Source: Copromyces sp. CBS 386.78 (lineage: Eukaryota > Ascomycota > Sordariomycetes > Sordariales > Sordariaceae). Taken from it: a stretch of 64,000 nucleotides of DNA. The stretch spans positions 124,001-188,000 of the forward strand of contig MU839144.1 of NCBI GenBank assembly GCA_030685235.1. Direction: 5' to 3'. A model generated the notes under the pieces. That model was given only the letters and a program-made list of their open reading frames with translations, was not told the origin of the DNA and did not search any database. Made by a program: the position numbers and the translations under genes. This document shows, one piece after another, positions 1 to 64,000 of this stretch. The first letter of the stretch is position 1; each line of letters opens with the position of its first letter.

Positions 1-1070
1 TCCCCGTCGTCGGGACTCGGAGCCTCCAGGTCACGGATACGGATTCCGGCTTACAGTCACGGGCGGGTTGGGTAAGGTCCGCTGTGAGAACCCTTGTCGG
101 GACACTCATGGGTTTCGAGGCAGCAACTATGAGAATCAAGTTCATTCTGCGGACGACACCGACGTTGACAAGGCGACTATTCACAGAGCAAGATGCCAGC
201 TCGTTGTGATAAGCGAAGGACTCCAAGCAACACCAACATTGAGTGTCAACGCCTCGGACAAAATCGCCAGGAAAGGCCATCCATATCACTGAAACATACC
301 GAGCATGACAGCAACCCTCCATCCAGGATGCCTGACAGCTGACAACATTACCAGACAACTCCCGAGTACATAGCGTAGGGCGGGATATGCTCCAAAGACC
401 GCCTCCAAGCCTGCGGCTCAACATTCCTGGTGCCTGCCCTTCAGGTCGTACGACGGGACACTGCCTATGTGGGCCTTATGTCGCTGCCATCACAGGCTAT
501 CATTCGGCCGCTCCATCCTCTCAAACGACTCGATGTTTTGACTAGACATCCTTCGAAATGGCATGTCCCAAGGCTTGGAATGCATGCTGCACCTCTCCCA
601 CACCTCGGCCTTCCAAGCTTCCTTCGTCATGCGCCCCCCTTGCTGTGTTGCAGGTTGACATCCGCTAGTGCCAACTAAATAGGCGTGCAAGGCTACAACA
701 TGTCGACCCTACGCACGTACTTACGCAGGTAATGCTGGCCGCACATGCACTCCATCTATAAAGAGTGTGCGTGCTGTTACACACCAAGTGTGGCTTACAT
801 GCCTGGCACTAAAACAGTCGGAAGAAGACCGGCTCATAAGCGGGAGAATCTGAGACCAGCAGACCGGACATTAGCCGAGACTGGGATACCTTGACAACCC
901 GTGAGCTTCGATAAATGCGTGTCAAATTCTCATCGATACCGACCTGGCGAGTAGGAGTTGGGTGATCTACACCGATCAATCTACGCTGGCAACCAACCTA
1001 TCCAGAATCTCACACCTACACCATTTCGACGACGACACCAACCAGACTGCCATCCACCACTCCGGAGGAG
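1..1070. other. Upstream intergenic DNA, no gene supported
   Basis: Base composition is ordinary and not RIP-like. Only short overlapping open frames on both strands are present (for example 68-292 plus and 490-690 minus); none has a recognisable domain, a convincing start context or a splice pattern. A TATAAA sequence sits near 757 with no supported gene behind it. The last few hundred bases are probably the upstream region of the gene starting at 1254. Confidence 0.5.
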
Positions 1071-1079
1071 TATATAAGG
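1071..1079 (+). promoter_or_regulatory. TATA box of the 78-aa protein gene
   Basis: TATATAAGG lies about 180 bases before the start codon at 1254. It is followed by a CA-rich, pyrimidine-rich leader typical of a fungal 5' UTR. A canonical TATA box is found at a minority of fungal promoters, often strongly expressed or inducible ones, so regulated expression is an inference. Confidence 0.6.
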
Positions 1080-1253
1080 GAGGCTCCGCCCTGGGCTCAT
1101 TGCCATCTGAATAGCATCAGGATCATCAGCAGTCCTCAGCATCTAGCTCATCTCATCATCATTCAACCCATTGTCAGCATCTCAGCTGAACTGAACCGCA
1201 GTCTCATAACAACTGCCTTCACTCATCGGCCAATCCACCAGCCTGCATTCAAA

Positions 1254-1702
1254 ATGTCCGGCCAGGCTTCAACCAACAGTACGTCTATCCCCAGCCACTC
1301 CTTCAGCACAGCACATGGCCCCAAGACCTGTCCACGCACCATGTCAACCTTTCGATCCTCCCTTCTCCCCCTTATTTCCCTTTTCTATCACCAAATCCTT
1401 TCCCATCGCCCCCTCCACCCATCCAGCTAACTCTCCACCAACTCTCAAACCACCCCCTTTACTAACCATTACCTACCTTTTCCAACTCAGACAACTCCAC
1501 CAACTCTTACTCCTCCTCCCCCTCCTCCAACAGCACCAGCAGCAACTCGGTCGACTACTCGGCCTACAAAAACACGTACGGCTCCGCCAACGGCAACACC
1601 CCGATCGATCGGTACAAGGGGCAGAGCCGCTATGAGGAAGGATGGAACCCGCATCATGTTACTAGTGGTGGGAGTGGGGGTGGGGGGTATGGGAAGAAGT
1701 GA
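1254..1702 (+). CDS. Small Ser/Asn/Gly-rich hypothetical protein (two exons)
   Basis: I do not recognise the family. Exon 1 is 1254-1278 and exon 2 is 1491-1702. The 212-base intron has a GTACGT donor, a TACTAAC-like branch site near 1461 and a CAG acceptor at 1488-1490. Joining them gives 78 residues ending at TGA 1700-1702. The product starts MSGQAST, has a Ser/Asn/Thr-rich N-terminal third, then a Tyr/Gly/Asn-rich middle with a DRYKGQSRYEEGWNPHH segment, and ends in a Gly-rich tail with a basic GYGKK end. There is no signal peptide or membrane segment. Codons favour C in third position, as in well-expressed fungal genes. The TATA box and long leader support a real, probably inducible gene. 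The intron-exon structure makes it more convincing than the overlapping unspliced frame from 1315. Confidence 0.7.
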
Positions 1703-2590
1703 GCTAGCTGCCCATGGTATGGTGGCGAGGAGGGGAGGGATGGAGAACGGCGGGGTCGCTGATGTTCAAGGTCTGATGAAGAAAGTGGCTAAGGTAGTCC
1801 AAGCAGAAATTGCGGGATGCGGAAGTGTTGGCGATGAGCGATGATAAAGGGAGAGCGGGCGGTGAAGAAACCTAGTGAGGTTGAGGTTGGGGTTTGGGTT
1901 GAGGCTGGACCTCATCCGCTTTTCCCTTGTTGTTTGAGTTGATTGGGAGATTCATCGGCATGCATGGATTTACGATCTGGTCTGCTTGGTACGGTTTGTT
2001 TGTCCAGTTGAGTTTGGCATGGCTTGGCCTTTGTGCTTTCGGGTGTTGGTGGTGTTCATGTTGCTTGGTTATGATCAATCTGGTTGGAATTATCCCTTAG
2101 GATTAACATTTTCTCATGTTTTTCGGGTGTTTGTTGGACGATAGGTTGGATGTTTAAGTTTAGCCCCTTTTTGTTAAGCCTCCCTTGTTCAATCATGATC
2201 ACTTGCTCTTTTTCCACAAGCAACGGGAGTTTGTGCCATCTGGCAGCCAGTTTGGATCTGTAAGCCTTGAAGAAGAAGCAGGCTTACTAAGTGGTGAAAA
2301 GGTAGGTATGTAAAGTCTCCATCAACCCGTTGAGCTAGCAGGATAGTCCTGGCTAACCCCACCTTCATGTTCGTGCAGGTCATACCTGAGACATGACGGC
2401 TGGCCCTAACATCCTCCTGCCCATTAATGGAACCGATCTTTGGTCTTTTTAGCGCGATAGAACTCCCTTGTGTCAAGGACCCTCTTTTACGTCTTTCAGC
2501 AGGCCGGCGTTGACCTGACGACTGCTGACTTAGGTTTCGTATAAAAATACCCTAACAGGGGCGATAAGCCTACTTGTAGACGGCCCTGCA
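1703..2590. other. 3' flank, no gene supported
   Basis: This is GT-rich, non-RIP DNA following the small-protein gene and probably includes its 3' UTR. A 95-codon open frame on the minus strand at 2189-2476 has no recognisable feature. Composition changes abruptly to AT-rich DNA at about 2590-2640. Confidence 0.45.
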
Positions 2591-2636
2591 GTCAGAAGCG
2601 GAGGCAATATTTTAGGGCGGTACAATATGTAACTAG

Positions 2637-2806
2637 TTAGTTTAATAAGGTTACGCCTAGCGGCGTAACCGCTATGCCCGCTAGCGCTTACGTACTAATA
2701 GGCATTAATATTATTAAGGAATTAGTTTAATAAGGTTACGCCTAGCGGCGTAACCGCTATACCCGCTAGCGCTTACGTACCAACGGGTATTAATATTATT
2801 AAAGAA
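2637..2806. repeat. Tandem duplication of an 85-bp unit with internal palindromes
   Basis: Two copies begin at 2637 and 2722 (period 85) and differ at a handful of bases. Each contains GGTTACGCC-TAGC-GGCGTAACC, a 9-bp perfect stem with a 4-nt loop, followed by a second short palindrome CGCTAGCG. The array sits exactly at the border between ordinary and RIP DNA. Confidence 0.85.
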
Positions 2807-4417
2807 TTACCCCTTTCGTAGAATATAATCCGTACGTATAGAATAAAAAGTAAATTAAAAGAATTACCGGTATATATTAAATATTTAAAGGTAGTGAAAA
2901 TAATAGTAATAATTAACGGGGATAATATAAATCCGACGAATAACGATAATAAGAAAGTATTATTAAAGGCTACCGCCCCCGGTTATCCTTCAATTATTAG
3001 GAGTTTAATAGTAGCGTTTATAAAGTAGTAGAATAAAGTACTTTCTATAATAACGGCGTTAAATTCCTAATTAATTTAGTTAATTTAAATATATTTTTGG
3101 TCGAAAGAAAAAGGGTAAAACGGTATTTCGGTAATTATAACCGAGCGAAATAAAATGCTGAGGAAACTAGTATATTCTATATAGTTAATACTTAAGGAAA
3201 GGAATTAGCGGAGTTAATATACTTTATATAGTAAATATTTAAGGAAAGGAGCCGGTAGCCTTATAACCGTTTAAAATAAATTGGGAGAGGGAGAGAAAAG
3301 TCCGGAAGGGAAGGCGATTTTATAATAGTAGTACTAACGGTAATGTTGGCGGTAATTTAATAATAATTATTTAGAATTTTACGGCGGGAATTAAAGTTAT
3401 TAGTAATAATAATAAAGGTAGCGTTAATTTATTCCCTATTTTTAATTATATAGCGCTTGATAGCCGGTTCGAAAATTTTGTAAACGGCTTCCTTAATTAT
3501 ATTACTTTTAAAAATAATATTTAAATTATAAAATTGGTTGGTAAATTAGTTATTAGTCTTAGGGATAGTAGGTATAGTGACGGCGACGGTGATAATAATT
3601 AATAGTTAATCTTTTAATAAACGATTGGGGTAATAGTATTAATAATTAACGGTTAATGAACGATAAAGGAAGGATTAGGAATATATAAATAGATTTAAAT
3701 AATAGGATTAGTATTGGTACTTTATATATAAATTACTATATATTAGATATTCTTTCTATATACTAGATATTCCTTCTATTTACTACTTCCTTCCCTTTAT
3801 TACTTTATTACTATAAGACGTACCTTTTAAAGAGTTTCGGATATAGTGAAACTAAGTAGTGTGAATTGTTATATATTGGATATTCTTTCTATATATTAGA
3901 TACTCCTTCTATTTATTAGATTACTACGGCGGGCAATATCGAAGGTTCGATAACGATGTGTCTAGTTGGTTTTAATACGTAGGGTATCTAGCTCGAAGGT
4001 TTCTTCAAATATTATACTTTGCAAAGTACGTATACGAGAGATAGTTATATAAAGACATTCTTCTTTTCGGCTCTAGATTTGGGCTTGTGGCCGTTCTCCT
4101 TATTTAGGTTAATTATAATACGTATTTCGTTAATGGGCTGGGCTAACTAGGTTAGATTGAGATTAGTATACTCTATATAGTTAATACCCGGGAAGGCGAG
4201 CTAGCGTAGTAAGCCTTAAGAGATATAAGGCGAACTTTTTTTAATAGTAAGGTAGAAAATATTTTTCTTTTTAGTTCTAAATTTGGGTTTACAGCCGTTA
4301 TAAATTTAGGGCTTAGGAATTACGGAAGTAAATTTTTATTAGACTTTCTTAAACTTCTAGACCTTATTGTAAACGACGGTGCTGGTAGGTTTAGGGCTGA
4401 GCGTAACGTTGTATTGG

Positions 4418-4920
4418 GAAATATTTATATTAGTAAGTCTGGTAATTAGATATTAATTGACCGAGATTATAATATAGTTGCCTTCGGTGACCGGTACGAG
4501 AGGCAAAAGTATTATTAAAGTCGGCCTTAAGGTAGGCGCGTAGAAGGGGAATATATTTTATATAATTAATATTTAGGAAGGCGTATTAGGAAATATTTAT
4601 ATTAGTAAATTTAGTAACCGGATATTAATTGACCGAGATTATAATATAGTTACCCTCAGTATTAAAATTAATACGAGAGGTAAAAGTACTATTAAAGTCG
4701 GCTTTAAAGTAGGCGCGTAGAAGGGGAGTATATTCTATATAATTAATATTTAGGAAGGCGTACTAAAAAATATCTATATTAGTAAATTTAGTAATTAAAT
4801 ATTAATTAACCGAAATTATAATATAATTACCCTCGGTATTAAAATTAGTATGAGAATTAAAGGTATTATTAACGTCGGCTTCGAAGTAAGCGTATAGAAA
4901 ATATATTTAGTGATTAGATT
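4418..4920. repeat. Three-copy tandem repeat, unit about 175 bp
   Basis: Units begin near 4418, 4590 and 4767. Each opens with an AAATATTTATATTAG-like segment, contains ATTAATTGACCGA, and ends before an AATATTTAGGAAGGCG segment. The copies differ mostly by C/T and G/A, as expected from RIP acting after duplication. Confidence 0.7.
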
Positions 4921-5664
4921 GAATCCGGTCGGTATTATAAGGAAATTAATATATTTATTAATATATCCTTTATTATTTAAAGAGTAATAGAAACGACGGG
5001 GAAGGTATTTAAATAGTAAAAAATTATTAGATAAAGAATATTAATAGAAATAAGGAAAGGCCGAATATATTAAAAGTAAAGCGCTATTTATATTTAAGTA
5101 AGGAAATTAATTGTATAATTACGACGTAAGTAAATAAGCGAGAAGTATAATATATATAATAAACAAATATATTGTAGGGGAGTTGCGAGATTTAATTAAT
5201 GAAAGAGAAGACGATAGATAATAAGAAGGAGAAAAGAAGAGAAGGAGAGGAAGAAGAAAAATGAAAATATAGGGAATATTTAATATTGGGAAAAATTAGA
5301 TAGATAGGGAGACAATAACGTAACGAAGAAAAGGAAGGAATATTTATATTAGCGAGGAAAGTATAATAAAAAAAGGGTATATAATAATCCGTTAATTATT
5401 AGCGAATAGAAATAGCAAGTACGAACCTTCCTTATATAGAACGAAAAGGGTAGCGTATTCAATAGGCACTTTCCCAATTAATTATAGAAGAAGAGAAAAA
5501 GGATTAGAGTTAGGTCTAAAATAAATAGTAATTTCCGAAGACGTAAAGTTAATATATAGAATTACTATATAAAAATCGGGATAGTTAGCTTCCGTAACGA
5601 GGTATAAGACGCATTGGATAATATAAGTTCAAATATAGTAGTTAGATTGAGATAGAAAGTGAAA

Positions 5665-6160
5665 TTGTAAAAAGATACCGGTTATCGAAATTATAAAATT
5701 TACCGGTAACCGAAATCGTAAAGATGCCGGTTACCGAAGTCGTAAAGTTACCGGTTACCGAAATTATGAAATTTACCGGTGACCGAAGTTATAAAAATGC
5801 CGGTTACTGAAATTATAAAGATGCCGGTTACTAAAATTATAAAGATGCCGGTTACTAAAATTATAAAGATGCCGGTTACCGAAGTCGTAAAGTTGCCGGT
5901 TACCGAAGGTATGAAATTTGCCGGTCGCCGAAATTGTAAAAATACGAGTAATCGAGGTCGTAAAAATATACTAGTCGCCGAAGTTATGAAATTTGTCGGT
6001 GACCGAAGTCGTAAAAAGATATCGGTTATTAAAGTTATAAAATTTGCCGGTCGCCGAAGTTATAAAATTTGCCAGTCGCCGAAGTTATAAAATTTGCCGG
6101 TCGCCGAAGTCGTGAAGATGCCGGTTATTGAAATTATAAAGATGCCGGTTACCGAAGATT
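5665..6160 (+). repeat. 24-bp tandem array that would encode an octapeptide repeat
   Basis: About twenty imperfect units of 24 bp run through this stretch, built around GCCGGTTACCGAAG. One stretch is still open on the plus strand (5779-6090) and reads as repeated PVTEVVK-like octapeptides (P-V-T-E/K-I/V-I/V-K-M/L), drifting to a related AGRRS version at the 3' end. A period divisible by three with conserved codons suggests it was once part of a coding region. No family is recognised. Confidence 0.75.
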
Positions 6161-6689
6161 AGATATAGAGTATAAGGATATAGTAAGAATGAACGGGATA
6201 AGAAAATTAATAGGATTAAATTTTAAGAAAATTGTGAGGAGGAGGACGAGGAAATCGATAGCGTTTATTTGCCGTAATATCTAGGTATAATAAATTATAA
6301 AAGTAAATAAAGGAGGTTATTAATATTTAATTAAGAAGGCAAAATAAAAGGAAAGAAATAAATATTATAAGTTACGAAAGTAAAGTAAAATAATAAGTTA
6401 AAAGGTATATTATAAGTAAACGGGACAAGTAAAAGGGAGGCGTAAGAAAAAATATTTAAATTATAATTTAAATATTAATAAAATAGAATAATAATACGAT
6501 GAAAATCCCGAAATAAATAATTACAAATATAATTAACGTATAACCTATATATATTACTAAACTAACTTACAATTCTAGGTTCGTAATAGGTTTATAGTCC
6601 TACGAACTTATAAATATATTTATATTAATAAACGGCGAATTGGATAGGAAATTTTTAAAGATAGGACTAGAATTATTAAAGTTGGTAAA

Positions 6690-7460
6690 GGTAATAGTAA
6701 GAATACAATAAAAACTACTACGGGAATTACTAATAGCAAAATTAATAGGAAGGCTAAGGGGGCTATTAAGAATAGTAATAGAATTATTATAAGAACTACT
6801 ACTATAAAAACTACGAATAATAAAACTACTACTACGAAAACTACTATTACGAAAGCTATTAATAATAGAATTATTACTACAAAAACTACTATTAGTAGGA
6901 AAATTATTATTATAAAAGCTACTACTAATAGGAGAACTATTACGAAAATTATTAATAGGAGAACTACCGGTAATAGAATAAGAAATACCGGAGGGGGTAG
7001 AAGTAGGGCTATTATTAGAATTATTAGTAGGAAAACTACTATTAGAACTACTACTAAAATTATTAGTAAGAAAATTACCGGTAATAGAATAAAGAATACC
7101 GGAAGGGGTAAAAGTAAGGCTACTATTAGAATTACTAATAGGAGAACTATTATTAAGGCTACTATTAGAACTATTAGTAAGAGAACTACTACTAAGGCTA
7201 CTATTAGAATTAATAGTAGGAGAACTATTATTAAGGCTATTACTAGAGCTACTAGTAAAAGAACTATTATTAGAATTATTAGTAGGAAAACTATTACTAA
7301 TAAAATTAAAGGGTAGAATAGGAGTAGAATTATTATTAAAATTATTAATAGGAGAATTATTAGTAATAAAATAAAGGATAGTAGAAGGGGTAAAGGTAAG
7401 GCCGTTAAGAGAATTATTATTATTATTAATAAAAGAATTATTACTAATTTAAATAATAAT
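6690..7460 (-). repeat. Low-complexity block, Ser/Asn-rich on the minus strand
   Basis: The plus strand shows repeated ACTATTAGAACTAC-like words. Read on the minus strand, one frame is almost free of stops and gives a Ser/Asn/Thr-rich sequence with recurring segments such as TSTPSGISYSITG (about 6975-7020) and a near copy at about 7085-7115. This resembles a low-complexity region of a decayed protein. The gene it belonged to is unknown. Confidence 0.5.
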
Positions 7461-7859
7461 AGGCGAAGAATAACTAGGGATAAGTAGAAAGGAAATTACT
7501 AGGGGCGATAATAATTTAATAATATTATTTTTAAAATTTATACTAATTATAATTATATTCTAGGAAGGGGAGCCCAAGACTTTAAACGTTATAGGGTAAG
7601 TAATAAGGGTAATTTAACTAAAGTTAAAATAATTATATAAATTTATTATTAAATTGGTAATTATTTTAAAGTAGTCTTTATAAATTTTTAACGTAAATTA
7701 TATATAAATTATGAATTTTTAGAAATAGTAATATATATTATATATTTAATTTTAACGAAAATACGTAGATTAATAAATCTTAAGTAATTGAATTATAAAT
7801 TGCGTACTATATAATTAAAAGTAAGGAGTAGGAGTAAGGAGATTATTATTACCGGTAGA

Positions 7860-8490
7860 AATAGAATTAAAATTAGAAATAATAGCCGTAAGAAGTATAT
7901 TAGTAGAATTAATGGAAGAAATATTAAGAGGGGGCGAAATAGCGGAAAGTATGTTAGGAGGCGGCGAAATAATAGGAAATATATTAGGAAAGGGCGAGGT
8001 AGTAGGAAGTACGTTAAAAAGGGGCGAAGTAATAAGAAGTACGCTAGTAGAATTAATAGAGATATTAGGAGGGGGTAAAGTAATAGGAAGTATATTAATA
8101 GAATTAGCGAAAACGTTAAGAAGGAATAAAGTAGTAGGAAGTATACTAGTAGAATTAATAGAATTAGTAGAAAGTACGTTAGTATAATTAATAGAAAGTA
8201 TATTAATAGAATTAATAGGAAATACGCTAATAGAATTAGTAGAATTAATAGGAGGTACGCTAATAGAATTAATAGGAAGTATATTAGTAGAATTAGTAGG
8301 AAGTATATTAGTAGAATTAATAAAATTAATAGAGGAAACGTTAAAAGGGAACGAAGTAGTAGGAAGTATATTAATAGAATTAGTAGAATTAATAGAAGAA
8401 ATATTAAAAGGGAACGAAATAGTAGGAAGTATATTAAGAAAATTAATAAACGAAATACCAGGAGGGGGTAGACCGGTAGGAAGTGGGTAA
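7860..8490 (-). repeat. Imperfect tandem repeat, Pro/Ser/Asn-rich on the minus strand
   Basis: Words such as GTAGAATTAATAGGAAGTA recur with short periods. On the minus strand one frame reads as Pro/Ser/Thr/Asn-rich repeats of the type (I/L)LPTTSPP.N, broken by few stops. The plus strand is also open for 7912-8187, which I regard as the shadow. It may belong to the same decayed minus-strand gene as the Ser/Asn-rich block downstream of it. Confidence 0.45.
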
Positions 8491-9783
8491 AGGTTAAAAA
8501 TTAAGGTAGAAATTAAAATAAGATTAGGCTAAATTAGGGTAAAGGAGGATAATAGGCTACGGGAATTACTAAAACTATAAAAGGATAAGAGAGGTAACTA
8601 TAAGCCGACCTTTATTAATTTATATTCGTTTATATCGTAGGGGTTACCGACTTCGCAAACGAATACGAACTACAATTTATAAAATTGGGCAATAATATAG
8701 TAGAAGCGGCCGAAATTATATACGAATTCTAACGAATTAAAGATATAAGGTAAAATTAGAAGAATATCCTATACTTTTTAGGAGTAAATTGTAAAGGATA
8801 TTAGTAAAGTAAATTTAAAATATTTGTTGCGGTACGATAAATATACGGAAGTATTTTTAATTAAAAGGAGAAATATAATAAATTAATAAAAGTAAAAAAG
8901 AAATAATATTAGAAGAAATATATTAAAAATATATTTATAAAAATTAATAATATTCGTTATTAAATATTTATTAATTTAATTAATAATTATTATGAAATAT
9001 AAAGTATAGTAAGTATATAAGATGTGGCGAAAATAAGGGTGGTAAAAACGGGAAGAAAACGAATTATTACGGTAGTAGGGGTAGAAATAATGTAAAAAGC
9101 GGGAAGGAGTATAAATAGTAAATATAGCGCTAGGAGAAAGGAAAGTAAAAGAAGAAGGTAAAGAGAAAAAAGAAAAAAAGAGGTAAAGTTAATAGAGAGG
9201 AGAGAGAAATAAGAAAAGGGGAGAGGAAAAAGAAGGAAAAAGAAGATAAAAACGAGGATAAGAAAAAAAGAGAAGAAAGAAGGAGGAGGAGGGTATATAA
9301 ATAAAAAAATAAGAGTATATAAAAGAAGTATAGGAATTTTTAGTAGAAACGAAATATATATTAAGAGTTAAGGAATTAAAATAGTTAAATTATTACGAAA
9401 GAAAACCGAATAAATTAAAATAAATTATAATTATTTAATATAAAGAAAGTAAAGATTATAGAAATAAGTTAAAGTAAGTATATAAATATATATAATATAG
9501 TAGATATAAGCCCGGAACCGAAGGAAATTATATATTGAATACTTAGAATAAGGATAATAATAGTAGAAGTAAGTAAATAAGGTGATAGAAAAAGCCGAAA
9601 GTAATTATAATATTAAAAGAGGAGGTTAAATATTAATAATATTAGATAAGAACGATAGTAGGAGAAAGCCGAGAATAATTATACTTATAATATAGGAAAA
9701 AATATATATATTAAATATAAAAAGTAATAATAACGGTAGAATAAAGGATATAAAATTATAAAATTATATTATAAGAGTATAAG

Positions 9784-10144
9784 TGTTATAGTAAGATGGT
9801 GCCAACTATCTACACCTATCTAGCTAAACCCGACAGGGTCGAAATCGACCGTATTGGGTTCGGCTTCAAGACCTATACTGAGGTCGATATAATCGGACTC
9901 GATACTAAACAGTATCAAGTTTAATAGTATCGAATTTAGATAGTTACAACCTAGAATTCAAATTAATAAATAGTATTATTAAGTAAGTACTTTGGTTATA
10001 TATAAATTGATTAATAATCTCCTCTCTTCGAGAGAGAGGAAATAAATAACTATTAATTACTTAGTACTATATTAGGTACTATTATGCCGGACGGTGTCCG
10101 GCGTAACCGTACTAAGTATATACTAGTTTATAGTTCGTATAATA
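9784..10144 (-). repeat. Gypsy-A 3' LTR (361 bp)
   Basis: It aligns along its full length with 20461-20821 and with the reverse complement of 58077-58437. In element orientation the LTR starts TGTTA and ends TAACA, but this copy has its inner TG/CA ends changed by RIP. It contains two conserved palindromes: GCCGGACGGTGTCCGGC and a CCTCTCTTCGAGAGAGG-type hairpin. Confidence 0.92.
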
Positions 10145-10213
10145 ATTTCCCGAGGGCCCGAAAGATAGTTATTATAATATTTAATTACTAATTAATATTA
10201 TATATATTTATTA

Positions 10214-12772
10214 TTATTCTTTAAATTTGTTCCTTCCCTAAAGCTCTTCTAATAATTTACCTAATTTACTAATAACGGACTTAATATTACCTTCGGAAAT
10301 ATTTTAACGAATAATCGAGCCCGACTTATTAATATTTATAAAAGAAATTTCCTTCCCTTTTCCTTTATCGGTATTAATAATACAACGACGCTTTAAAACT
10401 AATTTAGCCGCGGTAGTATTCTTATACTCCTTTATAGCGTCGACTTTAGCTATATTGGTTTACTTAGGCTTAAGGGTTCGGATATTAAATTTAATTAAAA
10501 TTACGAATGCCGAAGTAAATAGGGTAAGGCCGGAGAAAATAGTAGTTTTTAATATCGTTATAAAGTAGTTAATACTTAGTAGGGTTTAGGCGGCAATTTA
10601 CTAAGTAATAGTAGTACGAATAATGGGATAATTAATAATTTTAGTAATATTACCGCAATAGTCAGCTTTTATAGCGGAGGGGGAATTGGATTCGGCTATT
10701 TCGATATTAGATTCTACGTTTTTAATTTAAGTACTTTAGTATACTTTGTAAACGAATATAGAAAGATTCTTTATAGAATTATTAAAGTTAATTAAACTTT
10801 TTTTAATAATTTTTTAGGAGAGTATAAAGGTAGCGAAAGGTGTACTAGTAGTTTTAATATTATTAAAATAGGTTTTAAAATAATTGAATACCAATAAGCG
10901 GCTTTCTATTTAATTATAGATTTCGTCTATAAAATCTTTACAAAGTTAGATAAAATCTTGTTCGAATAAATTTATAAGGCGTATTTTCTCTTCCGCTATT
11001 TAGTGTTCTTTAATACTATTAAATTCGGCCTTATTAATATAAATTAAATTAATTTTATTCGCCCAAATTAGTATAGCGTTTATTTATTCTGGGATTTTAA
11101 CGTTATTATTAATATAATGGTATACGAATAGGTTAATTCTATTAGGATAGAATTCGTTTTAAATTCGTTTATTCTTCGTATTACGGATTATAAGGGCGAA
11201 TTTAACCGATTATTTATATAATTTACGCGTTAAATTCGTTTTTGAAAAAGAGATATAATTACGGGCCGAAGCGTTAATAACGTTTTAAATATTATTATAG
11301 AATTTAATTAAAGTGTAGTATATTATATAATATAAATTTAAAGTAGGTTTACGGTACTTATGGGCTAATTAGGCGAATTCGGTACGAAAACGGTTGAAAG
11401 CGAGTATACGGGGAATTATATTACTTTAGGAATTTTTATTATTTTTTCTCTCGCTAATTAGGTTAAATATAGAAGGGTCGATATCCCCGTTAAAAATATC
11501 GAAATTATTTTCTTTAAAGTTATTATCTTTTTTATTAAAGATTTTTTTAATAATTAGCTCCGGTATTAAATAAATGGTAATATTTATTTCGGGGTAGAAG
11601 GCTTTTATAAATTCAATACTAATATCGCCGTTTATATATTAAATTTGTAAATTAGTATATACGTTCGATATTTTTAATATAGTAGTAAAGCGGCCAATTT
11701 TTAGGTCGTTACCAATATATATATACTTACTATATTAGGGAATAGTAGTACTTTTCGTTAAGGCGGCCTTAATAGCCGTAAAGACCTTAGTTTAAATAAG
11801 TTTTATAGATTAGATATCTACGCTTACATTAGTATAGTTAGAGGTTAATATATACGCTTTTATACCATTTCCGACCTAGTTTTATTAAATGTAAATAGAA
11901 GTATACGGCGCGTAAATATTATTTATTAGGCCGACTAATAACGTTAAGGTTTAGTATTCGTACTAATAGTATTTAAATATAAAGTAGGTATTAATAGTAA
12001 TAGTGGTACCGGCTACGGTTAAATATATACCGGTCGAAATAGTATTATTATTAATATTAATTAAAATACTAAATTTAAATTCTATAGGTAGGACTTAAAA
12101 TTAAACTTTATAAATAATTAATATAATTAATTAATTATTCTCCGAATAGAGTGCCGCCGAATTATTAATTAGCGTCGGTTTATTATACCGGTTATAATTC
12201 GTAGGGATAAGATTACTATAAGTAACTTCGAATATATATAAAGCTTAAATTTAGTATAAAATTTAATTGTAAATAATTTTTAATTTATTGAAGGCCTTCG
12301 TAAATTCGCCTATAATATATATTATAAAATAAGTAGTATTCTCTATTAATATTTAAATTACGAATTTTAGTCTGAAGGTAACGATGAATTCTAATACAGC
12401 GGCCTTGGCGTAACGTATTTCAACGCCTACAATATATATAATTTTGCCGTTATAAAAATTAAATTTATTTAGGACGCTACTTACAATTAGGTAAGCGGTT
12501 TTAAATACGCGCTTATTTTTTATAAATATTTCTTTTTCTTAATTATCGACTTCGTTTTTAAAATTACGGACGAAACTTAGTAATTCGATTTAATTAACGT
12601 TAAGGGCGAAAATTCGTTTTTTACGGGTGAATTTTATAGAAATAAAGGGTATTATAATATTATCGTTTATATAAGTACCTTAAATATTAGAAATCGACGT
12701 TTTACCCTACTAAAATCGATTACGTCGACTTCGACGTTTATAATTATAAAGAAATTTTATAATATATTTTAT
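10214..12772 (-). pseudogene. Extra frame between Gypsy-A pol and 3' LTR (RIP ghost, about 850 codons)
   Basis: One minus-strand frame runs from about 12772 to a double TAA at 10214-10216. Where I read it (12772-11500, around 11030, and 10450-10214) it stays in the same phase without a shift. In the 427 codons I counted it carries about 5% TAA/TAG, all convertible to CAA/CAG, against about 11% in the neighbouring frame. The reading is protein-like: an Arg-rich start (YKRRSRRNRF near 12740), mixed hydrophobic/polar stretches in the middle (for example VGNGIKAYILTSNYTNVSVD near 11870) and a Lys-rich end (VLKRRCIINTDKGKGKE near 10385). It begins about 300 bases after the pol stop. Position matches where env-like or accessory ORFs sit in some LTR elements, but I see no fusion-protein hallmarks and cannot name a family. 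TGA is naturally scarce in RIP DNA, so openness alone is weak evidence. Confidence 0.55.
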
Positions 12773-13074
12773 ATAAAAGGAAAAACGTATTTAAAATATA
12801 TAAAAATAACGTTAATAATAATAAAAAATTAATAACGATAATATACAGGTAATAATAATTCCCCCTTTAAAAAAAGATAGAGCATAGTAAAAGGTAAATA
12901 TAAAAACGGACGAAATAAGAAAGAAAATAAATAAAGGAAAATTTTTATAGATACGTAATTTAAATGTTAATTGAATAACGATTTTAGCGAGGGCGAGCCT
13001 ACCCTTTTATATTAGTTAGCTAATTTTAGCCGGTATAGTTATTTACACCGTATTAAAACGGTCCTATTTTTTAT

Positions 13075-16000
13075 TTATATAGGGTATCCGCGGGGGCGGG
13101 CCGGTAAATTTATTACGATACGTCCTTTCGAACGAAGGATCTCCTTTACTTCTATTTATTTAGGAAGTATATAATTTAATTTAGCCCTCTTAATTTCCTA
13201 GTTTACTAAGTAATTAGCTTTATAAATACGGATAATATTTTCTAATAAAAAAATTAAAATTAACTTCCTAATTTATTAATCGGTAGTATTACCTTTACTG
13301 CAGGGCTTAGTAAAGTATTTAATAACTTTACCCTTCTTTTTATAAATATAAATATAGCGGTTAAAGATTTTTTCCGCTACGAAGTCCTTTTAATCGTTAA
13401 CTTCGATATTTTCTGCTAAATTTACGTCCCGATTATACGGGTCCTATTTTTAGGTAAGCTTTTATAATTATACAATTAAAATTACAAGGTAGAATTATAA
13501 ACTTTTAGGGAAACTTAATTCGTAAATTAATTTTTTTACTTTCCGGATAATTTTATATAACCCTAAACATTTAATTAACTATTTCGACTTCGGCTTTTTT
13601 AATAGGTAATATCCTTTATTTAGGCGTAAAAATATAGTATTTCCGACTTCGAAATTAAATAATTAATACTGAAGGTTATATTTTAATTTGGTAGCGATTC
13701 TAATTATATTAATTAGAACGGCTACTTCCTCTTAGAGCTCTTTATAAATTATTTAAAGAATTTTAATATTAATAAGCTTAGCCCTATTACTATTAGAAAG
13801 CACTTTAATAAGAAATTTCGGTTTAAAGCCGAATACGACTTTATTAGGGGATATACTAAATATAATTTAGAAAATATTATTAAAAATATATTAGAACGTA
13901 GGTAGTATATTAATTTAAGGTTCGTCCGATATCGAATAATATATATAAATAGTAAATTCGATTATTTAATTCGTATTTTCGGATTAGCCGTCGGTTTATA
14001 GATAATACGCCGTCGAAAATAGTAGTTTAATATTATATTAATCGAAAATAGCCTTCTATAATATTAAAATAAACTTCGGATTATAATTATTAATAATTAC
14101 CTAGGGAAAACCCTAATTATTAATTATCTATATCCTTATAAATACTATTACCTAATCTTCTACTTTATAAGACGAATATCCGGTAATAAATAGTTTTTTC
14201 TTATTGAATTTATATATTTAAATAGCGAAAGTATTTAAGGAATTGAAGTTAAGAAGTATTTAAAAGCTTTTTCTAACGTTTATAGGGGGTATATTAATAA
14301 TAAAATCGATAGTAATTGTATAATATAATTAAGGGAAAGATTTAATCGGTTATAATTCGTTAAAAATTGGGTTTTAATAGGTTTAATATTAATAATATAC
14401 TGGGTAATATTATACGTAGGTCCGTACTTTCTATATCTTTTTATTAAAATAAATATAATTAAATTCGGCTATTATATAATTAACGCCGAGGTATTAATTC
14501 CCGTCGTATATTAATTCTAGGACGTCCTTAACGTAGTTATAAGGAATATATAACCGCCATTTATTATAAAAATTAATATAATATAATAGTCCATCCTTAA
14601 TATAAAAAAGGTTAATTAATAATTGTAGTCGCTTCCTACTTTTATATGTATATATTAAATTAGGAGTATTAATTTCGGCGAAGGTAGCTATAATATTAGT
14701 ATATTTGGGATTTTTTTATAACTTTAAATTAATTAATTATAAAAATTTTTAGAGAGGATAAATTTAACGCTCGTAATATTAACGTAGGCGTATTCGGCCT
14801 AATTTATTTATATATCTTTTAATTAGTTAATATTATTATAATTTATATAACGATTTAATTTTATAGGTAATTTAGATAAAGCGTCGGGTACGACGTTTAA
14901 TAGCCTTAGGATATAGAATATATTAAGCCGAAATTAGGAAGCCTAGTTAGCTGCGTCCGCGAATTTAAAGTTTACTTTATTAAGATTTATTATAATTAAG
15001 GACGTATATTTTACAATACTTTTAGTAAGGGAATAATCGGTTAGAATATTAATAAAATATTTATTAGATTAAATTTTTTTTTTTATTTCTTTAGGATTTA
15101 AATAATAGCGGCGATTTCGGTTTCGGTAGACTTGTAACGCCTTTCTATAGGATTAGTTTTGCGGGATATATAGGCAATCGGCTATATTTATTTAATAAGG
15201 ATATTTTTATTTGGGATTAATTCCCTATTTTATTTTTTAGCGAATTAGAAGGCTATATTTACAAAACTTTATTAATAAGCATCGGTTTTAAATTATAAAA
15301 TTTTATTTCGGCGGTAATACTATTACTTTATTTACTTATAGAAATTTTCTTATATATTTTTAAATACTTTAAATTCGTTTTTAATTAGTTCGAATTTAGT
15401 ACGCGTAATATACGCTTTATAAGCGTTCTTAGAGGTATCGGTAGGGAGTTCGCTATTTTTTCGCCTATAGTAAAATAATTCGGTCTTATAACGTTCGAAG
15501 AACGTACTACGGATTTAAAACTATAGAATAAATTGTCGAAACTAATTTATTATATTAAAATATATTTCTAATATATTAAAAGAGTTTAGGAATTTAATTT
15601 TCTAAAAAACTTTAATACGATTATCGGTACGCTAAATTCTTTTACTATTAATTATATACTTTAAAAGTTTAATAGAAGGGTACCCGACGAAAGATTTATC
15701 GGCGCTAATATATATATAATATTCGTTAATAATATATAATACCGTTCTTAAGTATTTTATATATTCTTTAGGGGATTTACTAAATATAACGATATTATTG
15801 ATATAAATACGTATAAAATAGCGGTATTCGAAGAAAAGATAATTTATAAAGTATTGGGCGAATGCCAGGGTATTTTTAAACCCTATAAGTACTATATTAG
15901 ATTATTTAAGCCTTTGTAAGCTAATTATAATTATACGGTCCTTATATTTCGTATATATTAGTAATTAATAGAAGAAATTAGATATATTAAAGATAGAGAA

Positions 16001-19000
16001 AATAATATAATTTACTATATCGTTTATAATATCCTATTAGTTAAGTAGTAGGTAAATATTAGGGGTGGCTATTTCGTTTAATAATTAGAGGTCGGATATA
16101 ATACGGGGTTTTTCGATTGAGCCGACTTTCTTCTAAATTACGAAGATAGGGTAGGTTAGTAATATAGGCTATTTTATAAAATTTATTTTTCTTTATACGT
16201 ATAGGCGATTATATATTCGTTTAAAAATATACGGTTTTTATATTTAAGCAGGTATATTCGAACTATACGCCGCTAGTTCTACTATTTTTTAATAAAATTA
16301 ATACGTATTTTTTCGTTTTCGGCTATAGGAATAATATTGCGGTCTCGGAATATATTGAAATTATTAACTATTTTTATAAGTATTTAAACGAATTTAACGT
16401 CGTAGTAATAAATATTTACGCTAGCTTTAATTTTTGCCTTTAGGATATTGTTTAACTTATTTAGTCCTTATAATAATAATTTAAAAGATTTAGGTTTAAT
16501 ATTTATTGCGGGGTCGGCGGTAGTTTAGTTAAATTTTTTAATAAAAATGGCGAATTATTTTATTTCTTTATTTAAGAATATAATATATTAAATTAGGGTA
16601 AGCCTAGCCTTAATAGTAGATATAAAGTACTTTAAGTCGTTAAAGTCGATTAATATAGTAATTTCGTCCTCTATATATTTATAGATATACCTTAGCGTCT
16701 TTTTTAATTTAATAATAATAGGCTAATCCGCCCAGTTAAAAATTATAATTATTTTTTATATCCGAATAGTAATTGTATAATTTAAAATAAAATTATAATT
16801 AAATTTGAAATAGTATACTTTAAGGTCGATTTAGCGCGGATCCGGGGGTAAATCGAAATACCGGATTATAATATTAATTTTCGAATACGCCGGTATTATT
16901 ATTTTAAATTTTACTATTATTTTATATAATACTACTATTATTATTAGAGCGTTATAATAAAATTTATTACCTTAGAATTGAATTAAGCGCTAACTCCGAA
17001 TTTTATAATATATACGCCCTATAACCTTTATTCTATATATAGAGTAGAAGCGTACTTCGTCGTTATAGAAATTAATATTAGTTCTATAATTTGTAAGGAA
17101 GTACGTTCTTAAAAGAAGTTTAGGTACTAAGTTCAGTATTATATTAGTTTTAATTTAGAAGTAGCTGATAATTAGCGTACTACAAATTCGTTTATTAATA
17201 TAGAAATCGAATTCGATTTATTATAAAATATAATACAAATTTATAATATTTAATATTTTATAACCATTAATAAAATATTAACGAAGGTTCTTTACGAATT
17301 AAATTATAAATTCCTTATTTATTAAAATATTAGAAATTCCCGAATTTAGGTAAATTTCGATATCTTTTCCCCTAAAATTACGCCGAATAGGGATTTAAAA
17401 AAAAGTCATTTTACGAAGAATAGTAAATAATTTACGAATTAGCGTAAGGTTAGCTTCTATTATTTATTATTCTTTAAAGGCGAAATTTATACCTTCGCCC
17501 TTATCTTCGGTTTTTAATCCGATTGAAATTAGGTAGACTTCTTAAAGGCCTTCTATAAGTATTTAATAAAATGCGTCTAATAAATCTAAAGTATCAACTA
17601 TATTCGAACTTAATTAATATTAAATAAATATAATAGCCGAATTTAATTTAATTAGAATCGACTTCGCTCAAATCGATTTAAACGCTTTTTCCGAATTTAT
17701 ATTGGAATTGGTATTATATATTAGGGATTGGTAATACGAAGCCTATTTTATAAATTCTTTTTCGCTATTAGATTCGGCCGCTATATAGTAAAAATCTTTA
17801 CGGCCGTCCTTTAATTTATCTCCTTTATTAATTATTATATATTCGGACTCGCTTATTTTGTAGACTTTTTTATTAATTTTAGCGTCGTTAAAATCGATAT
17901 AGAAGTGGCTATTATAGTAACAATTGCTATTTTTATTACGAATTTTTTTCCAAAAATATTTATAGTATTTAAAATTATTATTAATTCTACGATTCCGATC
18001 CCGATTAAAATTTGCCCAGGAATTTTAGCCATAATTATAGTAATTATCCTTTCCGTCGATACGATCCCTCTTTTATCCTTTAATACGATTAGACCTTTTT
18101 CCTTTACGAATTGTAGGACTACCCCTATAATCTTTCTTACCTTATATTATAATTTCGGCTTTAATTAAAAAATTATTTTTAATACCTTCCCTTACGAAAT
18201 AAGTATAAGATTTATTATTTAATTTCTTATAAAATATTTTAACTTTTTTATTTATAAAGAATAAAAAATTATTACGGGTATTATAAATAATTAGAGCTAT
18301 AATACCGAGGTAGAAATTAATATATATCGAATTCTAAAGACGAGTAAGGAGTTGGAAGTCTTAAGATTTGTTAATGTTCCGGGTATACCGGAATAATTAT
18401 ATAGTAAAAATACGAATCGAGGGTTCCTTTTTATTATATTTAATAGTGAATTTATTACTATTAAATTAAACGAGGGATTTATAAATTTTAAGCCCAAATT
18501 ATTCGATTATACGTATTAAGAATTTAATAGCGGTAATAATAATTTTATATTTATTATTATAAAATAATTATTTAGTTTACTAGTTAAAGGCGGCGTTTTA
18601 AAATAGATCGGGGGTTTTTTCTAATTATAAGGCGCGCCGGGCCGGGTAGAGCTCTATAGTATAACGGACGTACTCCGCCTATAAATAGGGGTCCGAATAG
18701 TATTTTATCTTCTTAATAAAGAAAGATTTAAATTCGTTAAAAATATTATAATTTAAATTAAATTAAAATAGCCCTATATTAATAGGCTTCTACTAATTAT
18801 CCGAACGGTAATATATCGTAAAATCGGATGCGGGTAGGGTTCGGCTATTAGAAGGTATATCGGGGTCGCCGTAAAGGATTCTATCGTTTAGGGGCTTATT
18901 CGGCGGTCTTAAAAGGTTGGCTAAAGGCTTTCCTCTATTTTTAACGCCCGTAAGGGTATTAAAAATAATTAGAGTAGTATTAATAATAATTATTTTATTT

Positions 19001-20430
19001 AGAAGGGTGAGTTTATAAATTCCGGCGGGTACTATAATTACTATTCTCCTAGTACCCTTATTTTAGGGTTAGGATCTAGGAACCGTTACCGATTTAGTAG
19101 CGTTAATATTATTCGGACTAGGGTTTCTCCTATTAAATTCGGTTTATAAGTTTTCTATAAGTATTATATTAATTATTTAATTAATAAAATTATTTAGTAG
19201 TAATTCGTTACGTATTAGTAAATTAGGTAATATTCTAATTAATGAAAAGTTTTTTATAGAAATATTAGAATTAGGTTTTTATATATTTAGTATAAAGATA
19301 TCCGAATTTAGTTTGTGTATACTATAGGGAAATTTTTTTTTTTTAATTGAATTATTCGACGGCTAATTTTTAATAATAGTTTTTATTCGATCTTAGGGCA
19401 CTAAATTTAATAGTTCTTCCTAATATCGAAAATATTATTAATATTTTACTATAAAATTTACGTTAAAAGAATAAGGAAATTAGCGTTAGCTATTTTATTA
19501 AGTTAGCTTTATTTTATTCTTCTTTATAATTCTACTTTTAAATTAATAAAGCGCTCCTTTATATTAATACTATATAAGCTTAAACGGTTAAAGATACAAG
19601 TAAGAGTATTAAAGGCCGTATATCCGTAATAGGTAGCGGTACTTCTTATAAAAGGCCGATTTTAAGAATTTTCGGGACTATACAATAACTTTTTAAATTC
19701 GGTATTAACGCCTACCGCTACCGATATTATAAAAGTAATATTAAAGCCGATTTATTTACTTCTTTAAATTTAGTAATACGTATTAAGGTAAGGCCGGGGC
19801 TAGTTTCAATAGGTATAATAAATATTAAGGCCGGTAATTAGGCGGAAGAATCGTATTTAAATTAGGGACGAAAACGATTTAAGAGGAACGAAGCCGGCGT
19901 TTATTTTATAGGGAGATAAATAAACTCCGAATTTTGTTTATATTATAGGAGTATACGGTTTAAAGTTTCTTCGTATTTTACGTTAGTTAGTCGCTTTCTA
20001 TCTTTATATTTTCGTCGTTTTCGGCGAATTTTAAATTTATTTTTAATAACCTTCTTAAATACAAATTTGTTATATAGGTTAAATATTATACGAATTATTA
20101 ATTTGGCGATATTTAGCCGGAAATTTTGGTTTTAGGTTATTATAAAACGTGCTAGCTCTTCGTTGAGAACTTATAGGTAAGGGTTCGCTATATTAAAGTT
20201 TTTCTTAAATCGAATTAGGGTTCGTATAGCCTCGAAATCGATATTATCGAATTTATCTTTGAAGGTTTAAAGATAAATTATCTAATAGTAATAAGTTTTT
20301 TTTACTTTGTCCGCTTATTTATCGGTTTAGATAATTAGGAAATACGATATTGCATTATTTTTTAGCGAAGCTATACTATTAGGTACGAAAAAATATAGTA
20401 GTAGAAAAATAATAATAAAAATAATATATA
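13075..20430 (-). pseudogene. Gypsy-A gag-pol, inactivated by RIP
   Basis: Decayed polyprotein read right to left. Near 20100-20350 a gag-like ghost reads NIDFEAIRTLIRFKKNFN. Near 17800-18100 there is an Asn/Asp/Arg-rich linker. RT lies at about 16150-15600, with GSIEKPRIISDL, FYQL, GFKNTLAFAQ and YINNIVIFS; the last is the YxDD catalytic box with both Asp codons changed to Asn (15783-15815), a G-to-A outcome. RNase H and integrase follow, with YYL-TDGQSENTN holding the third DDE residue near 13976-14010. The frame ends at TAA 13075-13077 after a GRIVINLPARPRGYPI tail. RT and integrase are in different phases, so at least one indel lies between them. The product would be reverse transcriptase/integrase for replication of this element; it is not functional. 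Confidence 0.85.
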
Positions 20431-20460
20431 AAATTCAATTCTAAAATTATAAATATTATT

Positions 20461-20821
20461 TATTATAGTAAAATAGTACTAATTATTTATATTTATTTGG
20501 TTGAGCCCGATAGGGTCGAAATTAATTATATTAAGTTCGGCTTTAAAATTTGTATTGAGGTCGATATAGTTGGACTCGATACTAAATAGTATCGAATTTA
20601 GTAGTATTGAATTTAGATAGTTATAATTTAGAATTCAAATTAATAAGTAGTATTATTAAGTAAGTACTTTAATTATATATAAATTGATTAATAATTTCCT
20701 CTCTTCGAGAGAGGGGAGATAGATGATTATTAACTACTTAGTGCTATATTAGGCACTGTTATGCCGGACGGTGTCCGGCGTAACCGTGCCAGGTATATAC
20801 TAGCCTATAGTTCGCGTAATA
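20461..20821 (-). repeat. Gypsy-A 5' LTR (361 bp)
   Basis: Same length as the other two copies. Its inner half is more RIP-altered than 9784-10144 (TGTTATAG has become TATTATAG at 20461). Its outer half, near 20770-20821, keeps the GCCGGACGGTGTCCGGC hairpin and several TpG/CpA. The sequence just inside (about 20435-20460) is a RIP-eroded version of the primer-binding site that is clean at 58440. Confidence 0.9.
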
Positions 20822-20826
20822 ATAAG

Positions 20827-21902
20827 GGGTAAGAATAACGAATTCGAAAATTTATTTAATTTTACGTTTATATTTATATTATTTCTTACCGACGGAGCTG
20901 GAGATGAATTCTTTAATATTATTTATTTTAATAGCCTTAACGTTAATTTACTTCTTATTTATAATAATACCTTCGTTAGCCTTATAAATTTTAAAAGCGG
21001 TTTCAATTTCGAAAGCGGCCTTCTTTTCGGCGAATTAAGCGAAATATTTAGCGTAAGAAATGTATTTCTCTTCCTCTTTAAAGGTAGCCTTAGTAGCGAC
21101 CTTACTTTCGGTAGCGGCTTAAGATTAAGAAGAAAAAAGGGAAGAATAATAAAGTTTAGGCTATATTTATAAGTAGTGAAATAAGCGTAAATAATAGAAG
21201 GGAACTTACGTAATTAAATAAATTAGTTAATTTTGGATTGAATAATATAAGAAGATAGACCGATTATAATAATAAAAAGGCAAAAGTAAAAGAAACGAAT
21301 AAAAATTGATAAGAATAAATATAATAAATTAAATAATAGAAAGCGTAGGAGAAGAGAGCGATTATCGGGGTTAGGATATAAAAAAAGATAAGAATTATTA
21401 TATAAATTATAGGAAAGAATTGTAATTTGGGAAATAATGTTAAATAGGAAGGAAGGATAGAATTCGTAAATTCTATTTAAGCCGTTTAAGCCCGAAAAAC
21501 GTATTAAAATAAAGAAAGGGATAATGTATATTATTAAGTCGGGTTTAGAGTAATATTACCCCAGCCCTAAGTATTATTAACGCCCCGGCTACGAATATTA
21601 CCCCAATTATTACTTTAATTACTACCCCGACTATTATTACGACCCTGACCGCTATTATAACCCCGATTGCTATTATAATTCCGATTGCTACTACGACCCT
21701 AACTACTATTACGACTGCGGGAATTACTATTATAATTAGTAATTACCGTAGTAGCTTACTAAATATATTTAATTTCTATAATTTAACGGATTATTTATAT
21801 TTAAATTATAAAAGTATAATTTGCCAGCGTAATAATATTAATATCGGCCTACTTTTCAAGTTAATTAAGGCGAATATTAGGAGGGAGGTAATAAGGTTGA
21901 CG
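20827..21902. other. RIP-degraded DNA with a short tyrosine/asparagine-type repeat
   Basis: No intact gene. Between 21590 and 21740 an imperfect 24-bp repeat (GACCGCTATTATAACCCCGATT-like) occurs. Read on the minus strand it gives a Gly/Asn/Arg/Ser-rich stretch (SNRNYNSNRGYNSGQGRNNS, about 21705-21645), the composition of RNA-binding Gag tails. On the plus strand it is Thr/Ile/Ala-rich. I cannot decide the original coding strand; a decayed Gag on the minus strand is the simplest reading. Confidence 0.4.
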
Positions 21903-22600
21903 ATGTATAATATTTGTAATAATTTGGTTGTAATTTTGCCGGTTATTAGAGTAAAAATCGGAGTAAGAGAAAGAAATATTAAATATAAGGCCGTTAAAAG
22001 CCCGAATTTAAAATACGGCGATATAAGTAAAATTAGGTTTAAAATTAGAGCCCTTAATATTTAATACCGCCCGGTTAATTATAAGATTTTAGGCTTTATA
22101 AATTATAGAAATATATGCTATATATAAAGGAAATTAAATATAATACTTAAATAAATTAAGGGAAGTAATATTATTTTAAATATAAAAGATTAGGATAATG
22201 TTAGTAAGTTTAAATTAATTTAGAAAGTATAGAAGGCTAAAATAACGGTTTATATAAATTAAGATTATAAAAGGCAAATTATTTAAATAGTTTTAACTTT
22301 TTATAAAGGCGAAGTTAACGATAGTATTAATATTATTATTAATTAAATCCTTCTCTATTTATAGATTGCAAGTAATAGCTATACGCGTATTAATAATAAG
22401 AGTAAATTCGTTTTTAAAGTTCCCGGCTTTATTAATATTAATAGAAATAATTAAAGCGGGATAATTATAAGCCCGGATACGAATAGTAGGTATATATAAT
22501 TATATTATATAATTAAAATTATAGAAGTTAATTTCGGCGTTTTTAGGGAATATATAAAGAGCGTCCTTAAAAAATATAATTTTAATTAATAAAAGGAGGG

Positions 22601-22847
22601 TAATACCGTTGAGAGGGTATTGTGAAAGCACAGTATGTGTGTTGATTGAAAGTGTGTGAATTCGTGATCTGGGAAAGATCCAGAGAGGAGAGATCGCGAT
22701 GGTCGATGACCATATGTGCGCGATCCTTATCTAATCTACAGGACCCACCTTTAGGTGGGGAGGCGACCGCGGCAGCAGTGCGGCCGTGGCTAGTTAACGA
22801 CTGTCATGCTGACAGGTGACAACACCAGCGATACCAATCCGGTATCA
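22601..22847 (-). repeat. Gypsy-B 3' LTR (247 bp)
   Basis: It is bounded by TGATACC and GGTATTA in element orientation. Internal short palindromes are CCCACC-TTTA-GGTGGG, CTGTCA-TGC-TGACAG and GATACC-AATCC-GGTATC; the last makes up the LTR tip. Position 22795 is T where the 5' LTR has C, inside GTCAAC to GTTAAC, a CpA-to-TpA change. Confidence 0.96.
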
Positions 22848-23040
22848 AATGCCGGCCGCGAAGAGAAAACACCACTGACCTCAGTGGTAAACTAATGTAT
22901 ATGTGTGAATACCCTCACTTCTTTCTGGGTCTCAAGCTCCTTCCATGGGATGGAGTCCCTTCCGCCTCTACATCCTCCGCGAAAGTTACCTTGCGACTAC
23001 GACGGGGCTTCGATGGATCGCGACGTCCTCCGCGACGTTG
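22848..23040 (-). other. Gypsy-B 3' untranslated region
   Basis: 193 bases between the gag-pol stop and the 3' LTR. In most LTR elements a purine-rich primer tract abuts the 3' LTR on the coding strand. Here the last 20 coding-strand bases are GC-rich and mixed, and the nearest purine-rich stretch is about 60-90 bases away (22905-22935). No gene is present. Confidence 0.6.
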
Positions 23041-26000
23041 CTAGTATTCCTTTAATAATCCCTTAGCATTGCCCAGGGCTTCTTCCGGCAACCACTTGTT
23101 GTGCTCGTGACCAAACCTAGTCCACTTGACGAGGTACTTCCATCCTCCCGTTCTGGGGTTCAAGTCGTGGTTCAAGATGACGTCCATTTCCCACTCGCCT
23201 TCATCGTCTGAGCCGATCTGAGTGTCCTCCACTGGTCCAGGGGGAGGCTGGGTCCGGTCAAACGGGTCCTCTCCCCGAGGTCCGGCCTTGAGATGGGCGA
23301 CTGAAATGACCGGGTGGATGCCCGCCATTTCCGGGGGGAGCTCGAGTTTGTAGGCTAGTTTGCCGACACGGGCGACGACGCGAAATGGGCCGGCTCTTTG
23401 TTGTGAAAATTTTCGAGAAGGACGGCCCGGAAGGTGATACCCCTTGTGCAGCTTCAGGAATACTTTGTCACCGACTTGGAATTCGCGGAGCGGGTGTCTG
23501 CCGTCGTAGCGCTTCTTAGCTTTGGCTGTAGCGAAATCCATGGCCAATTGGGCATCTTCTCTCAATCCATCTCTCAATGCCTTGTAATCCTTCGTCACGC
23601 TGGGCACGTCTTTCCTGGCTATCAGATCCAGTGGTCCCAAGGGTTTAAACCCGAACAGCTGCTCGTGGGGGGACGACTTGATCGGTTCTGAGTACCCGCT
23701 ATTGAGGTTCCATTGGAGAGCTGGCAGCAATTCTACCCAGTTTGACTCAGGTTTCATGAAGTAGTGGTACTGAATGGCGATTTCGACGTCTTGATTTCGT
23801 CGTTCTGCCAGGCCGTTGCCCTGGGGGTGGTAAGCTGTTGTCATCAGTAGCTTGGTGTGCAAGGCTGCCCACATCCCTTTCCAGAGCCTGGATGTAAACT
23901 TCCTGTCTCTGTCGGACACGATTGCTTGCGGGATTCCCCAATCGCCTAATAGCAACTCCCTTGCCAGGATGGTTCCCCAATCTTCCGCTGTATAGGTGGA
24001 GTGCCCGGGAATGAGGCGTGTGCGCTTGGACGTGTAATAAGTTACGGGCATGAGGGTGTTGAAGAAGTTAAAGCCTTCTAAGTGCCAGGGGGTTCCAATA
24101 GCTCGAACTTCCGGTAGGTCGGTAATGAAATCGAGGGCAATGGTACGCATTGGCAGTGTATGTTCTGGATTGATGGGTTGATAGTCGCCTGTGGTGGCCT
24201 CCCTGTCGGTTCGGTTTAGCTGGCATGTCGGATAGTGACGCACGTATTCGGTCACCTCGTGGGTCTTTCTTGTCATTATATAATCCTTCAGGTCGTAGAG
24301 CATACGATCTCGGCCGAAATGATGTTTTTCGTCGTAGATTATCGCGAGGATGGTCTGCACCATACCTTTAGGTATATATAACCGCCTTGTCTGGTCTGAC
24401 GAGACGTTGTACAGTAGTCCGTCTACGATCTCAAATGGGTAACCGGCACTCGAAACGACGCCATCGACCTCGGTGGCATTGCGGTGAGCTTTCACGTCTT
24501 CTATGATGGCCGCGTACTTCGGGTCTGATCCGTATGCCTGTATAAAATCCCTCTTCAAGGCTGGGCTCATCTGGGCTTCCGCGCGAGTAAACCAGATCTG
24601 ATCCAGTACTGGGACTTCGTCTGAGCGGCCCATTTCGTCCCCTTCGGCTTTTAACCTGCTCAAAGCATCTGGAATGAAATTCATTTTCCCGGCAATGTGG
24701 TGAATCTGCAGATTGTACTGTGAAAGGTAGATGGAAGCATTGATAAGTCTCCGATTTCCTCTATCCGTGGACGAGGTGCTCAGGGTAGTCTGCTCGCAAA
24801 TCCCCTTCGTTGCTGAGTGATCGGTCAGAACGATGACAGGGTGGTTTGAGGAGTGCAGAAGAGTCCGTAGTCGCTTGACCGCCCAGATTAGACAAGCTAC
24901 TTCCATCTCGGAAGGACCATATCTCATCTCAGCCTTGCTGAGGGCCTTGCTCAAGAACATGATCGGTTGGACTTGGTTGGCGGGGATAGCCATGCCTGGT
25001 GCCCATGCGAAGCCGTCCTTCAAGTGAAATAGGACTACTCCGTATCCTCGCTCCAGGGACCCGTCGACCTGTAAAAATACTTGCTTATCCGGGTCTAGGT
25101 GGTACAACTTCATGTTCTCACAAATAGCTTTCTGAACCGCCTCAAATGCTGCCTTTTCCTCGGGTGTAGGTAAGTAGGTCGTCTTTGCGCAATAGTGTGC
25201 CCGCTTGGCTGGGTTACCTGGCGCAATAGCCCCTGACTTTCGTCCTGCGGCTAGAAGTTGAACCTTACGGTTCTGGAGAGGCTCTGAAATCTTACCGTAG
25301 TAAGGGATAAGGTGGCGAATGAATCCCGAGCTTCCGATGTACGTCTCTAATGCCTTGAGCGTTTCCGGGAATACTAGCTTACGGAAGGCCTCCAATCTCT
25401 CGGCTGTGGTCGTTAGTCCCAGGGCATCAACACGGAAACCCAATAGTTCCACGTTCGGGTACGCGATGTAGCTCTTCTTGGGGGAAAGGACCAAGTTGCG
25501 TGACGCGAATAACTTGAAAACCTTTTCCAAGTGTTCCAGGTGCTCCTCCAAAGAGTCCGAGAAGATGATAATGTCGTCGATGAAAGCGCGGCAGAAGTGA
25601 GATATTGCTGCCAGCAGTCGATCTATGAATCTTTGCACGTATGCGGGGGAGTTACGGTAACCCATGAGGGCTACGTTCGGCTGTTCCAGACCACGCGGGC
25701 TAATGAGGGTAAGCCTATCTCTGTGCGGGGGCCATACCAAGAACTGGTAAAAGAAGGCTGTCGTATCGATGATGGTGATAAAGGTTTTTCCGCGCAATGA
25801 AGCAATGACTTCGGACTGGAGGGGCAAAGGATAGTAGTCTGGAACCGTGACCTTGTTGAGGGCCCTCAAGTCGATGACCACTCTGCCCTTCTGTTGTCCT
25901 TTGACTGTACGCCACACAACGAAGACGGGATGGGCGAAAGGGGTAGCCCTGTTTACCCAGTCCATTTTGCCCTGTTCGTGAAGCGTGCCAAAAACCTGAT

Positions 26001-29000
26001 CTAGCACCTCGCGATCCTTCTTGCTCAGGGGGTAGGAGCGGGCGTGGATGCGCTGGTTTTGCCATCCTTCCACTAATGGGATACGCATCATATCCTCCTC
26101 CTTCATCTCGATTACTCCTCCTTCTTCCCAAAGACTTGGGTATTTATTGATGAGCTTCTCGATCTTGGACACCAGAGACGGATTCTGAGCACAAATGTGG
26201 ATCCCTTGCTTGGTGACCTTCTCAGGGACGTCGGCGGAGGTTTTCAAGCCTAGTGGTGAATGCTTATCCTTTGATTTAGGCTTGTCGGGCTCGGGTTTGT
26301 CGAGGGTGACTTGCCTTGCGCTAGGCTCGGCGCCTACCTCTTCGGTAACTTCCCATGCCATGGTTTCCGGATCTTCGTCCATAAGCTCCTTGAGGATCTG
26401 TTCGTCAGTCATGTCGTTGATGTACGCATACCGGTCATCTTCCTTGACGCTGTCCTGATCCTCAATGACGTTGAATGCCCGTAGAATGGGGACCTCGAAT
26501 TCGGTGTTCAGAGCCGAGGGTGCTCTGGGTGCCCTGGTTGCCAAGTCAGCAATCATACCCTGGGATAGAGCTAAGTATCCGCTGTCCGTAGCCTCGGTGA
26601 TGCTGCCGATATGGAATCGTTTGGGGATAGTCACGACGCCGTTAGTCGTGTTGTTGACGAACACAACTTCTGGAGCCTTGGAATTGATCACGGCGTTGGC
26701 TGCCAAGGCGTGCCTGGAATTCAATATAAAACATCGGTCCTTTGGTAACTCCTTGAAGTTGACGGGAATGTACCCAGATTGGCCAGGCAACAAGGTCGTT
26801 TTGGACGCTGTCGTGACCTTCCTAATATAAGGTTTCGCGTTTTCCTGAGCCACGAAGTCGACGACGAAGTCGTCGAGGTCTCTGAACGTGATGGTACCGG
26901 TTTTGTAGTCCGTATTTGCTGCGTATAAGTGCAGGAAATCGTTGCCGAATAAGATATTGGGTTCGAGCTCGTCTATAACCCATCCTCCTTTCTTGAATTT
27001 CATTAGAGTAGGCTGGCCTTCTTTGTTAAAACCTTCCAAGTAAACCTCAAAGGTGGCCCACTCGTTGATCTTGACAGGCTTTCCTCCCACTCCTCTGACT
27101 TTGGCGTGCCTTGTTTCGATGCTGTGCGTCAAGGTTTCCAAGAAGGGTCTACCGATCAAGGTCCTTCCGGTTCCTGGATCCATGCAAACTTCGCTTGTCT
27201 TGCCTTCCGGACGTGGGCGGGCGTTCACCCTCATGTGCGTGAAGCTAGAGATTGGGCTGTTATCGACCTCGATCAGTGCCATCTGCGGGGCTTCTTTTAC
27301 TTGAGGGGGAAGGGATGACCTGGTAATGGGTTCGGGGGAGACACGAGGGATGGGGCGCGGTTCTTCTCCCGCGATTTGGCCTGCTTGGGCCAGTTTACAG
27401 GTTTTTAGATGTTTGAAGAGGATATTGCGTGACAACAGCATCTTCCTGCAGTAACCACATGTCCGTTGCTCCGGCGCCAATGGGGACGGTGTTCGGATAC
27501 GCTCTGCCTTTACGGCCTTAGGGGTTGCACAAATTGCCTTGTGCTGCTGCCTCTTAGCTTTGGTATTGATACTCTTGTGACATTTGCGGCATCTCTTCGT
27601 TAGGACCTTCGTAACGAGATGCACGTTCATCACGGACTTGTCGTCGTCGGAACTATCGTCTGGGGCTTCGGTATCCTCTGCCACATGATTAGCCTGGTAA
27701 GACCGGCGTTCATGGTCGAGATCCCTGTCGCGGCTTCTGTCGCGGCTGCGGTCCCGGCTCCTGTCACGGTTTCGGTCGTTATTGTTGTTGGCTCCGTCGC
27801 GGTTGCGGTCTCGGTTGTCGCGGTTGTCGCGGTTGCGCTCTCCTTCACGGCTGCGATTACGATTGCGGTCTCTGTCCCTGTCCGAGCGATTGCTTCGGCT
27901 GTCGCTTCGGCGGTCAGACGTGCCTCGGGTTCTGTCGCGCCTGGAATCATTGGATCCGGATTTGGCGGCTGCGATCAGTACGGCGTTGGCCCGGGATATT
28001 TCCGTCATGTAATCTGACAGCTCCTCCCTGTCGAGCGGGGCTCTGAGGTATTATTTCGTACGTAGGTCGAGGCTTGACCATATCTGCATTATAATACCGT
28101 ACCAATTTGATGCCGAGTCTTGGCCTATAGTGCCTATTGCTCGAGCATACCGAAGCTGCTTTTGCATATACAGGGTGAGAGCTCCTTCGTTCTCGTTGAT
28201 CTTATATAGCGAGAAGTAGCCTCGGTTGAACTTGGCCGTGGCCGTGGCGGCGTTGGGCTTGAATCGGTCCACCAGTTTGTTGAGTAAGACGTAGATTCCG
28301 TCCTTAATCCAGCTCTTCTTGCTGAACGCATCAATTTCGGTTGACCACCAGACCTTGGCAGATCCTCCCAGCAGGGTTTGGAACATTTTTGCCATTTGGC
28401 GGCCTATTTTGCTGTCGGCCCCATTATCTACGAAGGATAGAACTTGCTCTCGGAAGGCATAAACATCCGTGTAGGTGTCACCCTTCGGGTCGGTAATGAT
28501 GCCGATGTCGTCGGGGTCTGACGCTATAGGGTTGAAGAAGCCGACTTCCTCTCTTTTAACCTTACAGTATTCTTCCTCATCTTCATCTTCGGTTAGGTCG
28601 AGATCATCCTTCCGTGATTTAATGCTTCGACCGCCACCTCCGCCCTTTCTGCTGCCAGAGCTGCCTCCACCGCTTCCTCCGCCCGGCTTTGGGAGTCTGA
28701 TGTCCTCTTCTTCGTGCCTGGACGCGGCTCGCGCGACGCGCACCTGGAAGGCGGGGCGCTGGGATTGCCGGTCGCTTACCTAATCCTCTACGGAGAGTGG
28801 CGCACGCTCCTCCCTGACTGGGAATCCCTCCGGCCGAGTGAAGGCATTTTAATGATTACGGGGATCTAAGGAAGGGTTGGCGAAGATATGTGTCGTTCTG
28901 ATGGGATAGTTGGGATCATTCCGTGGTTGTGCGGAGAAAGGGGCCGAGTTTGGTTGAGCTGGCCTGGTAAAAGGCATTGAAGCTGCTCTCTCTGCTCCCT

Positions 29001-30321
29001 GCTCGGCATGTGCCGAATGGAACCGGCTATCCTGGACAGGCATCGAGGTTGCTCGAGGAGGGGCGCCGCCGACGTGCGGTACTGGGAGCCTGCTTCGAGT
29101 AGAGACTCTGCTGTGGACTGACCGAGGGGATTCGGGCACATCTTCCAGCGTGGTGCGAAATTTGTCGCGTGGCGCGGTCTTGATCGAAAGTCGTTCACGC
29201 AATGTCGATTTCGGTGTAGATGGTCTCTCGCTCTGAGGTTTGTACGGAGCCGAAGGCTCGCCAGTGACTTCGTTGAACATTGGGTTTAGGGGCGTATAAG
29301 GATTGCCGCTGAGATTCTTGGCCACCACTTCTATGACCTCCTTTTCCACGGCACGGCGAATGCTATTGACTTGCTTGGCGTAGTTTTCTGATGCTATTTC
29401 CTGCGCCTTCTGCAGTACCTTAACAGTTTTCTTTAGCTCAGCTGTCTGATATTGAAAGTTCTTCGTCTATTGCTGGAATGACTCTTTGTGCTCTTTAAGA
29501 GATGCCTCTAAGAGTTCTTTTTGCTCTTGTACGTGCTGGTCCAGCAGTTCTCCTTGCTCTTTGAGCGATAAGTCGACTTGGTCTTTGAGAGCCTCTGTGA
29601 GATTTTCTCGTTCTTTGTCCTATGCTTCTTCGATAATGTCGGCCATTTCTGCCTTGTGAGCTTCGAATAAGGCTAATATTTTGTCTTCGTTATCGTACTG
29701 GGTTTTACGTTGAGCGGCTAAGTCGGATTTGAAGGATTCCAATAAGGCCTGCGTAGCTGACAACTTGGAGGTCAATAGTCCTTCCTGCCTGTCGAGCTTG
29801 TAGATCACGCTGTCGTGGTTACGGTTGATCTTGTCATCTAGGTATTCGACGGACTCCCGATTTGCTCCAAATTTAAGAGGGCGAAGCAGTAGGGCCTGGT
29901 CTGGGTCTGGGCCAGCGCTTATGGTGTGCGAATCTCGATCGTAACGTATGTTTAAGACTGGTCTTGTGGGAGGTTTCGGCATATTAGGGGCGCGCGGGAG
30001 CATGTGAGCATGCGCGCTTATGGATGGGTATCGAACTATATGGCTCGGGTTCGCGACGGGCGGGGTATGGATGCCTATAGGCACGTTGAGGGGTCTTCCT
30101 GCCGGGACGGTGTCGGTTGTCGCGCAAGTTTCGTCGTGATCGCGACGTGGAGGGTCGGCGAGCTCGGCTTCGTATAGATCGGCTTCGCTCTCGAGATGGG
30201 TTGTCTCTTCGAGAATGTCGTGATGTTCTTTTGTACGAACGGGACTTATATTGGCGGGAGAAGTAGGCGCGATGTTGCGCGAGCCGTCTGGCGCGTCGGA
30301 TTCGATGAACGAGCCGGGCAT
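23041..30321 (-). pseudogene. Gypsy-B gag-pol, one 2427-codon frame with five in-frame stops
   Basis: All parts lie in one phase with no frameshift. From the ATG at 30319-30321: a coiled-coil region (about 29750-29370), a Gag domain (about 28500-28050, with AFREQVLSFVDNGADSKIG), an Arg/Asp-Ser RNA-binding region, and two C2H2-like fingers (residues 138-161 and 182-204 counted from Met 28008). Then follow protease with DPG at 277-279 (usually DT/SG), RT with FIDD at 809-812, RNase H D982/E1036/D1063, integrase D1293/D1366/E1402, and a C-terminal chromodomain (about 1608-1655, YLVKW...W). Stops are at 29620-29622 TAG, 29467-29469 TAG, 28849-28851 TAA, 28780-28782 TAG and 28051-28053 TAA; each is one C-to-T step from CAG/CAA. 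The last divides gag from the intact 1655-residue pol frame, which begins at an internal Met. Integrase zinc-site residues 1225 and 1259 are Tyr where His and Cys are expected. The product would make and integrate element cDNA; full-length translation is blocked unless stops are read through. Confidence 0.93.
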
Positions 30322-30441
30322 AACGGTGATTGTCTAGTTCTACGTACGTTATGAGCACGAGTTCAAGTGATTCTTACGACGAAATCAACCGGGGTATTAG
30401 GGAAGAAAATGCGTGATCATGAATCGGATAGGAAGCGGATA

Positions 30442-30789
30442 CCACTGCGTACCCAAGTTCGGCAGTGGGGGAAACCCTTAGCATCCAGGGTCTTGCGACA
30501 TTGGGATCCGGGTGGTGATAGACAACGGGTACCTGAATTCGCCGAGTCTGGGGGTGGAGCAGTGTGGTGATGTGTTCCTTCACGGGTACCTGAATTCGCC
30601 GTGTTGGAGGGGAGTTGAATCTTGCGGGTACCTTGAGTCGCCGCAAGAGGGATAACGATCGCGTACCTTGGTCGGCGATCGAGGGAGAGGGGGATAGATG
30701 AGGAAGCCGTTGACTGAATGAACAGGACGACTGGTGCGATGCGGAAAGGTGGTTTTTAAAGTCGCGAGAGTACCTGAATTCGTCTCACG
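30442..30789 (-). other. Array of six stem-loops with a shared loop in the Gypsy-B leader
   Basis: Plus-strand coordinates, stem/loop/stem. 30442-30468: CCACTGC / GTACCCAAGTTCG / GCAGTGG. 30521-30549: AGAC..CGG / GTACCTGAATTCG / CCG.GTCT (internal loop). 30581-30603: CACGG / GTACCTGAATTCG / CCGTG. 30621-30647: CTTGCGG / GTACCTTGAGTCG / CCGCAAG. 30656-30681: CGATCGC / GTACCTTGGTCG / GCGATCG. 30763-30789: CGCGAGA / GTACCTGAATTCG / TCTCACG (one mismatch). The loop is conserved while stem sequences differ and still pair, which argues for a selected structure rather than simple repeat copying. They lie between the primer-binding site and the gag start, so in the genomic RNA (minus strand) they fall in the 5' leader, where packaging, dimerisation or translation signals sit. 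The function is unknown. Confidence 0.85.
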
Positions 30790-30903
30790 TACCTTGGAGA
30801 TGCTTCTGCCGAGGAAGCGATTTTCTGTCGACTATCGTCGTGCCTTTTCCAGAAGGCGATGGCGATAAATGGTGTGGTGTGGTTCGGTCGAGCACTGCGA
30901 TCT

Positions 30904-30919
30904 GCAGTTGCAGCTACCA
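30904..30919 (-). promoter_or_regulatory. Gypsy-B primer-binding site
   Basis: Two bases inside the 5' LTR the coding strand reads TGGTAGCTGCAACTGC, complementary to a tRNA 3' end (…GCAGTTGCAGCTACCA). Spacing and the TGG start are typical. The tRNA is not identified. Confidence 0.75.
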
Positions 30920-30921
30920 TT

Positions 30922-31168
30922 TAATACCGTTGAGAGGGTATTGTGAAAGCACAGTATGTGTGTTGATTGAAAGTGTGTGAATTCGTGATCTGGGAAAGAT
31001 CCAGAGAGGAGAGATCGCGATGGTCGATGACCATATGTGCGCGATCCTTATCTAATCTACAGGACCCACCTTTAGGTGGGGAGGCGACCGCGGCAGCAGT
31101 GCGGCCGTGGCTAGTCAACGACTGTCATGCTGACAGGTGACAACACCAGCGATACCAATCCGGTATCA
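30922..31168 (-). repeat. Gypsy-B 5' LTR (247 bp)
   Basis: Matches 22601-22847 at all but one position (C at 31116). It would carry the promoter for the genomic RNA; no clear TATA box is visible on the minus strand. The right flank GAGGG at 31169-31173 repeats the left flank. Confidence 0.96.
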
Positions 31169-32040
31169 GAGGGATTGTATTCGAATTGCGAATAGGGTTT
31201 AATATTCGTATATAAGGGTATTATTACGAAGACTATTTAAGACTTTTTTAAAACCTTTTTACTTAAGATTAATTTAATATTGTTAGATAATTAATTCGAT
31301 AAAATATTTAAATGGGTAGTAAGTAGTAGTACGGCTGTAATTAAATATAATTAGGAGGGGTTAATTACTATATAGTAAAGTACTATTAATAAGGGGGAAT
31401 TAATAGAAATCGCTTATAAAAATAATGTTTATATTATTAAAAGGTTTACTAGTATATTTAGAAAAAGCTATACGCAACTATTATTCGATATAGAATAAAC
31501 GAATAAGGGAAATTATAGATTTTTCGTTAATAATAATGTATTTGTATTGTTTAAACGTACTTTAGAAGTATTAGATATCGCTAGTATAAATAGCGAATTC
31601 TTTAAAAATAGTTAAGGATAAAAAAGGAAGGTAGAATAGTATATGGAATATAGAGCTATTAATATTGTTGGTAGCGATTTTAATAGGCGTACCCCGGGTA
31701 ATTAAAAACGGCTTTCTAATTTAAGAAATTATAAAATTAAGGCGCTAATTAAAAATATAGATAAAGTAGGATTTTTTAATACTACTTTTATTATTAATTT
31801 GAAAATATAAAGGTTTAATTTTAAACGGAAGTTTTGATTATTTATAATATAGAATTTATTGGAAGTACTTTATATATAAATTAAAAATAGCGTACTATAT
31901 AAAATTTAGACTATTAATAATATTTTAAGAAATATTAATAATAATATTAAAGAAAGCGTTTTTTTATTATACTTTAAATATAAATTAATATTTATTATAA
32001 TTAACGAAAAGATATTAGAAATTGTAATAACTATTCTAAT

Positions 32041-32455
32041 GAGAAACGCTATCTGCACCGCCGCAAAACGCTATCTGCACCGCCGTCTAAAACTTTAATA
32101 AAGTATAACTTGGGCAAATAGTAAGCTACAAATATAAAAGTAGTGTTTTTGAGTTCGGTAAAGTTCTCTCTATTATAATATATTTACTAACCCTTCCACC
32201 GCCTCTCCCATCTACTATTTTAGAAGATATAAGAAATTCTCAAATAAAGTTTTCTTTTTCTTAAACTATTAGTAGGTTAGAAGGCTGTGGTAACATTTAA
32301 GAGCCAACCTTAATACTATTAAATAGAGTAGAAAAATACAAAAATTCCAAGCCTACTTTAAGACTATAGACTCTTATTTTGGTAGAGTAACTTTAGATTT
32401 TATTTTTGGACGGCGGTGCAGATAGCGTTTGGCAGCGGTGCAGATAGCGTTTCTC
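32041..32455. mobile_element. 415-bp MITE with long doubled terminal inverted repeats (hAT-like)
   Basis: The ends are inverted repeats of about 47 bp: GAGAAACGCTATCTGCACCG... on the left (32041-32087) and its near-perfect reverse complement on the right (32409-32455). Within each arm the word AAACGCTATCTGCACCGC occurs twice in tandem, about 21 bases apart. ATTCTAAT directly flanks both sides (32033-32040 and 32456-32463), an 8-bp target duplication as made by hAT transposases. Because T precedes and A follows the element, a 10-bp-longer TIR pair with a shorter duplication is also possible. No coding capacity. The element keeps CpA/TpG inside RIP DNA, so it inserted after RIP or was too short to be recognised. 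It splits the long plus-strand ghost frame in phase. Confidence 0.88.
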
Positions 32456-34545
32456 ATTCTAATTATAAGTAAAATTTATTTTATAATTACTAAAATTAAA
32501 TAATTGAATAGTATTAATACCTTCGTTAGGACGTTAAGTAGCGAATTCCTATTATTTTTTTTAGATAAAATCGTTTTAATTTTTAAGAGGAATTTCATAT
32601 TTAAGCTCGGGGTTAGGAAGGGCTTTATCACTATAATAATCGCGGAAATAAGTGCAATCTTCAATATAATATTAAATATAATATTAATATATAATTCGAT
32701 AAATGTAGAATAATTGACTATCGATAATTAAAAGATTAGAGGGATTTATATAGGAATAGCTAAATATAAATTTAACCCAATACTAATTTTCGTATTAAAA
32801 TTCGTAAGTAGGATTATATTTGTAAATAGGAAAGTAATTAAGAATTCGGGGTTTAGAACGAACGAAGTAGCGCTAACGACTATTTTTGAATTCGTATATT
32901 ATAAGGACTTTAAAGTAATTTATATCGGTAAGGTAATTAGTATTTAGGTATTATAAATGCTATAAATATTTATAGTAAAGAAGATTAATTTAAATTTATT
33001 AATTTTTAATTATAATAATAATACCCGTTAATTATTCTATTAAGGGGCGATAATTAATATTAATAACGATCTAAATATTATTATAGAGGGGAAAACTAAG
33101 TAAAATCGTATAAACTTTTTAAATAAATTAGTTTCGTTCTATAAAGAATTTATTTATAAATTTAGTAATGAATAACGTAATAGAATTAGTACGAATAATA
33201 TTAAGAAGAATTTAAATAATAATATTCTAAAAGGTTTAATTCTATTATTTATTTTTGGAATAATATTTAGTAATATAGTATAAAACGGTATACGTACTAA
33301 TATATAATATAATATTAATATTAACTATTTAACCTAGAATTAATATTATATTATATTAATTTAGCTAAATATTATTCCGAATACTATTAAATATTTAATA
33401 TATAGGGTTAAAATTGCGCGTAAGGATAGGTTCGTTATAAAGGGGCCGCGGAAAGTAAAACCGATAAATGGTTTATTAGCCCGGAAGAGCCGGAACAGAG
33501 CCAGCGGATTAAATATCGGCTATAAGGAGTAGTTCTAGACTAAATAGAATAAGCGGTTAGCCTATAGTATTATTAGGAATTAAAATAAAAAATTAGGCAA
33601 CAGGTTAAATAGGAGGTCGATAAATAACCCTTTAGTAGTAAATAGGATTAATATAATACGTATAGCATTATACCTGATTAATAATATGCGAGAGAGTATT
33701 AAAAGTAAGCGGGACTTAATTGAATTATAGATTATTATTAAATACCGAATATAAAACGTTCGTATTATATTAATTTTGAGCCTTATTAAGCTCTAGATTA
33801 AAAATTATAATATAATAGCCCTATAAACGAGCGAACTCTTACCGGTTTTCTTTAAATTCGAAGTTAGGGGTTTGGAGCCTATTAATTTAATAAATATTAT
33901 ATTTATAATTAGTACTACGATATTAGAATTTAAAGTAGTTCTAGTAATTTATAATACCGAATTTAAAAATAAGGACGTACTTCTAGAATAAGGCGAATTT
34001 ATTAATAAAATAGTAGGTAATAATATAAAGATTAAATATAATATTTTAACGAAATATATGAATACAGGTATTATTATTAAAAAGCGAAAATTATTTATTA
34101 TAATTAGGTATAAGGCGAGCGAAATTATCCTAATAATTATTAGTAGTATTAAATATTATAAAAAGGGTAGGTATTTCGAAAATTCGAATATAAGTATTAA
34201 ATTTATAGCTATATTAAATTTAGAATGTACGAATACTAAATAAATCTTTTATAAATTTAATAATAGAATTAATTAAACTAAAAGTACGAAGGGAATTTTA
34301 TTATAAGAATTCGATTAAATTCTTAAAAATTCTTAGGTTTTAAAGATTAATATTATCCTTACGAAATTTTTAGTACTTAATATAGTAAATACCTTTTTAA
34401 TAAGTTTTACAATATATTAAAATATTAAAAGTAATAAAAATAAATTAAGGATATTAGGCAAAATAATTATCTTTCTAATATAAAGCGTATTTAAAATATT
34501 AAACGAAATTAATACTTCGCTTATAGGGCGCTACCCAATTAGCCG

Positions 34546-36370
34546 CCCTATATAAATATAAAAAAAAAAAAATTTACGAAAGGAGAAGTTATCCTTTATT
34601 AAATTTATTAATAAAAGTACAATATAGTTTAAGAAAATTTAAATATTATATATAAAGAAATAAAATAAATAGGAGAGGTATTATTTAAGACGGGGTATAC
34701 TAAGAAGGAATAAGAGCCGAAGGGCCGCCGGACGTAAGAGGATTTAATAGATTAAAAAGGGGGTAATAAAAATTTGAAGAATAGGAAGAAAAATAAAATT
34801 TTAAAAAATTAATATTAATAATATCGGATAATATTATAAAAATAGTAGAAGGGTTTTTAAATATATTGGAGGGGATAATAGTAGTATAAGAAATAATAGG
34901 TTAAAACGGAATATTGGCCTAGAAAGATCGATTTAGAAACTAATCGCAAAATTAGTCGAAAAGTATTTAATTAGTAATAAAGTTAAGGACAATATAATTA
35001 TTAATATTTTTAATTTCAATATCGTTAAATTAATTATTGAATTTATTATTTATATTATTAGTATTAGCGCCGACCAGAACTGCTTTAATATCCTACGTAT
35101 AGAAATACTTATAAATATTACTACTTTTAGACAATTAATTAAAATAATCTTCGTTAATAATAATATTTTAATAATTAAGATAATAGAGGCGTAAATATTA
35201 TAATTAAATACGAATTTTACTCTAATAAACTTAAAAACGACGATAGAATTAATTAATAATATAAATATCTTCTTCGGTATTAATAGGTTAAAAAATAATA
35301 ATTTTTAAATTACAGGGTAGGAGAGGAAGTTAAGAATATATTAATCTAGTATTTTGTAAAAAATTAGTAATATAATTACGAAAATAATATTGAGCGTTCT
35401 AATAAATTTAAATATAAATAATATAATAAATGCGGACAATAAATATTTCTTCAACTTTTATTAACCTTAGGAAGTATTTTAGAATTATATTAAAATTAAG
35501 GGCGTTCTCGCAATTAAAGAAAAAAGGCTGCTTAAAAAGCCGATTAGCATTCTTAATTCGATAAGAAAAGTATACGCTATTATTATTTAAACGTTTACCA
35601 AATTAGAATTTTTAGTAATACAAATATTCCGATTTAGTATTAATTATTAAAGATTTTTAGAATATATATATAGTAGGAAAATCTAATTATATTAATATTA
35701 AATTAAGAAGATTTTAAGGACCGTTATAAATAGGGTTTGGGGTAAATAATTTATAATTAGCGTTAATACTACCTAAAAAAAAAGGGATTTTATTCGGTAG
35801 GGAGAAAAGGAAGTAAAGTATTAAATGGAGCCGCTCCCGAAGTAAACGATATAAAATAAGTAAAGTTATCGGTAGATAAAAGATTTATAATAAGATTAAA
35901 AAACGAATTTAAATATTTATTAGGGTTAGATAGGGTAATATAATTAAAATAATAATTTAATTTAATATTAGTTTTAATATAAAATTCTTCGATAGGGAAC
36001 GATTGGTAATAGTGTATATATAGCCGATTAAATAGTAAAGACGGGTTAATATAGAAGTTATAAAGCCTATTAATAAAATCCTAGTAAGAGCGGTTATATA
36101 TATTTATATAAGAATGATAAATAAAATACGGATTTTAATTGTTTAGTAGTATATTAAGATTATTAGGACTATTATTATTATTATTATTGTTTAGATTATT
36201 ATTATTATTTAGGTCGCTAAAAATATTAGTAATACGAGGGGGTTAATTTTAATTTAGGTATATATTATAATATTTTTATTAGAGAAAGTTAAAAGAAGGA
36301 GTAGGAAATATATTTATAGTATTATATTTCTAAGTATAGTATTAATAGTAAATCCTAATTTATTTTTTAC
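34546..36370. other. RIP-degraded DNA, nothing identified
   Basis: Very AT-rich with no intact frame. A run of 14 A lies at 34558-34571, directly after the long ghost frame; it could be a decayed poly(A) tail of a non-LTR element, but no target duplication or RT supports that. A short ATT/TTA microsatellite occurs near 36165-36205. Confidence 0.5.
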
Positions 36371-36399
36371 GAATTTAAATTATAGTAATAATATTTTAA

Positions 36400-37080
36400 A
36401 AATCCTAACTATGTTAAAGAAAGCGAATTACCGGACGAGGCACGAATTGAAGTAATATAAGTTAAAAAATAAATAGCGAAGAGTAAGTAAGTAATATTTA
36501 GGCCGAAGGAAGATAAATAAATGCCGAAGTTAGTTAATATAATAATTAAGGAAGATAAGTTAGCGTAGGGGAAAGACCCGTAAAAGTTCGAAGTTTAATA
36601 AGAATAGTAAAAGAGATTATTAGGCGACCCGAAGATAAAAGCGAATTTTTTAAACGAGTAGAATATTTAATATAATTAATAAAAGGTTACGAAGGATAAG
36701 TAATAAATTAAAGAGGATAGACAAATAGTAATTGAATATAATTAAAGGACGGGTTTTAATAGTTTAAAATAGTAGGTAGAAAATATATAATAGATTATTA
36801 ATTATAAGAAAGTATTTAATATTAAAAATACGGATTCTAATACTAATTATAACCTATTATTAGTTAATAAATATAATCGGGTAATAATATTAATAAAAAA
36901 TAGTATTAAATTAGAAGATTATACGGGTATACTAATTAAATAAAATCCGGAGAATAATTATAGCCTTAAATAGAACCCGGCGGATAATTTTAAACTTAGG
37001 TAAAACTAAGGATAGTATTATATTATTATAAAATTATAATTATTAAATCGGATTCGGATTAGCGAATAGGAAGGGGACTA
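36400..37080 (+). pseudogene. Gln/Glu/Lys-rich RIP ghost frame, unidentified
   Basis: One plus-strand frame reads as protein, starting NPNYVKESELPDEARIEV (from about 36408) and continuing through a charged segment with many TAA/TAG that would have been CAA/CAG. Two related segments of the form NP.(N/D)N(Y/F).LKQ lie at about 36950-37010. The inferred protein is rich in Gln, Glu and Lys, like some Gag or ORF1 proteins, but no zinc knuckle or other domain is visible. The ends are undefined and two TGA codons appear near 37130-37160. Confidence 0.35.
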
Positions 37081-39840
37081 ATAGTAGGTAATATAAAATT
37101 GGGAATAGTAGGTTAAATATTACGCCTGAGAGAAAACGGGTTAAATTAGTTGAGTAAAGTTTAAATACTAGTATTAGAATAGTCGTTTTTAAAAGAAGAA
37201 AATTCGGCCCGGTTAGGAATATATTTATTAGTATTTTTAAAAGTAGAAGAGATTGTACGAATAGTATTTTAAATTATAATTTAGAAATTACAATAAGAAA
37301 TAGTATTTTATATTATTACAAATAGCGGATTAAAATTAAGAAATAAAGAATATAATTAATATATACCTTTAGAACGCTTATTCCAATATTGGTCGTAATT
37401 TTATATTTATTTAGAAGGAAAACGCTTATAAATAAATAATATTAATAGTAATTTTGTATTATAAGAATAATATTTTTTAATAAATTATTAATTAGATATA
37501 GGAGGAGGTTGAAGTTATTAATATAGTAGCGGAAGAGGATTAAAATCCGGATTTTATAAAAGAATATTATTATTAGAAGTAGAAGTTACGGTATTTATAA
37601 TTAATATTATTTTAAATATTGGATATTATAATAAATAATTAAGTAAAGTTTAATATTATAAATAGTAAAATATATTGAGTACGAAGTTTAAAAGGGGGGG
37701 ATTTAAATTTTTAAAATTTGTACGAAACGTTAGTAGTACGGGAAGTAAATAGTAATTATTAAAAGTTGTAAGATAATATATATTATAAATATATAATAGC
37801 GAAAGGGAAGTAAAGGGATTATAATAAAATATAAATATAGTAGATAATTAATAGCGAAAAAATATAAAGTATAATTACGAACCGAAGTATTACTATATAT
37901 ATATAATACGATATTAAATTTAATTTAGAGGAATATTTAGGATATATATAATAATAATTACTTTTATTAAATATAGGATATTATTATAGTATAATATTAA
38001 CGTTTAATAGGTAGAGTAATAAGTAAAGGGATATAATATTAGTAAAGACTAAATAATAATTAGAATTTAGAATCTTACTAGGCTAATATAGATTTAATAA
38101 TAATAGTAAATTAATTAAAAGCCGGCATTAAGGAACTTAAAAGAACGTATTAGCCCGGATTAATAGGGTAAAGGTTTAGTAAACCGGTTAATTAATTAAA
38201 AGTAAATATTATAATTATTTAAATTAGCGCTACAACCTTACCTAAAAGTAGTAGTAATTGCCCTACCGGCGTATTACCTATAAATAAAATTAAATAAATT
38301 TTTTCAAGCTTTTTCGGCCTCCTTTCCTTTTCCTCTTTTTTTTTTTTTCTTTAGGTATTAATATTATTAACTTTCGTATTAGTTACTTCGTACTATCTAG
38401 CCCTTATTTCTTTTTTTCGTTCTATTTACCCTTTAGCCTCCGTATTAATTTAGCTACCTGCCCGCCTCCCGTTTTTTTTTTTTTTTTTTCGATCGGTATT
38501 TAAAAAATAGTAAATAACTAACTATTATTCGAATTATTAAATATTAATTATAATTAAACTAATAATAAATTTAAAATAGAATTACTTTTTATATTTTACT
38601 ACGGCCGCCCGCTTAGCCTATAAATAATTGAATAGTATTAAGTAAAGGAGAATTATTACTATGTTTTATGTAATATCGTAGTTAATTAATACTACTGCCG
38701 CCAATTCTTCTAAAAGTTGAGTAATATTATTACTACTTTAGTTATAGTGGCTGTAAATATTATTTATATTTAGTAATTATTTTACGTATATATTAATATA
38801 ATTATTTGGATAGAATTGTATATTAATTCGTACCCTTCCCGTTATTACTAATAGTAATTTCGTTGCCCCTATAAATATTATTATTATTTAATTAATATTA
38901 ATATATATTTATATATATTTAATAAAGTTTATATATATAATAGGACTCCGATATAGGTATATACGTATATTATATAAAGATAGGCTGGGATTGTAATAAG
39001 CCGGCCGCCGGGGCTTATATTAATTACTAAATTGGTAAAATTGTTTATTGCCGAACCCCGAACTTTTTATTATGCGTAGCGCGAGTTTAGGCCGTTTTCG
39101 TTAACCCTAGTAAAGAATAGTGTATAATTTAGTTGGTTATTTGCCAGGCGGTAGAGAATTTACCTTTAGTAGGTAATTTTTTAGTACTTACTTAGTAAAT
39201 AATATTAATATTAATAAAAGATAATAATATATAAGATTAATTCGGAAATAGTAATAATTTAATATTCTTTACCGATATTGGTATTTTAAGAGAATATTAG
39301 TAATTCCGGGCTTTAACGTGGGATGTCTAGGAGATTATAGAGTGTTTATATATATATAAGGCCGAGGATAAGGCTTTAGAGTTTTAAAATTAAGCTCCGG
39401 CCTAAATATATATTAGTTATTTAATAGTTTTTTTTTTCCTAGCTATATATAATAATAATATAATAATATAATTATTATAAATATATTGAAGATAATATAG
39501 TAATAATGTAAAAATATTTATACTTTTTTTATTATTTTACAATTAATTAATTAGATTATTGCCGTTCTCCCGAAATATTGTCTTGTTTAATAAACGATAT
39601 TAATAAAGGATAAATATATAGACAGGTTTTATAAAAATGAGCGAATAATAATACGGATAATTAATAGGTTGAATTAAGGAGAGTATGAAATATATAGGTA
39701 AGAATGTTAATATATATTAAAGAATTAATTTATTTAAATTAAAGTAAGTATATACCGTCTATATATTTTTAATAGGTTTAATGACTATTAACTAAATTAT
39801 AGAACGTTTAAAGTATAATGAATTTATAATTTAATAATAT
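37081..39840. other. RIP-degraded DNA, nothing identified
   Basis: No gene supported. Poly-pyrimidine stretches lie at 38290-38350 and 38470-38500, and TA-rich simple sequence at 38890-38980. A moderately GC-richer patch at 38990-39160 has no readable frame. Confidence 0.5.
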
Positions 39841-39846
39841 TAATTA

Positions 39847-39917
39847 GGGGTTGCCGCCCCCGAGACCCCTACTATCCCTTATTCGCCGGGAGGCTATCCC
39901 TTATTCGCTGGGAGGCT
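39847..39917. repeat. GC-rich motif plus 22-bp tandem duplication
   Basis: GGGGTTGCCGCCCCCGAGA (39847 on) is followed by two tandem copies of ATCCCTTATTCGCCGGGAGGCT (39874-39895 and 39896-39917, one difference). A near copy of the GC-rich motif occurs at 41127, in the same orientation, on the other side of the short-period repeat. Confidence 0.7.
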
Positions 39918-40139
39918 ATTCTAAGACCCTAACTACCTAAATTATTCGAATTATATAGTATAAACCCGTACCCGAAATTGTTTAGAGGTTGAAAAAGTTA
40001 GTACCGATAAGTATTGAAGATAGACGGCCGGAAAAGGCGAAAAAATTGGATAAGAAGCGGTTAACGAACGTACGAAACGAAAGGGAGTACGGGAAATAGA
40101 AATGAAATGTTACGATATATTAATATAGGCGATAGGATT

Positions 40140-40893
40140 CGGTAGAGATGTTAGAGATGCCGGGAGATATTGGGGATGTTTAGAGACGATGGAGATGCTA
40201 GAAATGCCAAGAGACGACGGAGATATTGGAGATATTAGAGATATTAGAGATATTAGAGATGTTAGAGATATTATTAATGTTGGAGATACTATTGATGTTA
40301 GAAATACCGGAAATGCTATTAATAATAATAATATTAGAAATGCTATTAATGTTGGAAATATTATTGATGTTAGAGATAATAATAATAATAATGATACTGG
40401 AGATACTATTGATATTAGAGATGCCGGAGATGCTATTAATAATAATAATGCTGGAAATATTGTTGATGCTGGAGATGCTGTTGATGTTGGAGATGATAAT
40501 GATGATGATGATATTGGAAATATTATTAATACTAGAGATACTATTAATATTAAAAATGCCGGAAATACTATTGATAATAATGATATTAGAGATACTATTA
40601 ATATTGGAGATGCTATTAATGCTAGAGATGCCGGAGATGCTATTAATAATAATAATATTAGAGATGCTATTGATATTGGAGATGCTGTTAATACTAGAGA
40701 TGCCGGAAATATTATTAATAATAATAATGCTGGAGATACTATTGATATTGGAGATAATAATAATAATAATAATGCTAGAGATGCTATTAATACTAGAGAT
40801 GCCGCCGCCGATGCTAGAAATATTAGAAATACTATTAATATTGGAGATGCTGCCGCCGATATTAGAAATGTTAGAAATGCCGCCGATTCTTAA
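40140..40893 (+). repeat. Short-period repeat array (GAGATRYTA-type units), about 750 bp
   Basis: Units of 9 and 12 bases built on GAGATATTA, GAGATGCTATTAAT and (AAT)n run without a break. Two plus-strand frames are open through most of it: 40189-40893 (Asp/Asn/Ile-rich) and 40226-40906 (Leu/Ile/Glu-rich). This is a consequence of the repeat, not evidence of genes. Unlike its surroundings the array is full of TpG, so it has not been eroded by RIP and probably expanded afterwards. Confidence 0.8.
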
Positions 40894-41126
40894 AAAAATA
40901 CTTTAATAAATATTAGTAAATACGGAATAATTAATATAATAAATAATATAATAGAATATTTATTCTAATAATAATAAAATACTTATTCTATTATTAGCGT
41001 CGATAATAAAGATAATAACGATGAAGACGATAACGATTTCGATTATCGGGTTAATATAAGAAAATAGAAGAAATACGTTACGGACGGATTTTTCGATTTT
41101 TAAGAAGGGAGAATTATTATTTATTA

Positions 41127-41275
41127 GGGGCTGCCGCCCCCGGGACCCCCGTTATTACCCCTCTAGACTAATCCGCGCCCGCTATTAACCTTTTGGATTA
41201 ATCTGCGCTTCGGAATTTTTAACGTAGAATTAGTATCGGTATTTAGATTAATCCGCGCTTCGGGATCCGATTAGC
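41127..41275. repeat. Second copy of the GC-rich motif and three GATTAATCCGCGCTTCGG words
   Basis: GGGGCTGCCGCCCCCGGGAC (41127 on) matches 39847. It is followed by three versions of a (G)ACTAATCCGCGC word at about 41167, 41206 and 41249. This is the last AT-rich/RIP stretch before ordinary DNA at about 41300. Confidence 0.6.
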
Positions 41276-41411
41276 GTCTATTAGCGCTAATTTAATTGCC
41301 CCGTAGTCTGAAGACGAAAACTTGCGTTCTTTCCACTTTTCTTAACGTCAAATAGAAGCGAAGGCAAGCCTCCGCTTCAATAATCTGGGACATGCAGATC
41401 TAGTCAGTCTT

Positions 41412-41727
41412 CCAGATCCGCCAACCGTCACCCACTCGGCCCCAACTGCCTGATCCTCTACAACTATTTGACTCCTCGAGCGTAGAGGATCTCGAACGCC
41501 TCCACCAGTTATGTGTGCGGCCGAGATATAACGAAGCGCTACAACAGCATTCACAAGACATGAGGCAGGGGAGAAGAGGTATTCGCGTCGCGTCGCCCAG
41601 TGCTGTGGGCAAGGGCCTCAATTCGCACGACAACACCGATGCGGAGCACGTCGTGGAAGCTTGGAGAGGAAGATCGATTATTGGAGAGTACAAGGGGACT
41701 GGAGGATACCTAGCAGGTAGGTATTGA
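41412..41727 (+). CDS. Probable 3' exon of a gene cut by the RIP border (partial, uncertain)
   Basis: One plus-strand frame is open from after the TAG at 41399-41401 to the TGA at 41725-41727. It reads as a coherent acidic/basic protein segment (DPLQLFDSSSVEDLERLHQL near 41450-41510, then RPRYNEALQQHSQD, ending EYKGTGGYLAGRY). A TCTTCCAG at 41406-41413 could be a splice acceptor, so this may be a last exon. A possible donor GTAGGT at 41717 would extend it instead. No domain is recognised and no upstream exon is visible; about 110 bases further left the DNA is RIP-decayed, suggesting the gene was truncated by repeat insertion. The opposite strand is also open here, so confidence is limited. 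Confidence 0.35.
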
Positions 41728-43021
41728 AGCTGAGCGCGGAACCTTGGAATTGGGAAGACATGATATTCGTGTAAAATTGCAATTTTTGTTTATTACCAGG
41801 AGTGCGAGTGACAGCCAGGTTAGTGCCCTGTGTATATGTTTATGCTCCTGTTTATTTGGTCTTAGTTAAGTTGAAGGGGCTTCAAGTGAAGGCACTATAT
41901 ACCGGGTAATAAATAGTGACTTAGTTCATAGACACCTTCCGTCTGATATGAAGACAGGTATCCACGGTGAAGGTATGGCTTGTTCACATACGGTAGTGAG
42001 ACTATCCCCTGAATGCCAGGCATCAGTGAATCGCAGCCCAATTTGGTGAACAGACATGCACATGTGAACAGATGCCATTATTATATGTCACGGCCGTTAG
42101 GGGAGTCATACCTGTCGTTGACTGGAAGTGAAGGTCCTTAAGCCATGTCCAGTCACACAACACCCAACCGACATGGCCGACCTCACGGTCCTCCAGAGAG
42201 GAGTACCCATTGTGGCCAACGGTTACACCCGCGCTCCCGGCCGAACTTCACAGCCCATCTCGTACCTGTGTTCTTGCCCTGTCAGGCCCATGACGGAGCT
42301 TATCCCCTGTCTGTGTGACCTCCATGAACCCTTCAACAAACATGTGTGAGTGTCCGGATACCTCCATGAACGACGATGCGTAAGGTTGAGCCTTGTGTCT
42401 CTATAGTGAAGAGGATTGCCTATATAAATGCCGGGAACCTCGCTCTGGGGATCTTCAATCCTGTCAAAAAAACGCCTTGCGGCAGCTATTACATGCGAGG
42501 AATATGCCCAGTATCCGTTTGTTGACATCCCTCAATAGTGAGGCCAGTCCCGCATTCATGATGCAGCAGCTCCTGAATATTTCATGCTCGGCCATCTCAG
42601 CCTCCATATTTTGATGATGTTCAATAGGAGGATGGATGGTGAATGTCATCGGAGTCATGCTCGACCATCATGGCAGTGTCCTCATGATGAAGAGTGAGCA
42701 TTGGGAGCATCCATGACATGCTCTGGGAATGAAAAAATCATGGACCAAATTGTCCATAAAAGACCGGCCATGTCCGTGGAGTTAGCCGAGAACTCTTGTC
42801 CTTTTTCTTCCCCATCCCAACTGATAACGAAGAAAACGACAGCAAAATACTAGGTATTCAACCATAGCACAAGCGCAGAAAGTACCACTTCTCTACTGTA
42901 AGCCCACCCTCAACCCCAGCATTTGCCGACACTCACCGGCTGGTAACTGAACCTGAACTTAGACCAGAGCCCCAAGTACCAGCCAGATACCTATCTTACC
43001 TAAGGTACTCAAGCAATAATC
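41728..43021. other. Intergenic, no gene supported
   Basis: Ordinary composition. Short frames on both strands around 42128-42658 overlap each other and have no recognisable content. The last 120 bases form a CA-rich leader before the ATG at 43022. Confidence 0.45.
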
Positions 43022-43651
43022 ATGGCGCCAACCACCCAGAATACCTCTACCCAGGAGGTCCAGGAGTTAGACACAACCCCCGTAGCCAGTCCATCAGAAC
43101 CACCAACTACACCACGTACCCGTTCATTTTCTTCCCTTTCCTCGCCTTCTTCTTCCTCCTCCACTTCCTCCTTCACCACCGCGGTCACCACCCAGCAGCA
43201 GCCTCAACGACTAGACGTAACCCCCTCCGTGTTCTCCAACATCGTCGCCGCCGGAACGGACGCAAGTTTCCTAGGATACACAGAGACAGCAACGCAAACT
43301 CCAGTAGCTCCCACCGGAACCCTCCCGTTGACTAGAGGTACCTCCACATCTGGGGTGGAGGCCAAGGCGGAGGCGAGTTCAGCAGCACCACACGCACACG
43401 TGCAAGCACAGGGGACGGCATCGGTGCAGAAAAACACCAGTATACCTCTATGTACCGCCAGGACTTTGGAGGCTTTGGAGCTGGAAATGGAAGAAGACCT
43501 CTCGGAAGCGGAACGTGAGGCTAGGGCGTGGGAGAGGCTCCAGAGGCAGAAAGAGGCATTCCAGAGGGTGATACCCGGTTTGGTTATACCGATACCGGTG
43601 GATGACTGGAGGCGCGCGGACATGAGTTGGCGTGAGGGGGCCGGCAAGTAG
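43022..43651 (+). CDS. Ser/Thr-rich hypothetical protein, 209 aa, with C-terminal coiled coil
   Basis: Single-exon frame, ATG in good context (AATCATGG) after a CA-rich leader, stop TAG 43649-43651. The N-terminal two thirds are low-complexity (Ser/Thr/Pro with a poly-Ser run near residues 37-51). From about residue 145 a charged helix follows (LEALELEMEEDLSEAEREAR…RLQRQKEAF), likely a short coiled coil. A compact end, RVIPGLVIPIPVDDW, is the most motif-like part. No signal peptide, membrane segment or catalytic motif. I do not recognise the family. The opposite-strand frame 43204-43647 is a shadow. Codon use is GC3-rich and ordinary. Probably intracellular; function unknown. Confidence 0.72.
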   Translation: MAPTTQNTSTQEVQELDTTPVASPSEPPTTPRTRSFSSLSSPSSSSSTSSFTTAVTTQQQPQRLDVTPSVFSNIVAAGTDASFLGYTETATQTPVAPTGTLPLTRGTSTSGVEAKAEASSAAPHAHVQAQGTASVQKNTSIPLCTARTLEALELEMEEDLSEAEREARAWERLQRQKEAFQRVIPGLVIPIPVDDWRRADMSWREGAGK

Positions 43652-46600
43652 AGAGGTGTGGTGGGCTGATGGAATTGGGGTTACAATTTTGAAGGAGGGG
43701 GGATGGAATCAATAGTGACGAGGGAAGGCGATGGATGGATGGTTGGAGTTGGAAATAAAGAATGGGCAAGGTCAAGCACAGAGGTCCGGTATCTAGGTAC
43801 ACTACCTTACTTGTACACTACCGAGGAAGGAAAGTGCGTTTGGATTTTAGAGGGATGGGAAAGAGACTAGATATTAGACATGGAAGGAGCGTTGGAGAGA
43901 GGGTGCCGAGCATTGTGACACGATTGCTCCTCGATGCAGAGAAGGAGCAAAGATGAAGGAATTAAGGGAGGCGAATAGCGCAGAAACACAGGAACCAGAT
44001 CAAGAAGTCATGAAGAGGAAGGAAGCACGTTGGGAAGCGACGCATTTTAGACAGTGATAAGAGTGGAAAAGCAAAAGCAATAACGACGACCATTCTCTGG
44101 ACAGACTCTAACTACTGAACGAATGGTCTAGGTAAGGCTTTGGTCTTTTCCGGTCATGTCGGAATCTACGTCCATGTCCATCATGTCCATGTCGAAACAA
44201 GAAAAAAGACGTCGTGCATGGAGTGCCTGGCCCAAAGGCTCGGGGAACAAGCTAAGCGGGTGGCTTTCCCTTTTTGCCTTTTTCTTTCCTCTGGCATAGA
44301 GCCAAGTATCTCCAGAGATATGAATTACTGTGTGATATGTACATAACACGTCGAATGTGTATAATCCAGGGGTTTGTTTCGTGAGTCCCAACAACAAAGG
44401 GGAACGTAACGTAACTTCTTGGAGAAAAAGCGTGAAGCAGACGAATGCGAGAAAGCGGTCGAAAACCCCTGTCCTGTCCTGTCCTGACATTTGCCCGGGT
44501 GCAGCTACCATGCAGGCCACAACCATCACTTGATCGCCAGGGGCACAGAGAAATGGAACTCTCAGCCTTGCACCATACGAAGGTAAGGTAAGATGGACAT
44601 CTCCGCGGAACTTGCTCATCTTCCTGATGGCTTTTGATGGCTTGCCGATAGCTTGGAGAATGTCAAGGACCAGCCCTTCGGTAGTTCAATCTTCCATTGT
44701 CCTTGTCTAAATACCTTAGGTATCTAGATATGTACTGTGGGTGATTAATAATCGCGGGGAAAAAGCAAGGAATAAAGAACGAAAATCGAGCGACTCCGTT
44801 GGATAGGTGCTGTCAAGATCGCGAACGTGTGAGCGAGATGGCTTCGCCTATGTCGCTTTATCCCTTGTAAGTAGGCCGGTCCATCTAAATCCGATCGGGG
44901 AGGTTCGTAACTCCGGTGCACCTTTTCAGTCTCTGTCAGTTCATTCTTTTTCCTCAATACTTGTACCAGACAGCAGGGAAGAGAATCCTTCCTCTAAGGT
45001 TTCTATCTTTGTTATCGAAAGCAAGAGGACAGGGTTAAAAAGAGCCAACGGCTCGCCTGTTTCCTAAAGGCATGACATGGCATGGCATTACTCATATCTG
45101 CCGGGTTACCTTCGTCAGTTTATGATATATCATAAACGATTTCGGACGCTTCGGGCCCGAGTCAGGGAGTTATATGATCGAAAGAAGAAAGTAATTTGTA
45201 GCGTTGTAAGCCCGGACTTTTGTCCGGAGAACGGGTGGGCTATGTGTCAGGGGAGACAGTGAGACGGCTGAGTTGTTGGAATATCCGAAACAGTACATCC
45301 GAAAACTCCTGTGACTGTTCGGAGTTTTAGACGCTGTCAATAAGGTAGGTATCCAGAGCGAGTTAGCTCCTGAATCTCATCATGGTCGAGCTATCGTGGG
45401 AACTGGAAGATGAAACAGTGTACCTGGATATGTAGAGGTACCTAGTATGGAAGCCCTTATACCTGACAAGGGAAGGAACAGACGGATGCGAAAAGCTGAC
45501 AGGCAAACCGTCAATGTACGTAGGTACTTGGAGCCTTTGGCGTGTTTGGCATATCTGGTCGAGAAGGGCAAGGACATGGGATGAGAGGAAGACACATGAC
45601 ATTTTGACACTGCGTTTATGCAGGTCCCAACAGGTACCAACGCGGTTCAACCCTTCTTGACAGCTGCATTCCTAAGCGCGAGCATTTCCTTTTGGTACCT
45701 TGACCCGAGGAAAGAAGGAACGAAGCACTTATAGGAGTTTGGAGCTTGTGGTGTCAATTTGCCCACACTTCAGTTCTTTTCTGTTTTCCGTCCGATCTTC
45801 AGGAGCGATTAGGCAGCAGGGCACTTGGGACACAGTTAGTCCCTCACAACAATCTCTACTGTGAAGGAGGATGAGACTGGAGATGTCGATTTCATAACAG
45901 ACCGACGATATCAAGATGAAGACGGCTATAGCAAGTGAGTACTATCCTCCACTTGCCGAAGGTGAGATGTAACCGCGTAAGTCAAAGAGAATGACGGCAG
46001 ATGCGTAAGATACCCCGGCCCTGTCCAAGCCATGTTTCTCCTCCTTTCTTAACATCCGGACCATCTCGGAGAGACAGTTAGGCTCCGTAGATACCTTTAG
46101 GTTGGAGGTTGGGTTCGTCAAACCTAAAAATGGCGACAAGGTTCGATTTTGACAGGTTCAAAACCGAAGAGATGAGCCAAGTGGACACATCTCACACAGT
46201 ACGATTCGAAGGAGAAAAAAGGTCCTTCACCTCCCTTCCCCCTTCACACGACAGACAACCTTGAAACCGGCGAGAGTGTCTCACTTGTGAGTAATGCTTA
46301 TTTTCCAAGCTATCGATAAAAATGGCTTTTCGCTAGGCCTTGCCAAAGTGTGCAGGGTGTGTGTGTGGTCTGCCGGAGGGTCTCACCATTGCAACACCCC
46401 GGTTTTCCGGTATTAGTGTACCAATTCCCAAGCGTCTGGCTCAACCCCATATTTTTCTTGGGCGGTTTCCCTCAAATGGTTCACCCGGGTACAGTCCGCG
46501 GGTCCGGGGTTCCCCTTGGAGAGAGAGCTCTGTTCGGTATTCCGCTCTATGTTTGGTCCAATTCCGTGATGTTGCAGTTGAAGGGAACTCTGGGAACGGA

Positions 46601-48062
46601 ACCCATTTCGATCTAGGAGTGCTGCACTGTTCTTCACATATCGATATTACCCAGTGCCCTTACTATGGCCAGTTTTGCTGCTGCCTTTATTGGCATATGG
46701 GCATGTAAAAGGGGGAAAGCGGCCAGTTTCTTTTGCATCTCTTGGGAATTGGAATACGTCGACGATCTCGTGGCTTGAAGTGCTGAACATCATCTAATGT
46801 GTCACCAATGCGGGTAGGGTGTGATGATCATGTTCTCATTTTCGCGTCTGGAATTCCTTCGGGGGTGTTTGGGCTATTGCGTCGTTGGATCCTTCGTTTC
46901 GCCAGCGTTGTTGGGTGGTGGTCAAAGTGTGTCTCGGAGACGATGGACACGGTTCCGTGGGCGAGGACGGTCACTTTCCCGGTGTGCTAGAACCGGAGCA
47001 GTTCCGGGCCTGCGGTCGTTGGATGATGCGCTACCTTCTAGAGAATAGCGTCAAGCTTTGATTCTTGCTGCGTCCTTGGGCGCTCCGCTCACCGAGTCAG
47101 CCCCTGACGGGATTGGGCGCCATTGGAGGACCCCCCGACGGAGTGAGAAACAGGGGGCACGCGATAGAGACAACCCAACTGCTGCATGTCTCATCACATC
47201 GGCGACACGGAATCGCATCGACCTCATTGCCCCATTCTGGCTTTCCTTACCTTTTTCTTGCCCGTTTCTGGCCACAATGGGCACACAATGTCGAAGGAGC
47301 CCGAAATCAAGTCAAGCTCAAGGAACTGTTTGGGCCCAAAGGGGAAATGGTCTGGTGCGTTGCATCCCGCCCAGTGACCACCAGCTCACAGTATCTCACA
47401 TTGTTCCCGTCCGCTGTAGATGGACCAAGGTGATGATCAGAGGCTGACGCTGGCTGAATGCTGAGTGGTGGGGGGAGCAATGGAGCATGGAAGTTGGCTT
47501 GGCTGAATGCTGGGAAAGTCTTCAGCAGCACCCCACCTCATCAGTGATCAGGGGGTTACCAATAAACCAGCCCAGGTCAGCACATGGGACAAACGGAGAG
47601 AGAAAAACGGGGGATCACCTGTACTGTGCCGATAGCGGATAAGATCAAGCATGCATCACTGAACCACTCCCTCGGCAATCGTCGCCAAATGCCTTCATCA
47701 TATTGCTTTGCTTTGTTGCAACGTGCCCGACCTTGGGTGCTTCACTAAAATCTTACATGTAGAGAGCATATATGATATGAGTTATCCCCCACACCCATTT
47801 CGGATCCATGAATTCAGGTACACACACACCCAAAGACGCCCTCAGAATCTCTCTTGCTGTGGCGGAAAAGTTTGACGACGACCGACCGACACCCTCCAAG
47901 AATCTGGTTTCCTTTGTCTCGGAAGTCTCGTGAGCGTTCGCTGGCACCAAGGTGAACAGACATTGAGTGGTGGTTGCTTGGTTTCAAAACGGACGGGACG
48001 CACATAAAGCCACACACACCTTACCTGCCGGGCTTGCCTGACTTTGAGAGAAATCTGCATCC
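43652..48062. other. 4.4 kb gene-poor stretch
   Basis: Many frames of 60-163 codons occur on both strands (for example 44128-44619 minus, 46340-46708 plus, 47058-47447 plus), but they overlap each other, lack domains and start contexts, and look like chance in GC-balanced DNA. Scattered ACCTAAGGTA/TAGGTACCT words, common in Sordariomycete intergenic DNA, occur near 42999, 44716, 45345 and 45430. A small CCTGT tandem repeat lies at 44469-44486. Spliced genes with short exons cannot be excluded. Confidence 0.4.
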
Positions 48063-49022
48063 ATGGCAACCACGCTCCCACGCCCGGCTGTCCTGCCGCA
48101 CTCCAGCGGGTGTCAGTCGTGTTCAGCTTCAGATTGTCTTTCACTTCAGATTATTTGTCCTCCATCAGCACCATCCAACACTAGCGGCAGCAGCACCACG
48201 GCGGGGAGCTTCGCCAGCACTACGCCCACCAATAACCCACCAACACCAAGTGGGGCCAAATCACGACCATCACCACCGCCACAAAAGCAGCAGCAACGGC
48301 AGCATGCCGATTCCAACATGTCGCAAAGCGTCGTCTTGGCCCATTCGAGAGAGCTAGAGCCTCACCGATCTGTATCGACGTCGATGCAAAACATCAACTG
48401 GTGTCCGATGCAAGAATCACCGCATGTGCAATCTGAGGACCATGTGACGAGGTCTTCCCCCGAGCTGCTCGTAGCCGTATGGCCGACAACAACGACAACG
48501 ATATCAACATCAACAGATGGACGCAGCCGCCAACCGTCACAGAGCGTCAGCGTCAACGACTCCATCGGGACACCGTTCATCCACATCCCGCGGTGCAAAC
48601 TATCAATCACCAATTTCGACGATATCCACCAGCCGTTACCTGCAGCAGGAAGAGGGGGTCCGTATCCGGGATACGGAAGCATCAAGATCGAGCAAGTGGC
48701 TCTGCCGCGGGCCGTGGTGCAGCAATTCCTGTCCGGCATCCGCCTACGCAATGGGCTTGCCGGTATGGACGTTGACGTCGCCTTTCCTCGCCACTTTGAC
48801 GACGACCATGAGTGGGTGCAGTCGCGGTGCATCTTGTCAGACTTTTCCGAGCTGGAGGAGGAAGAGGCGGCTCGGCTGTCGAGCGAGGAGAAGCTGTGCT
48901 GCTGGGGCAGCATCGTGTTGACGAAGGACCGAGAACATGGATGGGACCTGGGATTCGTGGTGCACCGTGTGTTGACGCAGCGGGATCCTGTCACCGGGAC
49001 TTGTGCATGTGGTCGTCGATGA
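48063..49022 (+). CDS. Hypothetical protein, up to 319 aa, conserved-looking C-terminal half
   Basis: Open frame ending at TGA 49020-49022. The first ~85 residues are Ser/Thr/Pro/Gln-rich and may be leader rather than protein; an alternative start is Met 86 at 48318. The C-terminal 160 residues look folded: ITNFDDIHQPLP, GSIKIEQVALPRAVVQQFL, an acidic helix SELEEEEAARLSSEEK, then CCWGSIVLTKDREHGWDLGF and a Cys-containing end (TGTCACGRR). No known domain is recognised. The minus strand is also open over 48362-49237 (291 codons), but that reading is Ser/Arg/His-rich with no pattern, so I take the plus strand as real. Function unknown. Confidence 0.5.
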   Translation: MATTLPRPAVLPHSSGCQSCSASDCLSLQIICPPSAPSNTSGSSTTAGSFASTTPTNNPPTPSGAKSRPSPPPQKQQQRQHADSNMSQSVVLAHSRELEPHRSVSTSMQNINWCPMQESPHVQSEDHVTRSSPELLVAVWPTTTTTISTSTDGRSRQPSQSVSVNDSIGTPFIHIPRCKLSITNFDDIHQPLPAAGRGGPYPGYGSIKIEQVALPRAVVQQFLSGIRLRNGLAGMDVDVAFPRHFDDDHEWVQSRCILSDFSELEEEEAARLSSEEKLCCWGSIVLTKDREHGWDLGFVVHRVLTQRDPVTGTCACGRR

Positions 49023-51513
49023 CCGGCACACGGGGTATCAATGTTGCTTCCGCGGTACACGTAGCATTCATTCATAGCGTGCCGATTCCGGGGTTTGGGC
49101 GTTTTGTTGTTATCCTTTTTCATTTGGAAAGGTATTGGGAGGGATCGTCTCTTTAAAGGGATAACAAAAAGACGGAGGAAAGGTCCGGTACGGCGTTGGC
49201 AGTGCAAATTTAGGAAGGCAGAACTTGGGGTAACCACGCATCACTGTACACTATTCCAAGTAATGACTATCGGAGCGGAGTAGTACATATAAAAATAAAT
49301 CAACATTACGGCTGCAATTATCTGCGAACCCGAGAAGATCACCGAGTTTTGTCCTCTTCAAGGGGGAAGGTCTGTAGCTGAGATTGAGAAAGACCGGGCC
49401 TTCCTCCGTGCTTGCTGTGGCCAACCAAATTGGCAGGAACGGGTTCCGGCCCATGTTACAGGCTAGAGCCGTCTACATGGCAATAGGTATGTAATGCTGT
49501 GATCAGCGTAGTTCCAGTCGCATCTCGATCACAAGAACCCGGCACGGTGAATGCGCGGGCCAATCGGGGAGATAGTATGACAATACGGGAGCAAAACCGT
49601 TGAAGCTTCGAAAGGGAAACCATCATGATGTTTTGAACGAAGCCTGAATTACGAGGCTAGACCTGGCGGGTTGCAGTCGTTTAGTTGTTTTTGCGAAGGC
49701 ACGTTGTTGATATCGCCTGATCGCTCGAATTCTCGCTGCAATGCGAACACGATGTTTACAGTCCTTCTGCGGCATGTTAGCCGTCCCAACGCGGGAGGAA
49801 ACAGAGCGATTGGATGGACGATCATCAGGTTCTTTCAACATCAACCGCGATCGGGAAATCTGACCGAGGCGGCAGAAGGAGCACTCTGCAATATGTGCAA
49901 TATGGAAAGTGTTAAGTAGAGGTATTGACTGGTCCGGGCCAGCCAGCGGCGAGGTCTGATTGGTCGAGACATGTCGGAGACGGCTCCTACCAGCCAGATG
50001 AGGCATGCCTATCGTATGATGCTAGCGAGGGTCTGCGAGGCACTGTCAGTGGCTTCACCCACCATTCAGCACCCAGCTTGCGGCGGAAGTTGCACCTGGC
50101 CATTCTGCCCCTGGCAACCGCAGCAAATCAGCGTTCAACAAGAGGGAGCGCCAAGGCTGCTGGACCACTGAATCCAAACATGGAAACTGTTGCGCCAGAC
50201 TTGTTTTACAGCATGATCCCGACTCCGGACCGCTAGCGAGCACATATAGAACACGGTCTCCCCGGCGAGCCTGTCATGAAAATGTCCGTTCCTTCGTATG
50301 ATCTGATTATGTGGGTTTCGAGAATCGGTTGCGCGTCAGTGGTATCATGCTTACCTCCTATTGCAGCATGGCGGCAGCACGGCTTCAACATGGCTTCATT
50401 GGTGGCTTTGAGGGGCTACAGTCGGATATCAGACACTAATGCGCTGAAAAAGCAAGGGCACAAGGGAAGGGGTCCCGACTACCGATTACCTACCGTCTGC
50501 TGAGGGACCGGTCTGCCTTTCGTCTATATCTCGGATACTTTTCCCTTTCTATTTACACTACTCTCAGCTACGGGTTCGGGTCCCGCGTCCATCTCGCAAA
50601 TCTCAACCTGTTGGAGACCCAAAGGCGGAACAATGCGTTATTAGGCGGAAAGGGACAACCTTGTTGGAGGGGACCACGGTGATGGAAAAGGTAGGTACCT
50701 CGGAGCTGACAAAAACCGTTGCCAATCCCCCCACTTGCCCGGCACCACTTTGCAACACCACCAAAGGCACAACCAACCACCACCACCACCGGCGACACCT
50801 CCGATAGACCAAGGGGAAGGGGCACACCGGCACAAATTCGACCACACGGGACGGGAACACAACTCGTTTTCCCTCAAAACATTCCCTCAACACAGTACAA
50901 GTACGTGCATCTTTCTGACGTCAGATACGGTGTTGCTTTACCTGGTTGCATGGGATATTCAAATTCTCGCTGCTCATATATCCATTTGTTCCCCAATTCC
51001 CGTCTTTGCCAAAAAGAACACCAATCCCACCACCAAATTCACCACCAGTTCCGTCTCCCCCTCCTGCACCACCATCGGCACTGCACTACCACTACACAAG
51101 CACCAACACTAGCACTACTGTTACCGCCGCCGCCACCACTCACCGTCACCACAACTTCACCGCCGAAAAGGTCACAGCCAAAGGCGGAACAAGACAAGAG
51201 TCGTTCATCACATTAAAACACAGCAAACGCAACTTCTCATGGCGCATCGAAGCAGAGCAAAACAATCGGAACTTATCGGTCCAGTCGGAAATATACTAAA
51301 CAATTGTGCAGGTCAAAGCAAAAGATATCATACATGATTCCAGCCGCCAAACTCCAGATTCCCGCGAATTGAGAAAAAAAAAAAGAAGAAAAAAAGAAGA
51401 AGAAGAAGAAGAAGAAGAAAACCAGCAAACCACGCCAACGCACGCCAAAAATGGGATGCAACAAAAGACAAGAAAAGACATGACAGCAACACAAACACGA
51501 CCCCCCCAGAAAA
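49023..51513. other. Intergenic, no gene supported
   Basis: Only short overlapping frames. The CA-rich stretch at 50719-51216 is open in several plus frames and reads Thr/His/Pro-rich; it is probably the 3' flank of the minus-strand bHLH gene. An A-rich/(GAA)n microsatellite lies at 51373-51420. Confidence 0.45.
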
Positions 51514-52689
51514 TCAGTTTGAAAATGGCAATGAAGCGGACGACTCCCGTCTCTTCGTCTCCAACTCTTGCATCAACTTGGCGTTGGTAGTTTGGAGGTC
51601 GAGGATGTGACGACAAGCCCTCTCAAGGACCTCGGCTTTGCTCCAGTTCCGCGATTTTCGCCCTGTTGCGGACGACGACGATTGCGACTCATCATCGTCC
51701 TCAGGCTCGGCTTTGGGCTCCATGCTAGGGTTGTCAGGGAGCACTTTGAGGAGATTGTCAAAGTACTCGTGCAATCGGTTGCGGTATTGCTTCTCCACTT
51801 GGTTGTGGTTCACTCTGGCGCGACGCTCTTCTGCAGACTCTCCTGGTTTCTGTACCGCCTTGGGGCGCACCACCTTGCGGGCAGCGGTTCGCAGAGCACG
51901 GCCCGATGCAGGTACAGGAGTTGCGCTGTCTTGACCACACACTGGGCGGGCGGATTCAGGAGTCTTCTTCCTGCCACGCTTCTTGGGTTCTGCCTTTTCA
52001 GGCTGCGACTGGTCGAGCGCGGGAGTTGGCAAACGATTCTCGACACCGGATGCCCCGACTTCAACACTCTGCTGTGAATAACTGGGAGAAGAAACAAAGT
52101 TGTTTGCATTTACGGCCCCAGCAACACCCTCCAACAACGGCGAAGTTGCCATAATGGGCAAACCGGACCGCACCGCCATTGTTTCCGCTGTAGCGGCTTT
52201 GTCAAATGACGACCTCATCGGCCATCCGCTCTGTTCCACGCTAAATGCAACACCAGGGCTCGCCATGATATCGGGGGTTTGCCATTCGAAGCCGGAAACA
52301 GAGTTCGTGGCATCGGGCGTGAGAGGAAAGCTCATGTTGCTAGCAGCGCTACTCAATGTGCCCATGGGACTGGGGACGTAGCCAGTCATGGCTTCTCCTC
52401 CGATCGGAGTTGACGGGTCGGCGGAGGCCCACGGTGAGCCGGTCTGGATGGCATTATCGAGAGGGATTGATGCGTCGACGTGTCTTGAGCCCACGCTGTG
52501 CGAAACGGAGGGTGCGCGGCCTGGGTATGTTTGGCTGAACGAGGCGGGCGAATAATCATCGTTTCCGAGGTACACTCTCGCGTTCGGCATCATCGCAAAA
52601 CCGGCATTCTGCCACGAGGCAAGTCCAAAATGCGACGGCATCAATTGAGATTCGACATTCGAAGGTGGCAATTGCCCTGGTTGGAACAT
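51514..52689 (-). CDS. bHLH transcription factor, 391 aa
   Basis: A sequence-specific DNA-binding protein of the basic helix-loop-helix class, expected in the nucleus as a dimer on E-box sites. Residues 1-230 are Ser/Pro-rich and probably regulatory. A KKRGRKK segment at about 236-242 resembles an AT-hook or nuclear localisation signal. The bHLH spans about 289-367: the basic region NHNQVEKQYRNRL carries His295, Glu299 and Arg303, the triad typical of CACGTG binders; helix 1 is HEYFDNLLKVLP; helix 2 starts KAEVLERACRHILDLQ and runs into a short leucine-containing coiled coil. The loop (about 318-350) is long and acidic/Ser-rich, as in several fungal bHLH proteins. The frame is uninterrupted; the ATG at 52687-52689 is the first Met, but an upstream exon cannot be excluded. 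Stop TGA at 51514-51516. Confidence 0.9.
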   Translation of the reverse strand: MFQPGQLPPSNVESQLMPSHFGLASWQNAGFAMMPNARVYLGNDDYSPASFSQTYPGRAPSVSHSVGSRHVDASIPLDNAIQTGSPWASADPSTPIGGEAMTGYVPSPMGTLSSAASNMSFPLTPDATNSVSGFEWQTPDIMASPGVAFSVEQSGWPMRSSFDKAATAETMAVRSGLPIMATSPLLEGVAGAVNANNFVSSPSYSQQSVEVGASGVENRLPTPALDQSQPEKAEPKKRGRKKTPESARPVCGQDSATPVPASGRALRTAARKVVRPKAVQKPGESAEERRARVNHNQVEKQYRNRLHEYFDNLLKVLPDNPSMEPKAEPEDDDESQSSSSATGRKSRNWSKAEVLERACRHILDLQTTNAKLMQELETKRRESSASLPFSN

Positions 52690-55600
52690 GGGATACGACG
52701 AAAACTGGATGTTCTACGCCATCGGTCAGCACACGATCCAAAGACATGTTTTTCCATCATTCGCCGATGGCTTCCGCACAAGCTGCGACAAATTCGACCT
52801 TGATGACGATTCGAGCTTTTTTCTCGAAAAGCACCACACGACTCGCGCACTGTGTATTCGCAACATGAACAATGGCACACCAGGAGAAATGCGATAAAAA
52901 AAAGGATTGCTATTTGTCTGGGGTTTCAAGCTATCGCCGTGTTCCGGTGAAGCTGAATACTAGCACTAGGCGGGGGCTTGCCGACACGCCGACTGGCCTT
53001 TCTTATCGCGGTTTGAAGCCACAAAAAATGCGAGGAGAGAGAGAAATGGTCACGAACCTGATGATAGTGAGCCATGTCGGATGGCCTACGGGCAGCAGTC
53101 TGGTGGTGTGCTTGGTTTAGGAAGGCCATGTTGTGTGTATCGCTTCACGTTGGTGATGGTGATGGCGATGGGTACGTGGCTGCTTTGGTTCGTTGCAGTC
53201 AGTCCTTATGTGGTGGTTTTGCTGGTCTGGATTTTTAGCAAGGTACGCGGGGCACTCGGTTTATGGCCTGGTTGATCTCCAATACTTTCCATGGGTACCT
53301 TCTCCGAGCCGGGCAACCTTTGGCTGCACTTCGAATAGCACTCCTCAGGGATGCTCGGCATTGGTCAAGCCAAGTGCAGTTACAAATGTGAGCATCGGTC
53401 AAAAGCAGCAAAAAGGCCAGCAGCGGACATGGCCTGCCACTAATCACCCAACACACCGCAGCCGGTGCGGTTCAGACCCCCGTCTCCATCCCATGTCGGA
53501 TGGATTCTTAGCGTCGGTTCTGCCCAGTGAGCGAGCACCCCTCTCTTCAACCACCCCCCCAAAATACTAACATGGGCGCCCAGCAATTTGGCAACCGACA
53601 GGCCCCAGAACATTGCGAGTTTCGCGTAGTCTGACTGCTCGGTTATGGATTATGGGTTATCGGACATGGCATGGCACGCATTCAGAACCAGCAGCATTTG
53701 GGTGTTCAAGGGCATCTCGATGGAGAGTGGCATTTGACGAAGATCGCTTCAAGTTTCAGACCCCCCTTGTTTCCCATGGTCCCAAAGACGGAATCGACGA
53801 CGGGCTGACCCTCCGACTCCGCGCAGTACCATGTACCATCTACGTACCGGCGTACCTTGCAATAATGCAGCTCCGAAAATTCCACGTCCGCAACGCGCAA
53901 CAAGACAACACAAAGCAACAGATATGACGCCGGGCACGTTTACCACAGCCTTGCAGTATCTGTTTGCTCAGGACGCTGCACCTGTCGGCATGGCTCAAGC
54001 TGTACCTGTCACCATTTCGGCCTTTGGAACAGGTTAAAGATCATGGTCGGCGATTTTACCCGCACGGAAATCATCAAAGTCAGATCAGTGAGATCTTGCA
54101 TCATCTTTTTTGTCTAGCACCGGATCGATGTCCTTGGAGACAGGACACCCGTCTTTGTCAGGTTTGGAGCTCGCAAGCCCGTTACGGACGGTTCCGACGA
54201 CTTTGCACCAAAGAAAGCCGGCGGAAATCTGAGGCTCCACTCAACTTGAATGGTAAGGTAGGATTCAGTGGAGCGTTCACTGACTAAAAGTGACAGATTG
54301 CGCGGTTGGGTGGATCATGGTAGAGATCATAATAATATAGGTTAATCTCTATATTGGTATTGTAGAGGTATACAGAGGAGGGCTATAGAACCTAACTTGA
54401 GGGTACCCAAAGTACAAGGAGGGGTCTGCAGCAGTCGGGGTAGCCAGAAGGTTAGTCCTTATATAGAACCCTCGCCTTACTAATTAGGTAGGTTTAATCC
54501 TCTAAACTGATAGAAGGCACCTACCTGGTGCTGCAAGTGTTCCAGTGGTGTCCCAGCGGTTGCCCAGTGGTGGCCCAGCGGCAGTCCCCCCACGATACGC
54601 AATTGTGGGAGCACTTTTGCAGCAGTGGCTTCGCTTTTTTCCTTGCCCCGACATAGATTGGTCGACGGTTCCAGCCTAGCACGACGCGCTTGTATAGCAG
54701 CGTTGCAACGGCCATTCGACACCTGTTCTCAGTCAAGCCATCGCGATCTGCCAATTGTTGCCAGTCTCGGAGTCGGCCTGTCCATGCCCGTGGTGCAGAT
54801 CTGGGAGATGATGCTGCTCGAGATCTCAGGGGTTTGTTCCCCCCGGCCGTACCGTAGGCCTCTCCGGGAGTTGTTCGTCTTGGAAGTGGAATTGGATGGC
54901 ATGGCTGCATCGCCGCTGCCCTGCCTGTCCTCAGAGCGTCAAGGCCTCAGGCTGTACATACCTCTACACACACTCGCGCCTGTGACGGACCGCTGGGACA
55001 CACGCTGGGAGCCTACCTTACCTTAGGACTTGCTTCTAAGACTGCCCGGTCTGCGGTGTGAGACATTGTGGGCTCACTAAGTACGGTGAAGGGGGGAGGG
55101 AAAGGCTCGCGACTGCATGGGCTCACCTGCCGGAGCCAGTAAGATGTCCCATCGGCCAATCTTTTCTGGCGATCCAGAGGTTCTAGGCCGGCCCATGAGG
55201 TCATTTCGCTCCCCCACGCCTTTGCCAGAGAGCGCCCAGCCAGGTACGAACGAGCAGGCTGCCCACAAAACCGCACGAGTTTTGGAGCTGGCTAAGGTAC
55301 CTTAGGTAGCTGGTTGCAGGCTAACACCGCAAACGAGCAGCGGTTGGAAATTGTTAGTACCTACTAGAGACGATCACCTCGCAGCAAGATACACTACAGG
55401 CGTAGTGTACCACTGAGCCGTGCCAGGCACTGATCGGCTCCGAGTTTCACCCGTATTGCCATGGATTCAGTCGGTGAACATGGGCACAAGAGTGAGCTCG
55501 ATATCCTGCCTGTCCTGAGGATCTGTCTAGGAGAGAAGGCGTGTTCGCTTCTTTCATCGAACCTTACCTACCTTAACTAAGTGGATGCTTGGCCCTGCCG

Positions 55601-58076
55601 CGTGCCAGTTTTGGTGGTGGTGATGTGGATGGCGTGGATGCACAGGTAAATCAAGCGAGTTAGGATTGGCGCCTACGACAGACAAGTTTCCCCATCTCCA
55701 TTTCAACCGGGAAATGATGGATTTGCGGTCCTTTCATCTTTGCCAACAAACCACCTTTTCTTTACCCACCATGTCCTTGTCCAGTGGCCCGCGAAGTCGC
55801 GCTTGTGAGGGTTATCCGACAACTCACGACAAGAGTTCTTCCCGCCTCGCTGGGCGGCGACCGCGAGGGACCTCTTCTTCTTCAGGTTGGGACGGGAGAT
55901 GAGGTCTGATAGGAAGGGGAGATTGCGGCAGAAGCCCAGCGGATCTGCAGCTCATGCTGCCGCGCGAAAGCATGGTAACCCCCTGAATGAGCAGCATTCA
56001 GCAGGGCAGCGTTGTTCAGCAAGTCATCGACCGATCCCTGAAGCGACTAGTCTACTGGACTGGACGGCCCCATTAAAGCTGAATAACAACAACGACAACT
56101 CTTTCACAGCCTTGTTCAGCGCAACATTCCATTTGTGATGCTTTGTCATCCACTCGAGACACTCAGCTCGTGGGATACTGAAACCGCGGGACAATCAATG
56201 ACTGGAGAGCGCACACTAACTGCCTACTATGCCACGGCTTTGTGGCATTCATGTGGACATGGACGAAAGGGAAACGGATCCTTGTGTTCGCCATTCCTAG
56301 GTTCCTAGCCAAAACGGCCGTCACGCTTTGCGCATGTGCCCATAGGAGCAAGGGCTCAACGTTATGGTCTTGGGAGATAACGTATGGAGATCAGGGCCGC
56401 GGGCGGGAAAGGAAGAGACCGGCCGCGGCTGCGGTGGGTTCGGTGATGGAGACTGGAATCAATCGTACGACATGGCAAATGATCATCTCCAACGGGTCTC
56501 AACGGTCGTACGGTATTCTAGGATTGGGGATTGCGGGAGGAGAGAATGCTTGGAGGCGGGCAGAAGATCCGTAAGGTATCTTGTTGACTGGAATGGGAAG
56601 TGGAAATTTTCCATATGAGAACACGGTCAACAAGGTGAACAGCGCACATACCCGACACGAGATTTGATTTTGTCGATTCCAGTCCTCGGGCTGTCAGTTG
56701 AGGACGGACCCAGGGGTCTCAAAGTGATTGTTGCTCGAGGTCAAGGAGATTGTCTATCACTAGAGGTGAGCATAGGTATCGATGCCTCAGCGATGAGGTT
56801 TTACGACCTCTTGTCACGTATGAATGCATACCTATGATGGAGACAGATTGCGATGGCAGATGTCATCTTCGGGTGCCACGTCGCAGCCGTGTCTTTGTGG
56901 TCTGTGGAATGCCTGCCCTGCATGCTGCCCTCTACGCAGTATCCGAATCCGAAGCAATTGCTGGGGGCGGGGGGTTCCGTTGCCGGCCGCGCTGGAGTCA
57001 GTGTTGTAATGAAATTGGCGGCTCGTGCTCCTCAAAGTGAAAGAGACACAAGCCACCGGAGTTACACTGTCCAAAAAACAAAAAGATATCTCCATTCCAG
57101 TGCCAAGTATCTGACAAGAACAAACTTTTGTCAACTTTGATCAAAGCCATTGTCGAAATTGCGTACTCGGTGTTCAGCTCGAATCCGTAGACGCGCTGGT
57201 TGACGCTATTCCAAGACCCCAAACCCCTGGTTTCCCTCTATTTCAACTGGAGGTTTCAACTGATCCTCAGGCCGAACGTCAACCAAGTGATCTTGCCGAT
57301 CCAGTAACCAAAATCGAATGAGTGGAAGCGGTAGTGCCTACCGGTAGACCATCGGGACATTGCGGGCAGGCAGGCACCCACCACGACGACCGGCATCAAA
57401 ATACCCCACACCCACTCCCAAAATCACCATAACGAAGCAACGCAAGGGCCACAGGGTGGGGGTCTCACCTGGGCAGTCAATCACCAGGGGTCATCGGGCA
57501 AGCGGGCAAGATGACACCTAGAGGTTAGGTACCTTCCCGCTTCCCGCACTCCATTGATCAGCTTGCAGTGTGTAGTGAGACACCTTTTGTGAACCACATT
57601 GTGTGTCGTGATGAATACATCTAACGACGACGATTCAACAACCGACAGGTCGACGACATCATCCGTCATCCCACCACCATCAAATTATCCTAGCGTGCCA
57701 ACCTGCCGGATCCTCGATAAAATAAAAAAATCGATAGTAAAACGCCTGGCGACGATCAATCGTTCGATTTTTCTTTTTCCAACATGGAGATTCAAGCCTC
57801 TGCTATCTTACCGTTTTCAGATGAAAGGGGACGGGAAACAACTGCATTCTGTTTGTTACAATTTCCATATACGCCCAAGTCAATCTACCTTAGCTAAGGT
57901 AGTTGTGAGGTTGGCAGGCGTGATCTTACCTACCTTCCTTCGTACCTGTCTGTAGCTTCCTTTTCTTCTCTTGCTTATTCCCTTCCTTTCCATTCCACTT
58001 CCATGCGCGAACCAGACTGCCACGGGGGCTTGGCGTGAAAAACCTCAGCTGCCACGACGACGGCCCAAGACGTTTA
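52690..58076. other. 5.4 kb gene-poor stretch up to the Gypsy-A fragment
   Basis: The first ~500 bases are probably promoter and leader of the minus-strand bHLH gene. Beyond it, frames of 60-133 codons on both strands overlap and show no domain. A 12-bp imperfect repeat (CCCAGTGGTGGC/CCCAGCGGTTGC) occurs at 54540-54590. TATATA-type and TAGGTACC words are scattered. No RNA gene was recognised. Confidence 0.4.
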
Positions 58077-58437
58077 TGTTACGCGAACTATAGGCTAGTG
58101 CATACCTGGCACTGTCACGCCGGACACCGTCCGGCATGATAGTGCTTAATATAGTACTAGGTAGTTGATAGTCATCTGTCTCCCCTCTTTCGAAGAGAGG
58201 AGGATATAAATTAATTTATATACAACCAAAGTACTTACTTAGTAATACTGCTTATTGATTTGAGTTCTAGGTTGTGACTATTTGAACTCGACATTATTAA
58301 ACTCAATACTGCTTAGTATCGAATCCGATTGTATCGACCTTAGTACAGGTCTTAAAGCCGAACCCGATACTGTCGATCTCAACCTTGTCGGGCTCAGTTA
58401 GATAGGTGTAGATAGTTGGCACCATCTTACTATAACA
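58077..58437 (+). repeat. Gypsy-A LTR of a second copy (361 bp, best preserved)
   Basis: Starts TGTTACGCG and ends CTATAACA, the reverse complement of the LTRs at 9784 and 20461. CpA/TpG are largely kept, so this copy shows the ancestral LTR. It has the hairpin GCCGGAC-ACC-GTCCGGC (58112-58128) and CTCTTTCGAAGAGAG (58187-58201). It forms the exact border between ordinary DNA on the left and repeat DNA on the right. Confidence 0.93.
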
Positions 58438-58439
58438 AG

Positions 58440-58462
58440 TAGTGTCCACAGCCAGAATCGAA
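58440..58462 (+). promoter_or_regulatory. Gypsy-A primer-binding site, 23 nt
   Basis: Two bases after the LTR the sequence reads TAGTGTCCACAGCC and on to GAA. Its reverse complement has exact tRNA 3'-end geometry: T-loop TTCGATT (7), T-stem CTGGC (5), acceptor TGTGGAC (7), discriminator A, then CTA for CCA. The first TGG has become TAG, a RIP-type change. The tRNA is not identified. Confidence 0.75.
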
Positions 58463-58477
58463 TTGACGACCTTATTA

Positions 58478-61102
58478 TTACCATTCGTCGGGTACCCCTC
58501 CGTTAAGCTTCTAGGGTATATAGTCGATGGTGAAGGGATCCAGCGTACCGATAATCGTATTAAGGCTTTTCGGAAGATTAAGTTCCTAAACTCCCTTAAT
58601 ATATTGGAGATATATTTTAATATAGTAGGTTGGTTTCAATAGTCTATTCCGTAGTTTCAAATCCGTAGTACGCTCTTCGAACGCTATAAGACCGAATTGT
58701 TTCGCTATAGGCGAGAGAGCGGCGAACTCCTTGCCGGTACTTCTAAGAACGCCCGTAAAGCGTATACTATACGTACTAAGTTTGAGCCGATTGAAAACGA
58801 GTTTAAGGCGTTTAAGAATATATAGGAAAATTTTTATAAATAGGTAAAATAATAATATTACTACCGAAATAAAGTTTTGTAATTTAAAACTGACGCTTAT
58901 TAATAGGGTTTCGCAAATATAGCCTTCTAATTCGTTAGAGAATAGGATAAGGAATTAATCCTAAGTAAAAATATCCCTATTAAATAAATATAACCGATCG
59001 CCTATATATCCCGTAAGACTAGTCCTACGGAGAAGCGTTATAAATCTACTAAAGCCGAAATTACCGTTATTATTTAAGTCTTAAAGAAATAGAAGAAGAT
59101 AGTTTAATTTAATAAATATCCTATTAATATTTTAATTAATTATTCCCTTACTAAAAGTATTTTAAAATATACGTTTTTAATTATAATAGATTTTAATAAA
59201 ATAAATTTTAAATTTAGAAATATAACTAATTAGGCTTCCTAATTTCGGCTTAATATATTTTATATCTTAGAGCTATTAAACGTTATACCTGATATTTTAT
59301 TTAAATTATTTATAAAATTGAATTATTATATAGACTATAATAATATCGATTAATTAGAAGACGTATAAATAAATTGGGCCGAATACGCTTATATTAATAC
59401 TACGAACGTTAAATTTATCTTTTCCGAAATTTTTCGCAATTAGTTAATTTAGGGTTATAAGGAAGATTTTAAATATATTAGTATTATAGCCGCTTTCGCC
59501 GAGGCTAACGCTCTTAATTTAGTACGTACGCGTAAGAGTAGGAAGCGACTATAATTATTAATTAACCCTTTTTATATTGAAGACGGGTTATTATATTATA
59601 TTGACTTCTATAATAAGCGGTAATTATATATTCTACGCGGCTATATTAAAGACGTTTTAAAATTAGTATACGACGGGAATTAATATTTCGGTATTAATTG
59701 TATAATAGTTAAATTCAATTATATTTATTTTAATAAAAAAATGTAGAAAGTATAGATTTACGTATAGTATTGCCCGGTATATTGCTAATATTAGACGGAC
59801 CGAAACTTAATTTTTAGCGACTTATAACCGATTAGATCTTTCCTTTAATTATATTATACGATTATTATTAATTTTATTATTAATATACTTTTTATAAATA
59901 TTAAAGGAAGCTTTTAGGCGCTTCCCGGTTTCGATTCTTTAAATACCTTTGCTACTTAAATATATAAATTTAGTAAAAAGAAATTATTTATTATTAAATA
60001 TTCGTCTTATAAGGTAGAAGATTAGGTAGTAGTATTTATAAGGGTATAGATAATTAGTAATTAGGGTTTTCCCTAAATAATTATTAGCGATTATAATCCG
60101 AAATTTATTTTAATATTATAGAAGGCTATATTCGATTAGTATAATATTAAATTATTATTTTCGACGGTGTATTATCTATAAACCGACGGCCAATCCGAAA
60201 ATACGAATTAAATAATTGAATTCGCTATTTATATACATTATTCGATATCGGACGAACTTTAGATTAATATATTATTTACGTTCTAATATATTTTTAATAA
60301 TATTTTTTAAGTTATATTTAATATATTCTTTAATAAAGTCGTATTTGGTTTTAAATTAAAGTTTTTTATTAAAATACTTTTTAAAAGTAGTAGGGCCGAA
60401 TTTATCGATATTGAAACTTTCTAAATAATTTATAAGAGATTTTAGGAGGAGGTAGCCGTTTTAATTAATATAATTAGAGTTACTATTAAATTAAAATATA
60501 ACCTTCAGTATTAGTTATTTAATTTTAAAGTTAGGGATATTATATTTTTACGCTTGGGTAAGGGATATTATTTATTAAAAAAGCCGAAGTTAAAGTAATT
60601 AATTAAACCTTTAGGGCTATATAAGATTATCTGGAAAATAAGGAAATTAGTTTACGAATTAGACTTCCCTAAAAATTTATAATTCTACCCCGTAGTCTTA
60701 ATTACGTAATTATAGAAGTTTATTTAAAGATGGGACCCGTATAATCGGGACGTAAATTTGGTAGGAGACGTTAAAATTGATAATTAGAAGGATTTTATAG
60801 TAGAAAAGATCTTTAACCGCCGTATTCGTATTTATAAAAAGAAGGGTAAAGTTATTAAATATTTTATTAGACTTTATAGTAAAAGTAATATTGTCGATTA
60901 ATAGGTTAGGAGGTTAGTTTTAATATCTTTATTAGAGGACGTTATCCGTATTTATAAAATTAGTTATTTAGTAGATTAAGAGGTTAAAAAGGCTAAATTA
61001 AATTACGTACCTTTTAAATAGGTAGAAGTGAAGGAGATCCTTTATTCGAGGGGACGTATTGTAATAGACTTACCAGCCTATCTATCACAGGGTTATCTGT
61101 GA
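58478..61102 (+). pseudogene. Gypsy-A pol fragment: RT C-terminus, RNase H, integrase, chromodomain-like end
   Basis: One phase throughout, ending at TGA 61100-61102. Directly after the primer-binding region the frame enters RT at FVGYPSVKLLGYIVDGEGI, so about 4.7 kb (gag, protease, most of RT) present in the full copy is missing. RNase H TDAYQQGFANIAF (with TAR read as Gln) is near 58880-58925; the integrase zinc site ends CPVYCQYQTDR (about 59760-59805); SDYNPKF is near 60085-60105; TDGQSENTN near 60181-60207; a chromodomain-like VEKIFNRRIRIYKKKGKVI is near 60800-60860. Many stops are of the TAA/TAG type expected from RIP of CAA/CAG. Non-functional. Confidence 0.85.
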
Positions 61103-61490
61103 CTAACTAACCGTCCCATATCGCTACCTTCACCACGGCAATGGTTGCCGGGTTAATAGTATGCTCTAATTAGCTGTAAAGACCCAATATAGTAGATGCG
61201 GCTGAACGTATTTAATATTTGACTAGCTACGGTTATTAGCCTACCCCTATCGCCAAAGTTATATAAATTATACTAATTTATAGGATAATCTATAAGATAA
61301 TCTATAGGATAATTAAGCTGTATGAGCTATATACTTACTATATATAAATAGCTATTAGGACTCCTTTAAATAGTTTCCTCTTCCTTATATAATTATAAAT
61401 ATCTTTATAGATATTTAACGTTCGCTTTACCCCGTAATAATTAATTATACCTAATTATTACGCTACGAGCGTATATTTTTTTAAACGTAC
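61103..61490. other. Noncoding stretch after Gypsy-A pol, possible LTR of another element
   Basis: Less RIP-eroded than its neighbours. It contains CACAGGGTTATCTGTG (a 6-bp palindrome), a three-fold ATAATCTATA repeat at about 61275-61305 and a TATATATAAATAG box at 61340-61353. It is followed by a gag-like ghost, so it may be a 5' LTR and leader, but I could not find a matching second LTR. Confidence 0.3.
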
Positions 61491-61495
61491 GTTAT

Positions 61496-62326
61496 TTAAT
61501 ATAATTAAACAACGCTACTAATCGTTAAAGAATAAGAGGCTACGAAGGTCCGAATTTATAATTCCAAATAACGACAATATTATTATAAACGAAAGTATCT
61601 TTTTAAACGCCCCGCAATAAGCTTAATTACTAGGATATATTGCGGACAACGATATTAAAGTACCCAACGTACTAGACTATACCGACGAGCCGGAGAGTTT
61701 AGGAGTACTAATAGAAAATTCTAACCCCCCTACTAACGAAGAAATCTACTTAGTAACTTTAAGCGGCCTCCCTTGTATTAATACGGTTATAGTTCTTATT
61801 ATAGCCGTTATTTAATATTCGGCGAAGGTTAAACTTATTTATAATAATACCCTTATTAATTCCTTCGGCTTAATTAAAAGAAGAGTATTTTAAATAATTA
61901 TTAATTTTATCGCCCGAATAGTTAAGGTACTTAATTATTATTTTATTACTACTATTAAAGAATTTCGGAATTTTTAATCTAAATTCCAATTTAAAAAAGA
62001 ATAATATACTAATATTTTTAACGAATATAAATAAATTTTAAAAGACTTTTACTAAATTTAAAAAGAACTTTATTAGGCTTATACCGAATTTAATAACGTA
62101 TAAAGCTTCGCTTAAAAAGCGTAGGCCGTTCTCGCTATAAATTAGTAGAATTATATTACTTAAATTATTATAAATAGTAGTACGGGTATAATAAAGTACC
62201 GGAAGCCGTTCTTCCCGGACCCCGAACCTTTTGCGGCTATTTAAAAGGATTACGTTAAATATAATAAAATATATTTAATGTAGAAGGGCTGTATCCTTTC
62301 TATTTAAATTTTAAATACTATTAAAT
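61496..62326 (+). pseudogene. Gag-like RIP ghost frame
   Basis: A plus-strand frame reads SEFIIPNNDNIIINESIF, then YIADNDIKVPNVLDYTDEPE and SNPPTNEEIYLVTLSGLPC (61630-61800) almost without stops. A more eroded helical part follows, ending in RKPFFPDPEPF (about 62196-62230). A K.FPDPEPF segment near the start of the capsid domain is common in fungal Ty3/Gypsy Gag proteins, so a Gag N-terminus is the likely identity. It is cut at 62327 by the next sequence block. Confidence 0.45.
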
Positions 62327-62522
62327 TGTTATGGTTCTTGTACGGTTGGCACAGGTGCAAGGCAAAATGTGTATTGAAAAGGTTCGACAAGGAGAAGAAG
62401 AATCTAAATATATGGAAGGAGCGGTGGACAGCGCTCTTATACCTAACGGGTCTGTATTGGGAGATAGGGTGTACGTCTAGAAGGCTTCTAAACTAGGACC
62501 TCTAGGCGGTAGCCCTATAATA
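62327..62522 (+). repeat. Possible LTR, about 196 bp, little RIP
   Basis: A block that keeps many TpG and CpA begins TGTTATGGTT and could end TATAATA (from TATAACA), with RIP DNA on both sides. The TGTTAT...ATAACA-like ends suggest an LTR that interrupted the gag-like frame. No second copy is in the window, so the call is tentative. Confidence 0.35.
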
Positions 62523-62839
62523 TTACCCCCCACCAGACCGTAGCCCTACCTCCTACCCTACCTACTACCCTACTTTAATACTATAAACGCAGTAATTACG
62601 TCTCCTTCAATCCTTCCTTCTTTCTTCCTCCTTCAATAATAATAATAATATTAGTAATTAATTCGCCGTCGCCATTCTTATTCGCTCATTATTCATTACT
62701 ATCGCTACGCTCCCGTATTTTATAAATCGTTTTTCCTTTATCTATTTCTCGCAATTATAAAATTGCAAAATATACTTTATTTTCAATTTAAATTAACGCT
62801 AACCTTTCCTTTACAATTAGAAACTATTACAATATTTTC

Positions 62840-63826
62840 GCCCCTACGCCCGCCTCCGACTCCTACTAGCCGTAACCGTAGCTACCCGCCCGGTTTAAGA
62901 AATACTACTTTATCTACCGTCTATATCCGAATTTTAAAAATAAGGCGCGCGAGAATTATATTACTACTAATACTACTTAAGCTTCAGCTAGCGCTACTTA
63001 TATTATATTAGCTATTATTTAAGCCCGTTACGAGAAGGAGGCTACTAAGCGTAATATTTATAATATTACCCTCGCTACCGAAATTTCGGAAATCATCTAT
63101 TACTTTAATATAATACGTTTATTAATTACTACTATTCTACCCTTAATCTTCTTAATTAACCCGTTTTTAAAGTCCCGCTACCGTTCTCTTTATAGAAGAG
63201 GAGTCCTTCTACCGTCGCTATACTTTATAAGATTTAATTTACGTACGCCCTAAACCCGGTATTATATATATTTATTATTCGAAGGTACGCTATATTTATA
63301 CTTCTATATTTAAATACTTTATTAGGGCTATTAATATTTAGGGAACGTTACCTATTTATAAGAAGGAGGGTACTAATACTATTTCTAATATGGGTATTAA
63401 ATATTATAAATTCTCTTTTCGGGCCCGTTAAATCTAAAAGGTTAGAACGGCTACTTATTAATTATTAAAGAATATTATAGTATTTTATACCGCTAACTTT
63501 ATTAACGTCTCCTAATAAGTATAATCTTCTTTTTAATATATAGTACTATTAATTTAACGGTATTTAAGGAGATTATTAATATCCTCGTCGACGGTAAGGC
63601 CGTAAATATTACTACTACTTCTTTCGAAATATTAAAGAATTGTCTAAGTACTTTCAAATCTTATTTCTACTATTTAATTAATCTTTTATCCTTATTAAAA
63701 AGTACGGAGGCTATAGAAGAAATTAAAGAGGAGGATAGAGGAAGAGGGGAAGAGGAGGACGAAGAAATAAGAAAGGGGGATACTAAGGAAAGTAAAGAAA
63801 AAGGTAATATCGTTATTAATACTTAA
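62840..63826 (+). pseudogene. Unidentified RIP ghost frame with acidic C-terminus
   Basis: One plus-strand frame is interrupted only by TAA/TAG. Readable parts: ARFKKYYFIYRLYPNFKNKA (about 62898-62950), ARYEKEATKRNIYNITLATE (about 63028-63085), and near the end EEIKEEDRGRGEEEDEE (about 63718-63768), a strongly acidic tail. It follows the possible LTR at 62327-62522, so it may be the first ORF (gag) of that element. No domain is recognised. Confidence 0.35.
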
Positions 63827-64000
63827 ATAATTTACATTCGCATTATTTTAATTTATATTGGTATTTTTAAATTTAAGGTTATCGGTTAGGAGAGAATAGG
63901 GGTTTTCTTAGTAATTTCGGCCGTAATTTCTTTTCGCAAATAAAAATCCTGCCTTCAGGCGTATACTTCCCTCTATTTAACTATTTCCTATATATAATAT
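63827..64000. other. RIP-degraded DNA to the window end
   Basis: AT-rich with no frame or motif that I can interpret; the element starting near 62327 probably continues beyond the window. Confidence 0.4.

Follow-up and report, generated by a model that had tools for sequence, protein, structure and literature searches.

The closest described counterparts of the hairpins reported here are found in capsid viruses, retroviruses and LTR retrotransposons. As far as the excerpted sources go, MS2 and STNV have multiple packaging signals spread over their genomes, consisting of several stem-loops with a shared loop motif (PMC6281560, PMC3593212), and in STNV the loop matters whereas the stem sequence does not (PMC3593212). 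In gamma- and alpharetroviruses, hairpins sharing the loop GACG are involved in RNA packaging (PMC516450). Among LTR retrotransposons, the packaging determinants of Ty1 are placed largely near the RNA 5' end and Ty3 is said to require the Gag zinc finger (PMC4974528, PMC11381356); one review notes that the places at which Gag binds Ty1 and Ty3 RNA have not been defined precisely (PMC4974528). BARE2 has no Gag of its own and its RNA is still packaged, consistent with conserved dimerisation and packaging signals (PMC3735527), and the non-coding LTR element VL30 can retrotranspose (PMC4859993). In the excerpts of these sources, no repeated hairpin family is described for Ty1 or Ty3 (PMC4974528, PMC11381356), and no constant-loop hairpin array for BARE2 or VL30 (PMC3735527, PMC4859993).

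Here, we describe such an array in the leader of a Ty3/Gypsy element of Copromyces sp. CBS 386.78, within a 64-kb stretch of DNA (the window). Similar to the MS2 and STNV signals as excerpted (PMC6281560, PMC3593212), the array comprises a number of stem-loops that have a loop motif in common and, as in STNV, are free in stem sequence. In contrast to those signals, the loop is 12-13 nt long and unrelated in sequence, and the hairpins, as candidate protein sites, are clustered in an LTR-retrotransposon leader. With the retroviral hairpins, as far as PMC516450 is excerpted, the array has a shared loop motif in common; the window loops are not GACG tetraloops of 4 nt but 12-13 nt of the form CGA(N3-4)RGGUAC, repeated in six to about twenty copies. 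Unlike the excerpted descriptions of BARE2 and VL30, it is the presumed borrower that has the larger array (15-21 loops, against six in the coding family of the window). Among the matches listed in a search of titles and abstract openings of the open-access literature, no constant-loop hairpin array in an LTR retrotransposon was described.

The array and its host element

All six hairpins are housed in one Ty3/Gypsy element, which is flanked on both sides by the 5-bp duplication GAGGG and has the following parts:

22601..31168, minus strand: Ty3/Gypsy element
30922..31168, minus strand: 5' LTR, 247 nt
30907..30919, minus strand: putative primer-binding site TGGTAGCTGCAAC, judged from its placement adjoining the LTR and its TGG start
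30322..30921, minus strand: leader, from the 5' LTR to the gag start, 600 nt
28054..30321, minus strand: gag-pol frame, first part, interrupted by in-frame stops in the window copy
23041..28050, minus strand: gag-pol frame, remainder, encoding finger-like motifs, RT, RNase H, integrase zinc domain, Tf2-type SH3 and chromodomain
22601..22847, minus strand: 3' LTR, 99.6% (99.595%) identical to the 5' LTR

The element is classified as a chromovirus because of its RT, RNase H, Tf2-type SH3 and chromodomain (RVT_1, RT_RNaseH, SH3_Tf2-1 and Chromo, all above the Pfam cut-offs), together with an integrase zinc domain just under its cut-off; RT, RNase H and integrase follow in this order between the LTRs, with the chromodomain C-terminal. 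Gag begins with MPGSF at 30321, matching the start MPGSY of protein P0116 of Neurospora sp. IMI 360204. The frame of the window copy has in-frame stops at 29622, 29469, 28851 and 28782 and at 28053, the end of its first part, and is uninterrupted in another copy of the family. Self-priming by complementarity of primer site and LTR was considered and rejected, the longest match being 7 nt and two short words being found.

Elsewhere in the window, a bHLH protein encoded nearby shares 97% identity with one from Pseudoneurospora amorphoporcata, which places the host in the Sordariaceae. Two inverted arms of 102 nt at 31998-32498 are 78% complementary; each contains a 22-23 nt unit twice in tandem (AAACGCTATCTGCACCGCCGCA and its near-complement), and the region resembles the termini of a small DNA element. 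In an AT-rich stretch at 5670-6157, a 24-25 nt unit with GCCGGTTACCGAAG is repeated in tandem about 20 times.

A first-pass annotation of the window had called six hairpins with a constant loop in a Ty3/Gypsy leader, in the interval from primer site to gag. A strand scan and a reading of the stems confirmed them there, at 30442-30789 on the minus strand, with the RNA loop CGA(N3-4)RGGUAC carried on stems that differ from one another and pair:

30442..30468, minus strand: h1, perfect 7-bp stem CCACUGC/GCAGUGG, loop CGAACUUGGGUAC; same in the second copy of the element
30521..30548, minus strand: h2, stem with a 1x2 internal loop, loop CGAAUUCAGGUAC; same in the second copy
30581..30603, minus strand: h3, 5-bp stem CACGG/CCGUG, loop CGAAUUCAGGUAC; same in the second copy
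30621..30647, minus strand: h4, perfect 7-bp stem CUUGCGG/CCGCAAG, loop CGACUCAAGGUAC, z -4.0; same in the second copy
30656..30681, minus strand: h5, perfect 7-bp stem CGAUCGC/GCGAUCG, 12-nt loop CGACCAAGGUAC, z -2.7
30763..30789, minus strand: h6, seven pairs including one G-U, loop CGAAUUCAGGUAC; same in the second copy

The earlier stem calls were thus borne out for the three perfect 7-bp stems and the one of 5 bp, h6 having one G-U pair and h2 the 1x2 internal loop. The 20 identical nt common to h2 and h3 suggest that these two probably arose by duplication. On both strands of the 64-kb window, CGA(N2-6)RGGTAC matches seven times, six of them in the hairpin region of the leader. A lone loop word, CGAATTTAGGTA, lies outside any cluster at 17341-17352 on the plus strand (C66:141341), and an extra CCAAGGUACGU without the CGA half stands immediately before h6 (30787-30797).

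An Rfam covariance search of positions 29500-31500 gave one weak match (E up to 5), outside the hairpins. One hairpin-type pattern had 0 matches in IMG/VR viral contigs, and its nine single matches in prokaryote genomes were taken as chance. The reading of GGUAC as a splice site was dropped by eye.

Loop words and short elements across the genome

The 49.8-Mb genome contains the loop word CGAAYTTRGGTA 81 times and the reversed word 18 times, and 61 of the 81 occurrences fall in clusters of two or more on eight contigs. Similar loops, CGAAYUURGGUAH, are present in other elements of the same genome. Twelve leaders and arrays were compared: the window family (C66 and C159), a sister family (C17, C134, C56 and C8), a third family (C98 and C62), and four arrays of a short LTR element (C35, C25, C226 and C123). 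This spread is a lower bound, drawn from the first places of 380 matches and from 103 scored candidates out of 477. RT matches 4-5 kb downstream of the hairpins identify C17, C134, C8, C98 and C62 as coding elements; among the matches listed, none lies near the C56 cluster. Since ten loci with loop words outside the arrays gave only two model matches (E up to 2, one at E 0.013), the word usually stands without a stem. A 501-base stretch of C21 had no model match, and a stretch of C193 was dropped as not being a leader.

The strict loop word reads in the sense direction in 81 of 81 cases across the 12 leaders and arrays, with no antisense occurrence. In none of 80 strict loops is base 13 a G; it is A, C or T, and a G at this place would be able to pair with the C that opens the loop. 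CGA on the 5' side and RGGUAC on the 3' side, the bases that the window loops have in common, could presumably form a G-A pair and an A-U pair with a bulged G, like the bulged-G (sarcin-ricin, loop E) module. The avoidance of G fits a folded strand, RNA or DNA alike. Single-stranded DNA could also form the stems, and the primer site is near, as expected if the hairpins acted at the DNA level, either as sites for a DNA-binding protein or as structures in single-stranded cDNA during reverse transcription. The uniform direction of the word speaks against such a role, although shared descent would also yield it, and we regard a DNA-level feature as very unlikely.

The short element is represented by four loci with 15-21 loops each, two of them complete:

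C35, about 3.3 kb: paired LTRs 91% identical, GAGGC on both flanks, 21 loops
C25, about 3.1 kb: paired LTRs 85% identical, ATAAT flanks (less telling in AT-rich sequence), 20 loops
C226: 15 loops, the 5' LTR being the only one found in the stretch read
C123: interrupted, 19 loops

C35 and C25 have the LTR end, primer-site region and leader start in common with the coding elements, and the array of C35 begins about 200 nt past the primer site. In tblastn searches with pieces of the window gag-pol, C25, C226 and C123 gave no match, and the C35 stretch gave one weak match outside the element. Because the short elements are mutated by RIP, which may have destroyed reading frames, the absence of gag-pol is judged by size (in C35 and C25) and by the lack of homology. 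With paired LTRs, a target duplication and no detectable coding, their frames possibly lost to RIP, C35 and C25 are non-autonomous LTR retrotransposons. Their two insertion sites with different duplications suggest mobilisation by the proteins of a relative. In C123 (L086, C123:28500-38400), the array of the short element is split by an apparent insertion, which has a 148-nt direct repeat (97% identical) at both edges.

The same loops bear on dimerisation, one of three functions proposed in the first pass, in which the hairpins would be kissing loops joining two genomic RNAs. GAATTC palindromes are present in three of the six window loops, and excerpts on Ty3 propose a dimerisation site in a palindromic hairpin (PMC11381356). 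Yet a self-complementary stretch of about 6 nt is found in some loops rather than in general, a 6-nt palindrome occurring in only 7 of 75 short-element loops, and palindromes leave the invariant CGA and GGUA unexplained. Dimerisation by loop palindromes is thus not a general explanation, and we consider it quite unlikely that the hairpins are dimerisation sites.

Pairing, folding and conservation of the stems

Do the differing stems pair more than expected? In an alignment of five window hairpins (h5, whose loop is one base shorter, being left out), 85.7% of stem cells pair versus 53.8% in shuffles (0 of 500), and six of the seven pairs are changed on both sides (1 of 500 shuffles). A model built from these five recovers h5 at E 0.008. 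When arms were swapped among the six window hairpins, 16 of 5000 permutations attained the observed pairing. Across 113 loops picked by the loop alone, setting aside C39 (which served the comparison of copies), C91 (in which the hairpin part is missing) and loops that were not 12-13 nt long or too close to an end, own arms form 5.50 of 7 pairs versus 3.49 for swapped arms (0 of 5000). Taken by group, each of the four arrays of the short element and the sister family show the excess (0 of 5000 in every case), whereas there is none in the third family, which is mutated and has six loops (2392 of 5000 permutations).

Tandem duplication without function could also produce such arrays: segmental duplications that include hairpins are found in three of them (C35, C25 and C123), and two window hairpins have 20 nt in common. 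In answer to this objection, one hairpin was kept per stem, and the resulting 25 distinct stems still pair far above swapped arms (5.20 of 7 versus 3.29; 0 of 20000 permutations). RIP, in turn, could change G-C into A-U on both sides of a stem; with stem types made blind to C-T and G-A changes, the remaining nine pair at 5.67 versus 3.30 (0 of 20000). An alignment of 20 distinct rows from several elements, in which rows were fitted to the structure and some chance matches are included, has 79.7% of cells paired versus 56.3% in shuffles (0 of 500) and a covariation score above shuffles (0 of 500), and its pairs changed on both sides are not above shuffles (234 of 500). The pairing of distinct stems and the hairpins left unchanged between two diverged copies (see below) contradict neutral duplication, which we find barely credible.

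Predicted folding varies with the context allowed. Folding of the 600-nt leader as a whole is unexceptional (z -0.47), since 38 of 100 shuffled sequences do as well, and the hairpins folded singly have z below -2 in only two of six. With a span of 40 nt, a mean pairing probability of 0.5, taken over the best four pairs, is reached by four of the six hairpins in the window and five of six in the second copy; with unlimited span, the figures are two and three of six. Few hairpins are predicted to form in RIP-mutated copies at a span of 40 nt (3 of 21, 2 of 15 and 5 of 20; in C134, 1 of 6).

The second copy of the window element, C159, is 89.7% identical over the leader and 93% over the LTR. In this one comparison of two copies, none of 158 hairpin positions is changed versus 38 of 430 outside (p = 5.6e-6, gap columns set aside), and the stretches between hairpins alone have 18 of 188 changed (p = 2e-5). 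In the RIP-mutated copy C39, C-to-T and G-to-A substitutions, the kind that RIP leaves, make up 56 of the 69 differences from the window; hairpins and the rest differ alike (18 of 123 versus 51 of 288, p 0.48), and therefore the hairpin stretch is not simply resistant to mutation. From C91, a third copy of the window family, the part of the leader with the hairpins has been lost. The stems thus still pair in the second copy, and the repeats do not have the identical flanks of a recent duplication. The earlier proposal of a selected structure in the RNA sense is supported by hairpins that stay unchanged while their flanks differ and by own-arm pairing above swapped-arm pairing, with the third family as the group without excess; the hairpins most likely represent a selected RNA structure.

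Comparison of copies also bears on a switch suggested in the first pass, in which TCTC at 30783-30786 would pair with GAGA at 30797-30800, and more broadly on whether the hairpins control gag translation. The alternative pairing survives as UUUU/AAAA in the mutated C17; in C159 and C39, where UCUC has become UCCC, three of the four pairs remain, so that the switch is weakened in two of three other copies compared. Although the hairpins sit just upstream of gag, the largest arrays belong to elements without detectable gag-pol, and translation control fits poorly with short elements that have 15-21 loops yet no gag-pol homology; either role is highly improbable in our estimate. Beside h6, AAGGTACGT is kept in C159 and C17, and C39 has AAAGTACGT.

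A candidate reader and the proposed function

In the Gag of Ty3/Gypsy chromoviruses, a CCHC knuckle, CX2CX4HX4C, is usual but not universal. The gag-pol frame of the window has none, in contrast to Ty3, which according to the excerpts has one. Instead, two finger-like motifs follow an Arg/Asp-rich stretch of the frame:

27529..27591, minus strand: first finger-like CX2CX12HX4C motif, candidate hairpin reader
27397..27459, minus strand: second finger-like CX2CX12HX4C motif, candidate hairpin reader

A protein database search with the finger region returned one relative, P0116 of Neurospora sp. IMI 360204, which keeps all finger ligands and has 15 of 21 and 21 of 21 residues identical. Searches of PDB and Pfam gave weak zinc-finger matches only, with no Pfam cut-off reached, and the predicted structure of the finger pair is of low confidence (mean pLDDT 57). 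The finger region is found at 12 places in the genome, including C66, C159, C39, C91, C134 and C98.

A sister element on C148, whose RT is 63% identical to that of the window, is missing from these 12 places, and reading its DNA reveals both fingers, with 5 of 21 and 10 of 21 residues in common with those of the window. The hairpin model finds nothing in its leader, which contains hairpins of its own (L089, C148:18800-21300, reverse strand, about 1240-1700 of the reverse complement). Four of them, arranged as two tandem pairs, have the loop UGUYURG and a single-base bulge on the 5' side, three pairs beneath the loop (four if U-G closes it); two longer ones have a loop near UGAUUUYUCCUAUC, with stems likewise differing. 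The z score is below -2 in five of the six. The MS2 motif, as excerpted, likewise has a 5' bulge, with an A in it (PMC6281560). In this single case, and as a correlation between sequences, the other loop goes together with diverged fingers, as an element-encoded reader would predict.

The hairpins of the window, with their constant loop and with stems that change and still pair, are conserved between two copies and have counterparts in elements without detectable gag-pol. We favour the reading, with a probability of about 0.58, that they are a multivalent RNA packaging signal bound by the element's Gag. In each hairpin, a stem of arbitrary sequence would display the common 12-13 nt loop; Gag would bind several loops per transcript, probably through the basic stretch and the two CX2CX12HX4C fingers, and would draw the bound transcript into virus-like particles. 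Because the short elements have no detectable gag-pol yet carry LTR ends, a primer site and 15-21 loops, we propose that a relative's Gag packages their RNA; the array would be retained as what these elements need in cis. Gag as the reader, packaging as the outcome and an advantage of having more hairpins are what we infer. Of the three functions named in the first pass, packaging fits best; dimerisation through palindromes, translation control and the suggested switch are poorly supported.

In the main alternative, a host protein rather than Gag would bind the hairpins and act in cis on export, localisation or stability of the unspliced transcript. All the structural and conservation evidence fits a host reader equally well, and the need in cis would extend to non-autonomous elements; excerpts on Ty1 and Ty3 state it to be unknown whether export, retrosome trafficking and packaging depend on the same sequences (PMC4974528). 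The different loop of C148 in the same genome disfavours this alternative, since a single host reader would not predict it, and we hold a host reader to be unlikely.

If Gag is the reader, a wider and more tentative possibility is a packaging code, in which each family would have its own constant loop on free stems and Gag fingers to match. Gene-less elements would then multiply the loop (15-21 versus six) to compete for the Gag of their hosts, and the sister family would use a second word.

How Gag chooses its own RNA in LTR retrotransposons is an open question, for which the candidate sites described here are short, repeated and defined to the base. The genome also offers natural variants, including weaker stems, the other loop of the sister family and elements, apparently gene-less, in which the sites are about three times as numerous. 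Binding, if confirmed, would link RNA recognition, family specificity and parasitism between elements.
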